From: Armatimonadota bacterium
GTDB lineage: Bacteria > Armatimonadota > Zipacnadia > Zipacnadales > JABUFB01
DNA length: 64,000 bases
Direction of reading: 5' to 3'
Assembly (NCBI GenBank): GCA_013314775.1
Contig: JABUFB010000014.1
Span: 62,001-126,000 of the forward strand
Shown here in pieces: positions 1 to 64,000 of the stretch; position 1 is the stretch's first letter; each line of letters begins with the position of its first letter. The position numbers and the translations under genes are program-made. Below the pieces are notes generated by a model that saw only the letters and a list, made by a program, of their open reading frames with translations, was not told the origin of the DNA and ran no database searches.

Positions 1-1
1 G

Positions 2-1831
2 GGGAACTGGACGCTGGTGACCCACCGCATCCGCGACCTGCCGAGCATCAATGCCGTGGATCGACTGCATTTCTTCCTGTGCGAGGACGAGTACAAGCAT
101 GGGGAACAGCTGTCCTTCACGGTCGGCGGATTCCGATTGTGCAATCTGGAGAAAGAACGGAGCCGGCTGGCAGATGGTGAGGCCGCGATGGGCCTTTGGC
201 TGGGGGAGCGCGCCGACACCGGGGAGCAGGCGGTGATCCAGGACCGAGGCGCTGAGGCGGTACCGGCCCTGTTGGTCTTCGAGACCGGCGACGCTGCATC
301 TCTCAAGCCGGATGACGAACTGGCGATCCGGTTCCACGAGGTGTTCAGCGGCCAAGAGACGGAGCAGCGGATGCCGCTAGGTGACAGCGTCCCCCCGGGT
401 CAGGTCTCGAGATTCACGCGTGCCCTCCCCACAGCCGATCTCGCGCCCGGGTACTATCTGGTGGTCGCCGATGTCAGGCGCGGGGGGAATTCGCTGCTGG
501 GTGGACGAGTGGGTTCGGATGACCTGTATATCCGCAAGCCCGATGAGAGTATGACTTACACCGTCCTGTCCATTCGTTCGGGAATGGTGCAGTGGGTGCG
601 CGACCTGCTGCATGGGGACATCATGTGCAGGACACGGATTGCGCTGCCGCATGTCTATGACCCGCTCAACCCCGACACCTACCCGGAGTTCATCCAGCTT
701 TTCGCGCACTCCACGGGCAAGCATACCGAGGGCAATGAGGCCGGAGATACGGGGCTGGTGCTCGCGGCGGAAGCTTTCCGGAAGTCCGGCGACATGGTGC
801 GCTGCCGGTATGTCGAGGGGCTGCTTGAGGACAGCTTCCGCAGCATGATCGACAACATGCAGGCGCCTGGCGGCGGGACGATCACCTGGGTCAACCAACT
901 TGCCGATGACGGGATCGGCAAAGGCGGTCGCAGTAACGCCTTTGGGGCGTACGATTCGAACCAGATCGGCGAGTGGCTTCGCCCCCTGGCGTACGGGATC
1001 ATCTATTACAGCCGCATCCCGGGTCGCGAGGAATACGCGCGGGAATTGAGCCGCGCTTGCCGCAAGGCCGCCGACTTCCTCATCGCCCACTCGCTACAGG
1101 ATTCCGACGGGATTCCTCACGTCATGCGCCATTTACATCTGCAGGAAGCCGCGGACGGCACTGTCCGGCAGGTTGTCTATCACCAGGAGGGGCGGCAGTG
1201 CGACGTTTACCTCGGTCGCGCGCTGGCCGGACTCTCGTACTACGCCTACGCCATGCAGCTTCTAGGGGAGAGGGTGCCGGACAAGTGGTGGGAGGTCATG
1301 GACAACACCGTCCGCTGGTGCGACAGGAAGATGAAGCCCAACGGTTGGTTCGACTGGCAGTGCGAGGACGTGGTCGAAGGCGGCTGTCACACTTTTCTTG
1401 GCAATATCTACGTCGGGGAGGGCATGTTCGGCTGTTATCTCGCTACCCGGTACGCCGGAAGAAACGAGGAAGCGGACAGGGCTGCCGCGGCTACGAAGAA
1501 AGCCTACCGGTATGTTACGGACGACTGCTGGATCCGGGGACGCAAATTCGCGTACCCGCTGGAGTTCTGGGTCGGGCCCTATGTGTACTGGCTGTTCACG
1601 GAATACCTGGACACAGTGGGGCCCGACGAGCGTTTCCAGGACTGGCTCTCCGAACTTGACCGCCGCTGGTCCGTCGATAGAGGCTGGCGCGATTTTCTCG
1701 ACCGCGCACCAGAAGGCGGATGCGGCCGTACCACAACCAACGGCATGCTGGAAGTGTCAATTCTCGGGTATCTCGGGATCAAGCAGATGGATGAGACCGG
1801 CGAGCCGCTGCATTGGGTGGTTGAGCCTTGA
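2..1831 (+). CDS. Secreted glycosidase-like protein, 5'-truncated
   Basis: The reading frame is open at the window edge: the five codons before the GTG at 17 are in frame and continue the domain, so the true start lies outside. The first 150 or so residues look like a beta-sandwich of the carbohydrate-binding or linker type. From about residue 190 the protein is helical, with repeated Trp/Tyr/Gly-rich segments (for example WVNQLADDG, WFDWQCEDV) typical of six-hairpin alpha/alpha-barrel glycosidases and lyases. I cannot assign a GH family or catalytic residues. The next gene follows within 40 bases on the same strand with its own strong ribosome binding site, so the two are probably cotranscribed. 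The role in polysaccharide breakdown is inferred from fold and neighbours. Confidence 0.6.
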   Translation, partial: GNWTLVTHRIRDLPSINAVDRLHFFLCEDEYKHGEQLSFTVGGFRLCNLEKERSRLADGEAAMGLWLGERADTGEQAVIQDRGAEAVPALLVFETGDAASLKPDDELAIRFHEVFSGQETEQRMPLGDSVPPGQVSRFTRALPTADLAPGYYLVVADVRRGGNSLLGGRVGSDDLYIRKPDESMTYTVLSIRSGMVQWVRDLLHGDIMCRTRIALPHVYDPLNPDTYPEFIQLFAHSTGKHTEGNEAGDTGLVLAAEAFRKSGDMVRCRYVEGLLEDSFRSMIDNMQAPGGGTITWVNQLADDGIGKGGRSNAFGAYDSNQIGEWLRPLAYGIIYYSRIPGREEYARELSRACRKAADFLIAHSLQDSDGIPHVMRHLHLQEAADGTVRQVVYHQEGRQCDVYLGRALAGLSYYAYAMQLLGERVPDKWWEVMDNTVRWCDRKMKPNGWFDWQCEDVVEGGCHTFLGNIYVGEGMFGCYLATRYAGRNEEADRAAAATKKAYRYVTDDCWIRGRKFAYPLEFWVGPYVYWLFTEYLDTVGPDERFQDWLSELDRRWSVDRGWRDFLDRAPEGGCGRTTTNGMLEVSILGYLGIKQMDETGEPLHWVVEP

Positions 1832-1869
1832 GTCTGCTCGCCTTACTCCCGAGACCAGGAGGTCGTTCA

Positions 1870-4275
1870 ATGGGTTTCCCGCGCATCCTTGCGCTCTGCA
1901 CCCTGCTGTTCGTCACCACCGCGACAGTGGCACTTACCGGACCTGAGCCGGTGGTCTTCGGCTTTGAGGACGAGAGCTCGCCCCTCAATGAGAAGTGGCT
2001 GCCCAGCGTGCTGGACCCGGCGACGAAGTCAGTCAGCTTCTCGGCCGAGATGGCGCGCGGCGGTACTCAGAGCCTGCGTGTCGAGGGTAAACTGCCGGAG
2101 GGCTTCGGCGTCTCATACACGCCCTGGCGCGACTGGACAGGGTACACGAAGCTGTCCTTTGACCTGTGGATACCCCCCAGCGTTCCTGCCGGGGAAGAGG
2201 CCTTCGACTGCTGGGCGTACCTGAAGGACGCCAGCTACTACTGGTATCAGACCCCGATCTATGCGGATGCGGCGAGCCTCAAGCGCGTGCGGCAGCCGGC
2301 CCGCGGACAGTGGGCCCACTACGAACTGGACATTTCGCAGACATCCTCGATCTGGAAGCCGGGCGGGCATAAGCGATCCTGGCGTCACGCGACTCGTAAC
2401 CCCCGGGAGTTCGGCCTGCGCTTCTTTGGCAAGAGTTCGTGGGAAGGCGCCGTGTTCATCGACAACGTGACGCTCAGCGGAGAAGACCGGATTCTTGGCC
2501 CCATAAAAGAGCGAGCGGGGGCGAAACGCGGCTGGATCGAGCCCGTCGCCAACGCGAAGTCGGTGCCGAAGTATGAGAAGTTCGAGTTGACTTTTGATGT
2601 GGCGGAAACCTACGAGAATCCCTTCGACCCCGATATTGTGGATGTGGAGGGGCATTTCATCTCGCCCTCAGGCAACACGGTCAGGGTTCCGGGCTTCTAC
2701 TACCAGCACTACGAGCGCGCCCGCACGGACGAGGGCTTTGAGCGGTTGACGCCCGTTGGCGATTCTTGCTGGAAGGTCCGATTTGCGCCCAAGGAGATCG
2801 GCGAGTATACCTACTGGGTCACCGTCACCGATGCCGAGGGCGTCCTGGCTTCGCGTCCCAGCACCTTCTTAGCTACTGCTCCTTTGCATCCGGAAGGGTA
2901 CGTCCGGGTGAGTCGCAGCGACCCGAAGTACTTTGAGTTCGAGAACGGCGACTGGTTCTGGCCCGTCGGCATCAACATGCGTGATGGGGGAGACGATGCC
3001 TCCAACCAGGCGGGGACGTACGACTTCGACCGGTACTTCAAGCGCTTCCACGAAGAGGGCCTGAATTTCGTTCGAACATGGATGTGCGCGTGGTGGGGAG
3101 GCATCGAGTGGGGCGACGAATACCACTCGCGTTTCGGTGACGTGGGCTGGTACAACCTTTACAATGCCTGGCGCCTCGATTACTGCGTGGACCTCGCCAG
3201 CCAGTATGACCTGTTCCTGGAGATCACCTTTAACAGCCACGGGCAGGTGCGCCGCGACAAGTTCGATCAGGAGTGGCTTTACAGCCCCTGGAATGTGCGC
3301 AATGGTGGCAGCGTCGCCAGCCCCGCTATGTTCTTCACCGATGAGCGAGTGAAACGCGCCTTCCGCAATCGATACCGGTACATCGTGGCCCGGTGGGGAT
3401 ACAGCCGGAACATCATGGCCTGGGACCTGTGGAATGAAGTTGATCTCGTGGAGAACTACGACCCGGAGACTGTCTCCAGATGGCATCAGGAGATGGCCGG
3501 ATATCTTAAGGCCATTGACCCATGGAAACACATTGTGGTCACTCACATCTGCCTTTTCTGGGCTTATGGGAACGAAATGTGGCGCCTGCCGCAGATCGAG
3601 TTCGTCCAGTCCGACGCCTACTGGGACCAGAAAAAGGACGGCCGCATGGACAGCGGCATGTTCGCGTCATATTCCGGTAAGGTTGATGCCAAGCAAGACA
3701 ATGCACCGCTTTTCAACAAACCCTTCGTGTTCATCGAGTATGGCCCGCAGACCACTTCGGTGGTCGCGGGGCAGGTCAGCCCGCAACTGTGGCGCCACCG
3801 TTTCAGGGTGGGCATGTGGACGTCGGCAGTCCTGCCAACGGCCGCTTCGCCCATGTTCTGGTATCACAAGGAGTGGGATGAATACGGGCTGCACCAGTTC
3901 CAGCAGCCGCTGAGGAAGCTGTTTGCGGACATGGATCGCAGGGGCCGCGACTTCCGCATGAAGCCCGTTCTCATCGACCGGGGAGACCGCCTGCGCGGGA
4001 TCGGGATGAGCGATGACCGCGAGGGGTTTTTCTATGTCCACGACCCGGAACGCGTCGGTATTGAAGACCGAGCGTCGATCACGGAAAAATCGGAAGGCGC
4101 GACGTTGATGGTGTTCGGAGTCTCGCCGGGGACGTACAAGGTCGAGTTCCTGGATTCCTTGAGCGCCGAGGTGGTGGGCAATACGCAAGTCGTTGTGGAG
4201 GAGGATCGCAAGCGCCTGCAGTGCGACCTGCCCCCGATTGCCGACGACTTGCTGGTGAAGTTGACGAAGCAGTGA
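1870..4275 (+). CDS. Secreted DUF5060 / clan GH-A glycoside hydrolase
   Basis: I chose the ATG at 1870 because AGGAGG lies just upstream and a classical signal peptide follows at once (residues 1-22, ending TVALTG); 801 residues. Residues 25-210 form a galactose-binding-like beta-sandwich starting FGFEDE. Residues about 225-330 match DUF5060 (FELTFDVAETYENPF, then a Tyr-rich strand). Residues 345-700 are a TIM barrel. WDLWNEVDLV carries the N-E acid/base pair typical of clan GH-A, and FVFIEYGP carries the likely nucleophile Glu. DUF5060 proteins are usually annotated as GH5-like or putative collagen-binding hydrolases, so the substrate is open. The C-terminus is a small beta domain. The gene probably shares a transcript with the preceding glycosidase. 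Confidence 0.75.
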   Translation: MGFPRILALCTLLFVTTATVALTGPEPVVFGFEDESSPLNEKWLPSVLDPATKSVSFSAEMARGGTQSLRVEGKLPEGFGVSYTPWRDWTGYTKLSFDLWIPPSVPAGEEAFDCWAYLKDASYYWYQTPIYADAASLKRVRQPARGQWAHYELDISQTSSIWKPGGHKRSWRHATRNPREFGLRFFGKSSWEGAVFIDNVTLSGEDRILGPIKERAGAKRGWIEPVANAKSVPKYEKFELTFDVAETYENPFDPDIVDVEGHFISPSGNTVRVPGFYYQHYERARTDEGFERLTPVGDSCWKVRFAPKEIGEYTYWVTVTDAEGVLASRPSTFLATAPLHPEGYVRVSRSDPKYFEFENGDWFWPVGINMRDGGDDASNQAGTYDFDRYFKRFHEEGLNFVRTWMCAWWGGIEWGDEYHSRFGDVGWYNLYNAWRLDYCVDLASQYDLFLEITFNSHGQVRRDKFDQEWLYSPWNVRNGGSVASPAMFFTDERVKRAFRNRYRYIVARWGYSRNIMAWDLWNEVDLVENYDPETVSRWHQEMAGYLKAIDPWKHIVVTHICLFWAYGNEMWRLPQIEFVQSDAYWDQKKDGRMDSGMFASYSGKVDAKQDNAPLFNKPFVFIEYGPQTTSVVAGQVSPQLWRHRFRVGMWTSAVLPTAASPMFWYHKEWDEYGLHQFQQPLRKLFADMDRRGRDFRMKPVLIDRGDRLRGIGMSDDREGFFYVHDPERVGIEDRASITEKSEGATLMVFGVSPGTYKVEFLDSLSAEVVGNTQVVVEEDRKRLQCDLPPIADDLLVKLTKQ

Positions 4276-4315
4276 TGCGCCAGCTCAACCATTCATGAAG
4301 GCGGGAGACCACCCT

Positions 4316-5107
4316 GTGGCGCGAGAGTTTGACCTGAGCAGCGTTGAGCCCCCACCCGATGCGGACCTGTGCTTCGCCCATATCTGCGACACGCACGTGA
4401 CCGATGAGGCTTCTGCACGGATACTGGCCGAAACAACCGAAGCCATCAGCACACTGGGGCCGGATTTCGTGGTTTTCGGTGGGGACCTGGCCAACCATGG
4501 GGATGCCAATTCTTACCGGCATCTGCGCGCCGCCATCGGTCACCTGCAGTGCCCGGCGTACCACGTGATCGGCAACCACGATTTCCTTGGCTCCAAGGCG
4601 CTTTTCGCCGGGTGTCTGGGCCCGCTGAATACGGCCTTCGACCACGCAGGCTACCACGCGATCATCCTGGACAGCACCGGTCCGTCGACACTCACCTGGG
4701 AAGGGCTTTTCACCGGAGATGCGGTGATGTGGCTCGAAGAGCACCTCGCGGGTGTGCCCCTGTCGCGGCCACTCCTGCTGTTTACCCACCACGGGATCTG
4801 GTCGCCGGGCGAACATGCACCCCGGCGAAACTTGCTGTGGGATGTACTCAACTGGAAGCCGGTTCATCGGGCGCTTGAGGGGCGCAACCTGGTCCTGGCC
4901 TGCGCGGGACACGCCCACGAGAACCACGAGGCGCGCAGGGGCGACACGACGTTCCTGTGGACCGCCGCACTGAGCACCAATCGCGCAAACCACGGGGACG
5001 AGCCCCCGGGATTTCGCATGGTCTGGCTGCGGGAACGACAGGTCCACTCGTGCTGGGTCCCGTGGTTGGAAACTAACGGGACGGGCCGCTGTGGCCCGTC
5101 CCTGTAA
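4316..5107 (+). CDS. Calcineurin-like metallophosphoesterase
   Basis: The protein has the full metallophosphoesterase motif series: ICDTH (D-x-H), FGGDLANHGD (GD), VIGNHDF (GNHD), LLLFTHHG and CAGHAHEN (GHxH). These bind the two-metal centre that hydrolyses phosphomono- or phosphodiesters. I prefer the GTG at 4316, which has GCGGGAG about nine bases upstream, over the ATG at 4295, which has no Shine-Dalgarno; length 263 residues. No signal peptide is seen, so it is probably cytoplasmic. It starts 40 bases after the DUF5060 hydrolase and its stop codon lies just beyond a strong hairpin that ends the transcript. The substrate cannot be read from the sequence. Confidence 0.8.
   Translation: MAREFDLSSVEPPPDADLCFAHICDTHVTDEASARILAETTEAISTLGPDFVVFGGDLANHGDANSYRHLRAAIGHLQCPAYHVIGNHDFLGSKALFAGCLGPLNTAFDHAGYHAIILDSTGPSTLTWEGLFTGDAVMWLEEHLAGVPLSRPLLLFTHHGIWSPGEHAPRRNLLWDVLNWKPVHRALEGRNLVLACAGHAHENHEARRGDTTFLWTAALSTNRANHGDEPPGFRMVWLRERQVHSCWVPWLETNGTGRCGPSL
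5078..5102 (+). terminator. Hairpin terminator overlapping a gene end
   Basis: A 10-bp perfect stem (GGGACGGGCC and its complement) with a 5-nt loop GCTGT lies at the end of the metallophosphoesterase gene. GGGTTTT follows some 13 bases later rather than an immediate T-run. The site separates convergent genes, so it may stop transcription from both sides. Confidence 0.6.
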
Positions 5108-5172
5108 GAAGTCGGGTTTTGGCAGCCTCACACCAGCCCATGACTCTCGCTGATGTCCGGCTGAGGCTCCGG

Positions 5173-5952
5173 TTACAGTCCGATGGACTTGAGGTACTCG
5201 AAGCTGATGCGGCACGCCTCTGCCGGCGCAAGTTCGCTCCGGTCCTGCTCGTAAGTGATCCATGCCGGATCGTACTTGAGCGCGGCGGCCAGGGCGGCCT
5301 TGAGGTCCACCGTGCCGCGCCCGAGTTCCGTGAATTGGTAGGGCCCAGGGGCAACCGTGCCGCCGGGGGTGTAGGGGCCATCCTTGAAGTGGTAGTAGCC
5401 GACGCGGTCTGAATATCGGTCGATGAAATCCTCGGGGCGCTCGCCGCCAACTGTGACCCAATAGACGTCCACATTGAGCTTGACAACGGCCGGGTCGGTG
5501 AGTTCGCACAGGCGATGAATACCCTTGACGCCGCCGTGGGGCTCGAACTCCCAGGCGTGATTGTGGTAGCAGAAGACCAGCCCATTATCCCTGCAGCGCG
5601 CACCCCAGGCGTTGAACACGTCCGCCGACTTCTCGTACGGTTCGATGCCCTCGCCCGGGGCAACACCGGAGCAGATGGTGTACTTCACTCCGACTGCCTG
5701 CAGGAAGTCGATGGCCTTGGACTGCCAGTCCGGATCCGCAACCGATGCGTAGCCTGAATGCACGCCAGAGCAGGCGATCCCGTTGTCGGCAAAGGCCTGC
5801 TTGACCGCGTCCCAGTCCGCGTCGATGAAGTTGGAGCCGATCTCGGCGCCGGCGTATCCGATGGCGGCGAGCTCGCTGAGAACCCCGCCGAGGTCCTCAT
5901 TCTGGCGGCCACCATAGACGATGAGTTGTGCTGAGATCCCGGGCAATGCCAT
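5173..5952 (-). CDS. Sugar phosphate isomerase/epimerase (xylose-isomerase-like TIM barrel)
   Basis: A 259-residue single-domain protein of the AP endonuclease 2 / xylose isomerase-like TIM-barrel superfamily. Supporting segments are GYAGAEIG near residue 35, VFCYHNHAWEFE (a metal-binding His-x-Glu strand), VKLNVDVYWVTVGGE and YYHFKDGPY. The family isomerises or epimerises sugars and sugar phosphates or inositols using a divalent metal bound by Glu, Asp and His. The ATG at 5952 has GGAGG seven to eight bases upstream. It has no signal peptide and is cytoplasmic. It is divergent from the DUF6485-like gene and convergent with the metallophosphoesterase. The exact substrate is unknown. Confidence 0.8.
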   Translation of the reverse strand: MALPGISAQLIVYGGRQNEDLGGVLSELAAIGYAGAEIGSNFIDADWDAVKQAFADNGIACSGVHSGYASVADPDWQSKAIDFLQAVGVKYTICSGVAPGEGIEPYEKSADVFNAWGARCRDNGLVFCYHNHAWEFEPHGGVKGIHRLCELTDPAVVKLNVDVYWVTVGGERPEDFIDRYSDRVGYYHFKDGPYTPGGTVAPGPYQFTELGRGTVDLKAALAAALKYDPAWITYEQDRSELAPAEACRISFEYLKSIGL

Positions 5953-6113
5953 TTCCGAAAGCCTCCTGGAGCGCCCGTCAAATGAAGGCGCATGATGGTT
6001 GGCAGACCCTTCGACGTGCGCAGGCAGAGACCTCCTTCTCGCGCGACGTGGAGGTCAATGTGCACGCGGCAGAGAACAATCACACACGCCAGACCAACGG
6101 TCTTCATGAGGTG

Positions 6114-6461
6114 ATGTCACCCGTGCCAACCCGCCCCGAAGATTGCGTGAATTACGCGCTCAATATTCAGATGTGCCCGTGCACCAATGACTCCTGCGCA
6201 AACCGCGGCATCTGCTGCGAGTGCATTCAGGCCCACGTGAGCAGCGGCTCTGCGCCCAACTGCATGCGCGGGACGAAGCGCGACCCGGCCACCATGGGCC
6301 TGCGCGCACAGGCCGCGCAGACCTGTGCAAGCAACCAGGCCCGGAACCTCGAGTTCTGCGTCTGCTCCTGGGAGCCGTGCCAGCGCAAGGGTGTCTGCTG
6401 CAACTGCATCCGCAATCACTTTACCACCGACGGTAGCGGCCGGGTGGCCTGCGTGAAGTAG
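6114..6461 (+). CDS. Cys-rich protein with duplicated DUF6485-type motif
   Basis: A 115-residue protein with two copies of a compact Cys pattern: C-P-C-x4-C-x3-G-x-C-C-x-C-I-x2-H in the N-terminal half (MCPCTNDSCANRGICCECI) and C-V-C-x4-C-x3-G-x-C-C-x-C-I-x2-H in the C-terminal half (FCVCSWEPCQRKGVCCNCI). The pattern matches the small DUF6485 family, normally a single copy of about 60-70 residues with no known function. The clustered Cys suggest metal (Zn or Fe-S) binding, which is inference. GAGGTG at 6108-6113 touches the ATG at 6114 but sits nine bases from an in-frame GTG at 6123, so either could be the start. It is divergent from the isomerase and may share a transcript with the GH42-like gene 35 bases downstream. 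Confidence 0.75.
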   Translation: MSPVPTRPEDCVNYALNIQMCPCTNDSCANRGICCECIQAHVSSGSAPNCMRGTKRDPATMGLRAQAAQTCASNQARNLEFCVCSWEPCQRKGVCCNCIRNHFTTDGSGRVACVK

Positions 6462-6496
6462 CGGGCGCCCCGGACCTCCTCAGAGATGGTCGAGAA

Positions 6497-8209
6497 ATGA
6501 TCCGATTGGTGATTCTCGCGTGGGCACTGCTCGCAAGCTGCGTGCACGCTCAGGCCCGGTCCGGCGTGGCTCCACTGCAGGCAGGTGTGGTCTACTTCCT
6601 GCCCGAGACGCCGGATGAGAGCATCGCCCAGCTCGAAGCCATCCAGGCGGACGGCTTCAACATGATCAAGATCGCCTCGTGGGTCTGGACGGTCCCGCAG
6701 GGTGGAACGCCCCTGCGCGCGGTTGTTGACAGGACCCTGGACTGGTGCGATGCCCACGGCATGGCGGTCTGGCTGCTGCACAATATCCAGTGGGGATCGC
6801 CGGGTGAAGGCGGCGATGTGGAGAAAGCGCTCACCGATCCGGTCGCGGACAGCCGCCGGTCACTGGAGCCCTGGCTCGCGGCCCTCAAGGGGCATCGCTG
6901 CGTCTGCGGTGTGCTGCTGGGTAACGAGGTCTCGCCTGGCGGTCCCGAGCTGTTCGACAAGCACCCCGCCTACCTGGCTGCCTTCCAGGAATGGCTGAAA
7001 AACCAGCACGGCAATGTGCACGCCCTGAACCGGCGCTGGGGTACGGACTTCGCCGACTTCGGTGATGTGCGCGTTCCGGGGGACATTGGCCGGGGAGAGA
7101 TCGATGTCATTCGCTTCAATCGCCGGCAGTTCGCCCGCTTCTACGACGCCATCGCCCGGGAGCTGGTGCGTCCCGCGCTGCCCGATGCGCTCTGCGGTTC
7201 CAAGGGTGGGGCCTCTCCCTACATTCTCTCACAGATGCCTTCGTACACCGTTGCGAGTTGGGACGACCTTCTCGCCAACTGGCCGCTGTGGAAGACAAAG
7301 CTCATCGTGGACACCTGCAAGTTGCCGGTGTTCAACAGCGAGCTGCACCTCTACCACGATTCTTACGGCTTCGGGCCCAGCGTGGCGCTGTCGCGTTACC
7401 GGTACCTGACCAGCGCGATCCTGGGTGAGTGGATGACCGCCAGTTTCGCCTGGGGCGCGTGGAGCAAGCCCGAGATCCGCGCAGTCCACGAGGCGACACC
7501 GGGGATCCTTGCCGACCTGCGCGCCCTGGAGGATTTCATCCGTCCCTTCAATCTGCAGCCGCCTGCGTTCCACGTGCTGGTGACGGAGCAGAACGAGGAT
7601 GGGGTGGGGGGAACTCCGCCGCTGGAACTGGCCTATGCCCACTCGGCGGCGACCGGGCTACCGTGGCGATTCGTGGCCGACATCGGCCTGCGAGGGCTCG
7701 ATTCGCCGGCTCTCGTGATCGGCAGCGAGTGGCTGACACAGCGCACGGCGCACGAGTTGGCTGAAATGAGCGCCGCGACGCGCCTGGTTTTCGTCGGGGA
7801 CATCCCCGCGACCGACGAGTACGGGGAGCCGCTGCCCGGGGACTGCCTGGCCCATCTGCGGCGTGCGGGCGCGATTGTCCCGGATTGGTCGCGTCTTCGC
7901 GACGTCCTGAACTGCCCGGAGTTGCCAGAAGAGTACCGCGAGATCGTGGATGTGCCCTACCTGTGGTGGTCGCCCGAGCGCGGTCACCATCAGCTGCCAA
8001 TCCGTTACCCCAAGCTTGAGGCGCGGCGCGTAGAGACGGCGGACGGCGCGCGGATAGTGGTGATCAACCACACGCGTGAGGCGGTTACGGCCCTGGTGCC
8101 TTTCATTGAGGCCGGGCAATCGGTTGCAGATGCTCTGACCCATGCTCCTGTGCCCGAGGGTCCGCTGGAATGGCCGGCGCTTGCCGTGCGGTTCCTGCAT
8201 GTGCGTTGA
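6497..8209 (+). CDS. Secreted GH42-like beta-galactosidase family protein
   Basis: 570 residues. A signal peptide ends near residue 20 (LLASCVHAQA). A TIM barrel covers about residues 30-390: it opens VVYFLPETPDE, has the clan GH-A acid/base strand VLLGNEVSP and a likely nucleophile strand VFNSELHLYHD. The rest (about 390-570) resembles the Rossmann-like trimerisation and beta domains of GH42 enzymes. Family members hydrolyse terminal galactosides or related glycosides outside the cell or in the periplasm. The ribosome binding site is weak (GAGAA). The epimerase gene follows after 48 bases on the same strand, fitting an extracellular-hydrolase plus sugar-processing unit. The sugar specificity is not determined. 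Confidence 0.7.
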   Translation: MIRLVILAWALLASCVHAQARSGVAPLQAGVVYFLPETPDESIAQLEAIQADGFNMIKIASWVWTVPQGGTPLRAVVDRTLDWCDAHGMAVWLLHNIQWGSPGEGGDVEKALTDPVADSRRSLEPWLAALKGHRCVCGVLLGNEVSPGGPELFDKHPAYLAAFQEWLKNQHGNVHALNRRWGTDFADFGDVRVPGDIGRGEIDVIRFNRRQFARFYDAIARELVRPALPDALCGSKGGASPYILSQMPSYTVASWDDLLANWPLWKTKLIVDTCKLPVFNSELHLYHDSYGFGPSVALSRYRYLTSAILGEWMTASFAWGAWSKPEIRAVHEATPGILADLRALEDFIRPFNLQPPAFHVLVTEQNEDGVGGTPPLELAYAHSAATGLPWRFVADIGLRGLDSPALVIGSEWLTQRTAHELAEMSAATRLVFVGDIPATDEYGEPLPGDCLAHLRRAGAIVPDWSRLRDVLNCPELPEEYREIVDVPYLWWSPERGHHQLPIRYPKLEARRVETADGARIVVINHTREAVTALVPFIEAGQSVADALTHAPVPEGPLEWPALAVRFLHVR

Positions 8210-8257
8210 AGGCCAGAGGCGGAAAGCGTCGCGCAATCGTTGCGCGTTCATGAGGGA

Positions 8258-9025
8258 GTGGCTCTCCTGAAGATCTTGTTGCTCGGGGCGTCCGGGTATC
8301 TTGGCGGCATTGTGGCAGATAGGCTATCATCCACCCACGACCTGACGCTTGCGGACTTGGTCCCTCCGCAACGCCGGGACGCAGGTCCATTCGTGGACCT
8401 GGACATCACCCATCTTGACCAGCTGAGGTCCGCCTGCGCAGGGCAGGACGCGGTCATCAACATGGTCGCGCTGGTGCGTGGCAGGCAGGAGCGGCCGCTG
8501 GCGGATTTCGCCGACGTCATGGTCAAGGGAACGTGGAACGTGGCAGAAGCCTGTGCGCTGGAGGGCGTGCGCAGGCTTGTGAACATTTCGAGCATCGCCG
8601 CGCAGGGCTCTGTGCCCACCATGGACAGGCCCTCGCGAGAAAGCGATGCCCCGCATTTCCGCCCGGGCGACCTCTTCTACTGCCTGTCCAAGCATCTTGG
8701 GGAACAGATTGGTCTCGCCTACCATCAGGCCTGCGGCTTGTCGGTAATCCACCTGCGGCCGGGAGTCATCGCCGGCGACGGGAACAATCCGGGCCCGAAT
8801 CCAGCCGATGCAGGTCCCAGGCCCTGGTTCGTCTATGTGGACCCGCGCGACGTTGCTCAGGCGGTGGACCTGTCTCTTTCCGCTGACGTCGCGTTCGGGA
8901 CCTACAACATCGTTGCGGGCAGAAGCGACGCGCTCTTTGACTGGTCGACGGCTGCCCGTGAACTCGGCTATCGCCCGGAGCACAACTGGCCGGAGATCCC
9001 CGAGATCTGGGCTCCTGCTCCCTGA
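8258..9025 (+). CDS. NAD(P)-dependent epimerase/dehydratase (extended SDR)
   Basis: An extended short-chain dehydrogenase fold. It has LLGASGYLG (glycine-rich NAD(P) loop) at the N-terminus, VNISSIAAQG with the catalytic Ser/Thr strand, and FYCLSKHLGEQ containing YxxxK. Such enzymes act on nucleotide sugars or free sugars. The start is uncertain. GTG at 8258 is the first conventional codon near the fold, but GAGGGAG at 8252-8258 is ideally placed for CTG at 8267, which would give the typical start KILLLGASGYLG. It lies between the GH42-like hydrolase and the DUF6785 membrane protein on the same strand. At about 255 residues it is short for the family, with a reduced substrate-binding lobe. 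Confidence 0.75.
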   Translation: MALLKILLLGASGYLGGIVADRLSSTHDLTLADLVPPQRRDAGPFVDLDITHLDQLRSACAGQDAVINMVALVRGRQERPLADFADVMVKGTWNVAEACALEGVRRLVNISSIAAQGSVPTMDRPSRESDAPHFRPGDLFYCLSKHLGEQIGLAYHQACGLSVIHLRPGVIAGDGNNPGPNPADAGPRPWFVYVDPRDVAQAVDLSLSADVAFGTYNIVAGRSDALFDWSTAARELGYRPEHNWPEIPEIWAPAP

Positions 9026-9087
9026 CCGCAATGCCCGCGGCCTTCATCGGCACGGGCGCATCGAACTCCACTCGATGGGAACTGTCC

Positions 9088-11031
9088 ATGACGAAGCGCG
9101 CCGTCATTCTTGGTCTGGTGATCTCCGCGGCAATCGCCGTGGTAACCCCGTACAGCGACCTGGTCATGCAGGGAACCTGGGTGGGCCTGACCGCCTTCCC
9201 GATTAGCTCCTTCTTCTTCCTGCTCATTCTCGTACTCGGTTTGAACGTGCTGCTGCGTGCCCTGAAGGTCGGTCTCACGCAAGCGGAGCTTCTGGTGGTC
9301 TATGCCATGGCGCTGGTTGCGGCCGGCATCCCGTCCTTCGGGCTGATCGGCCTGCTGATCCCGTACATGGCAGGGCCCTTCTATTTCGCCAGCCCCGAGA
9401 ACAAGTGGGAAGAGCGTCTCTGGCCCCATTTGCCTGACTGGCTGCATCCGGAACCGGGCGTGGCCGTGACCGGGCTGTACGAGGGGCTGCGGCCTGGCGT
9501 TCCGATCCCCTGGCAGCAGTGGCTGGTTCCGCTGGCATCGTGGGCGGTGCTGGTCCTTGCGGTCTACGCGGTTTTTTTCTGCCTGTCGGCGTTGCTCCGG
9601 CAGCGCTGGGTGGATGATGAAAAACTGGTGTTCCCGCTCATCCAGCTTCCGGTGGAGATGTGTCGGTATGAGCCACAGGACAAACTGGTGCCAGGGTTCT
9701 TCCGAAGCCCAATCATGTGGTGGTTCTTCGCGATTCCCTTTGTGATCCACGCCATCAATGGCCTGCACCACTACTACCCCACCATGCCGGGGATCAACGT
9801 CCATCGCATCGCCCTTGACGTCTACCTGAAGGACCGGCCGTGGAGCGCTATGTCGCCCCTGTGGCTAAGGTTCCTGTTCAGCATCATCGGGCTGGCGTAT
9901 CTCCTCCCGGCCGAGCTGTCCTTCAGCCTGTGGTTCTTCATGCTCTTCTTCCTGATCCAGCAGGTGATCGGCTCGGCACTGGGAGCGCCGATGCCTTCGG
10001 TGCAGGCTTACCCGGTGCGCCAGTTTGTTGCACACCAGATGGCCGGCGGGATACTCACTTCCTTCGTGCTGGGAGCAGTTGCGGCGCGGCCCCGGATCGA
10101 GGAGATCTGGTCGGCGGTGATCGGGCGGACTCCGCGTCAGCAGCATGGGCAGGCAGATGGCCGGGCCGAAGCGCTGCCATACCCGGTGGCCTTCTGGGGA
10201 GCAGTGGGCGGGCTCGCGGTGATCTGCCTTTGGGGGTCGGTTGCAGGGGCCGGTGTGCCGAAGACCCTGGTGATGTTCGTCCTGTTCCTGATGATGCACA
10301 TCGTCGCGGTGCGCCTGGTGTGCGAAGGCGGAATGCTCTATGTACAGCATCCCCTGCGGCCGCTGAACATTATGCTGGCAGCAGTCGGCACTCGCGGGCT
10401 CGGCGCTGGTCCGATCGCCATTCTGTCTCTATTCGACCACCTGTTCATGCTGGATAATCGCAGCCCGCTCATGCCGGGAATCATGCAGGGCCTTCGCATT
10501 GCCGACGATGGCGGCATCCGGCGCCGGTCGCTCTTTGGAGCGATGGCCAGCGCCGTGCTGGTGGCGATGGTGATCTCCTGCGTGGTGTACCTGAGCCTGA
10601 TGTACGTGCATGGAGGCACGAAGCTCAACACCTGGTTCACTACCTATTACACGAAGAATCTGTACTCCACGTGGACGACGCATCTCATCGCGGACGGGGA
10701 GCCCTCGACCCCCATCGCTTTCCTGACCATGGCTGCCGGGGCGGCGAGCATGGGGTTCATCTCTTTCATGCACCGCACCTATCTCTGGTGGCCGCTACAT
10801 CCAATCGGCTACCTCATGGGCGCCTCGTGGCCGATGATCAACTTCTGGTTCCCGGTGCTTCTCGGCTGGCTTATCAAGTGCACCGTCCTGCGTTTCGGCG
10901 GCCACAAGGTTTACAAACGCATGCTGCCGGGGTTCCTCGGTCTGATTTTCGGGGAGTTCGCAAGCGCCGGCGTGTGGCTGGTGATCGACCTGATCACCGG
11001 CGTGCGCGGGCACCAGATATTCTCGTTCTGA
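9088..11031 (+). CDS. DUF6785-family polytopic membrane protein (OPT-transporter-like)
   Basis: About 647 residues with a dozen or more hydrophobic helices spread over the whole length, for example the segments beginning AVILGLVISAAIAVVTPYS and FFFLLILVLGLNVLL. The composition and pattern, and phrases such as YAMALVAAGIPSFG, FPLIQLPVEM and MHRTYLWWPLHPIGYLMG, match DUF6785/DUF6784 proteins. These are distant relatives of oligopeptide transporters and are abundant in uncultured Armatimonadota and Planctomycetota. Transport is inferred and the substrate is unknown. I prefer the ATG at 9088, which begins a short basic N-terminus (MTKR) before the first helix; the ATG at 9031 adds a poor non-membrane leader. 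It follows the epimerase by about 60 bases and precedes the glycyl radical enzyme. Confidence 0.75.
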   Translation: MTKRAVILGLVISAAIAVVTPYSDLVMQGTWVGLTAFPISSFFFLLILVLGLNVLLRALKVGLTQAELLVVYAMALVAAGIPSFGLIGLLIPYMAGPFYFASPENKWEERLWPHLPDWLHPEPGVAVTGLYEGLRPGVPIPWQQWLVPLASWAVLVLAVYAVFFCLSALLRQRWVDDEKLVFPLIQLPVEMCRYEPQDKLVPGFFRSPIMWWFFAIPFVIHAINGLHHYYPTMPGINVHRIALDVYLKDRPWSAMSPLWLRFLFSIIGLAYLLPAELSFSLWFFMLFFLIQQVIGSALGAPMPSVQAYPVRQFVAHQMAGGILTSFVLGAVAARPRIEEIWSAVIGRTPRQQHGQADGRAEALPYPVAFWGAVGGLAVICLWGSVAGAGVPKTLVMFVLFLMMHIVAVRLVCEGGMLYVQHPLRPLNIMLAAVGTRGLGAGPIAILSLFDHLFMLDNRSPLMPGIMQGLRIADDGGIRRRSLFGAMASAVLVAMVISCVVYLSLMYVHGGTKLNTWFTTYYTKNLYSTWTTHLIADGEPSTPIAFLTMAAGAASMGFISFMHRTYLWWPLHPIGYLMGASWPMINFWFPVLLGWLIKCTVLRFGGHKVYKRMLPGFLGLIFGEFASAGVWLVIDLITGVRGHQIFSF

Positions 11032-11045
11032 CGAAGTGCTTCCCA

Positions 11046-11073
11046 TTGCCGCTTGGCACAGTCAGGGTATAAT
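11046..11073 (+). promoter_or_regulatory. Sigma-70-type promoter of the glycyl radical enzyme gene
   Basis: TTGCCG at 11046-11051 and a perfect TATAAT at 11068-11073 are separated by 16 bases, about 58 bases upstream of the start codon. This suggests the gene has its own promoter rather than depending only on the upstream transporter transcript. Confidence 0.6.
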
Positions 11074-11130
11074 CTGGTCGCATACTTGTCCGTTCCCTGA
11101 TTGCAGTAGGGGAGAAAGCAGGGCTGAGCA

Positions 11131-13266
11131 ATGGTGGATGCCAACGAGGCCGCGGTCAGCCGGAACCAGATGGTGGCTGCGCTCAACGATATGGGCGAGT
11201 ATATCGCGGCCGGTTACATGAAAAGCCAAGGCGCGCCGCCTGTCATTCGATTCGCGGAGGCGGTGGCCAATCACCTTGCGCATGTTCCTCTGCCCGAATA
11301 CGGGGGCGAGAGTTTCTATCCGTGCTCCGCAAGTATCTGGACGGCCGGGAACGCCGTCGACTGGCACTACTCCTCCTGCCTGTGCTACAACGACGCGCGT
11401 CTCGAAGAACGCTTGCATGCTACCGATGATCCCGATGCCCGGGCAGCACTCAATGCTGTCAGGCAAGAGTTGCAGGACTATCCACGTGTGGGGGGCTACA
11501 CCCACAGCATCCCCAACTACCGACGGATCCTGTTGGAAGGACTCGCGTCCTACTCCGATCGCATCCAGCGCAGCCTGGACATCGGGCTCGCGCGCGGCGA
11601 ACAGGAGCGCATCGACTTCTGCCGGGCCATGCAGATCGTCTGGGAAGGTATCCGCACCTTTCACGCGAGAGTGCTGGCGCACCTGGAGCAGTCCGACTGC
11701 GCAGATGGTGCGGGTGCGGCCGCCCGCGACCGTCTCATCGCTGCGCTGCGCAATGTGCCGATGCAGCCCGCCCGCAGCTTCTACGAAGGGCTTGTGAGCG
11801 TCAATTTCATCCTGCATATCGACGGCCCGGATGATCTCGGCCGTTTCGACCAGGACCTCGCCCCTCTGTTCGAGGCCGACCGGGACGCCGGGCTCGTCAG
11901 TGATGAGGAAGCAGTGGAGTGGATCCGCCGCATCTGGCGGAACATCGATGACACCGGGGCCTGGAACGTGGCCCTGGGCGGCCTGCTTGAGGACGGGACC
12001 TCAGGGATCAGCCACCTGACGCACCTCTGCGTACGGGCAGCCGTGGGTATGCGCAGGCCTAACCTGGCACTGCGACTGCACAGGGGTGCTCCGCAGTCCA
12101 TTTGGGACGAAGCGCTGGACTGCATTCGCGGCGGCAGCGGCATCCCGGCGCTGTACAACGAGGAAGCGTACATAAAGGCCATCCGGGAAGCGCGGCTGGG
12201 GGTCAGCGAGGCGGATCTGCCCGACTTCGCTTTCGGAGGCTGCACGGAACTGATGGTCCACGGCAAGAGCAACGTGGGGTCGCTGGAGGGCGACATCAAC
12301 CTGCCACTGCTGCTGGTGGACACGCTGCGCTCCAGCCTGTGCGGCTGCTCAAGCTTCGAGGAGTTCATGGGAGCCTGGGAGCGAGACGTCGTCGCCCATA
12401 TCCGCTGGGCCACGACTCACTGGAATCTCAACCAGGAGACCAAGGCCCGCTGGCAGCCTCAGGTCATGCGCAGCCTGCTCATCGACGACTGCATCGACAA
12501 TGGGCGGGAGTACAACGAAGGTGGGGCGCGCTACAACTGGGCCGTCGTGAACGTCATGGGCCTGGCGAACCTTGTGGATTCTCTCGCAGCTGTCCGGCAG
12601 GTTGTTTTTGGCGAATCCGCGGTGACGGCAGAGGAGCTGCTCGAAGCTCTGGAAGCAGACTTCAGGGGACACGAGGCACTGCGCGCTCGTCTGCAGGCCT
12701 GCCCCAAGTTCGGGAACGGCGATCCCTCGGTGAACGATCTTGCTGAGCGCGTGTCCGAGTTCGTCTTCCGGGAACTGCGGCGTCAGGCCCCCTGGCGTGG
12801 AGGACGGTTCGTCCCTGCGTGCCTGATGTTCACCACCTATGCGTATTTCGGCAAACCGGTGGCAGCAACGCCGGATGGCAGGCTGGCCGGTGAGCCGATC
12901 GCTGATTCCGCCGGCGCTTACCAGGGCCGCGACAGATCGGGCCCGACCTGTCTGCTCAGTTCCGTCTCCCGCGTCCGCCACGACCTCGCGCCAGGCACGC
13001 TGGTTGTGAATGCCAGATTCTCGCGTCGATACTTCGACAATCCTGACCAGCGGCGCAAGCTTCAGGAACTGATCCAGACCTATTTCGAACTGGGCGGAAT
13101 GCAGTTGCAGGTCAATGTGGTTGACCAGGCCGTCCTGCAGGATGCCTACGCGCACCCCGAACGCCACGGCGATCTCATCATCCGCGTCGGAGGCTACTCG
13201 GAGTACTGGACCAGACTGGACGACGACCTGCGCCGTGCGATCCTGGAGCGCATTGAACATGAGTAG
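11131..13266 (+). CDS. Glycyl radical enzyme (pyruvate formate-lyase / glycerol dehydratase superfamily)
   Basis: 711 residues, close to full length for the family. The active-site loop reads FGGCTEL, with catalytic Cys at about 371 and the Cys-x-Glu general base at 373. The C-terminal radical loop reads RVGGY, with the radical-bearing Gly at about 688. Both are intact, so it should be active once activated. The GCxE form groups it with the dehydratase/lyase branch (glycerol, diol and choline lyases) rather than true pyruvate formate-lyase, which has a Cys-Cys pair. The usual Pro after the Glu is Leu here. The radical must be installed by a radical-SAM activase, and none is encoded in this window. 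The substrate is unknown. The enzyme is oxygen-sensitive, implying anaerobic expression. AGGGGAG precedes the ATG. Confidence 0.85.
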   Translation: MVDANEAAVSRNQMVAALNDMGEYIAAGYMKSQGAPPVIRFAEAVANHLAHVPLPEYGGESFYPCSASIWTAGNAVDWHYSSCLCYNDARLEERLHATDDPDARAALNAVRQELQDYPRVGGYTHSIPNYRRILLEGLASYSDRIQRSLDIGLARGEQERIDFCRAMQIVWEGIRTFHARVLAHLEQSDCADGAGAAARDRLIAALRNVPMQPARSFYEGLVSVNFILHIDGPDDLGRFDQDLAPLFEADRDAGLVSDEEAVEWIRRIWRNIDDTGAWNVALGGLLEDGTSGISHLTHLCVRAAVGMRRPNLALRLHRGAPQSIWDEALDCIRGGSGIPALYNEEAYIKAIREARLGVSEADLPDFAFGGCTELMVHGKSNVGSLEGDINLPLLLVDTLRSSLCGCSSFEEFMGAWERDVVAHIRWATTHWNLNQETKARWQPQVMRSLLIDDCIDNGREYNEGGARYNWAVVNVMGLANLVDSLAAVRQVVFGESAVTAEELLEALEADFRGHEALRARLQACPKFGNGDPSVNDLAERVSEFVFRELRRQAPWRGGRFVPACLMFTTYAYFGKPVAATPDGRLAGEPIADSAGAYQGRDRSGPTCLLSSVSRVRHDLAPGTLVVNARFSRRYFDNPDQRRKLQELIQTYFELGGMQLQVNVVDQAVLQDAYAHPERHGDLIIRVGGYSEYWTRLDDDLRRAILERIEHE

Positions 13267-13293
13267 GGTTGCATCGTCGGCGGGCAGCCACTC

Positions 13294-13323
13294 GTGCCAA
13301 GAACCTCGGCGACGTGCTATAAT
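13294..13323 (+). promoter_or_regulatory. Sigma-70-type promoter of the CBM9 gene
   Basis: GTGCCA at 13294-13299 and a perfect TATAAT at 13318-13323 are 18 bases apart, some 40 bases before the GTG start of the CBM9 protein gene, which has GGAGGG in between. Confidence 0.5.
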
Positions 13324-13364
13324 GGTGGAGCTCGACTGAACCGCAGGAATCCGGAGGGATCCAG

Positions 13365-14618
13365 GTGCGACAGCTCGCCGCGGTAGCCCTCGTGTCCGTC
13401 GCTGCTCTTTGTGCGCTGCCGGTTTGGGCGCAACTCAGTCCAAAAGTACCCGTGGTCGTCTGTCCTCGCGTGGAACAGGCGCCCGTGCTGGACGGCCGGC
13501 TTGAGCCCGCCGAATGGGCGGCCGCCGGGTGTCTGTCTGACTTCATGGTTCTCGGGGCCACGTCGCTGCCGCGACTGCCCACCCGCGTTTTTGTCATGCA
13601 CACCAGCGGATCGCTCTACGTGGGGGCTCAATTGTACGACGATGCGCCCGGCTCTCTGGTGGCCAATGTCACCGAGCGTGACGGCCAAGTCTATGAGGAT
13701 GACTGCCTCGAGGTGTATGTGGACACCGAGGGCACCCGAACGAACTACGCCCAGCTTGCCGTGAACTCCCTGGGGACCCGGTTCGACGCGTTCAACCGCG
13801 ACGCTGCTGAGAACTTTGAGTGGAGTGTGTTTGCGGCGGTCAACAATGACGGCTGGACGGTGGAGATCGAGCTTCCCTTCGACCAGGGAATCCCCCCATT
13901 GGAGGGTGAGCGCTGGAATCTCGGGGTCTGCCGCAACTCCGCGAGGACCGGGGAACTGAGCACCTGGGGGCGGCACCAGCGGGGTTTCCACGAGCCCGAC
14001 GCCTTCGGCGAAATGATCTTTGTCTCGCCTTTGCTCACCGCACGAGTGGATGATCTGGGCGACCGGGCCTGGGGCGACAACCTGGCGCTGGCCACCATTG
14101 AGAATATCGCCGACCGTCAGGTGGACGCCAAACTCCACGTGGTGGTCATGGGCACCGATCGGCGAAGCCATTACGCCGGCGTCATCAAGAAGACGCTCCC
14201 GCCGCGTGGGCGCGAGCAGGTGTATGTACCCTACAAGATCCAGCGTTGTGGCCCCGCCTGGATGGCGCTGTCGTTGACCGACGACCGCGGCAAGACAGCG
14301 TGGCGCACGGGAGCGCTCCCGATTGAGCTGCCGGACCTGAGCGACGCGCTGGATGCCGCGGCTCATCACATCGCTCAGGCCTGGAAGTCCTGGGCGCTCC
14401 TGGCGCCCTCCGAGACCCGCGAAGCGATGCGCGAGAAGATCGGCAATCTTCAGAATCAGTGGCAGTACCTGGATGGTCAGGCAACAACGGCATCGCAGCC
14501 TGACGACCCACGCCTTCATGCTATGGCCATGGAGGCTCAGCGCCTGCGCGATCAGGCTTCTGAGCTAAGTGAACAGGTGCGCGCTCTCGCGCTGGTGGCT
14601 TCGCGCCCGGGGAACTGA
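13365..14618 (+). CDS. Secreted CBM9-family carbohydrate-binding protein
   Basis: 417 residues starting at a GTG with GGAGGG about seven bases upstream. The signal peptide is residues 1-23 (ending LPVWAQ). Residues about 30-220 match carbohydrate-binding module family 9, as found on xylanases and sugar-binding surface proteins. Supporting segments are APVLDGRLEPAEW, LYVGAQLYDD, YEDDCLEVYVD and NDGWTVEIELPF. The C-terminal third is a beta domain followed by a helical, charged, coiled-coil-like tail (from about residue 340). It has no catalytic domain, so it probably binds polysaccharide at the cell surface or in the periplasm. It has its own promoter and a strong terminator, so it is likely monocistronic. 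Confidence 0.8.
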   Translation: MRQLAAVALVSVAALCALPVWAQLSPKVPVVVCPRVEQAPVLDGRLEPAEWAAAGCLSDFMVLGATSLPRLPTRVFVMHTSGSLYVGAQLYDDAPGSLVANVTERDGQVYEDDCLEVYVDTEGTRTNYAQLAVNSLGTRFDAFNRDAAENFEWSVFAAVNNDGWTVEIELPFDQGIPPLEGERWNLGVCRNSARTGELSTWGRHQRGFHEPDAFGEMIFVSPLLTARVDDLGDRAWGDNLALATIENIADRQVDAKLHVVVMGTDRRSHYAGVIKKTLPPRGREQVYVPYKIQRCGPAWMALSLTDDRGKTAWRTGALPIELPDLSDALDAAAHHIAQAWKSWALLAPSETREAMREKIGNLQNQWQYLDGQATTASQPDDPRLHAMAMEAQRLRDQASELSEQVRALALVASRPGN

Positions 14619-14645
14619 TCCGGCTTCATCGTGTGCACTGTATGG

Positions 14646-14680
14646 GCGATTCCCACCCCGGGCGGGGTGGGAATCGCTTT
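14646..14680 (+). terminator. Strong intrinsic terminator or attenuator hairpin
   Basis: A perfect 14-bp stem (GCGATTCCCACCCC and its complement) with the tetraloop GGGC is followed directly by TTTG. It ends the CBM9 transcript. It finishes only 16 bases before the start of the glcDE fusion, leaving no room for a promoter between them. Confidence 0.85.
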
Positions 14681-14695
14681 GTCGGGTGACAGGCA

Positions 14696-17293
14696 ATGGC
14701 AGCAAGAGCGGCAATCACAACAGGTCCAGTCCGTCGCCTGCGCCGGAGTCTGGAGCGCGCCCTGGGGCGCGACGCGGTGCTCTGGCGCGAGGCGGATCTG
14801 TGTCTGTACTCGTATGATTCCACGCTCGCCCGGGGACAGCCGGACCTCGTTGCGCTTCCCGAGGATACCCGGCAGCTGTCCGATGCGGTGAAGGCCGCCG
14901 CCGATTTGGGCATCCCCATTGTCGCCCGTGGAGCAGGCACCTGTCTGTCTGGTGGGCCGGTGCCCACCCACGGCGGACTGGTTCTCGCGCTCAATCGGAT
15001 GGACAGACTTCTCGACCTGGACGTCCGCGGTCGAATGGCGCGGGTACAGGCCGGCATGGTGAACGCCGAGCTTCAGCGTCTCATCGCCCCGCACGGCCTC
15101 TTCTTCGCTCCCGATCCGGCGAGCCAGTTGGCTTCCACAATCGGCGGCAATGTGGCAGAGAATGCGGGAGGTCCCCACTGTCTGAAGTACGGGGTCACCG
15201 CGAACCATGTATCCGCTGCGACCGTTGTGCTTGCGGACGGGGAAATCGTGGAGATGGGTGGGCGCGCGGCCGCAGGCGACAAGTATGACCTGCTGGGAGT
15301 GCTGTTGGGCAGCGAAGGCACCCTGGGAATTGTGGCCGAGGTCAGCTGTCGCCTCAGCGTCCAACCCCAGGCGCTGACCACAATGCTGGCGGCATTTGGT
15401 GCTGTTCAGCCTGCGATCCAGACAGTGACCGACATCGTCGCAGCCGGCCTGCTCCCGGCGACCCTCGAGATGATGGACCGGCCGCTGATCGAATCCGTCC
15501 AGGCGGCATTTGACGCAGGTTACCCAGGGGGCGCCGCCGCAGTCTTGATCATCGAAGTCGACGGTCTGGCAGTCTCGATGGACAGGCAGGCCCGCGCAGT
15601 GGAGGAAATCTGCCGCAGCCACGGGGCGCTCTCCTTTGAGCGGGCCCAGTCCGAGGCCGATCGTCAGCGCCTGTGGAAGGGTCGCAAGGGCGCCATGGCG
15701 TCCCTGGTCAACATCCGCCCCAACACGATCTGCACCGACGTCGTCGTTCCCCGGTCGGCTCTGCCCGACATGCTGGAGGCCGTCGTCGCTCTCGGCGAGG
15801 CCCGGGGCATGACCATCGGGAGCCTTTTTCATGCCGGCGACGGCAACTTGCACCCCCAGGTGTTGTTCGACGCCCGGGATCCGGCGCAGGTTGAGGCGGC
15901 CCACGAGGTGGATGCGGAGATCGTTGCCCTGGCCATCGAGCGCGGAGGAGTGTTGTCTGGGGAACATGGGATTGGCTGCTGCAAGCGCCCCTGGATGGAA
16001 ATGATGTTCTCGGAGACTGACCTGCGGGTGCAGTGGGTCATCAAGGACGCCTTCGACCCTGCCGGTCTGCTCAACCCGGGCAAAGTCCTTCCCGATCGCC
16101 TGATCGTGTGCGACGCCGTTCACGCAGGTTCACGGGGCCCGCAGGTGCGCGAACATTGCCCGGCGGACGCGAGCGAAGCGCTGGCGCCCCGCGACCCCGA
16201 AGAAGCCGCGGAAGTGTTGGGGGAGCTGGGACGTTTTGGGAGCGCTGCCTGGATTTGCGGAAGCGGCCGGCTCCAATGCCCTGTCCAGGGCGCGACGGCC
16301 GTCAGCACCCGTATGCTCAACAAGATCACGCTCTTCGACCAGGAGAACCTCACCGTCACCGTGCAGGCAGGAATGCGCTGGGATGACCTGCAGAGACATC
16401 TGTCAGAGACGGGGCAGTTCGTCCCCCTCAGGCCGGCCTGCCCAGAGCGTACTGTGGGAGGCGTCGTGGCGCGTGATGCGTACAGCGCCCAGCGGTTCGT
16501 CTACGGGTCGGTGCCCGATGTGCTTCTCGGCGCCAGTGTTGCACTTCCCACCGGCGATCTCGTGAAAGCCGGCAGCCGATGTGTGAAGAACGTTTCCGGC
16601 TATGCTGTGCATCGGCTTCTCGTGGGGTCATGGGGGACGCTGGGTCTCATCACCGACGTGACTCTTCGCACGCGCCCCGTGCCAGAAGTGGTCCGGTGCC
16701 TGATGTTCGGTGGGGGAGGGGCGCAGCTGGGCCGAATCGCGGGCGAGCTACTGCATAGTCTCCTCACTGAACGGCTGCAGCCGGCCTCGATGCATGTAGC
16801 CCCGGGAAACGTCCTCGGACCAAACTGGCAGGACACCGACGGTGTGATTCTTCTGGGGCTTGAGGGGCTGTCGGAGGAAGTTGCCTTTCTTGAGAGCGAG
16901 GCTGTGAGACACGCAGGCAGGCTGGGGCTGAAGCACACAGACACCGTCTGCGAGGATGCTGCGCTGGATCTCTATGCCAGGCTGTCTGCGGCCGCCGAGA
17001 CTGGCTTCTCGGTTACCGGCGCACCGCAGAGCCTGTACTCATTCCGGGACTCGGCCGATGCCGACTGTGCGATTGTGCTCGACGTTGCCGCAGGCGCGCT
17101 GTCCATGAACCCCTCAGGGAATCCTGCGGAACTGCGCCCGGTTCTGGAAGCTCAGTGCGCCAGCGAGGGGCTCACTGTGACACAACAGCCGCCGTTCTTC
17201 CGCAGTCCGGGAGCCGAAGGTGCATTGGCAACCATATGCCGTCGCATCAAGACGGCTGTAGATCCCGGCGGCGTCCTGCCAACACTCATATGA
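14696..17293 (+). CDS. glcDE: GlcD-GlcE fusion, FAD-linked glycolate/lactate oxidase subunits
   Basis: 865 residues containing two FAD-binding oxidase modules that are normally separate proteins. Residues 1-465 are GlcD-like: PDLVALPEDT, GIPIVARGAGTCLSGG (FAD-binding loop), STIGGNVAENAGG, GEHGIGCCK and LNPGKVLP. Residues about 485-865 are GlcE-like, with a second PCMH-type FAD-binding half: LTVTVQAGMRWDDL, ERTVGGVV and CVKNVSGYAVHRL. The complex oxidises 2-hydroxy acids such as glycolate or lactate and passes electrons through GlcF to quinone at the membrane. The stop overlaps the GlcF start as ATGA, so translation is coupled. The ribosome binding site is weak. Substrate assignment among glycolate, D-lactate and similar acids is uncertain. 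Confidence 0.85.
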   Translation: MAARAAITTGPVRRLRRSLERALGRDAVLWREADLCLYSYDSTLARGQPDLVALPEDTRQLSDAVKAAADLGIPIVARGAGTCLSGGPVPTHGGLVLALNRMDRLLDLDVRGRMARVQAGMVNAELQRLIAPHGLFFAPDPASQLASTIGGNVAENAGGPHCLKYGVTANHVSAATVVLADGEIVEMGGRAAAGDKYDLLGVLLGSEGTLGIVAEVSCRLSVQPQALTTMLAAFGAVQPAIQTVTDIVAAGLLPATLEMMDRPLIESVQAAFDAGYPGGAAAVLIIEVDGLAVSMDRQARAVEEICRSHGALSFERAQSEADRQRLWKGRKGAMASLVNIRPNTICTDVVVPRSALPDMLEAVVALGEARGMTIGSLFHAGDGNLHPQVLFDARDPAQVEAAHEVDAEIVALAIERGGVLSGEHGIGCCKRPWMEMMFSETDLRVQWVIKDAFDPAGLLNPGKVLPDRLIVCDAVHAGSRGPQVREHCPADASEALAPRDPEEAAEVLGELGRFGSAAWICGSGRLQCPVQGATAVSTRMLNKITLFDQENLTVTVQAGMRWDDLQRHLSETGQFVPLRPACPERTVGGVVARDAYSAQRFVYGSVPDVLLGASVALPTGDLVKAGSRCVKNVSGYAVHRLLVGSWGTLGLITDVTLRTRPVPEVVRCLMFGGGGAQLGRIAGELLHSLLTERLQPASMHVAPGNVLGPNWQDTDGVILLGLEGLSEEVAFLESEAVRHAGRLGLKHTDTVCEDAALDLYARLSAAAETGFSVTGAPQSLYSFRDSADADCAIVLDVAAGALSMNPSGNPAELRPVLEAQCASEGLTVTQQPPFFRSPGAEGALATICRRIKTAVDPGGVLPTLI

Positions 17294-18666
17294 CCTTCGA
17301 TCGGTGCGATCGACCCATGTCCGACCTGGACCGCCAATTCATCGCCGACGAACTGCTTCGCTGCAGCCGCTGCGGGTACTGCATGTCCGTGTGCCCGACT
17401 TTCGCGGTGAAGCGGGATGAGCGTGCGGTCGCCCGGGGCCGAAACGAACTGGTGCGCCGGGCACTCGCCGGCGGGGCACGGGAACTCGCCGAACTGCGCG
17501 GTCCTCTCAACGATTGCTTGCTGTGCGGGGCCTGCAGGACTGCGTGTTTCGGCTGCGTGGAGACCGCTGATGTGATGGCGCGCGCGCGGTCGATTTGGCA
17601 GGACGAGCGCGGTCTGCCGCTGGCGCAGCGTGTGGTCTTTCGCAATGTGCTGGCTGATCCGCCGCTGATGCGGCACCTGATGCGCCTGGTATCTCTCGGC
17701 TACGGGGTGGGGCTGCGGGAACTGGCGTCGCACCTGCCCGGCCTGCACTCAATACTGCCCAGTCTCGACAACGCCTGCCAGATGGTGCCCGAGATGCCTC
17801 GGCGGTTCCTCCGGGACTGCCTGCCCGAACTTGGTTTCGTCCCCGGAAGCGGCCCGCTGGGTGATGTGTGGACGCTGGCTGGAGCCTGGGACGATGGTCC
17901 GAAGATTCTGTACTTTCTGGGGTGCGGGGCCGACTACCAACTGCCCCGCCAGGGGGAGGCCGCGATACGCCTGCTCCAAAGGTTTTCGTCCTGTGTCCTC
18001 GTGGCCGCCAATCGCTGCTGTGGCCTGCCGCCCTACGCGTACGGTGATTTCGATGGCTCGGCGCAACTTGCACAGGCGAACGTCCGGACGATCTCGGCCG
18101 CCGGAGCTGATCTCGTGGTGTCCGAGTGCGCCAGTTGCAGCGGCTTCATGCGCAAGTGGCCCGATCTCCTGGCGGGAACGGATGCGGAACAGACATCACA
18201 CCAGCTTCTTTCAGTCACCTGCGACCTGACCCGCTTCCTCGCGGAACAGGACTGGGGCGAGATGGAGAGCTTGCTGGAAGGCGGTTCGGTGACTTTCCAC
18301 GACCCGTGTCACCTTTCGCGTGGGCAGGGCGTGGTTGAGGAGCCTCGGATCCTCCTGCGCGAGGTGGCCCGCATGGACTTCCGCGAACTGCCCGAAGCGG
18401 ACTGGTGTTGCGGCGGCGCGGGTACCTATGCGGTAACCCATCCGCAGACGTCAGACCGGATACTCGACCGCAAGGTGCGCAACATTCAGTCAACTGGGGC
18501 GGGTCTGGTCTGTACTGCCTGCCCGGCCTGCGTTGCGCAACTCAGACGCGGGGTGTCACGTGACCGGTCCGGACCCAGGGTGCAGCACATTGCAGAGACG
18601 CTGTGTGATGCGCTGAACATCCCTTTGACCTCTTGGCAGAAACAGAAGGAAAAGCCTGACGGGTAG
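17290..18666 (+). CDS. glcF: Glycolate oxidase iron-sulfur subunit GlcF
   Basis: 458 residues. The start is the ATG whose first base lies inside the ATGA overlap with the GlcD-GlcE gene. Two [4Fe-4S] ferredoxin motifs lie near the N-terminus: CSRCGYCMSVCP and CLLCGACRTAC. Two CCG-type (Cys-rich) domains follow, with YFLGCGAD and NRCCGLP in the first and HDPCHLSRGQG and WCCGGAG in the second. This is the standard GlcF layout, which relays electrons from the flavin subunits to the quinone pool. A 6-bp hairpin follows the stop at 18684-18698. With the fused flavin protein this forms a complete two-gene GlcDEF set. Confidence 0.9.
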   Translation: MTFDRCDRPMSDLDRQFIADELLRCSRCGYCMSVCPTFAVKRDERAVARGRNELVRRALAGGARELAELRGPLNDCLLCGACRTACFGCVETADVMARARSIWQDERGLPLAQRVVFRNVLADPPLMRHLMRLVSLGYGVGLRELASHLPGLHSILPSLDNACQMVPEMPRRFLRDCLPELGFVPGSGPLGDVWTLAGAWDDGPKILYFLGCGADYQLPRQGEAAIRLLQRFSSCVLVAANRCCGLPPYAYGDFDGSAQLAQANVRTISAAGADLVVSECASCSGFMRKWPDLLAGTDAEQTSHQLLSVTCDLTRFLAEQDWGEMESLLEGGSVTFHDPCHLSRGQGVVEEPRILLREVARMDFRELPEADWCCGGAGTYAVTHPQTSDRILDRKVRNIQSTGAGLVCTACPACVAQLRRGVSRDRSGPRVQHIAETLCDALNIPLTSWQKQKEKPDG

Positions 18667-18683
18667 CGAAATGCGCACAGAGA

Positions 18684-18698
18684 CGTCCGCTTCGGACG
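18684..18698 (+). repeat. Small inverted repeat after glcF
   Basis: CGTCCG and its complement are separated by CTT. It could be a weak terminator for glcDE-glcF, but no T-run follows. Confidence 0.35.
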
Positions 18699-18725
18699 CG
18701 CCGCGCGACATTGGGAGGTAGCTCG

Positions 18726-19469
18726 ATGAGCACGCGTACGCTTCTTGTTTGTCTGTCGATCCTTGCGATTGTGCTGGTCATGTCGGTGGCGGGGTGTGGG
18801 AAGAAGGGCGGCGGAGAGGCGGCCGGCGGAGCCGGTGGGCCGGAAGCCGCAGGCGGTCCCGCCGGACCTGGCGGCCCCGCCGGTCCCGGAGCTGGTGGTC
18901 CACCCGCTGGTGGCCCCGCTGGTCCCGGTGCTGGTGGTCCACCCGCTGGCGGCCCCGCCGGTCCCGGAGCTGGTGGTCCTCCTGCTGGCGGCCCCGCCGG
19001 TCCCGGAGCTGGTGGTCCACCCGCTGGCGGCCCCGCTGGTCCCGGCGCTGGTGGTCCACCTGGAGGCGGCCCTGGCGGTCCTGGCGGCCCTCCCGGAGGC
19101 GGTCCCAGCGCAGGTGGCCCGGGTGGACCTGACGCGGGTGGACCCGATGCAGGTTCGGCCGGAAAGGAGCCCAAGGAGGTCGAGAAACCCAAGATGGATC
19201 CCGCCGAAGTATCCGCCAAACTCGCGGAAGCGATGAAGGCGAAGAAGGCTGGAGACATTGACGGCGCGCTGAAGCTCACCACAGAAGTCCTTCGCGCACA
19301 TCCTGAGAACGTGGAAGCGAACTGGATCACCGCCTGGCTGCTCGCAGACAAAGACGATACGGCTCTTGCCATCGGTCAGTTCGAGCGCGTGATGAAACTC
19401 GGGCTCGACGGGGAGAAGGCCAAGCAGGCCGCCGCAGCGCTCAAGCGGCTCAAAGCACGCCAGGGCTAA
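18726..19469 (+). CDS. Collagen-like Gly/Pro/Ala-rich lipoprotein with C-terminal TPR-like domain
   Basis: The ATG at 18726 has GGGAGGTA upstream. Residues 1-24 form a lipoprotein signal with lipobox VAGC, so Cys is expected to be lipidated and the protein anchored to a membrane. Residues about 30-145 are extreme low complexity. The core is a 13-residue unit, AGGPPAGGPAGPG, repeated four times, with related Gly-Gly-Pro and Gly-x-Pro segments on each side. The last 85 residues are ordinary charged helices resembling one or two tetratricopeptide repeats (AKKAGDIDGALKLTTEVL, then a WITAWLLADKDD turn). A likely role is an extended spacer presenting a protein-binding domain. The gene starts 59 bases after glcF. 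Confidence 0.75.
   Translation: MSTRTLLVCLSILAIVLVMSVAGCGKKGGGEAAGGAGGPEAAGGPAGPGGPAGPGAGGPPAGGPAGPGAGGPPAGGPAGPGAGGPPAGGPAGPGAGGPPAGGPAGPGAGGPPGGGPGGPGGPPGGGPSAGGPGGPDAGGPDAGSAGKEPKEVEKPKMDPAEVSAKLAEAMKAKKAGDIDGALKLTTEVLRAHPENVEANWITAWLLADKDDTALAIGQFERVMKLGLDGEKAKQAAAALKRLKARQG
18891..19046 (+). repeat. 39-bp in-frame tandem repeat, four units plus a partial fifth
   Basis: Units begin at 18891, 18930, 18969 and 19008, with a diverging fifth at 19047. Each encodes 13 residues of the Gly/Pro/Ala spacer of the lipoprotein. The copies differ mostly at third codon positions, so they are selected at protein level or are not very recent. Length variation by slippage is likely. Confidence 0.85.
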
Positions 19470-19487
19470 GCGTCACAGACCATTCCC

Positions 19488-19520
19488 GGACGGGCGTCCA
19501 CCCACAGCGGGCGCCCGTCC
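19488..19520 (+). terminator. Possible terminator after the lipoprotein gene
   Basis: GGACGGGCG and its exact complement enclose a 15-base loop, starting 18 bases past the stop codon. No T-run follows, so intrinsic termination is uncertain. In the rest of the 231-base gap up to 19701 I see only the GGAGG ribosome binding site of the next gene. Confidence 0.4.
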
Positions 19521-19700
19521 CATGCTGCCTGGATGCGCGCCGGCATGCCAGATCGGGCACCCCGCCTACGGACGCCTTCAGCCCCCGCCTTTCATGAACC
19601 TCGGGAGCTGGGATTGCCGAGCTCGGCGCGAACCGCTCCCGGAGGTGCATAGGGCTCTTGAGCGGAAGCTCTCCCTACACCACAGTCTCGGAGGATTGCC

Positions 19701-22700
19701 ATGCGCGCCGTGACGCTCTGCCTGTTTGCAGCGCTATTCGTGATCGCAGGAGCAGCCGCTCAAGAGTTGCTCGCCAATCCCGGCTTCGAATCCGGTCCTG
19801 CGGACGGCCTGCCAGAGGGGTGGGTCCGGTATGGCGGGACCGTGCCGGAGAGCCGGGTGGAAGTGAGCTCCGAAGCCCGGTCCGGCCAGCGATGCGTGCG
19901 GATCATCGATACGGGGCCCAACGAGCGAGATGGCCGGTGGGCGGCCGGTGTAAGCCAGACCGTACCGGTTGAGCAGGGGAAGGCCTACCGGGCGTCGGTC
20001 TGGGCGCGCTGTCTCGCGCGGAATCACCCGGAAGCGATGACCCTTCAGCTTACCTTCATGCCCAGCCGGACGGTATTCTACATCCGGTTGGTCCCCGAAG
20101 TCGGCGGAGATTGGGTGCGCTTCACCACCATTGGCGAACCCGCTGCTGGGGATACCCATGTCACACTGTACCTGTACTCCATGCACTTCTGGACCTGCGA
20201 CTATCTCGTGGATGATGTCTCGCTGACAGTGCTGGATGCAGAACAGGTCGGTCAGCGCTATCCCCTGGCGAAGCATGGGGGCTACGGGATCGAGGCGGTG
20301 CGGGATCTGAACCTGCGCACGCCGCTTGTTTCGGGCGGCAAAGCGGCAGCCATCATCTGCATCCCGCCGGGCGAAGACTGGGCAGCAGTGGGTGCGCGTC
20401 TCGTGGACGGGATCGAGCGCAGGACCGGCGCGCGTCTGCCCCTGACAACCGATGGAAGGGCGCTTCTGGACAGTGACCAGACGATCATCGCCATCGGCGA
20501 TATGAACACCAACTTCGTCACCGAGCGCCTTCACTGGAACCGCTATCTGGTCGCCGACAGGCGTTCTCTCGCTGCGGGGCAGTGGGTTGTGCGGACGGTG
20601 CACGAGCCGTTCAACTTTCGCAAAGGCGTGAACGTTGTCACCGTCGAAGCGTGCGACATCGAGGGTGCCCGTCTTGGGGTGGACGCTCTCCTGTCGCTGA
20701 TCCCCGAGGGGCCACAGTGCGCCCTCGATTCCCCTGTGCTCGTGAACACGGCCTATGGACCGTCCTCCCAAGAGGCCCGGCAGAAGCTCCTCGAGACACC
20801 ACTGGCCCAGGACGGCTGGATGCAGTTCTGCACAATGGTTGAGATGTACCGTGATCGCGGGGACCCGGTGTACGCGGAGAAGGCCATTCAGCTTCTCATG
20901 CTTCTGTGGGAACGGTACCAGCGGCAACCGGACTATTCCGTCACCTGGCCCGAGGAGACCGGCAGCCAGCGCATCGGCGTGGCCTGGGACGTGCTGGAAG
21001 AGTGCCCGCTGATGACCGAAGATCAGCGTCTCAAGGGTTCCCTGGCAGTGCTCACGGTCTGCTATGAGCTCACGCGGCATGTCTCGGGTTGGGGACGGCA
21101 GTCCACCAATGACACGATCACCTGGAACCATACCACTTTCCCGATCCTCGGCATCTACTTCGCCGCTCGACATTTCCAGCGCTGGTACGGCAATGTGGAC
21201 GGGAAGATCGACTTCATGATGGCCGAGGTGCACGGCTGCTTCCGGGGCCAGAAAAACTGCTGGAAGCCGCAGTGTGACGCCGACAGCTACCTGACCATCG
21301 TGCCGCGACACCTGATGGACTATATGCTCGCCGAGAACGACTACCAGTGGTTCGCGGACGGTCACTGCCGTGAGTTCGCCGAGTACCTCACGGCGGTGAG
21401 CGACAATCGCGGCATCCAGGCGGGCTTCGGGGATTCCAGCTACACCGATACTCCCGGCTTTGAGCTGGCCGGGTTGCCCATGGCCCTGTGGTATTACAAG
21501 GATGGCCGGTACCTGTGGCGACTGCAGCAGATCACGAATGGCGCCTGGGTCAGCCCGTACGACCCGTCAGTGAAGCCGCGCACCTGGTACTCCATGGCCG
21601 GTCTCACGGTGACCCCTCTGCCTGATGATGTGTACGAGTTCACGCGCACGCGCTCGTACTACGGTGAACCAGTCACGCCGCCAAACGTGCCACTGGAACA
21701 GGCCTTCGACAAGATCACTTTTCGCGAAAACCTGGACCCAACCGGAGAGTTCCTTCTCCTGGACGGCTACTCCCGTGGCAAGCACCTGCATTACGACGGC
21801 AACTCGATCATCAAGTTCAGCGCTGACGGGGAGGATTGGCTGATCGATGGCGACTACCTGGTGCGTAACACCACCGAGCACAATATGGTCAGCGTGGTCC
21901 GCGACGGCCGATGCGCTGAGTTGATCCCTCCTTGCGCAGGGAAGGACCGCGCCGTCAGTCTCGGGACGGCCGCCTTCACGAGCACTTTCGTCCGCGGTTA
22001 CAACGGCTGCGACTGGAAGCGCGACATCTTCTGGGCCAGGGGCGAGTTCTTCCTGGTAGTGGACCACTGCAAAGCTCTGGTTGACGGCGACTTCGGCTTC
22101 GAGACGGTCTGGAAGACCCTGGACCGCGGCGAACAGACGCTTGAGGAGGGCCGGGTCTTCGCAACGGTCATCCCGAACATGGGCGGAGTTGGCACTCGCG
22201 GCCTGGTGCGTGTGCCGGGCGAGTCAGGACAGCCTGGAAGCGCGGTGCGCTTTGCCGACAGGCAGTCACGGTTGGATTTCGCCGTAGACCTGCCGGCCGA
22301 TAGATACAGAGTGGAACTGGTGGCGCGAGGCCTGGACACGGGCACCGACAGCCTCTGGGTCAAGGCGGACGCCGGTGAGCAGGTCGCGTTCCACACCCCG
22401 ATCGACGACTTCGGGCCCTGCAGTTCCGGCCCGAGCAAGGAAGGCGACCTGCCCTCCATCGATCTCACCGGCGACGGGCCCCACATGATCAGTATTACCT
22501 TGCGCGAGAACGCCGGTGTCCTGATGGACCGCATGGTGTTCCGGGACGAAGACGGCAACATCGTAGCGAACGTGGAGGCCGAGTCTCCGCCGCCAGTCCC
22601 GGAGGGTCTGCAAGAAAGGCTGCCCGACTCGCGCTTCTTCATCAAGGGCGACGGGGAAGCGAAGGCGGCGGTGACCACTCGCGTAAGCAATGTCGGGCTG

Positions 22701-24350
22701 ATGATCCGAAAGCTCCACCAGAAATTCGGCGGGCAGCTTGGCGCCGGCGAAGGTCGCAGCAGCATCAGCCTCTTCTACAATGACACAACGAAAGCGCCGA
22801 AACAGTATGACCTGCGGCGCATCGGGCAACGCAGCGCTCTCATCACACGAGAAGGCAAGCCGCTGGGGGTCTTCAGCGCGGCCCCGGATGAGCTTGCACT
22901 GCCGTGGCTGGTCACGGACGCAGCATGCATCGCGGTCCTGGGGTCGGAACTGTACGTTGTCGATGCGACGCACCTGGCGATGATGGACGTGCGGACCGAC
23001 AGTCCTGTATCGTTCCGGCTCAACCTCGACCAGGGGTTCGGCCTCGTTCACGCAGACCGAGACACCACGGTGCGTCTGCCCATGGGCGAAGAGTACCAGC
23101 TTCCGCGCGGCGATGTGGACTTCGATGTCACTCAGCTTGGCGACGCCGGCGCTCTGCGTGCATTGAAAGAGATTCCCGCGGCAGTGGCGGCACGGGTTGC
23201 CCCTCAGCCGGCGCCCGTGTCCACTGCGCTCCAGATACCTGCCCTGGCTCAGCCCTGGAAAGTGGGGCCGCTAGAGCAGGATGGCGCTCCCGCGCCTGTG
23301 ATGAAGCTGCGCGCGGCGGACCTCGACGCGGACGGGAACGATGAGCTTCTGGCCCTCATCGGCAGATCGGTCTTCTGCCTGGATCGGTCCGGTGCGACCC
23401 GCTGGAGCTTCGAGACTGGAGGGACCCTCCGGGCTATTGCGGCGGCCAACATTGCTGGAGATGCGCGGCCCGAGGTGCTCGTTGGGGGAGACGATGAGAC
23501 GCTGTATGTCCTCGACACAGAGGGCGCCGAGTTGGCCCGGAAGGCGATCACATCTCCCCTCCGCGTTGGGACCAGCAGCGTGCGGCAGCCCCAGGTGGCA
23601 AGCATCTGCGCGGGCGACGTGGACGAGGACGGCCAAATGGACGTATTCGTCGGCACCCGCAACGGGAATATACTGCGCCTGACGGATGACCTGCAGGACG
23701 TCTGGGCCTTCAACCAGGTAGAGCACGGGACCCGAGAGATGATCCTGCTGGATATTGATCCAGCGCCGGGAACCGAGGTGCTCGCGGAGAACAAGTACGG
23801 CGCGGTAGAAATCCTCACCGCCGCCGGTAAGCCCCTCGCGGGCGTGTACTCGGAGCTCGGCGACGTGGAGATGGCAGTGGGCGATCTTGACGGCGACGGC
23901 AAACTGGAGATCGCCAATGGATCTTCGACCGGCGCGTTCACGTGCAGCACCCACGCCGGCTCCACTCTCTTTGAGTTCCCGAACTACGGCTACGGGGCCA
24001 TGGACGTGCTGATTACCCCACTGGGCGAGGACCCGTCGCCCCGGGTGGTAATCGCCAGCGAAACCGGGTATGTCTACGCCCTGGACCGGTCCGGTTCAGT
24101 GATTTGCCAGGTGAATCTCGGCGCGCCGGTGTTGTGCGTTTCCAGGACGGACGCCGTACCGGGAGCCCAGCTCATCGCCGGGTGCAAGGATGGTTCTGTC
24201 CACGCGCTTGACGGCAACCTGCGCGTGGTGGCATGCGGCAATCTCGGCGCACCTGTGGAGCACATAGCAACGCTTGATGGTCAGGCGGATAGGGCCCTGG
24301 TCGTCATCGGTGGCGGCGCAACTGTGGCGGCCATTGCCGGCGCCGAGTGA
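19701..24350 (+). CDS. Giant secreted heparinase II/III-like protein with CBM and C-terminal beta-propeller
   Basis: 1549 residues. The signal peptide is residues 1-20 (ending AGAAAQ). Residues 21-175 are a CBM4/9-like beta-sandwich (LLANPGFESG). Residues about 190-350 resemble the N-terminal domain found on alpha-glucuronidases and related enzymes (AAIICIPPGEDWA). Residues about 360-680 are an alpha/alpha barrel (ITWNHTTFPILGIYFAARH). Residues about 690-1160 are the heparinase II/III beta-sandwich (HLHYDGNSIIKFSADGEDW, FFLVVDHCKA). Residues about 1195-1549 form a beta-propeller with FG-GAP-type calcium loops (DLDADGNDE, DVDEDGQMD, DLDGDGKLE). A polysaccharide-lyase role on an acidic glycan is likely but unproven. 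GGAGG precedes the ATG. Confidence 0.75.
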   Translation: MRAVTLCLFAALFVIAGAAAQELLANPGFESGPADGLPEGWVRYGGTVPESRVEVSSEARSGQRCVRIIDTGPNERDGRWAAGVSQTVPVEQGKAYRASVWARCLARNHPEAMTLQLTFMPSRTVFYIRLVPEVGGDWVRFTTIGEPAAGDTHVTLYLYSMHFWTCDYLVDDVSLTVLDAEQVGQRYPLAKHGGYGIEAVRDLNLRTPLVSGGKAAAIICIPPGEDWAAVGARLVDGIERRTGARLPLTTDGRALLDSDQTIIAIGDMNTNFVTERLHWNRYLVADRRSLAAGQWVVRTVHEPFNFRKGVNVVTVEACDIEGARLGVDALLSLIPEGPQCALDSPVLVNTAYGPSSQEARQKLLETPLAQDGWMQFCTMVEMYRDRGDPVYAEKAIQLLMLLWERYQRQPDYSVTWPEETGSQRIGVAWDVLEECPLMTEDQRLKGSLAVLTVCYELTRHVSGWGRQSTNDTITWNHTTFPILGIYFAARHFQRWYGNVDGKIDFMMAEVHGCFRGQKNCWKPQCDADSYLTIVPRHLMDYMLAENDYQWFADGHCREFAEYLTAVSDNRGIQAGFGDSSYTDTPGFELAGLPMALWYYKDGRYLWRLQQITNGAWVSPYDPSVKPRTWYSMAGLTVTPLPDDVYEFTRTRSYYGEPVTPPNVPLEQAFDKITFRENLDPTGEFLLLDGYSRGKHLHYDGNSIIKFSADGEDWLIDGDYLVRNTTEHNMVSVVRDGRCAELIPPCAGKDRAVSLGTAAFTSTFVRGYNGCDWKRDIFWARGEFFLVVDHCKALVDGDFGFETVWKTLDRGEQTLEEGRVFATVIPNMGGVGTRGLVRVPGESGQPGSAVRFADRQSRLDFAVDLPADRYRVELVARGLDTGTDSLWVKADAGEQVAFHTPIDDFGPCSSGPSKEGDLPSIDLTGDGPHMISITLRENAGVLMDRMVFRDEDGNIVANVEAESPPPVPEGLQERLPDSRFFIKGDGEAKAAVTTRVSNVGLMIRKLHQKFGGQLGAGEGRSSISLFYNDTTKAPKQYDLRRIGQRSALITREGKPLGVFSAAPDELALPWLVTDAACIAVLGSELYVVDATHLAMMDVRTDSPVSFRLNLDQGFGLVHADRDTTVRLPMGEEYQLPRGDVDFDVTQLGDAGALRALKEIPAAVAARVAPQPAPVSTALQIPALAQPWKVGPLEQDGAPAPVMKLRAADLDADGNDELLALIGRSVFCLDRSGATRWSFETGGTLRAIAAANIAGDARPEVLVGGDDETLYVLDTEGAELARKAITSPLRVGTSSVRQPQVASICAGDVDEDGQMDVFVGTRNGNILRLTDDLQDVWAFNQVEHGTREMILLDIDPAPGTEVLAENKYGAVEILTAAGKPLAGVYSELGDVEMAVGDLDGDGKLEIANGSSTGAFTCSTHAGSTLFEFPNYGYGAMDVLITPLGEDPSPRVVIASETGYVYALDRSGSVICQVNLGAPVLCVSRTDAVPGAQLIAGCKDGSVHALDGNLRVVACGNLGAPVEHIATLDGQADRALVVIGGGATVAAIAGAE

Positions 24351-24439
24351 CATCCAACAACGCAGGAAAAGGGCGCAAGCCGTGATCAAGGCGCGCCTGA
24401 AACGAGGGCAGGCGCACATATGACAGCACGGAGGACGGG

Positions 24440-25474
24440 ATGGGTAGCTACGGTTTCGGAGTCATCGGGTGCGGTGTTATCTGCGACACCCACATCAAGG
24501 CGATCAAGGAACTCGACAATGCCCACCTTGTGGCGGTTTGCGACACAAGGCAAGACGCGGCGCAGGCCAAGGCCAGGAAATGGGGATGCGCGTGGTACAC
24601 GGACCTCGACCAGCTGCTGGCGCGGGATGACATCCATGTGGTGAACGTGGTTGTCCCGAGCGGGCTGCACGCGCGTCTGGGCATTCAGGCAGCGGAGGCC
24701 GGCAAGCACGTTATCTGCACCAAACCGATCGACATCACTCTCGAGGCCATCGACGCGCTCATCGCCGCAGGGGAGCGCAATGGCGTGCTGATCGGCGCGA
24801 CCCACCAGTGCCGGGACTACCGCATCTACCGGCGCGTCAAGCAGGCGGTTGACGACGGGCTTCTCGGGCGGCTTCTCTATGGGAACGTCCGGGTGCCATG
24901 GTACCGCAGCGATGAGTACTACTCGGACGGCTGGCACGGAACGCGGGCTCTGGACGGCGGCGGCGCACTGATGAACCAATCGATCCACTACATCGACCTG
25001 CTTCTGTGGATGATGGGCGAGGTCGAGGCGGTCTGCGGGTTCGCGGGAACGCTGGACCATCAGATCGAGGTCGAAGACTGCGCAACTGCGGCGCTGCTCT
25101 TCCGCGGCGGTAGCCAGGGGATGGTTCAGGGCACCACCTGCACCTACCGTGGATATGAGGCACGTCTCGGGCTCCACGGCACCCGGGGCAACGTGGTGAT
25201 CGTCGGAGATGAACTTCAGTTGTGGGATGTGGAGGGCGACGAAATCGTCCACAATCCCTCGGCCGGCCACACAGGGGGAGCGGCGGACCCTAAGATGGGC
25301 ATGGTGGGGGAGTCAGTCGCGGCCCATGCCAGGCAGATCGGCGATCTGCTGCGCGCCATTGAGGAGGGCAGGCAACCCGAACTGAACGCGCGCGAGGCCA
25401 GACGAGCGGTTGAGGTCATTCTCGCGATCTACAAAGCCAGTGAGAGCCGCAGCTACGTGACACTGCCGCTGTAG
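24440..25474 (+). CDS. Gfo/Idh/MocA family oxidoreductase
   Basis: 344 residues. The N-terminal Rossmann domain starts GVIGCGVICDTHIKAI, with the NAD(P) glycine motif. The conserved catalytic lysine motif appears as ICTKPIDIT (usually EKP). The C-terminal domain has GGGALMNQSIHYIDLL, with the conserved His but Asn where Asp is common. Family members oxidise or reduce hydroxyl groups on sugars and inositols with NAD(P), often working with sugar isomerase TIM barrels such as the one encoded convergently at 25571-26404. GGAGG lies before the ATG. The gene ends at a strong bidirectional-type hairpin. Confidence 0.85.
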   Translation: MGSYGFGVIGCGVICDTHIKAIKELDNAHLVAVCDTRQDAAQAKARKWGCAWYTDLDQLLARDDIHVVNVVVPSGLHARLGIQAAEAGKHVICTKPIDITLEAIDALIAAGERNGVLIGATHQCRDYRIYRRVKQAVDDGLLGRLLYGNVRVPWYRSDEYYSDGWHGTRALDGGGALMNQSIHYIDLLLWMMGEVEAVCGFAGTLDHQIEVEDCATAALLFRGGSQGMVQGTTCTYRGYEARLGLHGTRGNVVIVGDELQLWDVEGDEIVHNPSAGHTGGAADPKMGMVGESVAAHARQIGDLLRAIEEGRQPELNAREARRAVEVILAIYKASESRSYVTLPL

Positions 25475-25513
25475 CCCGCAGGGCGTCACGGTTGCACAGC
25501 AGCCACGCAGAAA

Positions 25514-25541
25514 CGGGGCCACCCGTCTCCAGGTGGCCCCG
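25514..25541. terminator. Bidirectional hairpin terminator
   Basis: A perfect 10-bp stem (CGGGGCCACC and its complement) with an 8-base loop lies in the 96-base gap between convergent genes. T-runs are short, but the stem is very stable. Confidence 0.7.
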
Positions 25542-25570
25542 CACTATGGTTCAGCCTCCGACCGCGGTGC

Positions 25571-26404
25571 TCAGCTCCAGATGCACTTCAGCAGCAGATC
25601 GCGCCCGGCCAGAATGTCCTTCTCGCGTTCGTCGCCGGCCTCACGCTCGATAACGATCGGGCCCTTGAAGCGCATGTCCTTGAGCGCCTGGACGAACTCG
25701 GGAATGTTCACCTGTCCCTGTCCGAGCGGGACCTCGCAGCCCAGCTGGCCCTCCTGAGTGGGCCAGACGCCATCTTTAGCATGGCAGGATATCACGTGGT
25801 TGCCGATGCGCCGGAAGGCCTCCACGGGCTTGTCCTTACCGTAGAGAATCAGGTTGGCGGGGTCGAAGTTGATGTAGACATTGTTGCGGCCCAGGGATTC
25901 CAGGAACGCGGCCAAAAGGTCAGCCTGCTCCTGGCCCGTCTCGAGGCCAATGAACATGCGCTTCTCAGCGCACCAGTCCGCGCATTGTGCTATCGCATCG
26001 TACATCTGCTTGTAGATCGGGTCCGTGGTGTCATGGGGAAGGAACCCCATGTGCACAAGGACCCCCGGTTGCCTGCACTTGGACGCGAACTCGATGGACG
26101 CGCGCATGATTTCCATGCGTTCGGCCAGCTTCTCGGGGAAGACGAAGCCGACGGTCGCCGCGACGTCGTCCATGCTCGCATAGCTTTCTCCGGGGAAGCC
26201 CACGAAGAATCCCACCGACTCGACCCCGGTCTCGCACATGCCGGCCAGGATTTTCTCGGCGTTCTCATCGGTGTAGAAGTCCGGCGGGACGACCCCCATC
26301 TGTGTGCAACGGAACCCCCATTCGCCAATCTTCTTGAGCGACTCGAACGGGTCTTCGATACCCGTGGAGTGGATGAACACACCGATCTCCAGCGGCCTGA
26401 TCAT
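25571..26404 (-). CDS. Sugar phosphate isomerase/epimerase (TIM barrel)
   Basis: 277 residues counted from the ATG at 26404, which begins MIRPLEIGVF; an ATG at 26425 would add seven residues. It is a xylose-isomerase-like TIM barrel. Supporting segments are WGFRCTQMGVV, GVESVGFFVGFPGE, GVLVHMGFLP, FIGLETGQEQ (metal-binding Glu), VYINFDPANLILYG (Asp), VISCHAKDGVW (His) and GPIVIEREAG (Glu). The four metal ligands of the family appear intact. It is cytoplasmic. It is convergent with the Gfo/Idh gene and lies downstream of glgC on the minus strand, possibly cotranscribed across an 82-base gap. The substrate is unknown. Confidence 0.8.
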   Translation of the reverse strand: MIRPLEIGVFIHSTGIEDPFESLKKIGEWGFRCTQMGVVPPDFYTDENAEKILAGMCETGVESVGFFVGFPGESYASMDDVAATVGFVFPEKLAERMEIMRASIEFASKCRQPGVLVHMGFLPHDTTDPIYKQMYDAIAQCADWCAEKRMFIGLETGQEQADLLAAFLESLGRNNVYINFDPANLILYGKDKPVEAFRRIGNHVISCHAKDGVWPTQEGQLGCEVPLGQGQVNIPEFVQALKDMRFKGPIVIEREAGDEREKDILAGRDLLLKCIWS

Positions 26405-26486
26405 CAGTCTCACGTCCCTTCCCATTGTTCAGAATGTCACGCATATTTCGACGCGGTGCGGCTCGGTCCCTCTTGCGGAACTGAGG

Positions 26487-27773
26487 TCAGATCACAGTGC
26501 CGGGCTGCATTACGCCCGAACGCGGGATGATTACGATGCCTTCGCGCACGCAGTAGTCGTCGCCGTCTCGCTCCCAGACACCCGCACGGTTGAGTATCTC
26601 GCAACCATCGCCGATACGCGCGTTCTTGTCGATGATGGCGTTACGTACCTTGACGTTCCTCCCCAGGCCTATAGGTGGCAGGCCCTGCGCCTTGTGGCGT
26701 CCGTAATGCTCCGGGGTCTCGTAGAAGTCCGCTCCCATCATCACGACATTATCCAGCTCGCAGCCTTCCCGCACGATGCTCCGCAGACCAATGACGCAGC
26801 GCCTCAAACGGGACTGCTCGATCACCGTTCCGTCGCCGATGATGACCCTCGTCGCATCGCACCGGTTCAGTTTGCAGGGCGGCAGGTACCGCGGGTGCGT
26901 CCAGATTGGCCGGTCTTCGTCGAACATGTCGAAGGGCGGGACCGGATCCGTGAGCGCGAGATTCGCCTTGAAGAAGGCGGGAATCGTCCCAATGTCTTCC
27001 CAGTACCCGTCGAAGGGGAAGGCAAAGACACGGGATCCCTCGCGTTGGATTGCGTCGGGGATGATCTGCTTGCCGAAATCGTCCGCATCGCTCTCTTCCA
27101 GCGCCCGCAGGAGAACCTCGGCGTTGAACACGTAGATTCCCATGGAGGCCAGATGGGTCCGCGCGCCGGCCTCCAGGCCGACGGCGTGGAAGTCCTCAGG
27201 CGAAATGGCCATAGTGTCCAGGGCTTCATCCGTATCCGGTTTCTCGAAAAAGCTCACGATGCGGTAATCGGGGCCGACCTTGAGGACACCCAGCGCGCCG
27301 GCGTCCTCGCGGAGTACCGGGATTGTGGCGATCGTGATCTCTGCGCAGCAGTCGCGGTGATGCGCGATCATGCGCATGAGGTCCATCCGGTAAAGCTGAT
27401 CGCCCGACAGGATCACGCAGAGTTCTGCGCCTTCGAGATTGAGGTGGCGCAGATTCTGTCTCACGGCATCGGCGGTGCCCTGGTACCAGTCCGGGTTCTC
27501 GGCCGTCTGCTCGGCCGCGAGTATTTCCACGAACCCGCCGCCGAAGTCGTCGAACTTATAGGTGTGCATAATATGCCGGTGCAGGGACGCGGTGTTGAAC
27601 TGGGTCAGAACGTGCACGCGGTTCAGGCCGGAGTTGAGGCAATTGCTGACGGGGATGTCAATCAGGCGGTACTTGCCCGCCAGAGGGACTGCTGGTTTGG
27701 CGCGGTCGCGGGTTAGCGGGTGCAGCCGGGTACCGCGCCCGCCGCCGAGAATGATGCAGTTGATCTGTCCCAT
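26487..27773 (-). CDS. glgC: Glucose-1-phosphate adenylyltransferase
   Basis: 428 residues from the ATG at 27773, which has GGGAGG upstream. The nucleotidyltransferase signature [15 protein letters not shown], followed by [18 protein letters not shown], is diagnostic of GlgC. Further landmarks are [30 protein letters not shown] and the C-terminal left-handed beta-helix ([12 protein letters not shown]). The enzyme makes ADP-glucose from ATP and glucose-1-phosphate, the committed step of bacterial glycogen synthesis. No glycogen synthase or branching enzyme gene is nearby. It is divergent from the amidohydrolase at 27917; the 143-base gap between them holds both promoters, which I could not pin down. 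Confidence 0.93.
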
Positions 27774-27916
27774 CTGCGGCCTCCCTTCGTATCCGGCCCG
27801 ATCATCTTCCACATCGCGATACCGCACACCTGCCGCGTGCAGGTAACCCCGGCGTGTTGGCGAAACCTCCACCGTGTGGTACGAGGTATATGCAACTTCC
27901 AGCGACAGGTGACACA

Positions 27917-28690
27917 ATGCGTATCGATGCCCACGCACACATCGAACCGCCCGGCAGGAGCGAGCTAAACGGTGACCCCTGGGGGCGCGACAGGCTTCTG
28001 ATCGACGCTGCTGATGCCCTGGAGATTGACTGGCTCTGCTGCTCGTGCCTTGCCCCGCGGCGGCCATCTTCGCCCGAGGATTTCATCGCTTGCAATACCC
28101 ATCTACAGCACGCGATCGAGGCCTTCCCCGGGCGCATTCTCGGCTACGCCTACGTCAACCCCGGCTACCAACGCGAGGCGGTGGCGGAGATCGAGCGTTG
28201 TGTCCGGGAGTTCGGGTTCATCGGGGCCAAGCTCTACAACGAATACAAGTTCACCGACCCGGTGGTCAGGCCGGTCATCGAAAAATGCATTGAGCTGGAT
28301 GTCTTGATCCTGCACCATGCCGGACACACCTGGTGGCCCCTGCCCGGGCAGCCCAACATCTCGGACGCCGGGGACTTTGCCCGAGTGGTGGCTGAGTACC
28401 CGGAACTCAAGCTGATCTGCGGCCATATCGCCGGCGGGGGGGACTGGGAGTGGACGATCAAAGCACTGCGCGAAGAGCCGCGGCTGTTCGCAGACACCAG
28501 CGGCAGTGTGGTTGATGAAGGCATGATCGAGAAGGCAGTGGCCCTCCTGGGCGCGGATCGGCTGCTGTTCGCGTGCGACATGAGCATGACGGCCGGCGTG
28601 GGGAAGATCCTCGGCGCGGACATCACCGAGGAGCAACGAGACGCCATCTTCAGCGGGAATATGCGCCGCCTACTGGGTGGGAAGATCTGA
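27917..28690 (+). CDS. Amidohydrolase-family metal-dependent hydrolase
   Basis: 257 residues from the ATG at 27917. It starts MRIDAHAHIEPPG with the HxH metal motif at residues 6 and 8. Later ligands of the amidohydrolase TIM barrel are visible: VLILHHAGHTWW, LKLICGHIAGGG and LLFACDMSMT, with the terminal Asp. It belongs to the COG2159-type hydrolases or decarboxylases that act on cyclic or carboxylated small molecules. The next gene starts two bases after its stop and encodes a related fold, so the pair is surely cotranscribed. Tandem amidohydrolase pairs of this kind are common next to sugar-processing genes. The substrate is unknown. Confidence 0.75.
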   Translation: MRIDAHAHIEPPGRSELNGDPWGRDRLLIDAADALEIDWLCCSCLAPRRPSSPEDFIACNTHLQHAIEAFPGRILGYAYVNPGYQREAVAEIERCVREFGFIGAKLYNEYKFTDPVVRPVIEKCIELDVLILHHAGHTWWPLPGQPNISDAGDFARVVAEYPELKLICGHIAGGGDWEWTIKALREEPRLFADTSGSVVDEGMIEKAVALLGADRLLFACDMSMTAGVGKILGADITEEQRDAIFSGNMRRLLGGKI

Positions 28691-28691
28691 G

Positions 28692-29471
28692 ATGCTCTTT
28701 GATATCAACGCCTATTTGGGAACCTTCGCGCTCCGCGAACTGCGACACAATGACGTCCCCGGGCTCTCTGCTCTCATGCAACGCAAAGGAATTCACAGGG
28801 CGCTGGTCAGTGCTGCCGAAGCGATTACATGGAAGGATTGCCATTCCGCGAACCGCCTGCTGTCTGAACGGCTGACGGGAACGGACGGCAACATCCTGCC
28901 CTGCGCGGTGATCAATCCCGCCTACGCGGGCTGGCGCCGAGACCTGGAGGAAGCAGCCAGCGGGATGGGGATGCGGGCAGTCAAGCTCTATCCCCACTGG
29001 CACGGCTACTCGCTCGGGGACCAGTGCGCAGACGAAATGGTTCGCGCCGCGACTGACCTTGGTCTGCCTGTGCTCATCCCGGTGAGGGCCGTGGACCGCC
29101 GCCAGTTGGGATGGCTCTTTGACGTTCCCGACATCCCGCTGACCGATATCGCGACGCTTGCAGCCAGGCATCCTGATGCGCGGTTCGTGGTCCTCAATGG
29201 CCTGGGATTCACCGGCTCTCCGCTGGCGTCGCGCGAAGGTGAGCGCCCGGACAATTGCTGGATCGAAATCTCGCGGCTCCCGCTGTTCATCTCGCGCGAA
29301 CTGCCCGTATTGCTGGAGACCCTTGGGGCCGGCCGGCTCCTGTTCGGAACGGGAATGCCCTTCAAGTATCCTGACCCTGTCTTGCTGAAGATGGAAAAGC
29401 TCGGCGCCTCCCAGAGCGAAACGCGCGCGATCTGCGGAGAGAACGCCGCAGCACTTCTTGGCCTGACATAG
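28692..29471 (+). CDS. Amidohydrolase-fold protein lacking the HxH metal motif
   Basis: 259 residues, ATG one base after the preceding stop codon. The fold parallels its neighbour, but the N-terminal motif reads MLFDINAYLG, with Asn and Tyr where the neighbour has the two metal-binding His. Downstream barrel strands are MRAVKLYPHWHGY, LPVLIPVRAVDRR, FVVLNGLGF and RLLFGTGMPFKYPDP. The last lacks the usual Asp-Cys but keeps a GTGMP turn. It may be a metal-free partner subunit, a member of the D-x-N branch of COG2159, or a binding protein. It is cotranscribed with the canonical amidohydrolase upstream and ends at an inverted repeat shared with the convergent GH51 gene. Confidence 0.65.
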   Translation: MLFDINAYLGTFALRELRHNDVPGLSALMQRKGIHRALVSAAEAITWKDCHSANRLLSERLTGTDGNILPCAVINPAYAGWRRDLEEAASGMGMRAVKLYPHWHGYSLGDQCADEMVRAATDLGLPVLIPVRAVDRRQLGWLFDVPDIPLTDIATLAARHPDARFVVLNGLGFTGSPLASREGERPDNCWIEISRLPLFISRELPVLLETLGAGRLLFGTGMPFKYPDPVLLKMEKLGASQSETRAICGENAAALLGLT

Positions 29472-29523
29472 TGGAGACTCCCGGGGCACCAGTGAAGGGG
29501 AGCAAAACAGCCGGATGCAACGA

Positions 29524-29558
29524 GCAGGCCAGGGCCCGGGGGGATAGGCCTGGCCTGC
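29524..29558. terminator. Inverted-repeat terminator between convergent genes
   Basis: GCAGGCCAGG and its exact complement flank a 15-base G-rich loop, 52 bases past the amidohydrolase-fold stop. A second weaker pair, CCATGC with GCATGG, lies just downstream near 29566-29592. The arrangement could serve both strands. Confidence 0.55.
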
Positions 29559-29628
29559 CGTGCTTCCATGCGCGGGATAGGGGCCCGGCATGGGATTGAT
29601 TGAATGGTAAGCCACTCAGCCGGACCTG

Positions 29629-31074
29629 TCAACCCAACGCGAACTCGATTATCGTCTGTGACTTCGGAGGGAAGGTGAAACCCAGCGGATTGGTCGCCTC
29701 GCGGCGCTCCGATACCAGCGCCACCTCGTTGGGCGCGTTGAAGTCATTGTGGGCGTCGGCGCTGTCGGCGCTGAGGGTGCGCACAATCACCTCATTGCCC
29801 ATCTGTGGCCCAATCAGCGCGATTCCCGTGCCGATCTCCGCAGTGGGGTGCATGTTCACCACGCTCAGAATCGCCCTGTTCGTGGTCGGGTCCAGGGTCG
29901 CCACGGCGTCCAGATAGGGGATGGTCTGGCCTGGGACCCGGTCCCAGGTGAATCCCTCCACTTCGGTCCAGCAGTCGATCAGCACTGACCCGGCAACATT
30001 GGACGCCACCCAGAGCGGCCAGTAGATGCTCTGCAGGAACATGCCCTCGGGCCCCGCTTCAATAGCCGGGATGACGTTGACGGTCTGCGCCAGATTCGCC
30101 ATTTTCACCGTGCCGCAGTGCCGCTGCATCATGTGGATGAACACCGCATCGGCCAGGGCGTCGCGCAGTGTGTAACGCATGGTATGGCTGCCGGTGTGGT
30201 AGTTCACGTTCCACTCGTCGATACTCACCCAGATGGGTCGCTGCATGTTGCGGTCACGGCGGACGGCGTCGATGCAGCCCTCCACGTACTTGAGGTACCG
30301 CTCGAATTCATACGCGCCGGCGAGGGTGGTCAGGTATGGCTCGCTTTCGTGCGGTCCCCAGTAGTAGTGAAGGGCGGTGTAGTCGATGAACTCCGCAGTG
30401 CGCTCCAGCACTTCCAGGTCCCAGCGCATCGCGGGCGCATTGCCCGTGCCCCCGCAGGCCACCAGCCGGATGTCTGAGTCCATCCGCTTGATGACCTTCG
30501 CCCAGTCGCGCGCCTGCCACGCGTAGTCCTCGGCGGTCTTGTGGCCGATCTGAAAGTCTCCCCACAGTTCATTGCCCAGGCCCCAGTACTTTACACTGTG
30601 TGGCGCCTCCGCACCATTGGCCCGGCGCATGTCCGAGTACTGCGTCCCCTGCTCCACGTTGCAGTACTCGACCCAGGCGATGGCCTCGTCCATAGTGCCG
30701 TTGCCCATGTTCAGGCAGATGTAAGGCTCGCAGTTGACGGCACGGCAGTAGCGGATGAACTCGTCGGTGCCGAACGTGTTGGGCTCAATCGTGTTCCAGG
30801 CCAGCTCGGGTCGGGCATTGCGATGCGGGCCGACGCCATCTTGCCAATGGTAGCCGGAAGCAAAGTTCCCGCCCGGCCAGCGCAGGATGCCCGGCTTGAG
30901 TTCTCGGATCGCTTCCATCACATCGCGCCGGAACCCGTTTTCATCGGCCAGACGCGAGCCCGGGTCGTAGATGCCTCCATAGATGCAGCGGCCAAGATGC
31001 TCGATGAATTGCCCATAGATGTGGGGGTGAATCTCGCCCAGCCTGCGGTCGACGTTGATGACGATGCGGGCCAT
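29629..31074 (-). CDS. Alpha-L-arabinofuranosidase, GH51
   Basis: 481 residues. The start MARIVINVDRRLGEIHPHIY and the following GQFIEHLGRCIYGGI are classic GH51. The acid/base Glu lies in KYWGLGNELWG (about residue 168) and the nucleophile Glu in VSIDEWNVNY (about residue 287), with spacing like characterised enzymes. LRWPGGNFASGYHW is the substrate-pocket loop. It removes terminal arabinofuranosyl residues from arabinan or arabinoxylan fragments. There is no signal peptide, so it acts on imported oligosaccharides in the cytoplasm. It is the last gene of a minus-strand run with sfsA 77 bases upstream. This is the most precise substrate clue in the window and points to plant hemicellulose or pectin side chains. 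Confidence 0.92.
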   Translation of the reverse strand: MARIVINVDRRLGEIHPHIYGQFIEHLGRCIYGGIYDPGSRLADENGFRRDVMEAIRELKPGILRWPGGNFASGYHWQDGVGPHRNARPELAWNTIEPNTFGTDEFIRYCRAVNCEPYICLNMGNGTMDEAIAWVEYCNVEQGTQYSDMRRANGAEAPHSVKYWGLGNELWGDFQIGHKTAEDYAWQARDWAKVIKRMDSDIRLVACGGTGNAPAMRWDLEVLERTAEFIDYTALHYYWGPHESEPYLTTLAGAYEFERYLKYVEGCIDAVRRDRNMQRPIWVSIDEWNVNYHTGSHTMRYTLRDALADAVFIHMMQRHCGTVKMANLAQTVNVIPAIEAGPEGMFLQSIYWPLWVASNVAGSVLIDCWTEVEGFTWDRVPGQTIPYLDAVATLDPTTNRAILSVVNMHPTAEIGTGIALIGPQMGNEVIVRTLSADSADAHNDFNAPNEVALVSERREATNPLGFTFPPKSQTIIEFALG

Positions 31075-31151
31075 ATTGACCTCCGGGTCTGTCCGGATGC
31101 GTGTATAGATGAGATTGCGCTGGGGGAGATGAAAGGACCTTCCTGCCAGGG

Positions 31152-31847
31152 CTACAGATCGAGATCAACCGGCACGCGCTGTACTGGCTCGACCGTCTCA
31201 GGAGTGACGAGGCACCGGATCGCCAGCACCTGGACACCCGCTTTGGCTGCGGCACGGAGCATCGCGGCGAATTCCGGATCAGTATCGCGGTTCGGCGCGA
31301 AGACCCGCGTGTCTTCGCGCTGGATCATGAAGGCCACGGCGGTAGAGTACCCGGCCCGCTGGGCGACCACCAGCTCTTCGAGATGCCGTGCACCGCGTTT
31401 CGTGGGAGCGTCGGGAAACCGGGCCACATCGCCGATCCGCAAGGTGCAGGACTTGGTCTCCACCAGCCAGGCTCCTGTATCGCAGGCAAGTTCGAGGTCC
31501 AGGCGGCTTGCTCCCACGGTGACTTCCCGCCTGACGTGGGAGCACGCCCCGAGTTCGGGGGCAAGGCCGGCCACGAGCGCCTCCATGAACAGGTCGGGTG
31601 GAAGTCGGCTATCGAGGCAGACCAGGCTTTCACCGTGGCGTACAAGCACGACATCGTGGGTGGTGACCCGGCCCTGTCCTTCAGATGGGCGGACCCAGAG
31701 TTCCGCACCCTCATGCAGCAGCTCCTGCATGCGCCCAGGGTTGGGCATGTGGCAGTAGACGCGGGTCCCCTCGAGTTCCGCCCAGGTGGCGAAGCGGTTC
31801 GGACGGGTTATGAACCGGGCGGCAAGCAGAGGCTGGCGAAGGAGCAT
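31152..31847 (-). CDS. sfsA: SfsA family DNA-binding / nuclease protein
   Basis: 231 residues, the normal family length. Signature segments are RFITRPNRFATW, YCHMPNPGRM, VRHGESLVCLDSR, ASRLDLELACDTGAWLVETKSCTL, of which the last part carries the Asp-Glu-x-Lys nuclease-like centre, and FPDAPTKRGARHLEEL. SfsA was named for sugar fermentation stimulation in E. coli and contains an OB-like DNA-binding part plus a PD-(D/E)XK nuclease-like fold; its cellular role is still unclear. Its start lies about 20 bases downstream of the PfkB stop, suggesting it is part of the same minus-strand transcript. Confidence 0.92.
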   Translation of the reverse strand: MLLRQPLLAARFITRPNRFATWAELEGTRVYCHMPNPGRMQELLHEGAELWVRPSEGQGRVTTHDVVLVRHGESLVCLDSRLPPDLFMEALVAGLAPELGACSHVRREVTVGASRLDLELACDTGAWLVETKSCTLRIGDVARFPDAPTKRGARHLEELVVAQRAGYSTAVAFMIQREDTRVFAPNRDTDPEFAAMLRAAAKAGVQVLAIRCLVTPETVEPVQRVPVDLDL

Positions 31848-31867
31848 TGTGGACCACCGAGACGGGA

Positions 31868-32914
31868 TCAGATGCCCTCGAACAGTCGCGCGTGATCCTG
31901 AAACCGACGCAGAACTTCAGATCGCGTGGTGGTCCCGGTGGTGCCAATCTGCTGTACCGTGAGTGATGCCACGCAGTTCCCCACAATTGCGGCTTCGCGC
32001 GGGGAGGCGCCCGCGCACATCGCAAGCACGATGCCGGATGTGCAACTGTCACCAGCGCCCACGATGTCGACAGGCGGTGGGGAGACGATTCCAGGCACGT
32101 GCGTCACACCGTCTCCGTCGAAGACTACAATGCCCTCGGGCCCCGCGGTCACAAAGACGGGGCGGTGGTTGCGTGCGGCCAGTTCGGTCCCATATCTGCG
32201 CGCGTCTTCGGCACTCAGTTCGGCTTCGGTCCCGGTGAACCCGCAGGATCTCGCCGCCTCGATCTTGTTTGGCTTGATCATCACATCGCGGAAGAGTCCG
32301 ATATTGGCGCGCGAATCCGCCAGGAAATGCACCTGCGGGTTGTCGCGTGCGATCTGGGCAATCGCTTCCCGGACGCGATCAGTGACGACGCCGAGGTCGC
32401 GCTGCTCCACTTGGTCGGCGATGATCACGGCCTGCACCCGGGGGAGCAGGGACCGGAGACATTCCAGGATGGCATCTTCTAGGTCAGGGGGAGTGGGCCG
32501 GCGGTTCTTGACGTCCAGCCGGTTCAATTCGCGCTCCATCCCGGACTTGTCTCGCAGCATCGGCTTGGTGTAGGTCGGAGTGAATTGGTCGGGGCGACGC
32601 AGAAGGGCGGTCATGTTCACTCCGGTGCGCGCCAGTCCCTGGCGCAGGTCGAAGCCTTCACCGTCGTCTCCCGTGAAGCCGACCGCGAAAACCTCTCCCG
32701 CTTCCAGGGCGGTGAGGTTGTTGGTGACGGTACCCGCCGCGCCGGGGCTGAGCCTGCGGGCAACCACCTGGTAGGCGTCGAGACCGGTCTCCACGGAGAC
32801 CTCGGTCAGGGAGTCGTCAAGTACGAGGTACTTGTCCAGGAAGAAATCGCCGAGGACAGCGATGGACGCACCAGGAAACCCGGCCAGAAGCTCTTCCATC
32901 CGCTGCGAAGTCAA
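31868..32914 (-). CDS. PfkB-family carbohydrate kinase (RfaE-kinase-like)
   Basis: 348 residues. The N-terminal GASIAVLGDFFLDKYL and PGAAGTVTNNLTAL correspond to the sugar-binding lid and GG motif of ribokinase-type kinases. The C-terminal DIVGAGDSCTSGIVLA is PfkB signature 2, with the catalytic Asp in GAGD. It most resembles the kinase half of the heptose enzyme RfaE/HldE, but there is no cytidylyl- or adenylyltransferase domain. It would phosphorylate a sugar or sugar phosphate with ATP. Its start codon overlaps the stop of the deoxyhypusine-synthase-like gene by four bases, so the two are translationally coupled and probably act in one pathway. Confidence 0.8.
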   Translation of the reverse strand: MTSQRMEELLAGFPGASIAVLGDFFLDKYLVLDDSLTEVSVETGLDAYQVVARRLSPGAAGTVTNNLTALEAGEVFAVGFTGDDGEGFDLRQGLARTGVNMTALLRRPDQFTPTYTKPMLRDKSGMERELNRLDVKNRRPTPPDLEDAILECLRSLLPRVQAVIIADQVEQRDLGVVTDRVREAIAQIARDNPQVHFLADSRANIGLFRDVMIKPNKIEAARSCGFTGTEAELSAEDARRYGTELAARNHRPVFVTAGPEGIVVFDGDGVTHVPGIVSPPPVDIVGAGDSCTSGIVLAMCAGASPREAAIVGNCVASLTVQQIGTTGTTTRSEVLRRFQDHARLFEGI

Positions 32915-33885
32915 CCTTGACCCTCCAGGCGCGCCACCACCCGCCGGTACAGACTCGGGAACGTGACGCGGTGGTCGCCCCTGAAATAGAAGCTCTCGCC
33001 GCCGTCCTGCACGGTGCGCACGAGAATTGTCTTCCAGGGACGGTAGTAGTAGTGCGGGTTGGACTTCTCGGGAGCCGCGCCGGGGTTCTCACCGAGGTCT
33101 AACAGGTCGAAGACGGCGGTAGTGAAGTGCGCGATCTCGCGCCCCTCCTGGAAGGCCACATTTCGCGCCATGCTCAGGGCCTTCAGGTACACTTCGGGGC
33201 CCATGACCGCGGTGCCGAAGTTGAGCATCACGCCGCCCTCGAGACGCGTGATGGTGTCCGTCACAGTGAGGAAATCCCGGTAGCTCGCCAGCCCCGTCAG
33301 TGCACCGTTGAAGTTCGGGTGCTCGTGGATGATGTCGCTGCCAATGCCGACGTGCACGGTGACCGGGACACCAAGCTCATACGCGGCGGCGAAGATGCTC
33401 ACATCCCGGTGGGGGAAGTCGCGCTCCACGATCATCTTGCCCACGGCTTCGCCGAAACCCAGCCCCGCCTGGGCACCTTGGTTCACCGCATCGTTGATCC
33501 ACCCTGTTTCCTGCCAGAGGCCGAACTCCCCGGTGCGGATGTACCGGGCAACGCTCTCGGTGGTCGCCCCGATGAGTGCGAACTCAAAATCGTGGATCGC
33601 GCACGCGCCATTGACGCCGATGTGGGTGATGATGCCCCGACGCAGCAGGTCGATGATGAACCGCGAGTTTCCCTGCCGGATCACGTGCGCCCCCATCATC
33701 AGGAGGATTTCGCCGTTGCGCTGCCGGGCATCGACAATGCGCTGCGCGAGACTGTCCAGTTGTGGGTGGGCATAGTCGGGCAGGTCCGCATCCAGTTCCA
33801 TGATGGCGGACAGGTCCAGATCATGCTCACGCTCGGCAAGCGGTTTGACGATGAGGCGGCTGCGATCGAACTGGGCATACGGCAT
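32911..33885 (-). CDS. Conserved protein resembling the deoxyhypusine synthase superfamily
   Basis: 324 residues. The segment LMMGAHVIRQG, IIDLLRRGIITHI, then VNGACAIHDFEFALIG recalls the NAD-binding start of deoxyhypusine-synthase-like proteins. Later LEGGVMLNFGTAVMGPEVY parallels their second nucleotide-binding strand. VTVHVGIGSDIIHEHP supplies further conserved polar residues. I am confident it is a conserved enzyme-like Rossmann protein but only moderately sure of the family. True deoxyhypusine synthase modifies eIF5A, which bacteria lack, so a different reaction is expected. It lies between a HAD phosphatase gene and a PfkB kinase gene on the same strand and overlaps the latter by four bases, which suggests phosphorylated-sugar metabolism. 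Confidence 0.55.
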   Translation of the reverse strand: MPYAQFDRSRLIVKPLAEREHDLDLSAIMELDADLPDYAHPQLDSLAQRIVDARQRNGEILLMMGAHVIRQGNSRFIIDLLRRGIITHIGVNGACAIHDFEFALIGATTESVARYIRTGEFGLWQETGWINDAVNQGAQAGLGFGEAVGKMIVERDFPHRDVSIFAAAYELGVPVTVHVGIGSDIIHEHPNFNGALTGLASYRDFLTVTDTITRLEGGVMLNFGTAVMGPEVYLKALSMARNVAFQEGREIAHFTTAVFDLLDLGENPGAAPEKSNPHYYYRPWKTILVRTVQDGGESFYFRGDHRVTFPSLYRRVVARLEGQG

Positions 33886-33992
33886 GTGCGGGTGATCGCC
33901 TTTCCGTTGGGGCCCATCGGGGGTCTTGACATGCCCCGCATGGCGTGCTTTCCCAATGTCTCGCTTCGGTCTGTGGCGCAGGGAACCCGATC

Positions 33993-34850
33993 TTATTCCT
34001 CGGCGAATAGGTAGGCAAACAACCGCTTGTATTCCCGGAAGTCGGGCACGATGATATCCGCGCCGTACTCAATGAGCCGGTTACGCTTCCATTCATCAAT
34101 GCCGGCACGGTTCTTTTCATCCACTGCCAGACCCACGGCAATGCCGCCCACCTTCTTGGTCTCCTCGATCTCCACAAAGCCGTCGCCGAAGCCCGCGAAT
34201 TCGCTGCCCTTGAGATTGTGATCGGTGATGATCTTCTCGATGATCATGGCCTTGGAGTAATTCTTGTAATCATCAATGGCGCCGTAGATGTTTTCGCCGA
34301 AGTACGGGTGGAGGCCGAGGGATTGCGACTCATCCAGCACATACGGCCGGTCGGTCCCACTGGCGAGATACAAGGTGACGCCTCGTCCGTGCAGGTATTC
34401 CACCATCTCAAGCGCCCCAGCCACCGCCATCTCCTCCCGGGTGTAGCGCCCCTCCTTGAGGCCTTCGACCCGGTCCTTGATGCGTTCCCAGAGAAGCTGG
34501 AGGTAGTCCCACTTGTACTCCAACGGATCCTTGGCCTGACCACCGCGCTTCGTGACATGCTCGGCAAACTCCATCATCTGGTAGATGGTCTGCTTGCCCG
34601 TGAGGCGCGTAACAAACTCGTGGACGATCTCATGCAACTGCTCGCGGGTCTCGCCGGTGTCGAGATCGGCCAGGATGTCGACCATCATGGGGATCATTAC
34701 TTCCTGCCAGCCCTCGCGGATCAGAGAGATGGTCCCATCGAAGTCGAAGAGCGCAAAGCGGATCTGGCCGCGCTCGATGTCCTCATTGATGATCTCGATG
34801 TACTCGGCGCCCTCGAGCATCCGTCCACGCGGGAACTGCCTGTACTCCAT
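33993..34850 (-). CDS. HAD-family phosphatase
   Basis: 285 residues. Motif I is FALFDFDGTIS (Asp nucleophile and Asp+2), motif II is LYLASGTDR, and motif IV is EFAGFGDGFVEIEE. A large alpha-helical cap (about residues 55-150, containing GKQTIYQMMEFAEH) makes it a C1-capped HAD hydrolase of the phosphoglycolate-phosphatase/beta-phosphoglucomutase type. KNYSKAMIIEKII holds the likely motif III Lys. It would dephosphorylate a small phospho-metabolite in the cytoplasm. AAGGAG precedes the ATG, and a promoter lies about 80 bases upstream. It is the first gene of the minus-strand unit with the deoxyhypusine-synthase-like protein, PfkB and SfsA. Confidence 0.8.
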   Translation of the reverse strand: MEYRQFPRGRMLEGAEYIEIINEDIERGQIRFALFDFDGTISLIREGWQEVMIPMMVDILADLDTGETREQLHEIVHEFVTRLTGKQTIYQMMEFAEHVTKRGGQAKDPLEYKWDYLQLLWERIKDRVEGLKEGRYTREEMAVAGALEMVEYLHGRGVTLYLASGTDRPYVLDESQSLGLHPYFGENIYGAIDDYKNYSKAMIIEKIITDHNLKGSEFAGFGDGFVEIEETKKVGGIAVGLAVDEKNRAGIDEWKRNRLIEYGADIIVPDFREYKRLFAYLFAEE

Positions 34851-34925
34851 TCTGTTGCTCCTTTTCGTGCGTCAACGTAGTCTCCAGCCAGGACAGCCGA
34901 GCTCTCCGGCCGGGAATCGTAAGCC

Positions 34926-34954
34926 ATTATACACGAAAGCTAAGACACGGACAG
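34926..34954 (-). promoter_or_regulatory. Sigma-70-type promoter of the HAD/DHS-like/PfkB unit
   Basis: Read on the minus strand, CTGTCC (34954-34949) and a perfect TATAAT (34931-34926) are 17 bases apart, about 75 bases upstream of the HAD start codon. The remaining 185 bases up to the divergent acyl-CoA ligase gene show no other clear signal. Confidence 0.55.
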
Positions 34955-35138
34955 CGCGCGAAAGTTTGGGCGAGTGCGTTCCTCGAAAACCGGTGAGTTC
35001 GGTCGAGCCGGGGCAGTGACAGATGATGCGCAGATGTCTGCAAGACTGAAACGCACCCAGTCTGGGCACGAAGGGATTGATGGACCATCGCTGGAACTGT
35101 TCAACTCTACAGTCTGAACTTTCCTGGCGGGTGATTGC

Positions 35139-36668
35139 ATGTACGAGTCCCCCCTGCGCAGCATCGCCGACTACTGGAGCAACTCGGTATGCAAGTTCCC
35201 CTCTGCCCCGGCGGCGATTTCGGAAGGCGAGACCCTCAGCTATGCCGAGATGGATGATCGCATCGCCCGTGTTGCCGGGTTTATGCGCGACGAACTTGGG
35301 GTCTCCAAAGGCGACCGGATCGCCATTGCGCTGCCGAACTGCCTGGAGTGCCTCATCGCCTACTGGGGGGCACTGAGGCTCGGGGCCATCGCCGCGCCGG
35401 TGAACATCCGCCTGCGGGACGAAGAGATCGCCTTCGTGATCCGAAACCTGGAGCCCCGGGTGGCAATTGTCCACGAGGACACTCCGACACCGGTCTTCGA
35501 GGCGATCGGGGCGTGCGGAGCCGTGCAGGCGACCGTTGGCGTGGGCGACTGCACTTGCGACGTGCCCTTCGTCGACATGATGTCGCGGGGCACCCCGACT
35601 GCGGCCAGCGTCGACATCGAGCCATCGGACATCGCTGTGGTCCTGCATACATCGGGCACCACCGGCGAGCCCAAGGGCGCGATCATGACCCACGAGACGC
35701 TTCACTTCAATGTGAAGAACGCCATCTTCGCCCACTCCTTCCGGCATGAGGACGTGCACCTTCTGGTGATCCCTTTCTTCGCGCCCACGGCCTCGTACAG
35801 TCTGCTGGCCAGCGCCGCATACCTGGGAAGCGCCATCTGCATCGCGCCCCGGCCGGACGTCGGCGACATCGTGCAACTGATCGAGACCCATCGCTGCACC
35901 ACCTTCATCGGTGTGCCCACCCTGTTTCACCTGTTCGTCAATGACCCGCGCGCAGCTCGGGCCAACCTGGATTCCCTGCGGCTCATCGCCTATTCCGGCT
36001 CCCCCATGCCGGTGCGCACCATTGGCCAGCTGCGCAACCGCTTCCCGGGCATTGCGCTCCACAACTTCTTCGGCCTGACCGAGACGATCTCAATCACCCA
36101 TGTATTGCCCAGCATCAACGCCGCCGACCGCCCCGATTCCATCGGCAAGCCGCTGCCCGAGATTGATGCGCGGATCATCGACGAAGCCGGGAACGACGTG
36201 CCGCGCGGGGAGATCGGCGAGCTGTGCTTCCGGCGCGGGAATATCATCCCGGGCTACTGGAACCGTCCCGGCCTGCTGGAGGAGGCCGTGGTGGACGGCT
36301 GGTTCCGCACCGGTGATTTCGCGCGCGTGGACGAAGACGGGTTCTTTTATGTGCACGGCCGGAAGAAAGACATGATCATTGTCGCCGGTCAGAACGTCTA
36401 CGCCCTTGAGGTGGAAAAGATCATCTACACCCACCCGGGGGTGCGCGACGCGGCGGTCATCGGCATTCCCGCAACCGGAGTGCGCGCGGCTCTTGGCGAA
36501 CTGGTGAAGGCGGTCGTGGTTCCACAACCGGGGGAGCAGTTGACCGAGCTTGATATCAAACGCCACTGCGCCCAGCATCTGGCGAGTTACAAGGTCCCGC
36601 AGGTCGTTGAGTTCCGGGACGAGTTGCCCCGGAATGCCGCGGGAAAAGTGCTCAAGCGGGACCTGTAG
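35139..36668 (+). CDS. AMP-dependent acyl-CoA synthetase/ligase
   Basis: 509 residues of the ANL superfamily. VLHTSGTTGEPKGAIMTH is the phosphate-binding AMP loop. FFGLTETISI, GWFRTGDFARVDEDGFFYV (hinge Asp) and GRKKDMIIVAGQNVYALEVE follow in the standard order. NAAGKVLKRDL supplies the C-terminal catalytic Lys. It activates a carboxylic acid as acyl-AMP and transfers it to CoA. Length and motif spacing fit fatty or aryl acid CoA ligases; the acid is not predictable from what I can see. It is divergent from the HAD unit and is followed 33 bases later by a secreted heparinase-like gene with no obvious metabolic link. Confidence 0.85.
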   Translation: MYESPLRSIADYWSNSVCKFPSAPAAISEGETLSYAEMDDRIARVAGFMRDELGVSKGDRIAIALPNCLECLIAYWGALRLGAIAAPVNIRLRDEEIAFVIRNLEPRVAIVHEDTPTPVFEAIGACGAVQATVGVGDCTCDVPFVDMMSRGTPTAASVDIEPSDIAVVLHTSGTTGEPKGAIMTHETLHFNVKNAIFAHSFRHEDVHLLVIPFFAPTASYSLLASAAYLGSAICIAPRPDVGDIVQLIETHRCTTFIGVPTLFHLFVNDPRAARANLDSLRLIAYSGSPMPVRTIGQLRNRFPGIALHNFFGLTETISITHVLPSINAADRPDSIGKPLPEIDARIIDEAGNDVPRGEIGELCFRRGNIIPGYWNRPGLLEEAVVDGWFRTGDFARVDEDGFFYVHGRKKDMIIVAGQNVYALEVEKIIYTHPGVRDAAVIGIPATGVRAALGELVKAVVVPQPGEQLTELDIKRHCAQHLASYKVPQVVEFRDELPRNAAGKVLKRDL

Positions 36669-36701
36669 CGCCGGATCTTCCGGACAAGACCCCATCGGTG
36701 G

Positions 36702-38957
36702 ATGTCATCCATGTGTGTCGCCCGTTGCACCGCGATCCTCGTAATGCTCTGCGCCGGAGCCGCCCTTGGAGCGGGTTCGGTGCCTGGCGTGAGTGTGCGC
36801 TTCCTGGACGGCAAGCTGTACGAGATACCCACCGGTAAAGCCGAAACGCTTGTGCAGGATGACCTGTACCCGGATTATCCATTCCACACTCCTCTCCCCG
36901 CCGTGCCACTCGACCAGCTGCGCAGTTTCCTTGGTGCCGGCGGTCCAAGGCTTGCCCTGTCCGCCGCCCAGCTATCGGAGATACACGCCAGGGCTGCGAA
37001 TGATAAGGCTGTGAAGGCATCGCTCGATGCCCTGGTCGCACAGGCCGAGAAGTTTCTGGACGGCGCGGTTCCACGCTACCACCCTTCGCCTTTCCACTGG
37101 ATTCAGGCACCCCCGGAGGAGTCACGTCAGGCCGAGGAGCAGGCAGCGCGGCTCTCGATGATGCGCCGCTCCTGCGCCCTCGCATTCGCGCTCACAGGCG
37201 AGGAACGATTCGCGAGACGGGCGTGGGAAGCGTTTCAGGCCAATGTCGAGCATTTCTACACCTACGGCGTGTTCCGCATGCCTTTCTCCTGGCAGTCGCC
37301 GTGGGACTCGGGCTATGAACTCTATGACGCTGCTGCTGCCTATGACCTGATCGCGCACTGGGAAGCGCTCACTCCGCTGGACCATGCGCTGGTGTTCACG
37401 TACCTGCGCCGCCTGGGAATGCGGGTGGCGTACGCGGTGGAGCTGTCGCCTGTCATCGGCAGCCAGCAGGCGATGTGGACCTGCAATCTCGGCTGCCTCG
37501 CATATTACGCGCCGGGTATTCCGGAATCGGCATCCTGGCGGGAACTCGTGGACGAGCGCATCGAGTCGGTGATGGCGGATTTCATGACCGATGGAGGCCA
37601 CATCGAGTGCGATCCGTCGGCCCATTCCCTGGCGCTTGAGCACTTGCTGCGCTATGCGCGTGTGCGGGCGGCCAGCGGCGACCCCGACTTCATCTCCCGG
37701 CCCTGGGGGGCAGGTCAAGTCACACTCGAGCGCTGCGTGGACTGGCTCGCCAAAATCGCCACTCCGCTTGGCGAAACCCCCGCGGTTGGAGACTCGCCCT
37801 GTCGGCCACTGTCGCTGGCGCACGGATACCTGGACGGCATTCGCATGTTCCGCCGAGCAGACTGGCTCACGGCAGGTCGCATCAGCACGACGGATGCCGC
37901 CGTTCCGGAGCTGCTCCCCAACGACCTTGCTCCGGCGAAGCCGCAGTTCACCTCGCTTTGCCTACCCGATACAGGCTTCGCAGTCCTGCGCGACGGCTGG
38001 GGCACTGACGATGGCTATCTGCTGCTGGACTACGGGCGTCACGGCGGTCCTTTCGGGCATTTCGACAGGTTGGGGTTCACCCTGTACGCGAATGGTCAGC
38101 CCTGGGTGCTGGACGCCGGTCCCGCGCCCCACCCGTCCGTTCACGCCGAGCTGCACCAGTCCTGGCATCGTCAGACCCGGGCGCATAACACGGTGATGAT
38201 TGACGACGCCAGCCAGTCAGCAGCGGACGGCAAGTTCGTTGTCTGGCAGACCCACCCGGCCTTCGACCTTGTGGCCGCAGAGCACGAGGGCTACCCGGAC
38301 GCGATCCACCGCCGCACTGTCTTCCACCCACGGAACGGGTATTTTCTGGTTTTCGATGAAATCGTCAATTGTGGGGACAGCCGGCGTGAACTCCAGTGGT
38401 TGGCGCATGTCAACGGTACGCGGGAGTCAGGTACGGTAGGGCGGATCGTGTTCTGGCGGGACGACCGGCAGGGGCTGGCGCTTGTCCCTCCGCGCGAAGG
38501 CGGGCTGCGCGGCGTGAAGATCGATCAAGGCCTTTGCACTGGTTGCGATGGCGTGCTGGCCAATATCCAGCCCGGCGCGGACAGCGGCAGCTGGACGCCC
38601 GGATCGCCAGGCTGGGGATACATCCCCTTCATCGGGCTGCGCAAGAGCGTAGCACCGCGCTCAGTTCAGACTTTCTGCGTGGCCCTGGTGCCTTTCACGG
38701 GCAAGGAGCCCGATGTCACGGTGGAGTCTTTCGAGGGCAAACTGGCCTACGGTGTGCGGGTGATCATTGGCGATACCGTGGATTTGCTGGTGATCCGCAA
38801 GCGTGGCATCGAGCCGGGCACCATGTCCCGCGATCTGCCGGTGGCAACCAACGCCCGTTATGCGTTCGTGCGGGAGCAGGCAGGAAAGACCACGGTCATG
38901 GAGTGGGTAGACGGTGACAGTCTGTGGATCGAGTCCGACCTGCGAACCGGGCGGTGA
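36702..38957 (+). CDS. Secreted heparinase II/III family polysaccharide lyase
   Basis: 751 residues. The signal peptide ends near residue 25 (MLCAGAALGAGS); an alternative ATG at 36711 would shorten it by three residues. Residues about 85-400 form an alpha/alpha barrel (AWEAFQANVEHFYTYGVFR, IGSQQAMWTCNLGCLAYY, HIECDPSAHSL). Residues about 405-640 match the heparinase II/III-like beta-sandwich (DTGFAVLRDGWG, LLLDYGRHGGPFGHFDRL, RAHNTVMIDDASQ). The Tyr-x-x-His and His-rich segments fit the catalytic region. Such enzymes cleave uronic-acid glycans such as heparin, alginate or oligoalginate by beta-elimination. The family call is firm and the substrate is open. It converges on the pilin-like gene with a 9-base gap. 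Confidence 0.8.
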   Translation: MSSMCVARCTAILVMLCAGAALGAGSVPGVSVRFLDGKLYEIPTGKAETLVQDDLYPDYPFHTPLPAVPLDQLRSFLGAGGPRLALSAAQLSEIHARAANDKAVKASLDALVAQAEKFLDGAVPRYHPSPFHWIQAPPEESRQAEEQAARLSMMRRSCALAFALTGEERFARRAWEAFQANVEHFYTYGVFRMPFSWQSPWDSGYELYDAAAAYDLIAHWEALTPLDHALVFTYLRRLGMRVAYAVELSPVIGSQQAMWTCNLGCLAYYAPGIPESASWRELVDERIESVMADFMTDGGHIECDPSAHSLALEHLLRYARVRAASGDPDFISRPWGAGQVTLERCVDWLAKIATPLGETPAVGDSPCRPLSLAHGYLDGIRMFRRADWLTAGRISTTDAAVPELLPNDLAPAKPQFTSLCLPDTGFAVLRDGWGTDDGYLLLDYGRHGGPFGHFDRLGFTLYANGQPWVLDAGPAPHPSVHAELHQSWHRQTRAHNTVMIDDASQSAADGKFVVWQTHPAFDLVAAEHEGYPDAIHRRTVFHPRNGYFLVFDEIVNCGDSRRELQWLAHVNGTRESGTVGRIVFWRDDRQGLALVPPREGGLRGVKIDQGLCTGCDGVLANIQPGADSGSWTPGSPGWGYIPFIGLRKSVAPRSVQTFCVALVPFTGKEPDVTVESFEGKLAYGVRVIIGDTVDLLVIRKRGIEPGTMSRDLPVATNARYAFVREQAGKTTVMEWVDGDSLWIESDLRTGR

Positions 38958-38966
38958 CCACGCCCT

Positions 38967-39401
38967 TCACTCGTTGTAGAACGCCCAGCCCCTTTCACTC
39001 CAGACTTTCGAGCCCCCATAGCCGCTCTCCGGGTAGACGCGATCAGACCGGTACACCAGAGTGCAGAAGAAGCTGTACCCGTGGGGGTAGAGATCTCCCG
39101 GCAGCTTGAGTCTCAGCTCGAAGTCCTTACCGCCGGCTTCCGGTGTGTAAACCCAGTCCTGCGTGGCGACTTCGGGTTTCGGCGGCAGATCCTCGATGAA
39201 GCCCGGCTGCAATTCCTCGAGCTTGTCCGGGTATCTGCCCCGCTCCGCCTGGTACTTCTCCAGCGCTTCGACAATCGGCGCAGCGGCATCCACCAGGCGG
39301 TGCAGTGTCGTCTGGCTTCTTTCCCATGCGCCCGTGAGGGCGTGGGTGCGCCATACAATTGCGCCCACGATGATGGTGTCGACGATCAGGATGATCGCCA
39401 C
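38967..39401 (-). CDS. Membrane-anchored pilin-like (GspG C-terminal-type) protein
   Basis: The first conventional start is GTG at 39401, giving 144 residues beginning inside a hydrophobic stretch. The frame is open upstream to the preceding gene and encodes a basic segment (PRRPKLDRRPLYII) that would complete a normal N-terminal anchor. AGGAG there is seven bases from an ATC codon at 39461, so the real start may be unusual. After the helix, ALEKYQAERGRYPDKLEELQ and the following LPPKP match the globular C-terminal part of type II secretion major pseudopilins. There is no prepilin peptidase site. It lies 36 bases after the large CBM/TIM-barrel gene, probably in one transcript. Confidence 0.6.
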   Translation of the reverse strand: MAIILIVDTIIVGAIVWRTHALTGAWERSQTTLHRLVDAAAPIVEALEKYQAERGRYPDKLEELQPGFIEDLPPKPEVATQDWVYTPEAGGKDFELRLKLPGDLYPHGYSFFCTLVYRSDRVYPESGYGGSKVWSERGWAFYNE

Positions 39402-39497
39402 GATGATGTAAAGCGGCCGGCGATCCAGTTTCGGTCGCCGCGGATTGTCTGCTGAGGCGATGTCGGTACTCCTCCCCTTGTGGGCAGTTGCTCGTGT

Positions 39498-42400
39498 TTA
39501 CTCCTCGACGTATTCCACCCAGGCGCGCACCCCGAGTTCGCGCGTCTGCTGGGCGCCGCTGGGCTGCTCCACACGAATCTCCGCGGTTCCCGCGGCTGGT
39601 GTGCCCAGGGCGCCCGATACGGTCACCGGCGTGGCGCTCTCCGACGTCTTCAGTGTCGCCTGACCACTGGCCGGAATCAGCAGCCACTCGGCCTCGGCGA
39701 GGCTGGCGTCTGCCTGCAATGTCGTCTCAACCATGCGAAACACCGGCGCAGGTGTGCGCGTGTCAGTGATCCTGCGCAACGCCTTGAGGCCGTCTATCAA
39801 CACCGTGCAGGTCTTACCGCCTGGGATCGCATTGAAGTAGAAGGTGAGCGACGACACGGTGTCGTACTGGATGGGTTCGGGGCTTGGCACTTCCGGCCGT
39901 TCGAGCAACACGAACCGCCAGCCGGTGAAGTTGATGTCGATGTAGTAATCCTGCGCCCAGTGGCCCGTGCCCCCGCGCGGCTGGATCTTGAGTTTGGCGC
40001 CCGATGAATCCCCGTGAATCCACACGCCGAGGGCCACGTGCTCGCGCAGGTCCAAGGGTGGGTCGAAACGCTTGCCCACCGCCGACCAGCCGCCATCATC
40101 CGTGCGCGTGCTGGTGGCGGTATACCGGGCGCAGTGCTGGCCAACTCGGGCCCCCTCGGAGACCAGTTCCAGCTGCTGCGTCACGCCGGAGCTTGTGTTG
40201 CCCGCGAGATTCGTGCCCGCCGTGTGCTGGGCAAGGCCTCCCGCGCCTTTGGCGAGATAGGCCGTGATGTCCTCGAAGTCCTCGAGCATCCAGGCGTTCT
40301 CGTCCGCGTACTCGGGCCCGGGGGCGACCTGCCTCCCCGCCCGGACCTCCAGGCCGAGAACAGGCTTGCCCAGCGTTGGGTCCACCTGCACCGTTACCGT
40401 CTGCTCCGGCGAACCTGGCAGAATCACGACTTCCTTGCCGTAGTTGACCCGGCGGAAAGTGGGGTTGGTCGCGTCGCCCGTCAGGCGGTACTCTTTGCCG
40501 GGGATCTTGAAATCCTCCCGCAATGCCGGGTGCAGCGTGCCCTTGATTCGCAAGTCCTCATAGGCCCGAATGATCCGGATGTACTCGTCCATCCGGGGAT
40601 TGTCGCGGATCGTCTGCGGATTAGTCTGGATGCTGAAGGAGCAGTTGAAGCCCAGCGCTTTCTGGCAGACATACTCGATCTGGTCCGGAGTCACCTGTTG
40701 GCCGTAGATGTAGTACCATCCGAGGTCCAACGGGAGATAGTTGTTCGAATACCATTCGAAGCGGGGGAGGCGTTCGTCGAGATACCACTTCAGGTCTCCG
40801 TGGCCGTCGGCCGATGCGTACCGGGCAAGCATGTGCCATGACCACGGCGACACGCTGCTGGCCTGCAGAAGCATGTCATCGCGGCCCAGGGCATCCCAGT
40901 ACGCCTTGTGCAGCAGTGCATTGTAGCGCCAGTGCGGTCCCTTGAGGCGCTCGGAGCCGTCAAAGTAGAGCATGTCCGCGCCGCAACCATTCGCCACCGC
41001 CGCCAGGTTCCGCGCTACCTCCTGAGTGAGCCCCTTATCGGGATCATGCAGGAAGTACCCGTACCCACGCATCATGTGGGAGATGCGGCTGCCCTTCGCG
41101 TGCGCGGCGGCGGTAGTCCCGTACATCCCCCGTCGGCAGTCCTTGAAGCCGTAAGGCTCCTCGAGAGAGGTCGAGCCGTAGAAGATCAACTCATCACCAA
41201 TGCGCACCACCGCCGAATCGCCCAGGTATCCGCCTTCGATGGCCGGGAACTTCGTTGGTGGTGTTGGGGTGGGGATGAAGGTCGCCTTCTCATCGACCGC
41301 TTCAGCGAGAGCCGTGAACTCGTCCATCACCAGGCGGTCGTCGGGCACTGGGGTAAGATAAGGGTCGTTATTCGAGATCGCGGCGGCCAGGAAGTGCAGA
41401 CCGCAGCGGAAACCCGCAGCGTGGAAGCGGTCCACCGCATCCCTCAGGTCGTCCAGCCCCCTCGGGAAGCGCTTGCGGTTGATCGGGTAGTGCCCCAGGC
41501 TCTCGGACCAGCTCTCCTGCCCGATGAGGATGGTGCTGAACCCGCACTTGCGCGCGAAATCGATCACCATGTCCACGTCGTCGAGCCCCATCGAAGTGAT
41601 GAACAGGTACGAGCGGTTGATGTCGTCGGATTCTTTGTTCCACACACCGCCGAAATGAGGGCTGGGCAGACCGGCGGCGAGTTCCACTTCCACCAGACCC
41701 CTCGCCAGTTCGTCCGATGGGCAGACCATCAACGCGACACCGGCGTCCTCAGTGCCGTATTCGGCCACGCAGTCGGCGGAAAGCACCGTGGCCGGGAGCG
41801 AGAAATACTGCTCCAGCGGGTCGTCCATGCTCGCGAGAACCCTGTCGTCGCCGTGGGGTTCGGGCTGGCCGTCCAGTTCAGCCAAGGCGCGGATGTCATC
41901 CACGAGGCACTCGACCTCGCTCTGGCGGGGGAGACCGTTGAAGTAGATATTGCACTGGGTGATGTGGGTATAGTCGATAGGCTCGCCTTCGGGGCGCGGC
42001 AGTTCCACGTATTTCCAGCCGGTGAAGTCGATGGTCACGTAGTAGTCGCGCCAGTGTTTGCCGTCGGTAAGCTGGATCTTCAGCGCCTGCCCCTTGCCGT
42101 CGCCCTTGATCCATGCTCCGATGCCCGCGTGTCCACTGATGTCGAGGGGGCTCGGGAAGGTCTTGTACCAGCACGTCCAGCCGATCTGATCGGTAGGGTT
42201 GCGGCCGACAAACCTGCCGGCGCCGGGGCCGACCTTCGCCTCAGTGACATACTCCGACTGGGCGCTGGCGCCCGGGGAAGCCGATCCGCCACGCCGCATG
42301 CTGGGGTCGGCGGCGATGCCGGCGCGAACCGACGGACTCGTAGGTATGACGCCGATGGTCGTCCGCTCGCCGCGCAGCGCGTTGAGCGTATGGGCGACGG

Positions 42401-42785
42401 TGCCTTCCCTGGGCACAAACAAGCGGCACAGGACGATGGCCTTCATCGGCGCCGCTGTCTGCAGGTCCGCCAGTTTCAGCAGCACGTGACCGCGACCGCG
42501 CGAGACCCGGAATGTGCATGAGCCGCCGTCACGTGCAAAGCGGACGTGAAGCATGTCACCGTCAAGCCTGATGCTCTCGGGAGGGAACACGGTGTTGCCT
42601 GCGGTCAGCTCGAATGCGGGGAGTGTCGACTTGCAGAGGTCCTCTCCCGTGGCATGGGCAACAAGCGATTCCGTCCGCCCATCAGCGCTAAGTCTCCAGG
42701 TGAACGCTTCGGTCTCGAAAGTCACCTGAGCCATGCAAGGCGCCAGGACCAGAAGAAGACAAACTGCGATCATGCGAGCAGCCAT
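39498..42785 (-). CDS. Large secreted TIM-barrel protein with two related carbohydrate-binding-like domains
   Basis: 1095 residues from the ATG at 42785, which has GGGAGG upstream and is followed by a signal peptide (CLLLVLAPCMAQ). Residues about 20-130 are beta-rich. Residues about 180-300 and 830-1000 are two copies of one galactose-binding-like module: compare IGAWIKGDGKGQALKIQL with LGVWIHGDSSGAKLKIQP, and DYYVTIDFTGWKYVELPRPE with DYYIDINFTGWRFVLLERPE. Residues about 370-740 look like a glycosidase TIM barrel (FSTILIGQESWSESLGHYP, GFRCGLHFLAAA, GADMLYFDGSERLKG). I cannot name the GH family. The C-terminal 90 residues are a beta domain. It is divergent from the diguanylate cyclase gene. 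Confidence 0.65.
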   Translation of the reverse strand: MAARMIAVCLLLVLAPCMAQVTFETEAFTWRLSADGRTESLVAHATGEDLCKSTLPAFELTAGNTVFPPESIRLDGDMLHVRFARDGGSCTFRVSRGRGHVLLKLADLQTAAPMKAIVLCRLFVPREGTVAHTLNALRGERTTIGVIPTSPSVRAGIAADPSMRRGGSASPGASAQSEYVTEAKVGPGAGRFVGRNPTDQIGWTCWYKTFPSPLDISGHAGIGAWIKGDGKGQALKIQLTDGKHWRDYYVTIDFTGWKYVELPRPEGEPIDYTHITQCNIYFNGLPRQSEVECLVDDIRALAELDGQPEPHGDDRVLASMDDPLEQYFSLPATVLSADCVAEYGTEDAGVALMVCPSDELARGLVEVELAAGLPSPHFGGVWNKESDDINRSYLFITSMGLDDVDMVIDFARKCGFSTILIGQESWSESLGHYPINRKRFPRGLDDLRDAVDRFHAAGFRCGLHFLAAAISNNDPYLTPVPDDRLVMDEFTALAEAVDEKATFIPTPTPPTKFPAIEGGYLGDSAVVRIGDELIFYGSTSLEEPYGFKDCRRGMYGTTAAAHAKGSRISHMMRGYGYFLHDPDKGLTQEVARNLAAVANGCGADMLYFDGSERLKGPHWRYNALLHKAYWDALGRDDMLLQASSVSPWSWHMLARYASADGHGDLKWYLDERLPRFEWYSNNYLPLDLGWYYIYGQQVTPDQIEYVCQKALGFNCSFSIQTNPQTIRDNPRMDEYIRIIRAYEDLRIKGTLHPALREDFKIPGKEYRLTGDATNPTFRRVNYGKEVVILPGSPEQTVTVQVDPTLGKPVLGLEVRAGRQVAPGPEYADENAWMLEDFEDITAYLAKGAGGLAQHTAGTNLAGNTSSGVTQQLELVSEGARVGQHCARYTATSTRTDDGGWSAVGKRFDPPLDLREHVALGVWIHGDSSGAKLKIQPRGGTGHWAQDYYIDINFTGWRFVLLERPEVPSPEPIQYDTVSSLTFYFNAIPGGKTCTVLIDGLKALRRITDTRTPAPVFRMVETTLQADASLAEAEWLLIPASGQATLKTSESATPVTVSGALGTPAAGTAEIRVEQPSGAQQTRELGVRAWVEYVEE

Positions 42786-43093
42786 GTTGGCCTCCCGGAA
42801 CATCCGATTGTCCTGCCCACTGGGGCGGACGGTCCGCACGGAAAGGCGATTTCGCCGGCTTGGCGCGCGTAACCTGCCGTCCGGCACTGCCGCCGACGCT
42901 TGGCACAGATCGGTGGTCCAGACGGGCCTCAAGATGACGGGCGCATGGTCGAAGTAGTAGATGCTGCACCCGTCGGCGGTCCCTGCCCATCCCCACCATG
43001 CTCTCGGGTGGGACGGCGGCCTCGCGGGCATTGTGGGCACGATGCTTGACGCTCTGGGCCCCGCGCGGGATCTATCACACTCCTGGAGCCCCA

Positions 43094-44032
43094 ATGAGAA
43101 TACTTGTCGCAGAGCAGGATCCGCTGGCTCTGGGCGCGATGCAGAGATGCCTGCACAGTTGCGGGCACGAACCGGTCGCCTTCGCGGACGGCAAGGCGGC
43201 CCTTGCCTGCTTGCGGGGAGACGATGCCCCCCGCATCGCGCTTCTGGGCTGGCAACTGCCGGGGCTCACGGGTCCGGAGGTTTGCCGGCGCCTGCGTGCG
43301 GATGCGGATGCCGGTTACGTTTACGTGATCCTTTTGACGGAGCGGGGAAGCAAGGAACAGCTTGTGCGAGGGCTTCAGGCAGGGGCCGACGACTATCTGA
43401 GCAAGCCCTTCGACCCTTCGGAACTTGAGGCGCGAATCCAGGCCGGGGCGCGCATCGTCGAGCTTGAGGCCCGGCACATCCAGGCCCAGAGCCTCCTGCG
43501 CCTTCAGGCCACGCGCGACGGGCTGACCGGTCTGTGGAACCGCAACAGTATTCTGGGGATACTTGATTGCGAGGTCGTCCAACGCACCGACGATGGCACC
43601 GATCTCTGCGCGATCATGTGCGACATCGATCACTTCAAGCGCGTCAATGACACCCTGGGACACATGGCGGGGGATGACGTCCTGCGCCATGTGGCTGCGC
43701 GGATTGCCTCGTCGTTGCGCAGTTGCGACAGTGTCGGGCGTTTCGGAGGCGAGGAGTTCCTTTGCGTCTTGCCGGGATGCGGCCGTGACCACGGGATAGC
43801 GGTTGCCGAGCGCATGCGCCGGCACGTGGCTGCTTGCCCCATCGTTCTGGAACGCTCCGCCATCGAGGTCACCCTGAGCTGCGGGCTTGCAGACTTGCGT
43901 GGCCTCGGGCTCCAGGATCCACGCGCCCTGCTTGCCGCGGCAGACGATGCCCTCTACCGGGCGAAAAGCGACGGCCGAGACCGCGTGGTCGCCGCGGTCC
44001 CGGCCTGGATGGAACTGCGCAGGACGGGTTAG
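43094..44032 (+). CDS. Diguanylate cyclase with degenerate receiver domain
   Basis: 312 residues from the ATG at 43094. Residues 1-120 are a CheY-like receiver (ILVAEQDPLALGAM acidic pocket, VILLTERGS, DDYLSKPFDP). The phospho-acceptor position in IALLGWQLPG is Gly52 (codon GGC) where family members have Asp, so it cannot be phosphorylated there. Residues about 140-312 are a GGDEF domain with DGLTGLWNRNS, DIDHFKRVND and FGGEEF, plus an RxxD inhibitory site (RSCD) five residues before GGEEF. Cyclic-di-GMP synthesis with product inhibition is therefore expected. The input signal must differ from Asp phosphorylation. No partner kinase adjoins it; a hybrid kinase is encoded 5.4 kb away. Confidence 0.85.
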   Translation: MRILVAEQDPLALGAMQRCLHSCGHEPVAFADGKAALACLRGDDAPRIALLGWQLPGLTGPEVCRRLRADADAGYVYVILLTERGSKEQLVRGLQAGADDYLSKPFDPSELEARIQAGARIVELEARHIQAQSLLRLQATRDGLTGLWNRNSILGILDCEVVQRTDDGTDLCAIMCDIDHFKRVNDTLGHMAGDDVLRHVAARIASSLRSCDSVGRFGGEEFLCVLPGCGRDHGIAVAERMRRHVAACPIVLERSAIEVTLSCGLADLRGLGLQDPRALLAAADDALYRAKSDGRDRVVAAVPAWMELRRTG

Positions 44033-44044
44033 GCTCGTGTTGCG

Positions 44045-45553
44045 CTAGCCTGAATAGAACCCCTGGAGTGCCGGCGGAACCGAGCGGTACGTCGCGTAAA
44101 GGTCCTGGTATGCGGGAGAGTCCGGACCGGGCTCAACGGTGCGCTCGCCCACGTCCATGGCAGCCTGAGCTTCCGCGGCGTTTGCGAACACTCCCGCACC
44201 CACGAAGGCGAACATGGCGGCCCCCAGTGCTGTGGCTTCCTGCTGCTCAGTGGTGATTACCGGCAAACCGGTCACATCGGCGCGGATCTGATTCCACAGT
44301 GCGTTCTTCGAACCACCCCCGACCACTCGTACGGACGCGGGCTGGAAGCCTGTTGCTTCGGCAAGGGTCTCCAGCGCATGGCGCATCTGGAAGGAGAGCC
44401 CCTCCAGGGCAGCTCGGTACACGTGGCCACGGCGGGTGTCAAGCTCAAGCCCCAGAACAGTGCCCCGAGTGCCGAACTTGCGCGTGGGGCCGGTGCTGGG
44501 AACGAAGCTCGGAACAAGCGTGACGCCCCCCGCTCCCGGAGAAAGCTGCTGCGCCTCGCCGATCATCACTCCGTAGGCGTCGGAACGCTGGGCAACGTCC
44601 CCGTAGAGCAGGTCCCGGAGCCATTCAAGCACTCCCGAACCCATCATGAGAAGTTGGGGGTTCCACAGGCCGGGCTCGGCATCGCATTCGTAGATGAGAC
44701 CCTCTTCAAAGCCAAACCGCGTGGGCTCGAAGCGGTTGTGGCGCAGCATCAGGATCTCCCAGGTTCCGCTGCTGAGGATCGCCTCGCCGGGCTTGCCGCC
44801 GCAGCCTACTGCAGCGAACTGGGTGTCATGCCCCGCAGCAACAACCGGTGTGCCCACGGGAAGCCCACTGGCGGCTGAGCCCGCGGCGTGCACGGCTCCG
44901 ATGACTTCGCCGGGCTCGACCCAGCGCGGGAAGAACCCTGCGTCCAGACCGGCCAACGCGAGCATCTTCGCGGACCAGTCACGCTTGGCCATGTCCATGC
45001 ACATCATGGTCCCCGCTGCGGTGGGGTCTATGGACTTCTCTCCGCAGAGCAGGTGGCTGAGCAGGCCCGCGAACATCATGAAGCAGTCCGCGGTTTCCAG
45101 AGCATCGGGCTGGTTTTCACGCAACCAGATGAGCCGCAAGAGACTGTCGAAGGGGATCACCTGGTAGCCGGTTTCCGCAAATGCCTCCCACGGCGACATC
45201 CGGTCTCCGAAGGTCTCCGCAAGGGGCTCGGTGCGGGAGTCCTGCCAGCAAATGACCGGATATGTGAGAGAGCCGTCTGCTCGCACCGGAGCGCCGTCGG
45301 CGCCGCAGGTGTCCAGCGTCACCGCCACGATCTCATCGCTCGGAATCTGGGCCACGACCTCCTTGCAGGCGTCGCACAGGCGCGCGAAGACCGCCTCCAG
45401 GTCCCAGATAATCCAACCTTCGGGACAGCCAGGCTGGGGCGTAGATGAACTCGGGCGGCTTGCGGATGCGACGATCCTGCCCTCCGGGTCCACCGCGATG
45501 ACCGTGGCATTTGTGGAACCGCAGTCCATGACGATGGCGACCTGTCTTGCCAT
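44045..45553 (-). CDS. FGGY-family carbohydrate kinase
   Basis: 502 residues from the ATG at 45553, preceded by AAGGGGGA. The N-terminal VMDCGSTNATVIAVD is the FGGY phosphate-binding strand. AVTLDTCGADGAPVR, VICWQDSRTE, VAAGHDTQFAAVG, EAILSSGTWEIL, and VRVVGGGSKNALWNQIRAD followed by EQQEATALGAAMFA are the standard adenosine and sugar-site segments. It phosphorylates a sugar or polyol with ATP before it enters central metabolism. Candidates within the family include xylulose, fuculose, rhamnulose and gluconate; I cannot choose among them. It converges on the cyclase gene with a 12-base gap and diverges from an amidohydrolase gene. Confidence 0.85.
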   Translation of the reverse strand: MARQVAIVMDCGSTNATVIAVDPEGRIVASASRPSSSTPQPGCPEGWIIWDLEAVFARLCDACKEVVAQIPSDEIVAVTLDTCGADGAPVRADGSLTYPVICWQDSRTEPLAETFGDRMSPWEAFAETGYQVIPFDSLLRLIWLRENQPDALETADCFMMFAGLLSHLLCGEKSIDPTAAGTMMCMDMAKRDWSAKMLALAGLDAGFFPRWVEPGEVIGAVHAAGSAASGLPVGTPVVAAGHDTQFAAVGCGGKPGEAILSSGTWEILMLRHNRFEPTRFGFEEGLIYECDAEPGLWNPQLLMMGSGVLEWLRDLLYGDVAQRSDAYGVMIGEAQQLSPGAGGVTLVPSFVPSTGPTRKFGTRGTVLGLELDTRRGHVYRAALEGLSFQMRHALETLAEATGFQPASVRVVGGGSKNALWNQIRADVTGLPVITTEQQEATALGAAMFAFVGAGVFANAAEAQAAMDVGERTVEPGPDSPAYQDLYATYRSVPPALQGFYSG

Positions 45554-45697
45554 TCGGGAAATCCCCCTTGCGTGCGAATGAGGTTTTGTGTCACAAGCGC
45601 CGCCGGCCAGAGGGCGGCGAGGATGACGCTGAGTTGTGGCAGGCATTCTCCGCAGCTGCGACGAACTCCTTCCATCAAATGCGCCACGGAGGCTGCT

Positions 45698-46531
45698 ATG
45701 GGATACATCGACGCCCACTCGCACATCTGGGACCAGGACTTCGACCGGTACCCGATTCTGCCCGACTACGACCCCGCTGCAATTCGCCCGATCACCTTCA
45801 CCCCCCAGGAGTTGTTCGCCCACTGCAAGCCGTGCGGGGTCGATCGCGTGGTGCTCATCCAGATGAGCTACTACGGATTCGATAATTCCTACATGCTGGA
45901 CGCTATCGCCCGCTGGCCCGAGACCTTCCGGGGAGTGGCGGTGATCGATCACAGTCAGGCCGATGTGGCCGAGGAGATGGCGCGTCTGCGCGAAGGCGGC
46001 GTGCGGGGTTTCCGGGTGCAGCCCGGCGGTGCGGACCCTGCCGACTGGCTCGAGGATGGCGAGTGGCGGCGATTCCTGGGCATCGCCGGAGAACTGGATA
46101 TGGCAGTATGCCCGCTCATCGATCCCGAGTACCTGCCCGCGGTGGGCAGGGCCGCCCACGCCTTCCCGGATACGACTTTCGTTATCGATCACCTGGGGCG
46201 GGTGGGATGCGGGCGCCCCATCGAGCCCCGGGACGTCGCCGCCCTGTGCGATCTGGGCTATTGCCCTAACTGCAATGTCAAGGTCTCTGCGTTCTACGCC
46301 CTGGGAAAAGGCGAGCCGCCATATGCCGACCTGGTGCCATTGATACGTCAGGTCTACGACGCTTTTGGTGCAGCGCGGCTCATGTGGGCCACGGACTGCC
46401 CGTACCAGGTGATGAGGTCCTCCTATGAGGACAGCCTGGCGCTGGTGCGGGATGGTCTCGATTTTCTGAGCGACGAGGACCGGGCGATGATACTCGAGGG
46501 CACAGCCGCCCGAGTGTTCTTCGGCATCTGA
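45698..46531 (+). CDS. Amidohydrolase-family hydrolase (lactonase-like)
   Basis: 277 residues from the ATG at 45698, which has GGAGG six bases upstream. GYIDAHSHIWDQDFDRYP holds the HxH motif and the W-D pair typical of COG3618-type amidohydrolases, several of which are sugar lactonases (for example acting on fucono- or rhamnono-lactone). FRGVAVIDHSQADV, TTFVIDHLGRVGCG and RLMWATDCPYQV carry the later His and Asp positions. With the divergent FGGY kinase this suggests sugar-acid catabolism, which is inference. A secreted protein gene starts 20 bases after its stop on the same strand. Confidence 0.8.
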   Translation: MGYIDAHSHIWDQDFDRYPILPDYDPAAIRPITFTPQELFAHCKPCGVDRVVLIQMSYYGFDNSYMLDAIARWPETFRGVAVIDHSQADVAEEMARLREGGVRGFRVQPGGADPADWLEDGEWRRFLGIAGELDMAVCPLIDPEYLPAVGRAAHAFPDTTFVIDHLGRVGCGRPIEPRDVAALCDLGYCPNCNVKVSAFYALGKGEPPYADLVPLIRQVYDAFGAARLMWATDCPYQVMRSSYEDSLALVRDGLDFLSDEDRAMILEGTAARVFFGI

Positions 46532-46551
46532 CCACCGGTTGGAGGTGGATC

Positions 46552-47274
46552 ATGTTACGCACTGTGTTGTGTGCCCTGCTGATCGCAGGCATCGGTGTCT
46601 GCGTCGCCGACGACTCGCTGCTGCGCCTGCGGCATTCGTGCTATCTGGTGCTGGTCCCTGATGAAACCGCGACTCTGCGCGCCGACTTCAACTGCATCCC
46701 CCATGGGACCTATCCCGACTGGTTGGAGTACACGCTCTATGACCGGTCGGGAGATGAAGTCGCGTGGGGGCAGGTCCCCCCTGGCGCGCAGGCAGTGCTG
46801 GATGTGAGGGTGAAGACCCCGGGACTGCATGTGCTGGAGCTTACGTCGGGCTGGAATCTGGCCACCTGCGCGCTCTCGGGCCCCCCGTGGGCTTTCGTGG
46901 TCTCAAGCCGCCTGCCCCTGCAAACGGTGGGCGAGGTGCCCCGGCTGTACTTCCACGTACCCGCAGGGCTCCGGTCCTTTGGACTGTTCGCCCAATCGTC
47001 TGTGACCCGCGAGGGCATTCGGGTCGAGGTCCTCGCCCCCGACGGTCGGGTGACGAAAGTCCTGGACGGCGACGCGGACCGGCTGGAGAAGCTGGATGTG
47101 GATGTCCCTGCTGGGCAGGATGGGGCGGAATGGTCGGTGCGCGTCACCGCCCCGCAGACGCCCGGCATGAACCTGGACGACTGTCTCCTGTATCTGGGAG
47201 ACAGCTTGCCTCCGTTCCTGGCCCCAACTGCCGAGGCGGTCCGGTCGGTGGCCTTGAGGGGTGACTGGCAATGA
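46552..47274 (+). CDS. Secreted beta-rich protein of unknown function
   Basis: 240 residues. The signal peptide is residues 1-19 (VLCALLIAGIGVCVAD). GGAGG precedes the ATG. The rest is two beta-sandwich-like halves, residues about 22-120 and 125-235. The second half (RLYFHVPAGLRSFGLFAQ, EGIRVEVLAPDGRVTKVL, EWSVRVTAPQTPGMNLDD) resembles the small accessory domains found on secreted glycosidases of this kind of bacterium. I see no catalytic motif. Its stop codon overlaps the ATG of the next gene (ATGA at 47271-47274). The two secreted proteins are therefore translationally coupled and likely work together, perhaps as a binding partner and a hydrolase. Confidence 0.65.
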   Translation: MLRTVLCALLIAGIGVCVADDSLLRLRHSCYLVLVPDETATLRADFNCIPHGTYPDWLEYTLYDRSGDEVAWGQVPPGAQAVLDVRVKTPGLHVLELTSGWNLATCALSGPPWAFVVSSRLPLQTVGEVPRLYFHVPAGLRSFGLFAQSSVTREGIRVEVLAPDGRVTKVLDGDADRLEKLDVDVPAGQDGAEWSVRVTAPQTPGMNLDDCLLYLGDSLPPFLAPTAEAVRSVALRGDWQ

Positions 47275-49355
47275 GCATATCCGGTACCGGCTTCGGGATT
47301 GTGTTACTGGTGTCGATCTGCTGCGTCACCGGCTTCGCCCAGGATGAGTGGTCTAGCGAGCCGCCCATCACCTATGTGCTCGACTATGGGAATGCCCACC
47401 TGGGCAACGCGCAATGGATGGAGGATGTGAGGAACGCGCCGCCGACGCTCCTGCACCTGGGCAAGGATGTGCCGATGACCCACAACTGGGGACCGATTGC
47501 GGCACTGGGTGGTGAGAATCAGGCATACGGCAAGGGTGAGAGCATCCGCCGCCTCTCTCCGGATGAGGTGGCCGCACGCATCGCCGACCTCACCCGGATG
47601 GTTGCCGATCTGCACGATGCCGGGGTCTCGCTGGTGATGCCGTACGTCTGCTCAAACACCGTCGCTGGTCACCCCGATACCAGGGCAGGACTTTGGGAGT
47701 TCTACGATCACTGGGATGAGTATGCATCTTTCGGGCTCGGGCCCCGGCCGGAGCGGGATGTAGCCGACTGGCTGCAGCGCGACCCGCAGGGCAACCCGGT
47801 GCGCTTCTATGCCTACACGGGAGACTTCTACCCCCCATACGAGCCCAACCATCGCGAAGCGGCTTGTGTGAACAACCCAGCCTGGCAGGCGTGGCTGTCG
47901 GCAGTGGTGCGGCTTGTTGCGAGGTGCGGTTACGACGGCTGCTTTGTGGACAACAGCGGCTCGCAGCGATGCTACTGCGCCTTCTGCCAGGAAGGCTTCC
48001 GAGAGTTCCTTAGCGCGCGTTACCGGCCTGAGGAGCTTGAGCGCCTGTTCGGGTTCAAGGGCGCCGACGAGATCCATCTTTCGGTAGAGCGCCAGGGGCT
48101 GCTCTGGGCCGAAACCCATCGTTTCTGGCTGGAGAGCCTGCGCAGACATCAGGTGCGCATCAGACAGGCTGGAGACAGTGTCAAGCCAGGGTTCAGAACC
48201 TTCCCCAATGGAGGACACCAGCGTCCGGAAGCAGTGAAGCTGGCGTTTCGCGATAGCGACTACGTCATGTTTGAGAAGTCCCTGGGGGACTACGGGACAC
48301 ATCCGGGACGGGCGCGATTCAAGATCGTCGGTGACATTGCCGTAAACAAGTACAACGACAACATTTACGAGTATTGCCTTACCCGTGCGGTACGCACGCG
48401 GGTAAAGCCGATCATCCTCACACGGGCCGGTTACCCGCGACGGGACCCGGAGCTGGAGCTGAATGACGCGACGGCCCGCCTGGGGATGGCAGAAGCGGCT
48501 GCGTTCGGTTCGGGCGGCGGGTTCCTGATACGGCCGGACTACAAGCTCTTCGGACCCGCGCTCAATGAGTACCGAGCCTTTTTCGAGACGCATGGGGACC
48601 TTTACACGGGCCTCAGGCCCATCGCGGACGTGGGGATCGCGCTCCTGCCGGAACAGGCGCTGTACCTGAACAAGACTAACGCAGCTCTCGTGGAGAGGCT
48701 GACGCGCTCGCTTGTGGACGATCATGTCTTGTTTGAGTACCTGCTTGAGGAGGACCTGGCCACCCCGCGGCTGTCCCGGTACCGGGCGGTCATCCTGCCT
48801 GGGGCCCAGGTGCTGTCCATCCCGCAGCTTGAAGCCCTGGAGCAGTATGTCCGGTCGGGTGGGCACCTGCTGGTCTTCGATCCGCTGCCCCGCTGGGACA
48901 CGCAGTTTGGCGAGCTGGACAGGTCTTACCGCGAACTGCCCGCCAGAGCATTGCTGCCCCTGGGATCTGGCGGAATACTCCGGTCCCCGGACGTGCCCCG
49001 GCGCGACGTAGCCGGCCTGCTGCGCGCATTGACAGGCGAAGACTTCGGGGTCCTTTCACTTGCGGGACAGAACGCCCCGGCATGGGTGCGGGTAGCGGCC
49101 TGGGAGAGGCCCGCCGAGAATCGACAACGGGTCTATCATGTGCTGAACTACTCGGCGCCGCTTGGTGAGAAGGCTGGGCCGCCCCTGGAGGTCGCTGAAC
49201 TGGAACTCGAAGTGCCGGCGCACCAGGAGATCACGGCGGAAGTCTGGACGCCCGGACGTCCTGAGTGCCAACGAGTGACGGCGCAGGCCGTGGATGGCGC
49301 GGCAACAATCAAACTGCCACCTCTGGGCATCTACCAGGTGGTGGTGCTTCGATAG
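47271..49355 (+). CDS. Secreted GH42-like glycoside hydrolase family protein
   Basis: 694 residues, ATG inside the ATGA overlap with the preceding gene. The signal peptide ends near residue 24 (CCVTGFAQ). Residues about 30-440 form a TIM barrel. CYCAFCQEGFREFLSARY is the Cys-x-Cys-x2-Cys segment widely seen in GH42-like and related putative glycosidases. It is preceded by GYDGCFVDNSG, a barrel strand with Asp. Residues about 450-600 are a Rossmann-like amidotransferase-type domain as in the GH42 trimerisation region (YRAVILPGAQVLSI, YVRSGGHLLVFDP), and the C-terminus is a small beta domain. The exact catalytic Glu pair is unclear, so activity is unproven. Confidence 0.65.
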   Translation: MSISGTGFGIVLLVSICCVTGFAQDEWSSEPPITYVLDYGNAHLGNAQWMEDVRNAPPTLLHLGKDVPMTHNWGPIAALGGENQAYGKGESIRRLSPDEVAARIADLTRMVADLHDAGVSLVMPYVCSNTVAGHPDTRAGLWEFYDHWDEYASFGLGPRPERDVADWLQRDPQGNPVRFYAYTGDFYPPYEPNHREAACVNNPAWQAWLSAVVRLVARCGYDGCFVDNSGSQRCYCAFCQEGFREFLSARYRPEELERLFGFKGADEIHLSVERQGLLWAETHRFWLESLRRHQVRIRQAGDSVKPGFRTFPNGGHQRPEAVKLAFRDSDYVMFEKSLGDYGTHPGRARFKIVGDIAVNKYNDNIYEYCLTRAVRTRVKPIILTRAGYPRRDPELELNDATARLGMAEAAAFGSGGGFLIRPDYKLFGPALNEYRAFFETHGDLYTGLRPIADVGIALLPEQALYLNKTNAALVERLTRSLVDDHVLFEYLLEEDLATPRLSRYRAVILPGAQVLSIPQLEALEQYVRSGGHLLVFDPLPRWDTQFGELDRSYRELPARALLPLGSGGILRSPDVPRRDVAGLLRALTGEDFGVLSLAGQNAPAWVRVAAWERPAENRQRVYHVLNYSAPLGEKAGPPLEVAELELEVPAHQEITAEVWTPGRPECQRVTAQAVDGAATIKLPPLGIYQVVVLR

Positions 49356-49406
49356 AAGCAGGAAGACGCGTGGGCGGTCCTTCAGAGACCGTCAGGAGGC
49401 ATCCGC

Positions 49407-50951
49407 GTGCTCGAACCGCAATCGCAGCGGACAGTCACTCTGGCACCGGCGCAGGCTCCAGATGGTTGGGCGGTGCTGGAAACGCTGCCGCTTCCTGTTA
49501 TCCTGATCGGACCTGACAGCCTCATCGTAAGGACAAATCGCGCGGCGGCAGGGCTGGTCGGGGGAGATGACACGCCTTTCCTGGGTATGCCTGCCTCGGC
49601 TTTTTTCGCGGCCACCGGAGCCGAGATCGATGCGGATACGCTCCTGAGGCAGGCTGCTGGTGTCGAGATACCCCTCACGATCCACACCCGCAGGCAAATT
49701 GGCGTCTCGCAGCATCAGGTCTTGCGCTGGACGATCCGCCGCCTGAGCGACGTGGGCGCCGGGGCAGGGCACGTCGTTGCCTGTGCTGAGGACGTCAGTG
49801 TGCGTCTGCAGCTTGAAAAACAACTGGAGCACCAGGAGCGCATTCGCTGCATCGGGCAGGCGGTGGCCGGGGTCGCTCACGAACTGGGTAACCCGCTGGG
49901 TGCGATCCTGGGCGCCGGTGAACTTCTGGAACCCCACGTGTTTACGAACGCCGGACGCGGTTATCTGCAGCGCCTCGTGGACCAGACCCTCCGCGCCCGC
50001 GAACTAATCCGCAACCTGCTCAGCTTCGTGCGCGGCGAAGACCCGGTGCCGGTACCTGTTTCGGCGTCCGCTCTTGTCTCGGAAGCGGCCCGATTCCTCG
50101 CCTTCGAGTTCTCGGAGAGGGGAATTCACATCCAGATCAGGCATGAGGAGAAGACGCCGCCGGTCAACGTGGCACCGGCGGAATTGCAGCAGGTCCTGAT
50201 CAACCTGCTGGTAAACGCTCAGCAGGCGCTGGAAGGGTGCCCGGAGCCATGTGTTAGTGTGGAGACCGGGGCGCGAGACGGGCGGGTGCGCATCGCGGTG
50301 CGCGACAATGGCCCCGGCATCCCGTTGCCCGTGCTTCCCCATCTGTTCGAGCCGTTCTTCACAACAAAGGCGCCGGGAGTCGGTACGGGGTTAGGACTGA
50401 GCATCGCCCAGGGGATCGTGCACCGGTACGGGGGAGAGTTGCTGGCACGCAACCACGAGGACGGAGGCGCAGTCTTCGAGGTGCTGCTGCCTGCCGCCGA
50501 GAGATGCGACCAACCGGTGCCCGAACCAGGCGAAGAAATGACCCCGCGCACGCACCACGAGCCGGCACGTGTCTTGATTGTCGATGACGACGAGGCGGTT
50601 CGCCAGGTGATCTCTCAGGCCCTGTCAAATGCCGGGCACCAGGTGGATGAGGCGTCGAGCGCCGAAGTGGCGCTTACGCGTGCCCAGTCCAGGGACTACC
50701 ACCTGATCCTGTGCGACCTGACTCTTCCGGGCATGAACGGGCGCGAGTTCCATCGTCGTCTTTCCACGCTGCGGCCCGAGCTTGCCGGTCGCGTGGTGTT
50801 CGCTTCGGGCGGGGAACCGACGCCGGACTTGGACGCCTTCCTGCAGCAGGTCGGGGCCTCTTACCTGCGCAAGCCTTTTTCGGTGCGTCGGGTTCTCCAA
50901 CTGGCCTCGGCCGCGGGATCTGAGGCCTCGAGTGGGCAATCCGGCGATTGA
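49407..50951 (+). CDS. Hybrid sensor histidine kinase with C-terminal receiver
   Basis: 514 residues from a GTG with AGGAGG eight to nine bases upstream. Residues about 20-135 are a PAS-like sensor domain with no membrane segment, so sensing is cytoplasmic. A coiled linker leads to the HisKA domain with GVAHELGNPLGAI (phospho-His at about 158). The HATPase domain has NLLVNAQQAL (N box), DNGPGIP (G1), PFFTTKAPGVGTGLGLSI (F and G2). Residues about 388-500 are a receiver with VLIVDDDEAV, LILCDLTLPG (intact Asp at about 437) and SYLRKPFSV. There is no output domain, so phosphate would pass to another protein not identified here. It could influence the cyclase encoded at 43094, but that protein lacks its own acceptor Asp. 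Confidence 0.88.
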   Translation: MLEPQSQRTVTLAPAQAPDGWAVLETLPLPVILIGPDSLIVRTNRAAAGLVGGDDTPFLGMPASAFFAATGAEIDADTLLRQAAGVEIPLTIHTRRQIGVSQHQVLRWTIRRLSDVGAGAGHVVACAEDVSVRLQLEKQLEHQERIRCIGQAVAGVAHELGNPLGAILGAGELLEPHVFTNAGRGYLQRLVDQTLRARELIRNLLSFVRGEDPVPVPVSASALVSEAARFLAFEFSERGIHIQIRHEEKTPPVNVAPAELQQVLINLLVNAQQALEGCPEPCVSVETGARDGRVRIAVRDNGPGIPLPVLPHLFEPFFTTKAPGVGTGLGLSIAQGIVHRYGGELLARNHEDGGAVFEVLLPAAERCDQPVPEPGEEMTPRTHHEPARVLIVDDDEAVRQVISQALSNAGHQVDEASSAEVALTRAQSRDYHLILCDLTLPGMNGREFHRRLSTLRPELAGRVVFASGGEPTPDLDAFLQQVGASYLRKPFSVRRVLQLASAAGSEASSGQSGD

Positions 50952-50960
50952 GACAGGGGG

Positions 50961-51917
50961 CTACTGAGCCGCGCCGCCCAACTGCACGCCTGCCACAATC
51001 TGCTCCGCGATTGGCTTGAACTTGTCCCAGTGTTTCTCTGGCGCTTCTGCGACTACATGGTAGCTGTAGTCGCCCTGGAAGCTGGCCCACCGCATCCCCT
51101 TCATCTTCACCGGCAGAAGTCCGGCTCGCTTGGTATAGCTGTACTCCACGAAGGCTGCGCGGGTCTTGGCGAAACGGTAATCGAATGTCGGGCTGCCTTC
51201 CTGGTACCCCGGATGCTCTTTGAGCCATTTCTCATTCTTGAAGTGCTGGAGCATTGCGCCATCGGCGGTCAACTCCAGCGGAAGTTGCTCTCCGGGACCA
51301 AGGTTGGAGGCGGCAACCCGCTCCTTTGCTGCCGCCGCGTCCCCGACCGCTCCCGCCCCGGATGCGCCCCGGACCGAGACCCGCGCGAGCCGCGTGCCTT
51401 TCCACGTGACGAGAACGAAAGTTCCGCCGGAACCCGCGTTGTCCGGCTCTCCCCAGCCCGTCGGATAGTATGCGGAGAAGCTCTTGTCCTTCGAGGTGAA
51501 GCTGGCCCATTCACCGGGCTCAGGGGGCGGGCCTGAGGCCGCGACCCCCACCATCAACAGGGCAATGGCGAGTATGGAAATGCCGCCGCCAACGATGATC
51601 ACCGGAAGTAGCCACGGGGGGCGCGATGGCGGTTCGGGTTCGGGCTCGGGGGGCCTGCGGCGCGATGGGGCGGGAGCACCCGAAGCCGTGGGAGCACCGT
51701 GCGCGGCCGGCCTTGGAGGGCCGGTTGCGCTCGGCGCCGTGGATGCAGGCTGTCCCGGGCGCGGTGGCGGTGCAACGCGGCCCGGCTGTGGCCCGGCCGA
51801 GGCCTGTTGACCGGCTGCCGGTTGCTTCTTCTGGGGAGGGCGCAGGTCGGCGTTACACCAGGTGCACAGGTCGTCGCGATCGCTGGTCATTCCGCACTTC
51901 GGGCATTTCTTGCCCAT
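50961..51917 (-). CDS. Zinc-ribbon, proline-rich, single-pass membrane protein
   Basis: 318 residues. Residues 5-21 form a zinc ribbon (CPKCGM and LCTWCNAD). Residues about 27-100 are Pro/Ala/Gly-rich and disordered. Residues about 103-128 are one membrane helix (LLPVIIVGGGISILAIALL). The rest is a soluble domain beginning WASFTSKDKSFSAYYPTGW, whose short-strand start followed by P-x-GW resembles PsbP/DcrB-like domains. The zinc ribbon should be cytoplasmic and the C-terminal domain outside the membrane. The function is unknown. It is convergent with the hybrid kinase (9-base gap) and divergent from uspA across 259 bases, where a GC-rich inverted repeat (GGCCGG and CCGGCC near 52072-52103) is the only visible structure. 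Confidence 0.65.
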   Translation of the reverse strand: MGKKCPKCGMTSDRDDLCTWCNADLRPPQKKQPAAGQQASAGPQPGRVAPPPRPGQPASTAPSATGPPRPAAHGAPTASGAPAPSRRRPPEPEPEPPSRPPWLLPVIIVGGGISILAIALLMVGVAASGPPPEPGEWASFTSKDKSFSAYYPTGWGEPDNAGSGGTFVLVTWKGTRLARVSVRGASGAGAVGDAAAAKERVAASNLGPGEQLPLELTADGAMLQHFKNEKWLKEHPGYQEGSPTFDYRFAKTRAAFVEYSYTKRAGLLPVKMKGMRWASFQGDYSYHVVAEAPEKHWDKFKPIAEQIVAGVQLGGAAQ

Positions 51918-52176
51918 GGCAGACCTCCCGACTTGCCTTTATCTAGGCGTTCAATTCCCGGCCCGAGGCCGGCGCGCGACAGACATCCAATCCCATTCTT
52001 TGCCGGCCATGCGAAGACTCCTTCAACAATGCACATGATTTCTCATCCGAGCAGCCCGCTGGCGTCGCAAACTGGCCGGGATTGCCGGCAGGATTTGCCG
52101 GCCGGGGAGGAATCTCGATGCAGCCGGCGAAAGGTCACTCACCAGAGCACCGCGTGCACTCAAGGAGTTGCCGACC

Positions 52177-52614
52177 ATGTACCAGCACATCCTGGTCACC
52201 CTGGACGAGTCGGAACTGGCCGAGCAGGCTCTGCCCCACGCTGTGGCGCTGGCCAGAGCCTTCGGCAGCACGCTGCACCTGGTCTCTGTTGTGCCCGTCG
52301 CTTCGCCCGAAGCTCTCCAGAGCGCCACCATGGCCACCGACCACGAGGCCCAGCTCGACAGCGTGCGCGCCTACATGCGGGGGATCCGCAAGCGCGCCAT
52401 GGAAAATGGCGTGGAGACGGAATGGGATGTCTGCCAGGGGGATGTTGCCGACGAGATTCTTCGCTACCGGGAGCAACAGGATTGTGACCTGATCGTGATG
52501 TCCACCCACGGACGGTCGGGCATGGGCCGCTGGGTTTATGGTAGCGTCGCCGACAGGATACTCAGACACAGCCCGGTCCCGGTGCTGCTGGTGCGGGCCG
52601 CCGAGAGCGCATGA
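52177..52614 (+). CDS. Universal stress protein UspA family
   Basis: 145 residues, one Usp domain. The start YQHILVTLDESELAEQALP and the nucleotide motif THGRSGMGRWVYGSVAD (G-x2-G-x9-G-S) mark an ATP-binding Usp. The end HSPVPVLLVR is typical. AAGGAG lies nine to ten bases before the ATG at 52177, which I prefer over an in-frame TTG at 52168. These cytoplasmic proteins bind ATP and support survival under starvation or stress. The next gene starts 22 bases after its stop on the same strand, so the two are likely cotranscribed. Confidence 0.9.
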   Translation: MYQHILVTLDESELAEQALPHAVALARAFGSTLHLVSVVPVASPEALQSATMATDHEAQLDSVRAYMRGIRKRAMENGVETEWDVCQGDVADEILRYREQQDCDLIVMSTHGRSGMGRWVYGSVADRILRHSPVPVLLVRAAESA

Positions 52615-52636
52615 CGAACGCGGGCGAAACCAGACG

Positions 52637-53680
52637 ATGAGTGCTCAGGGCCCGATCACATCCCGCGATGCCCGCAACGTGCTGCGTGCATACGATGCAG
52701 GGGACCTTCTGTTCACTCGTCCCGGAGCGGGGACTGCGAATGCGGCCGTGATCGTGGTTACACCGCGGGGTCAGTTCTTCCTGAAGCGCCGCAATCCACG
52801 GTACTGCGACCCTGGTCAGCTTGCCTTCGACCATAGTGTCATACGCCACCTGGCCCGCGAGGGTCTGCCGGTGGTGGCCGCGATGCGCACCCGCGCGGGC
52901 AGCCGCTGGTTCGAGTATGAGGACGACATTTACGAACTGTACCCGCTGGTGGAGGGCCGGCCGCACCAGGCCGGGAATATCACTCAGGTGCGCAGTGCGG
53001 GTCAGTTGCTGGGCCGGCTTCACCATACGACCCGCGATCTTGAGCCGGACGGGCGCAAGAGGGTCGGGCGACTGCACGATCCCGCGGCATCACTCGCCGG
53101 GCTGAACTGGGCGCGAGAGCATCTCCTGCAACCGGGCGACGACGAATCGGCGAGGCTGCTGGACGAACTCATCAGGGCGGCGCGTCAGACAGGGGAAAGG
53201 CTTCCCGACAGTGTATGGCGCAATCTGCCGGCGTGCATCATCCATGGCGACTATCATCCCGCGAATCTGAGGTTCAGGGGTGACGAGGTCTGCGGGCTGT
53301 TTGACTTCGACTGGGTGGCCCGGGCGCCGCGGGCAGTGGATGTAGCCGATGGAATCATCTTCTTCTGCAGCCGCCGCGAAGGGCCTATGGTGGCCGGCGA
53401 TATCGTCTCACTCACCCAGTCCTTCACTCTCGACCCCGAACTATTGGGGGCTTTCGGCAGTGGCTACGGCGAGACGGTGCAACTGACACGGGATGAACTG
53501 CGCGCGATGCCCAACTTGTTGCGGGCGCGCTGGCTCTTCTGCCGGGTGGACGCCATGCAGCGGAAGGTGCCCGGTAAGCACAAGCTGGCGTACTTGCTGA
53601 ACGGTGTGCTTGGCCCCTTGTCCGAGGTCGATGCAAACCAGGATCTCCTTACCGGGGGTGATTGGCTGACACCGTCGTGA
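52637..53680 (+). CDS. APH-type small-molecule kinase (CotS/homoserine-kinase-like)
   Basis: 347 residues from the ATG at 52637. The aminoglycoside-phosphotransferase fold is shown by GQFFLKRRN (ATP-binding Lys strand), ACIIHGDYHPANLRF (catalytic loop HGDxxxxN) and GLFDFDWVARAPRAVDVAD (metal-binding DFD). It resembles spore-coat CotS, homoserine kinase type II and fructosamine kinases more than resistance enzymes. The substrate is unknown and resistance should not be assumed. It lies 22 bases after uspA and is followed by a hairpin-rich gap before a HAD gene on the same strand. Confidence 0.75.
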   Translation: MSAQGPITSRDARNVLRAYDAGDLLFTRPGAGTANAAVIVVTPRGQFFLKRRNPRYCDPGQLAFDHSVIRHLAREGLPVVAAMRTRAGSRWFEYEDDIYELYPLVEGRPHQAGNITQVRSAGQLLGRLHHTTRDLEPDGRKRVGRLHDPAASLAGLNWAREHLLQPGDDESARLLDELIRAARQTGERLPDSVWRNLPACIIHGDYHPANLRFRGDEVCGLFDFDWVARAPRAVDVADGIIFFCSRREGPMVAGDIVSLTQSFTLDPELLGAFGSGYGETVQLTRDELRAMPNLLRARWLFCRVDAMQRKVPGKHKLAYLLNGVLGPLSEVDANQDLLTGGDWLTPS

Positions 53681-53740
53681 GTATCATCCAACAGGCTGAC
53701 ATCCGAGGAAGCGCCGGCTCGGGTCGGCCGGGAGTGATAC
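53681..53740 (+). repeat. Imperfect hairpin element after the APH-type gene
   Basis: GTATCATCC at 53681-53689 pairs with GGAGTGATAC at 53731-53740 with one bulged base, and an inner CCGGC/GCCGG hairpin (53714-53731) sits inside. It starts right after the stop codon and may act as a terminator. It contains CATCCGAGGA, a 10-mer that recurs at 54577-54588 inside the next gap. Confidence 0.4.
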
Positions 53741-53833
53741 AGAACATCGGGGGGCGAGACACGAGGGGCGGTCGTCCTTGGCCTTCGTGCCCGGACAGGC
53801 CGCAGAGGAATGCTGAGGGGTGAACTCGCGCCG

Positions 53834-54535
53834 ATGCCCGAACACGTGGTGCTGTGGGATTTTGATGGTACCCTGGGATATCGCAAGGGCTTGTGGTCAT
53901 CCGCGCTGATTCGTGCGCTGGACATCCACGAGCCCGGGCACATGATCAGCGTCGATGACGTCCGGCCTCTCCTCGCACACGGATTCCCCTGGCACGAACC
54001 TGAACGGCCACACCCGGAACTGCGCGACCCTCCGGCGTGGTGGGATCACATCGAGGCGGTTATCGCCGGGATCTTCGCGAAGCTGGGGTATGAGCCCGAG
54101 CGCTGCAAACTCCTGGCGCGCGCGGCCCACGAGGCGGTCATTGACCCGTCCGCGCACCGGCTTTTCAGCGATGCCCGTCCGGCCCTGGACTTGCTGTCCC
54201 ATCTCGGCTGGCAGCATGTAATCGTCTCCAATCACGTGCCCGAGCTGGAGAGCATCGTCTGTGCGCTGGGCGTGCGCCACATGTTCCACAGTGTGCTGTC
54301 ATCCGCATGCACTGGGTACGAGAAGCCGAACCCGGGCGCTTTCAGGCATGCCCTCGAGGTGGTGGCGTATCCGGAGCGTGTGTGGATGGTGGGGGACAAC
54401 CCGGTGGCCGACGTCCAAGGGGCCGAGAGTCTGGGGATCCCGGCGATCCTGGTGAGGCGGAAAGGAAGCGCACGCAGGAGAGCCGCCGATCTGCTGGATG
54501 CGGCGGCCATGATCATCCGATTATCGGGCTCGTAG
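53834..54535 (+). CDS. HAD-family hydrolase (phosphoglycolate-phosphatase-like)
   Basis: 233 residues from the ATG at 53834 (MPEHVVLWDFDGTLG); an upstream ATG at 53810 would add eight residues but has its GAGGA directly abutting. Motif I is VLWDFDGTLG, motif II HVIVSNHVPE, motif III GYEKPNPGAFRHAL and motif IV RVWMVGDNPVADVQGA, so all HAD-IA landmarks are present. The helical cap lies between about residues 25 and 105. It dephosphorylates a small phospho-ester. It stands between two gaps rich in inverted repeats and is convergent with the methyltransferase gene. Confidence 0.8.
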   Translation: MPEHVVLWDFDGTLGYRKGLWSSALIRALDIHEPGHMISVDDVRPLLAHGFPWHEPERPHPELRDPPAWWDHIEAVIAGIFAKLGYEPERCKLLARAAHEAVIDPSAHRLFSDARPALDLLSHLGWQHVIVSNHVPELESIVCALGVRHMFHSVLSSACTGYEKPNPGAFRHALEVVAYPERVWMVGDNPVADVQGAESLGIPAILVRRKGSARRRAADLLDAAAMIIRLSGS

Positions 54536-54559
54536 AAAAACTGTTTGTGGGTATGAGCT

Positions 54560-54636
54560 GTCGCTGAGCCCTTTGGTCATCCGAGGAGGGCACAGGGGCC
54601 TGGGGGGGACCCACCGGCTTTCCCGGGCTCAGCGAC
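54560..54636. repeat. 12-bp inverted repeat with 53-base GC-rich spacer
   Basis: GTCGCTGAGCCC at 54560-54571 pairs exactly with GGGCTCAGCGAC at 54625-54636. The spacer is strongly G-rich. It lies in the 164-base gap between the convergent HAD and methyltransferase genes and is longer than needed for a simple terminator. It may be a bidirectional terminator or a structured RNA. It matches no riboswitch I know. Confidence 0.5.
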
Positions 54637-54699
54637 CGTTGGCATCAACCAGCGCGACTGGTCTACTGCCTGCGCTATATATACCCAGGTTATGTTTCT

Positions 54700-56516
<1,817 letters not shown>

Positions 56517-56537
56517 TGCCGGCCCCCTGTCTTCGTG

Positions 56538-58511
56538 TCACCAGGTCTCAAGCAACTCCGGCAGTTGCTCCCGCGCGCTCTGGGCATCCACGACCCGCGC
56601 CCACGGCAGTGAGTCGCCTGGGGGTATCTCAACACTGGTCGCGCCGTCGATATCCGCCGGGACAATGCCTGTGAGCAGGGGCCAGCGTTCGATTCCGCCG
56701 GTCATTTCGCGGGAGCCCTCGGGCAGGTCCTGAGCGGCCTCGCGCACCCCGGCGATCATGGCCTCCAGTGCTCGCCGCTGCTCGGTTGTCGCAGGCCAGT
56801 AGGGGCGCACGCGCACGGCATCAATGAGCCTGCGCAGGGCTGCGCCGGCGTCATTGTGGCTGCCTGATGGCGCCTCGTACCGCAGCGAGGCAACCATCCA
56901 GCAATCGGCGCCCAGCACCTTCGGCGCGGGAGCGAGTGCGCACAGACAGGACGCATCAATGCCTTGGCCGGATGCCCGCGCGAAGCTTCCCTGGGCTCCT
57001 TCCAGCATGCGCGCGGCATTGGGCGCCTCACCCGAGACCTGGACGTTCAGGCCTGAGCCGCCCTTGGCGCGGTTTGCGCAAGCTTCGACCACGTCGGTTC
57101 GTTTCCACAGCAGCAACGGTTCGGTGCCCTGGTCAGGTGGAAAATCCGAGCCCTCGCGCCAGCCCGCGGCGGCCAGAGCGGGGGACAGATCGCGGTACAT
57201 GGGAATTTCCGGCTGTCTCCATGAGAACCGGGCGCCGGTCCGCGGCTGCAGGCCCATGATATCGATCGCGGGCAGCCCATTGTAGATCCGCACGCCGCCG
57301 CTCACCAACCACCCGGGCAGGCCGTCGGATTCCAGCGCACCGTCGGTGGCGACCCACCGTTCGTCGCCCTGCGCGCCGGTTCCCAGTGTATGGACCGGAT
57401 CTGCACGGAAACTCGCCGGAATCGCGCACAACGCGACCCGTTGCGCTTCTGTGGCACCAGGCGTGAAATACACGACGTAGAGTGTATCGAAGGCATCGTG
57501 GGGAACGACGACGGCCAGCGCCAGGACCGGTTGGCCATCTACACGCAGGCTGCCTTGGCACACCGCGCACGGGACCCCGGCGGAATCGAGCCGAGTCCTC
57601 ACATTGCGCCAGCGCGCACCCATCAATTGCGCCCAGTCCCGACAGACGCTGACAGCGCGGCGTTCGAGGGGGGCACTTTCCGACTTCACAACTGGCCAGA
57701 CGCAGGCACCCCAGGGGCGTGGCCTTTCGGACGGCTCGACGAAGATGCAGCCCCTGTCCTCGCGTACGAGCCACCCTTCCGGAGCTTTGATCCGGATTGG
57801 GGCCATCGGTCGAGTGTCGGCAAGCGGCGGAATGGAGCGGTTGGTCACGGAGACGGGCGGCGCTGCCGGGTCAGTGGCGGGCAACGCCGGGTCCTCAACC
57901 ACCGGGCCGGCAGGCGGGACCGGTCCCGCCGATCCCGCCGGCTGGACCAACTCCTCGGGCTGCGACGGGATGCTGGTCCCGATAAGACTGAAAGAGCGCG
58001 CTGCCGCGTCGAACAGGCGTGTGCGGACATCGGAGACGCGTGCGGGCTGGACGAAGGTCCCCAATACGTAGTAGCGGCCGTCCAGCAGATAGGCTGCGAA
58101 GAGAGCGGTCCATTCGCCGTCTGTGCCCGTGTCAAGGCTTCCCCGGACCAACAGCGCTGAACCACCCGGGGCGCTGATGATCTCCTCATCGATCCGCTGA
58201 TATGTTCCCCCAGCTGCCAGGACCTGCTCGTGCGCCCGCGCCGCGGCGTGAGCGGACAGCTCGTCTGCGACGGGTGTCCAGGCAATTATCTCCAGCACCG
58301 GGTCGTCGCTTCCGGGCCTGACCAGGCTGACGCCCCTGTCATCCACCTCCCGGGCAATCACCCAGCCTCCGGGCAGCACCAGCTGCACGCCCAGAGCGGC
58401 GACCTCCACTAAGCTGTCTGGTTGTGCCAGAGCAGGGAGCACAGGGCCGCACAGGGCTGCGAAAAGGGGCAGGATGGGGAATGGAAGGTGGCTCTTCGGG
58501 CCGCGAGACAT
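56538..58511 (-). CDS. Secreted protein of unknown function with repeated PsbP/DcrB-like segments
   Basis: 657 residues from the ATG at 58511 (signal peptide LPLFAALCGPVLPALAQ). Residues about 30-170 begin VQLVLPGGWVIAREVDDRG and SLVRPGSDDP. Residues about 240-390 begin IRIKAPEGWLVREDRG and IFVEPSERPR. Both look like small beta domains of the P-x-GW type also present in the zinc-ribbon membrane protein at 50961. A Pro-rich linker (about 180-235) separates them. The C-terminal part contains LGADCWMVASLRYEAPSG and helical segments. No enzyme motif is seen. It is upstream of and possibly cotranscribed with the restriction-modification pair, though no functional link is apparent. Confidence 0.6.
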   Translation of the reverse strand: MSRGPKSHLPFPILPLFAALCGPVLPALAQPDSLVEVAALGVQLVLPGGWVIAREVDDRGVSLVRPGSDDPVLEIIAWTPVADELSAHAAARAHEQVLAAGGTYQRIDEEIISAPGGSALLVRGSLDTGTDGEWTALFAAYLLDGRYYVLGTFVQPARVSDVRTRLFDAAARSFSLIGTSIPSQPEELVQPAGSAGPVPPAGPVVEDPALPATDPAAPPVSVTNRSIPPLADTRPMAPIRIKAPEGWLVREDRGCIFVEPSERPRPWGACVWPVVKSESAPLERRAVSVCRDWAQLMGARWRNVRTRLDSAGVPCAVCQGSLRVDGQPVLALAVVVPHDAFDTLYVVYFTPGATEAQRVALCAIPASFRADPVHTLGTGAQGDERWVATDGALESDGLPGWLVSGGVRIYNGLPAIDIMGLQPRTGARFSWRQPEIPMYRDLSPALAAAGWREGSDFPPDQGTEPLLLWKRTDVVEACANRAKGGSGLNVQVSGEAPNAARMLEGAQGSFARASGQGIDASCLCALAPAPKVLGADCWMVASLRYEAPSGSHNDAGAALRRLIDAVRVRPYWPATTEQRRALEAMIAGVREAAQDLPEGSREMTGGIERWPLLTGIVPADIDGATSVEIPPGDSLPWARVVDAQSAREQLPELLETW

Positions 58512-58661
58512 GGCATCGAACCGGCGCGTATGATCAAAATGATTGCAGGAACATGATACCAGAGCACAGTGCCGTTGGCGAGAGGGTATTGTGTGACAGA
58601 TTGGTGTCGGTGCAGCCGCTCGGGGCGCGGCTGGGCCTGTGTGCGAAATGGGACGATTCTC

Positions 58662-58690
58662 TTGCATTTATGCGCGCGCCGCAGTATACT
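58662..58690 (+). promoter_or_regulatory. Promoter of the hsp20-lon unit
   Basis: TTGCAT at 58662-58667 and TATACT at 58685-58690 are 17 bases apart, 55 bases before the hsp20 start codon. I see no CIRCE element (TTAGCACTC repeat) and no clear sigma-32 site, so heat control is not evident from the DNA. The 233-base gap also must hold the divergent promoter of the secreted protein gene. Confidence 0.6.
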
Positions 58691-58744
58691 TGAGCCACTT
58701 AGACTAAAGGTAAATGCCTGTAATCGGCTAATATGGAGGCCCAT

Positions 58745-59173
58745 ATGCCCTCCCGCTTTATCATCAGGTACCCCCTGCCCCAGCGCTCGCAGAGCGAGTT
58801 CGGTGGGCCCGTTTCAGGCCAATCGGCGCAGCATGCCTTTGCGCCCCCCACCGATGTGTTCGAGACACCCGAAAGTTACCGGGTCCGCATGGAGATTGCG
58901 GGCGTGGACCCCAAGGATGTGGAGATCATGGTCGCAGAAGATCATCGCACGGTGACGATCCAGGGTGACCGCCCGCCCGCGCAGCATGATGGTCCGGGCC
59001 GGTATCTGAACATCGAGGTCCAGTATGGGCCCTTCGCACGGACTATCGTTCTTCCGGACGCGGTGAGTGGGGAGGAGGCGCGGGCATCTTACGCTCAGGG
59101 GTATCTGTCGATCACCCTCCCGCGGCTGCGGCCCCAGTCCTCCCGGCGATCAGTTCCGATACAGACGAAGTAA
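58745..59173 (+). CDS. hsp20: Hsp20 / alpha-crystallin family small heat shock protein
   Basis: 142 residues, ATG at 58745 with GGAGG five bases upstream. The alpha-crystallin domain spans about residues 35-130: PPTDVFETPESYRVRMEIAG, HRTVTIQGDRP, GPFARTIVLPD and GYLSITLPRL. These ATP-independent holdases bind unfolding proteins in the cytoplasm, with stress-induced expression typical of the family. It is followed after 58 bases by lon on the same strand, so chaperone and protease are probably made from one transcript. Confidence 0.93.
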   Translation: MPSRFIIRYPLPQRSQSEFGGPVSGQSAQHAFAPPTDVFETPESYRVRMEIAGVDPKDVEIMVAEDHRTVTIQGDRPPAQHDGPGRYLNIEVQYGPFARTIVLPDAVSGEEARASYAQGYLSITLPRLRPQSSRRSVPIQTK

Positions 59174-59231
59174 CCTATCTTGTCCCTTCGCGGCCTCCGG
59201 TGGGCCGCTTCGAACGGAGTGAGACAGCAGC

Positions 59232-61571
59232 ATGGTGGAAGTTCAGGAGAAGCATAATCGCAAGTCTGAGCAGTTCCCGGAAATCGTGCCCGTCCTGCCG
59301 CTGAACGGGATGGTAGTGTTCCCGCTCATGCTCACCCCGATGTCCGTCAACGATCCACGGGAACTCCAAGCTATTGACGCGGCGGTTGCTGCGGACCGCT
59401 ACCTGCTCCTCGTTGCTCTCAAGGAGGGCGAGGAGACGCCGGGCCCGGACACTCTCCACGAGATAGGATCGATTGCAGCCATTCACAAAATGATGCAGTT
59501 GCCTGACGAGACCCGGCATCTCGTGCTGCGCAGTTATGCCCGGGTGCGGATCGTGGAGTTTGTCGAGACGGCGCCGGTGCTCATGGCCCGAATCGAGCCG
59601 GTGGAGGAGACAGGAGAGGATTCTCCTGAGACTCGGGCGCTGTTCCACACGGTTTTGAAGTCTTTCGAGCGCCTGGTTGAGCTCTCCCCATATCTGCCGA
59701 AGGAAGCCTATGTTCAGGCGCTCAACGTCCACTCGGCGTCGAGTCTGGCCGATCTCGTTGCTTCCGCCCTGCCCATCCGCGGGGACGAACAGCAACGCCT
59801 TCTCGCGACGCTTGATGTGACCGAGCGACTGCGCATGGTCCACCGCATGGCTCAGGAGGCGCTGACCACGCTGGAGATTGCCGACCGCGTCGGCTCGACG
59901 GCGCGGGAGGAGATAGAGAAGAACCAGCGCGAGTATGTGCTGCGCGAGCAGTTGAAGGCGATCCAGCGGGAGCTCGGACAGGAGACCGAGGGTGAGGAAT
60001 TGGAGGACCTCCGGACGCGCCTCCAGGAGGCAAACCTGCCGGAGGAAGCGCGCAAGGCTGCGGACCGAGAGGTCGCCCGGCTGGAGCGAATGAATCCGGC
60101 GGCGGCGGAGTACAGCGTGGTCCGGACGTATCTTGAGTGGATGGCCGAACTTCCCTGGAGCAAGTCCAGCGAGGAGATCATTGACGTGGAGGCCGCCCAG
60201 CGGGTGCTGGATGAAGACCACTACGACCTCGAGGAAGTGAAGGATCGCATCATCGAGTACCTTGCGGTGCGCAAGATCAAGCAGGATATGAAGGGCCCGA
60301 TCCTGTGCTTCGTGGGTCCGCCGGGAGTGGGGAAAACGTCGCTGGGCAAGAGCATTGCCCGGGCAACGGGGCGCGAGTTCGTGCGCATGAGTCTGGGCGG
60401 CGTGCGGGATGAGGCGGAGATTCGTGGCCACCGAAGGACATATGTGGGCGCTCTGCCCGGCCGCATCATTCGCGCGGTCCGGGATGCGGGAACGAACAAT
60501 CCGGTGATCATGCTGGACGAGGTGGACAAACTCGGGGCAGACTTCCGGGGCGACCCCTCGTCAGCATTGCTGGAAGTCCTCGACCCGGCCCAGAACAGCA
60601 CTTTCAGCGACCATTACCTGGAGGTGCCCTTCGACCTTTCCCAGGTGATGTTCATCTGCACCGCCAACGTGCTGCAGACTATTCCCGCGCCGCTCCTTGA
60701 CCGCATGGAAGTGATACAACTCGCGGGATACACGGAAGAGGAGAAGGTGCATATCGCGAAGCGCTACCTGGTTCCGCGCCAGCGCGAGGAGCACGGGCTG
60801 ACCGCGAAACAGCTTCGCATCACCGATGCAGCGCTGCGGGGTATCATCGGCAAGTACACCCGCGAATCGGGCGTCCGCAATCTGGAGCGGCAGATCGGCA
60901 CGGTCTGCCGCAAGATCGCGCGCAGAGTGGCCGCGGGCGAAACCGAACTGCCCACTGTGACCAGCGACAACCTGGAGAGTTTCCTTGGGCGTCAGAAGAT
61001 CTTCCCGGAAGCGTGCGACCGGGTGACGGTGCCGGGAGTTGTGACCGGGCTTGCATGGACCCAGACCGGCGGAGAGATCCTTTTCATCGAGGCCACGCGC
61101 ATGCCCGGCAAGAAGGGCTTCAAGCTTACGGGCCAGTTGGGCGATGTCATGCAGGAGTCAGCGGACGCCGCACTCAGCTACGTGCGCAGCAATGCAGAGA
61201 AACTCGGAATTGAGCCTGATTTCTTCGACAGCAGCGACATCCACATCCACGTTCCCAGCGGCGCTGTGCCCAAGGACGGACCCTCCGCGGGAGTCGCCAT
61301 GGTGACCGCGTTGGTATCCTTGCTCACCGGCAAGCGCGTCAAGTGCAATGTGGGGATGACCGGAGAGATCACGCTACGAGGCAAGGTGCTTCCCATTGGC
61401 GGCGTCAAGGAAAAGAGTCTCGCGGCACGGCGCGCCGGCTTGGACACCGTCATCTTGCCCCTGCAGAACCAGGGAGATGTGCGGGAACTGAGCGAGGAAC
61501 TGAGGGGTGATCTGAAGTTCATCTTCGCCGAGACCATCGGAGATGTGCTATCAGCCGCCCTCGAGGGTTGA
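59232..61571 (+). CDS. lon: ATP-dependent protease Lon
   Basis: 779 residues, full length for LonA. The N-terminal substrate domain starts VPVLPLNGMVVFPLMLTPM. A coiled coil (EIEKNQREYVLREQLKAIQ) follows. The AAA+ domain has Walker A GPPGVGKTSLGK at about residue 363 and Walker B PVIMLDEVDKLG. The C-terminal peptidase has PKDGPSAGVAM (catalytic Ser about 684) and GGVKEKSLAARRAG (Lys about 727). Lon degrades misfolded and short-lived regulatory proteins using ATP. It is downstream of hsp20 in what looks like a protein-quality-control unit. Confidence 0.97.
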   Translation: MVEVQEKHNRKSEQFPEIVPVLPLNGMVVFPLMLTPMSVNDPRELQAIDAAVAADRYLLLVALKEGEETPGPDTLHEIGSIAAIHKMMQLPDETRHLVLRSYARVRIVEFVETAPVLMARIEPVEETGEDSPETRALFHTVLKSFERLVELSPYLPKEAYVQALNVHSASSLADLVASALPIRGDEQQRLLATLDVTERLRMVHRMAQEALTTLEIADRVGSTAREEIEKNQREYVLREQLKAIQRELGQETEGEELEDLRTRLQEANLPEEARKAADREVARLERMNPAAAEYSVVRTYLEWMAELPWSKSSEEIIDVEAAQRVLDEDHYDLEEVKDRIIEYLAVRKIKQDMKGPILCFVGPPGVGKTSLGKSIARATGREFVRMSLGGVRDEAEIRGHRRTYVGALPGRIIRAVRDAGTNNPVIMLDEVDKLGADFRGDPSSALLEVLDPAQNSTFSDHYLEVPFDLSQVMFICTANVLQTIPAPLLDRMEVIQLAGYTEEEKVHIAKRYLVPRQREEHGLTAKQLRITDAALRGIIGKYTRESGVRNLERQIGTVCRKIARRVAAGETELPTVTSDNLESFLGRQKIFPEACDRVTVPGVVTGLAWTQTGGEILFIEATRMPGKKGFKLTGQLGDVMQESADAALSYVRSNAEKLGIEPDFFDSSDIHIHVPSGAVPKDGPSAGVAMVTALVSLLTGKRVKCNVGMTGEITLRGKVLPIGGVKEKSLAARRAGLDTVILPLQNQGDVRELSEELRGDLKFIFAETIGDVLSAALEG

Positions 61572-61607
61572 CTTCCACGCAGAACTTGATGTAATCTACA
61601 GATTATG

Positions 61608-61625
61608 AACAGTGGGGGCACTGTT
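61608..61625 (+). repeat. Hairpin after lon
   Basis: AACAGTG and CACTGTT flank the loop GGGG, a perfect 7-bp stem 37 bases past the lon stop. It lacks a following T-run, so it may be a weak terminator or a protein-binding palindrome before the PEP-CTERM gene. Confidence 0.4.
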
Positions 61626-61675
61626 GATGTCACCCTCAGCGGTCGGCATGCTCAGTTAGCGCTACAAAGGGGGCA

Positions 61676-62383
61676 GTGATCTTGCGGGGCAGTGTGGCAG
61701 CTCTTCTACTCGTGTTGTCCCTGACATGCGCTCATGCCATCACGTACCACGGTGGGCTTACCACGGCTGGTTCCCACTCAGACCCGGATTTCGTCGCCGA
61801 CGGCCTCGACGGGACCGGATTCTGGATTGATCCCGGCGACACGTCCCTGGAATGGTGGGTCAGTCAGGATAGCCCCACCGATCCGTGGCACTATAAGTAC
61901 GTTCTTTCTACACCGGGGCCGGGTGGCGCTCCCAGCCACTTCATCATCGAGACCACGAATCCGTTGACCGAGGGCGAGCCCGACTACTTCGACGCCACGG
62001 GCGACTTCGAGCAGGATACGATCAGTCTTCATATTGGTCCGAGCGCAGGCAACCCCTCGATGCCCGACGACGTCTACGGCATCAAGTTTGACGAGCTGAG
62101 CGGAGAGATCGTGGTCACGTTCGAGTTCTACAGCTATCGGAACCCGGTCTGGGGTGACTTCTACTCCAAGTGTGGCAACACCGGCGGCATACAGAACACG
62201 GCGTGGAACAAGGGCCTCACGGACAACGACACCGACCCGAACCTCGCACCCAGCAACGGCTCGCTGAACTACCACGTCCTGCGGCCCAACGGCCAGACCC
62301 AGGACATCCCGGAACCCGGCACAATGGCGCTGTTTGGGCTTGGGCTGGTTGCGGCGGCCTTCATGCGACTTCGAAAGCGCTGA
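61676..62383 (+). CDS. PEP-CTERM domain secreted protein
   Basis: 235 residues. A signal peptide starts VAALLLVLSLTCAHA. The mature part is an acidic beta-rich domain (YHGGLTTAGSHSDPDFVADG). The C-terminus IPEPGTMALFGLGLVAAAF with basic end RLRKR is a textbook PEP-CTERM sorting signal: the PEP motif, a membrane helix and an Arg/Lys cluster. Exosortase (EpsH/XrtA) would remove the tail for export to the extracellular matrix, often with exopolysaccharide; none is encoded in this window. The start is either GTG at 61676 or TTG at 61682, with AAAGGGGG nearby. A terminator follows the gene. Confidence 0.85.
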   Translation: MILRGSVAALLLVLSLTCAHAITYHGGLTTAGSHSDPDFVADGLDGTGFWIDPGDTSLEWWVSQDSPTDPWHYKYVLSTPGPGGAPSHFIIETTNPLTEGEPDYFDATGDFEQDTISLHIGPSAGNPSMPDDVYGIKFDELSGEIVVTFEFYSYRNPVWGDFYSKCGNTGGIQNTAWNKGLTDNDTDPNLAPSNGSLNYHVLRPNGQTQDIPEPGTMALFGLGLVAAAFMRLRKR

Positions 62384-62409
62384 GACGCGGATTCAACTCT
62401 CGACCTTTG

Positions 62410-62450
62410 GAGCCCGGCACCCCGCGAAGCGGATGCCGGGCTCTATTCTT
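62410..62450 (+). terminator. Terminator of the PEP-CTERM gene
   Basis: GAGCCCGGCA and its exact complement form a 10-bp stem with a 14-base loop, followed at once by TATTCTTTAT. This is a good rho-independent terminator. Confidence 0.8.
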
Positions 62451-62527
62451 TATCCCGGGACGTTTCGCATACCGGCTGTCTCAGCGGGTAAAATGAATTG
62501 AGGAGAAGCAGTCAGGAGGTGGCTCAG

Positions 62528-63001
62528 ATGTTGATGACAAGACCTTTTCCGACGATTGTCCTGGTGATCGTGTTTTCCCTGACTGCGCTGATTCTGACCC
62601 AGCGCGCGGTGGCCCAGGTGTACTTGCCCTATGGCGGTCAGGGGTACTACGGCTATGACGGTCAGCGCTACGGATACGGCGGGTACTACGGGTACGATGA
62701 TTATGACTACGACTATCCCCGCCGCCACCACTACTACTACTGGCCCCAGCGAGACCTGCTGCCTCACTGGTATGACGGGCCCGACCCGGGCATCTACTGG
62801 AACGAGAAATCCTGGCAGGGCCAGTACGGCTATTCGAGGCCACGGGTGCGTGACCGTCGCTCGTTCAGGTCCGGTTACGATGGTCCTGTCCGCACCTATC
62901 CGGGCGGCCCGGTGATTGGCCGCGACGACGATCCGCCCGAGAGGAAGGGGCACAGTCTGCGCGGGCAGCCTGGCGGACGGGGAAAGTTGCGAACCGGATA
63001 G
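62528..63001 (+). CDS. Small secreted Tyr/Gly/Asp-rich protein
   Basis: 157 residues from the ATG at 62528, which has AGGAGG about ten bases upstream. A signal peptide (IVLVIVFSLTALILT, then QRAVAQ) is followed by a strongly Tyr- and Gly-rich stretch (about residues 32-65: YGGQGYYGYDGQRYGYGGYY, then a DYDYDYP run). A His/Tyr cluster (RRHHYYYWPQR) comes next, then an Arg/Pro/Gly-rich tail. No catalytic motif is seen. Composition like this occurs in secreted structural or adhesive proteins and in some envelope proteins, but its role is unknown. It stands alone, with a weak hairpin near 63075-63098 as a possible terminator. Confidence 0.65.
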   Translation: MLMTRPFPTIVLVIVFSLTALILTQRAVAQVYLPYGGQGYYGYDGQRYGYGGYYGYDDYDYDYPRRHHYYYWPQRDLLPHWYDGPDPGIYWNEKSWQGQYGYSRPRVRDRRSFRSGYDGPVRTYPGGPVIGRDDDPPERKGHSLRGQPGGRGKLRTG

Positions 63002-63074
63002 GCTGAAGAGGATCCGGCATTCAGCGACTGCACGTCTGTTCACAGGGATAGCGCTGGTTCAGTGGACGGTAGCC

Positions 63075-63103
63075 GGCCGGGACTCACATGTCGCGGCCCT
63101 TTT
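63075..63103 (+). terminator. Possible weak terminator
   Basis: GGCCG and CGGCC flank a 14-base loop and are followed by CTTTTC. The stem is short. It lies in the 210-base gap between the Tyr-rich protein gene and the Gfo/Idh gene; nothing else is evident there. Confidence 0.35.
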
Positions 63104-63211
63104 CAGCACTAGGTTCCGGGGCTGATGAAGGCCCGGGCGGGGGCCATGGCGAAACAAGGCTTCATGCACAATGATCCCCGACCGACTTAGGGCGCGATTC
63201 AGGGTGATAGA

Positions 63212-64000
63212 ATGTCCGACAACTTGAGAGTGCTGGTCCTCGGATGCGGCTCCATCGGCGAGCGGCACATTTGCTGTCTTACGCAGATGGGCGGTGTGGA
63301 GGTAATCGCCTGTGACACGCGGGCCGAGAGGCTGGCCGCGATGAGCGAGCAGTACGGCGTGTCCGAGACGGTCTCCAGCTATGACGAGGTGGATCTATCG
63401 GATGTCCTGGCGGTGATGATCTGTACACCTTCCGACCAGCACATCGGCCCTGCGACGCGTGCGGCAGAAGCCGGCTGCCATCTGTTCGTCGAGCCCCCCC
63501 TCGCATTCTCCATGGACGGGGTCGATGCGCTGATCAATCTGTGCCGGCAGCGCGAACTGGTCTTCCAGGTGGGCTATTTCATGCGGCATCACCCGAACCT
63601 CAAGGAGATCAAAGCGCTGATCGAGATCGGAAAGATCGGCAAGGTGAACACGGTCCAACTGAAAACCAGCCACTTCATCGGCAAATGCTGGTCGGGATCT
63701 CCGGAGGTCTTCTGGGCCGACGCAGCCACCGGCGGCGGTGTTATCCGGGACGCCTCTCAGGGTCTCGACCTGATCCAGTGGCTCGTGGGAGCGGTTAGTC
63801 AGGTCGCGGCAATGCGCGCCCGCTTCATGCCGGACGTTGACCCCGATGTGGAAGATGCCGCCGCGCTCATCCTGCGCTTTGCGAATGGGGCGTTAGGCAC
63901 AGCCATTCTTAGTCGCTGGCGACAGAACTTCAAGAGCGGCCTGGAGCTCGACGGCACTCTGGGGAGCATCGAGTGGGCATACGAGTCCGGTGAGGTGCGG
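63212..64000 (+). CDS. Gfo/Idh/MocA family protein, catalytic residues replaced, 3'-truncated
   Basis: 263 codons from the ATG at 63212 run open to the window end. The Rossmann start LRVLVLGCGSIGERHI and CTPSDQHIGPATRAAEAG are typical of the family. The usual EKP lysine motif reads VEPPLAF (Pro95 in place of Lys). The GGGxxxDxxxHxxD helix reads GGGVIRDASQGLDL, with Gly184 in place of the catalytic His. The nucleotide-binding fold looks intact, so it may bind NAD(P) without the standard dehydrogenase chemistry, or use other residues. The other Gfo/Idh protein in this window (24440-25474) keeps both the Lys and the His. Confidence 0.8.
   Translation, partial: MSDNLRVLVLGCGSIGERHICCLTQMGGVEVIACDTRAERLAAMSEQYGVSETVSSYDEVDLSDVLAVMICTPSDQHIGPATRAAEAGCHLFVEPPLAFSMDGVDALINLCRQRELVFQVGYFMRHHPNLKEIKALIEIGKIGKVNTVQLKTSHFIGKCWSGSPEVFWADAATGGGVIRDASQGLDLIQWLVGAVSQVAAMRARFMPDVDPDVEDAAALILRFANGALGTAILSRWRQNFKSGLELDGTLGSIEWAYESGEVR

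Follow-up and report, generated by a model that had tools for sequence, protein, structure and literature searches.

A conserved protein family with a deoxyhypusine synthase-like fold, encoded between phosphatase and kinase genes in many phyla, as a candidate participant in a variant heptose-phosphate pathway

In the genome of an Armatimonadota bacterium, a gene whose family name gives no function lies between a HAD phosphatase gene and a PfkB-family kinase gene. What does its product do, and do the three genes serve one pathway? We analysed the locus within a stretch of 64,000 nucleotides of DNA (hereafter the window) and compared it with related genomes. All three open reading frames share the minus strand. 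The HAD gene (33993-34850, 285 aa) comes first; after a gap of 107 nt follows the middle gene (32911-33885, 324 aa), which overlaps the last gene, PfkB (31868-32914, 348 aa, TTG start), by four bases. The coordinates bear out the single direction and the four-base overlap reported in the initial annotation. That annotation also described a clear promoter. A scan confined to the sigma-70 consensus found no site on the minus strand ahead of the HAD gene, and on this basis we rejected a strong promoter there. Downstream, 20 nt past the PfkB stop codon, begins an sfsA-like gene (31152-31847, minus strand) whose name comes solely from its translation. It may share the cassette's transcript; outside the genus it is not a conserved partner of the cassette. 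Genes of polysaccharide-breakdown type (arabinofuranosidase-like and heparinase-like, also from translations alone) flank the cassette at 29629-31074 and 36702-43094.

The middle protein belongs to the GSU2086 family (NCBIfam NF052581), which it matches over its full length (395.7 bits against a cut-off of 250; residues 5-314 of 324). Beyond this family, ArgZ-C, TIGR00300 and homospermidine synthase resemble it only weakly. The TIGR00300 ornithine cyclodeaminase model reached 25.9 bits (E 4e-6), short of its cut-off of 410.8, and an hhalign comparison of the GSU2086 family with TIGR00300-like proteins gave a probability of 95.6. The deoxyhypusine synthase (DHS) model PF01916 did not match the window protein at E ≤ 1. 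Across 108 family members, PF21570 (ArgZ-like_C_2nd) matched 94 and PF01916 weakly matched 12. One family-profile match (L151:1585-2802, genome G053) is a different protein of 405 aa whose start resembles the family loop, and it differs from the other TIGR00300-like matches.

An AlphaFold model of the middle protein, built on the 108-sequence alignment, had a mean pLDDT of 96.9 and a pTM of 0.94. Its neighbours by Foldseek and VIA-align were the C-terminal domains of ArgZ/AgrE, the Methanococcus LOR/SDH protein 3c2q and deoxyhypusine synthases, with VIA Z scores of 20.1 to ArgZ (210 residues) and 19.4 to DHS (254-268 residues). The likeness to the DHS superfamily proposed in the initial annotation therefore holds at the level of the fold. 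The nearest fold is that of the ArgZ/AgrE C-terminal domain and TIGR00300 (6juy, 6lrg, 3c2q), with only 14-18% identity in the structural alignments. The middle protein is predicted to have a DHS/ArgZ-C fold, yet by family model it is no DHS. Its gene context is that of sugar phosphates, unlike the arginine or ornithine context of ArgZ and TIGR00300. On account of these family-model results and the unsuitable gene context, we rejected both deoxyhypusine synthase and ornithine cyclodeaminase as its function.

The alignment of the 108 members contains 26 invariant residues. Two loops, GAH...G and NGA..HD, are nearly or fully invariant, and they align with the matching loops of archaeal DHS and of ornithine cyclodeaminase-like proteins from related genomes. 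In DHS, these loops bind NAD. Lys235 is invariant (108/108) and Lys285 is conserved in 104 of the 108 sequences. The position of the imine-forming catalytic lysine of DHS falls near Arg290 in one alignment, where the C-terminal part is uncertain, and that lysine is not clearly conserved in the middle protein. The most likely chemistry would be that of an NAD-dependent, redox-neutral epimerase or isomerase, which we infer from the fold and from the cassettes, which carry no other gene for a redox partner.

The Pfam matches of the flanking proteins agree with their labels in the initial annotation. The PfkB protein matches PF00294 (5e-26), and the GAGD catalytic motif is visible in its sequence. 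Its best NCBIfam match is TIGR02198 (rfaE_dom_I; 135.7 bits, below the cut-off of 345), for which it is also the best match within its genome, and its only PDB match under 1e-8 is 4e84, the heptose-7-phosphate kinase HldA. Judged by sequence, the kinase is probably HldA-like, though it lies far under the HldA cut-off. The HAD protein matches PF00702 (3.5e-11) and belongs to an uncharacterised subfamily with a C1-cap and a DxDGT motif. Among 57 orthologues, the motifs DFDGT, SGT, K200 and GDG..E are invariant, and motifs I-IV of an active enzyme are present in the invariant residues D36, D38, T40, S164, K200, D223 and E227 (alignment numbering of window:33996-34850). The nearest solved folds to its AlphaFold model (pLDDT 93.8) are the AlnB phosphatase and beta-phosphoglucomutase.

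A genome scan retrieved at least 80 GSU2086 loci, at about 56% or more identity to the window protein, from Armatimonadota, Chloroflexota, Planctomycetota, Acidobacteriota, Firmicutes, Deltaproteobacteria, candidate phyla and an archaeon. These are the closest relatives rather than the whole family, in which context frequencies may differ, and the adjacency counts are approximate because open reading frames were called mechanically. Among the matches listed, both partners are in place, HAD upstream and PfkB downstream, in 42 of the 69 loci with both flanks; in 10 of the 69 neither partner is adjacent. Counted separately, also among the matches listed, HAD is upstream in 49/74 and PfkB downstream in 53/75. 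Homologues standing mostly without the two partners, which the initial annotation had named as evidence against a pathway, were not what we saw. The three-gene order that it proposed to look for is conserved across many phyla, including Armatimonadota, Chloroflexota, Planctomycetota, Acidobacteriota and Firmicutes, and in 15 of 57 loci the middle gene again shares four bases with PfkB; the arrangement is thus not due to chance. A HAD orthologue was encoded elsewhere in the genome in 7 of 10 genomes with an isolated copy and in 3 more that lacked only the adjacent HAD (10/13). Other sugar genes recur nearby. Among the matches listed, 28 of the 80 loci have an SIS-domain (GmhA-like) gene no more than 5 kb away, with GmhA models matched where checked, and ROK kinases lie near 13 of the 80. 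Frequent runs are PfkB-ROK-SIS and SIS-ROK-HAD.

The known system that the cassette most recalls is the ADP-heptose pathway (GmhA, HldE/HldA, GmhB, HldC and HldD), to whose HldA the cassette kinase is related. The classical pathway has no GSU2086 step, whereas in other genomes GSU2086 stands among the ADP-heptose genes or is fused to them. In an archaeon (L108) and two Firmicutes (L105 and L117), it occurs with a GmhB-type phosphatase, HldC-HldA-type fusions and GmhA-like SIS genes. In a deltaproteobacterium (L114) it lies beside an HldC-HldA-type fusion and SIS genes, and in a Desulfovibrio (L119) it is accompanied by nucleotidyltransferase and SIS genes. These five genomes belong to an archaeon, Clostridia and Deltaproteobacteria. 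The orthologue of the cassette HAD was not found in any of them, and in them HAD and the heptose context are mutually exclusive. The unrelated HAD subfamily of the cassette stands where GmhB stands elsewhere, and we propose that it functionally replaces GmhB. In a quick tree with SH-aLRT support only, L105 and L117 nest with Firmicutes cassette loci and L108, L114 and L119 group apart. As the loci with heptose context fall within the cassette clade, the enzyme has probably exchanged its partners on at least two occasions.

A second subclade has the order GmhA-GSU2086-HldA-HldC (L036), with GSU2086 next to GmhA in L030 and next to HldA/HldE-type genes in L032 and L037. Gene fusions join the same functions: GSU2086 with a GmhA-like domain in Ornatilinea apprima (L046, 561 aa), GSU2086 with HldC in a member of the Latescibacteria (L157; the HldC part scores 192 bits, above the cut-off of 181.5), and SIS with HAD in L101 and L075. 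Both the HAD/PfkB cassette and the GSU2086 fusions are findings of the present analysis. A literature search on a named pathway, the GSU2086 family, and phosphoheptose isomerase with deoxyhypusine synthase yielded nothing useful beyond one study. In Tn-Seq of Geobacter sulfurreducens on electrodes, the log2 ratios were -3.1 for GSU2085 (hldE), -3.2 for GSU2086 and -3.7 for GSU2087 (gmhA), in a library with little polarity according to its authors (PMC5585712). The shared phenotype is consistent with a single pathway; it is no demonstration of the reaction.

Further genes were observed beside the heptose-context clusters. Radical-SAM-like proteins of one family adjoin them in a Firmicute (L105:10592-11653), the archaeon (L108:11602-12681) and a deltaproteobacterium (L114:9805-10872). 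Genes for a ribulose-phosphate-3-epimerase-like protein and a TalC-type fructose-6-phosphate aldolase lie beside two clusters (L105:5244-5924, L108:6782-7426) and possibly supply sedoheptulose phosphate.

The initial annotation held against a heptose link that a nucleotidyltransferase and GmhA were absent. This is true of the locus but not of the genome. A GmhA-like gene (C8:230592; 194.7 bits, cut-off 209.45) has a ROK kinase gene immediately after it (C8:230.4-232.0 kb for the pair), and at C11:210158 there is an HldC-like gene (169.4 bits, cut-off 181.5), so the genes regarded as missing exist at other loci, each slightly below its equivalog cut-off. The best GmhB-like match (C6:113279) scores 155.2 bits against a cut-off of 178 and another scores 134 bits. 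With these two proteins in the genome, the cassette HAD is not the sole candidate phosphatase, and we dropped the idea that it is the only possible GmhB there. The best HldD match, at 131.5 bits, is below the cut-off of 274.6. The same genome carries a second GSU2086 copy (G000:C8:882219-883172; L002, L023) that is 43% identical and has no recognisable sugar genes adjacent; sister copies of this paralogue occur in related genomes. The initial annotation had suggested a self-contained phospho-sugar route. What holds up is a conserved phospho-sugar unit in which kinase and phosphatase flank an enzyme that may depend on NAD. Self-containment is not supported, given the nearby SIS genes, the fusions to GmhA-like and HldC proteins, the clusters with GmhA, GmhB, HldC and HldA, and the related genes elsewhere in its own genome.

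We put at about even the chance that a variant heptose-phosphate pathway has this cassette at its core. The GSU2086 protein is probably an unrecognised extra step in a pathway to an activated seven-carbon sugar, and on the best reading its substrate is a heptose-type phosphate and its place lies after a GmhA-type isomerase and before an HldA-type kinase. Its membership of the pathway is well supported; the substrate, NAD use, epimerase chemistry and order of steps set out next are what we infer. A GmhA-type SIS isomerase, encoded elsewhere in the window's genome, would convert a ketose phosphate, for example sedoheptulose 7-phosphate, to an aldoheptose 7-phosphate. GSU2086 would then alter this aldoheptose phosphate, most likely by oxidising one carbinol with NAD+, isomerising or epimerising the sugar and handing the hydride back. 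Next, the HldA-like PfkB kinase would place a phosphate on the anomeric carbon, and the HAD phosphatase, in the role of GmhB, would strip the distal phosphate to leave a sugar 1-phosphate, which HldC or another nucleotidyltransferase, where present, could activate. Several points count against a heptose scheme: the recurrent ROK kinase does not fit it, the PfkB protein is far below the HldA cut-off and HldC is absent in several genomes. No HldC match was found in 5 of the 25 genomes searched (G061 Ornatilinea, G067, G068, G075 and G084), so the end product in those cassette genomes cannot be ADP-heptose by the usual route, and we rejected ADP-heptose as a universal product. HldD exceeded its cut-off in only 1 of the 17 genomes tested.

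There is a lesser but real chance that the cassette instead serves the catabolism or salvage of a rare sugar, which would be transported, phosphorylated by the ROK kinase, isomerised by the SIS protein, changed by GSU2086 and phosphorylated once more by PfkB, while HAD would dispose of surplus phosphate ester. Such a route would give the ROK kinases a role and would accommodate the cassette genomes without HldC, and in Ornatilinea the GSU2086-SIS fusion and three sugar-ABC-transporter-like genes lie opposite the cassette. However, the transporter link is not general, aldolase genes do not recur in the cassettes, biosynthesis is the better fit for a phosphatase as constant first gene, and the partner swaps are to biosynthetic heptose genes.

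Two further alternatives concern the chemistry of GSU2086, and we consider both improbable. The protein could transfer hydride by means of a nickel-pincer nucleotide, the cofactor that NCBIfam states for TIGR00300, a distant relative of GSU2086 by the profile comparisons given above. LarC is present in 55 of 61 relatives' genomes. It is also common in relatives without GSU2086, and it was not found in G046 and G060 (96-97% complete), both of which have full GSU2086 genes. We rejected obligate use of this cofactor because LarC does not strictly co-occur, and retain it as a minor rival; solved AgrE and DHS structures of the same fold have NAD+ as ligand. Alternatively, GSU2086 could carry out DHS-like C-N chemistry on a sugar phosphate, in which a keto or imino intermediate, amine transfer and reduction would give an amino or N-linked sugar. 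The known reactions of the DHS superfamily are amine oxidations and transfers, and the conserved Lys235 and Lys285 would suit this chemistry. Against it, we noticed no gene for an amine donor or an aminotransferase among the genes that recur nearby, and the lysine that DHS uses for catalysis is not clearly in place. That these are merely co-directional sugar genes with no shared pathway, as the loci with neither partner adjacent might suggest, is already disfavoured by the locus survey and very hard to credit, given the conserved order and overlap across phyla, the fusions, and the partner genes held elsewhere in most of the exceptions.

For the family as a whole, the identity of about 56% or more across many phyla and an archaeon indicates that the chemistry of GSU2086 is probably the same everywhere. 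We suggest, tentatively and at somewhat under even chances, that GSU2086 is a new enzyme type, a DHS-fold, NAD-dependent sugar-phosphate epimerase or isomerase that works with HAD, PfkB, SIS and ROK proteins in many phyla, lineages without HldC among them, to produce a heptose 1-phosphate (or its nucleotide) not yet described. If GSU2086 acts in a heptose-phosphate pathway, it would add a step that textbooks lack and would extend the DHS fold from amines to sugar phosphates.
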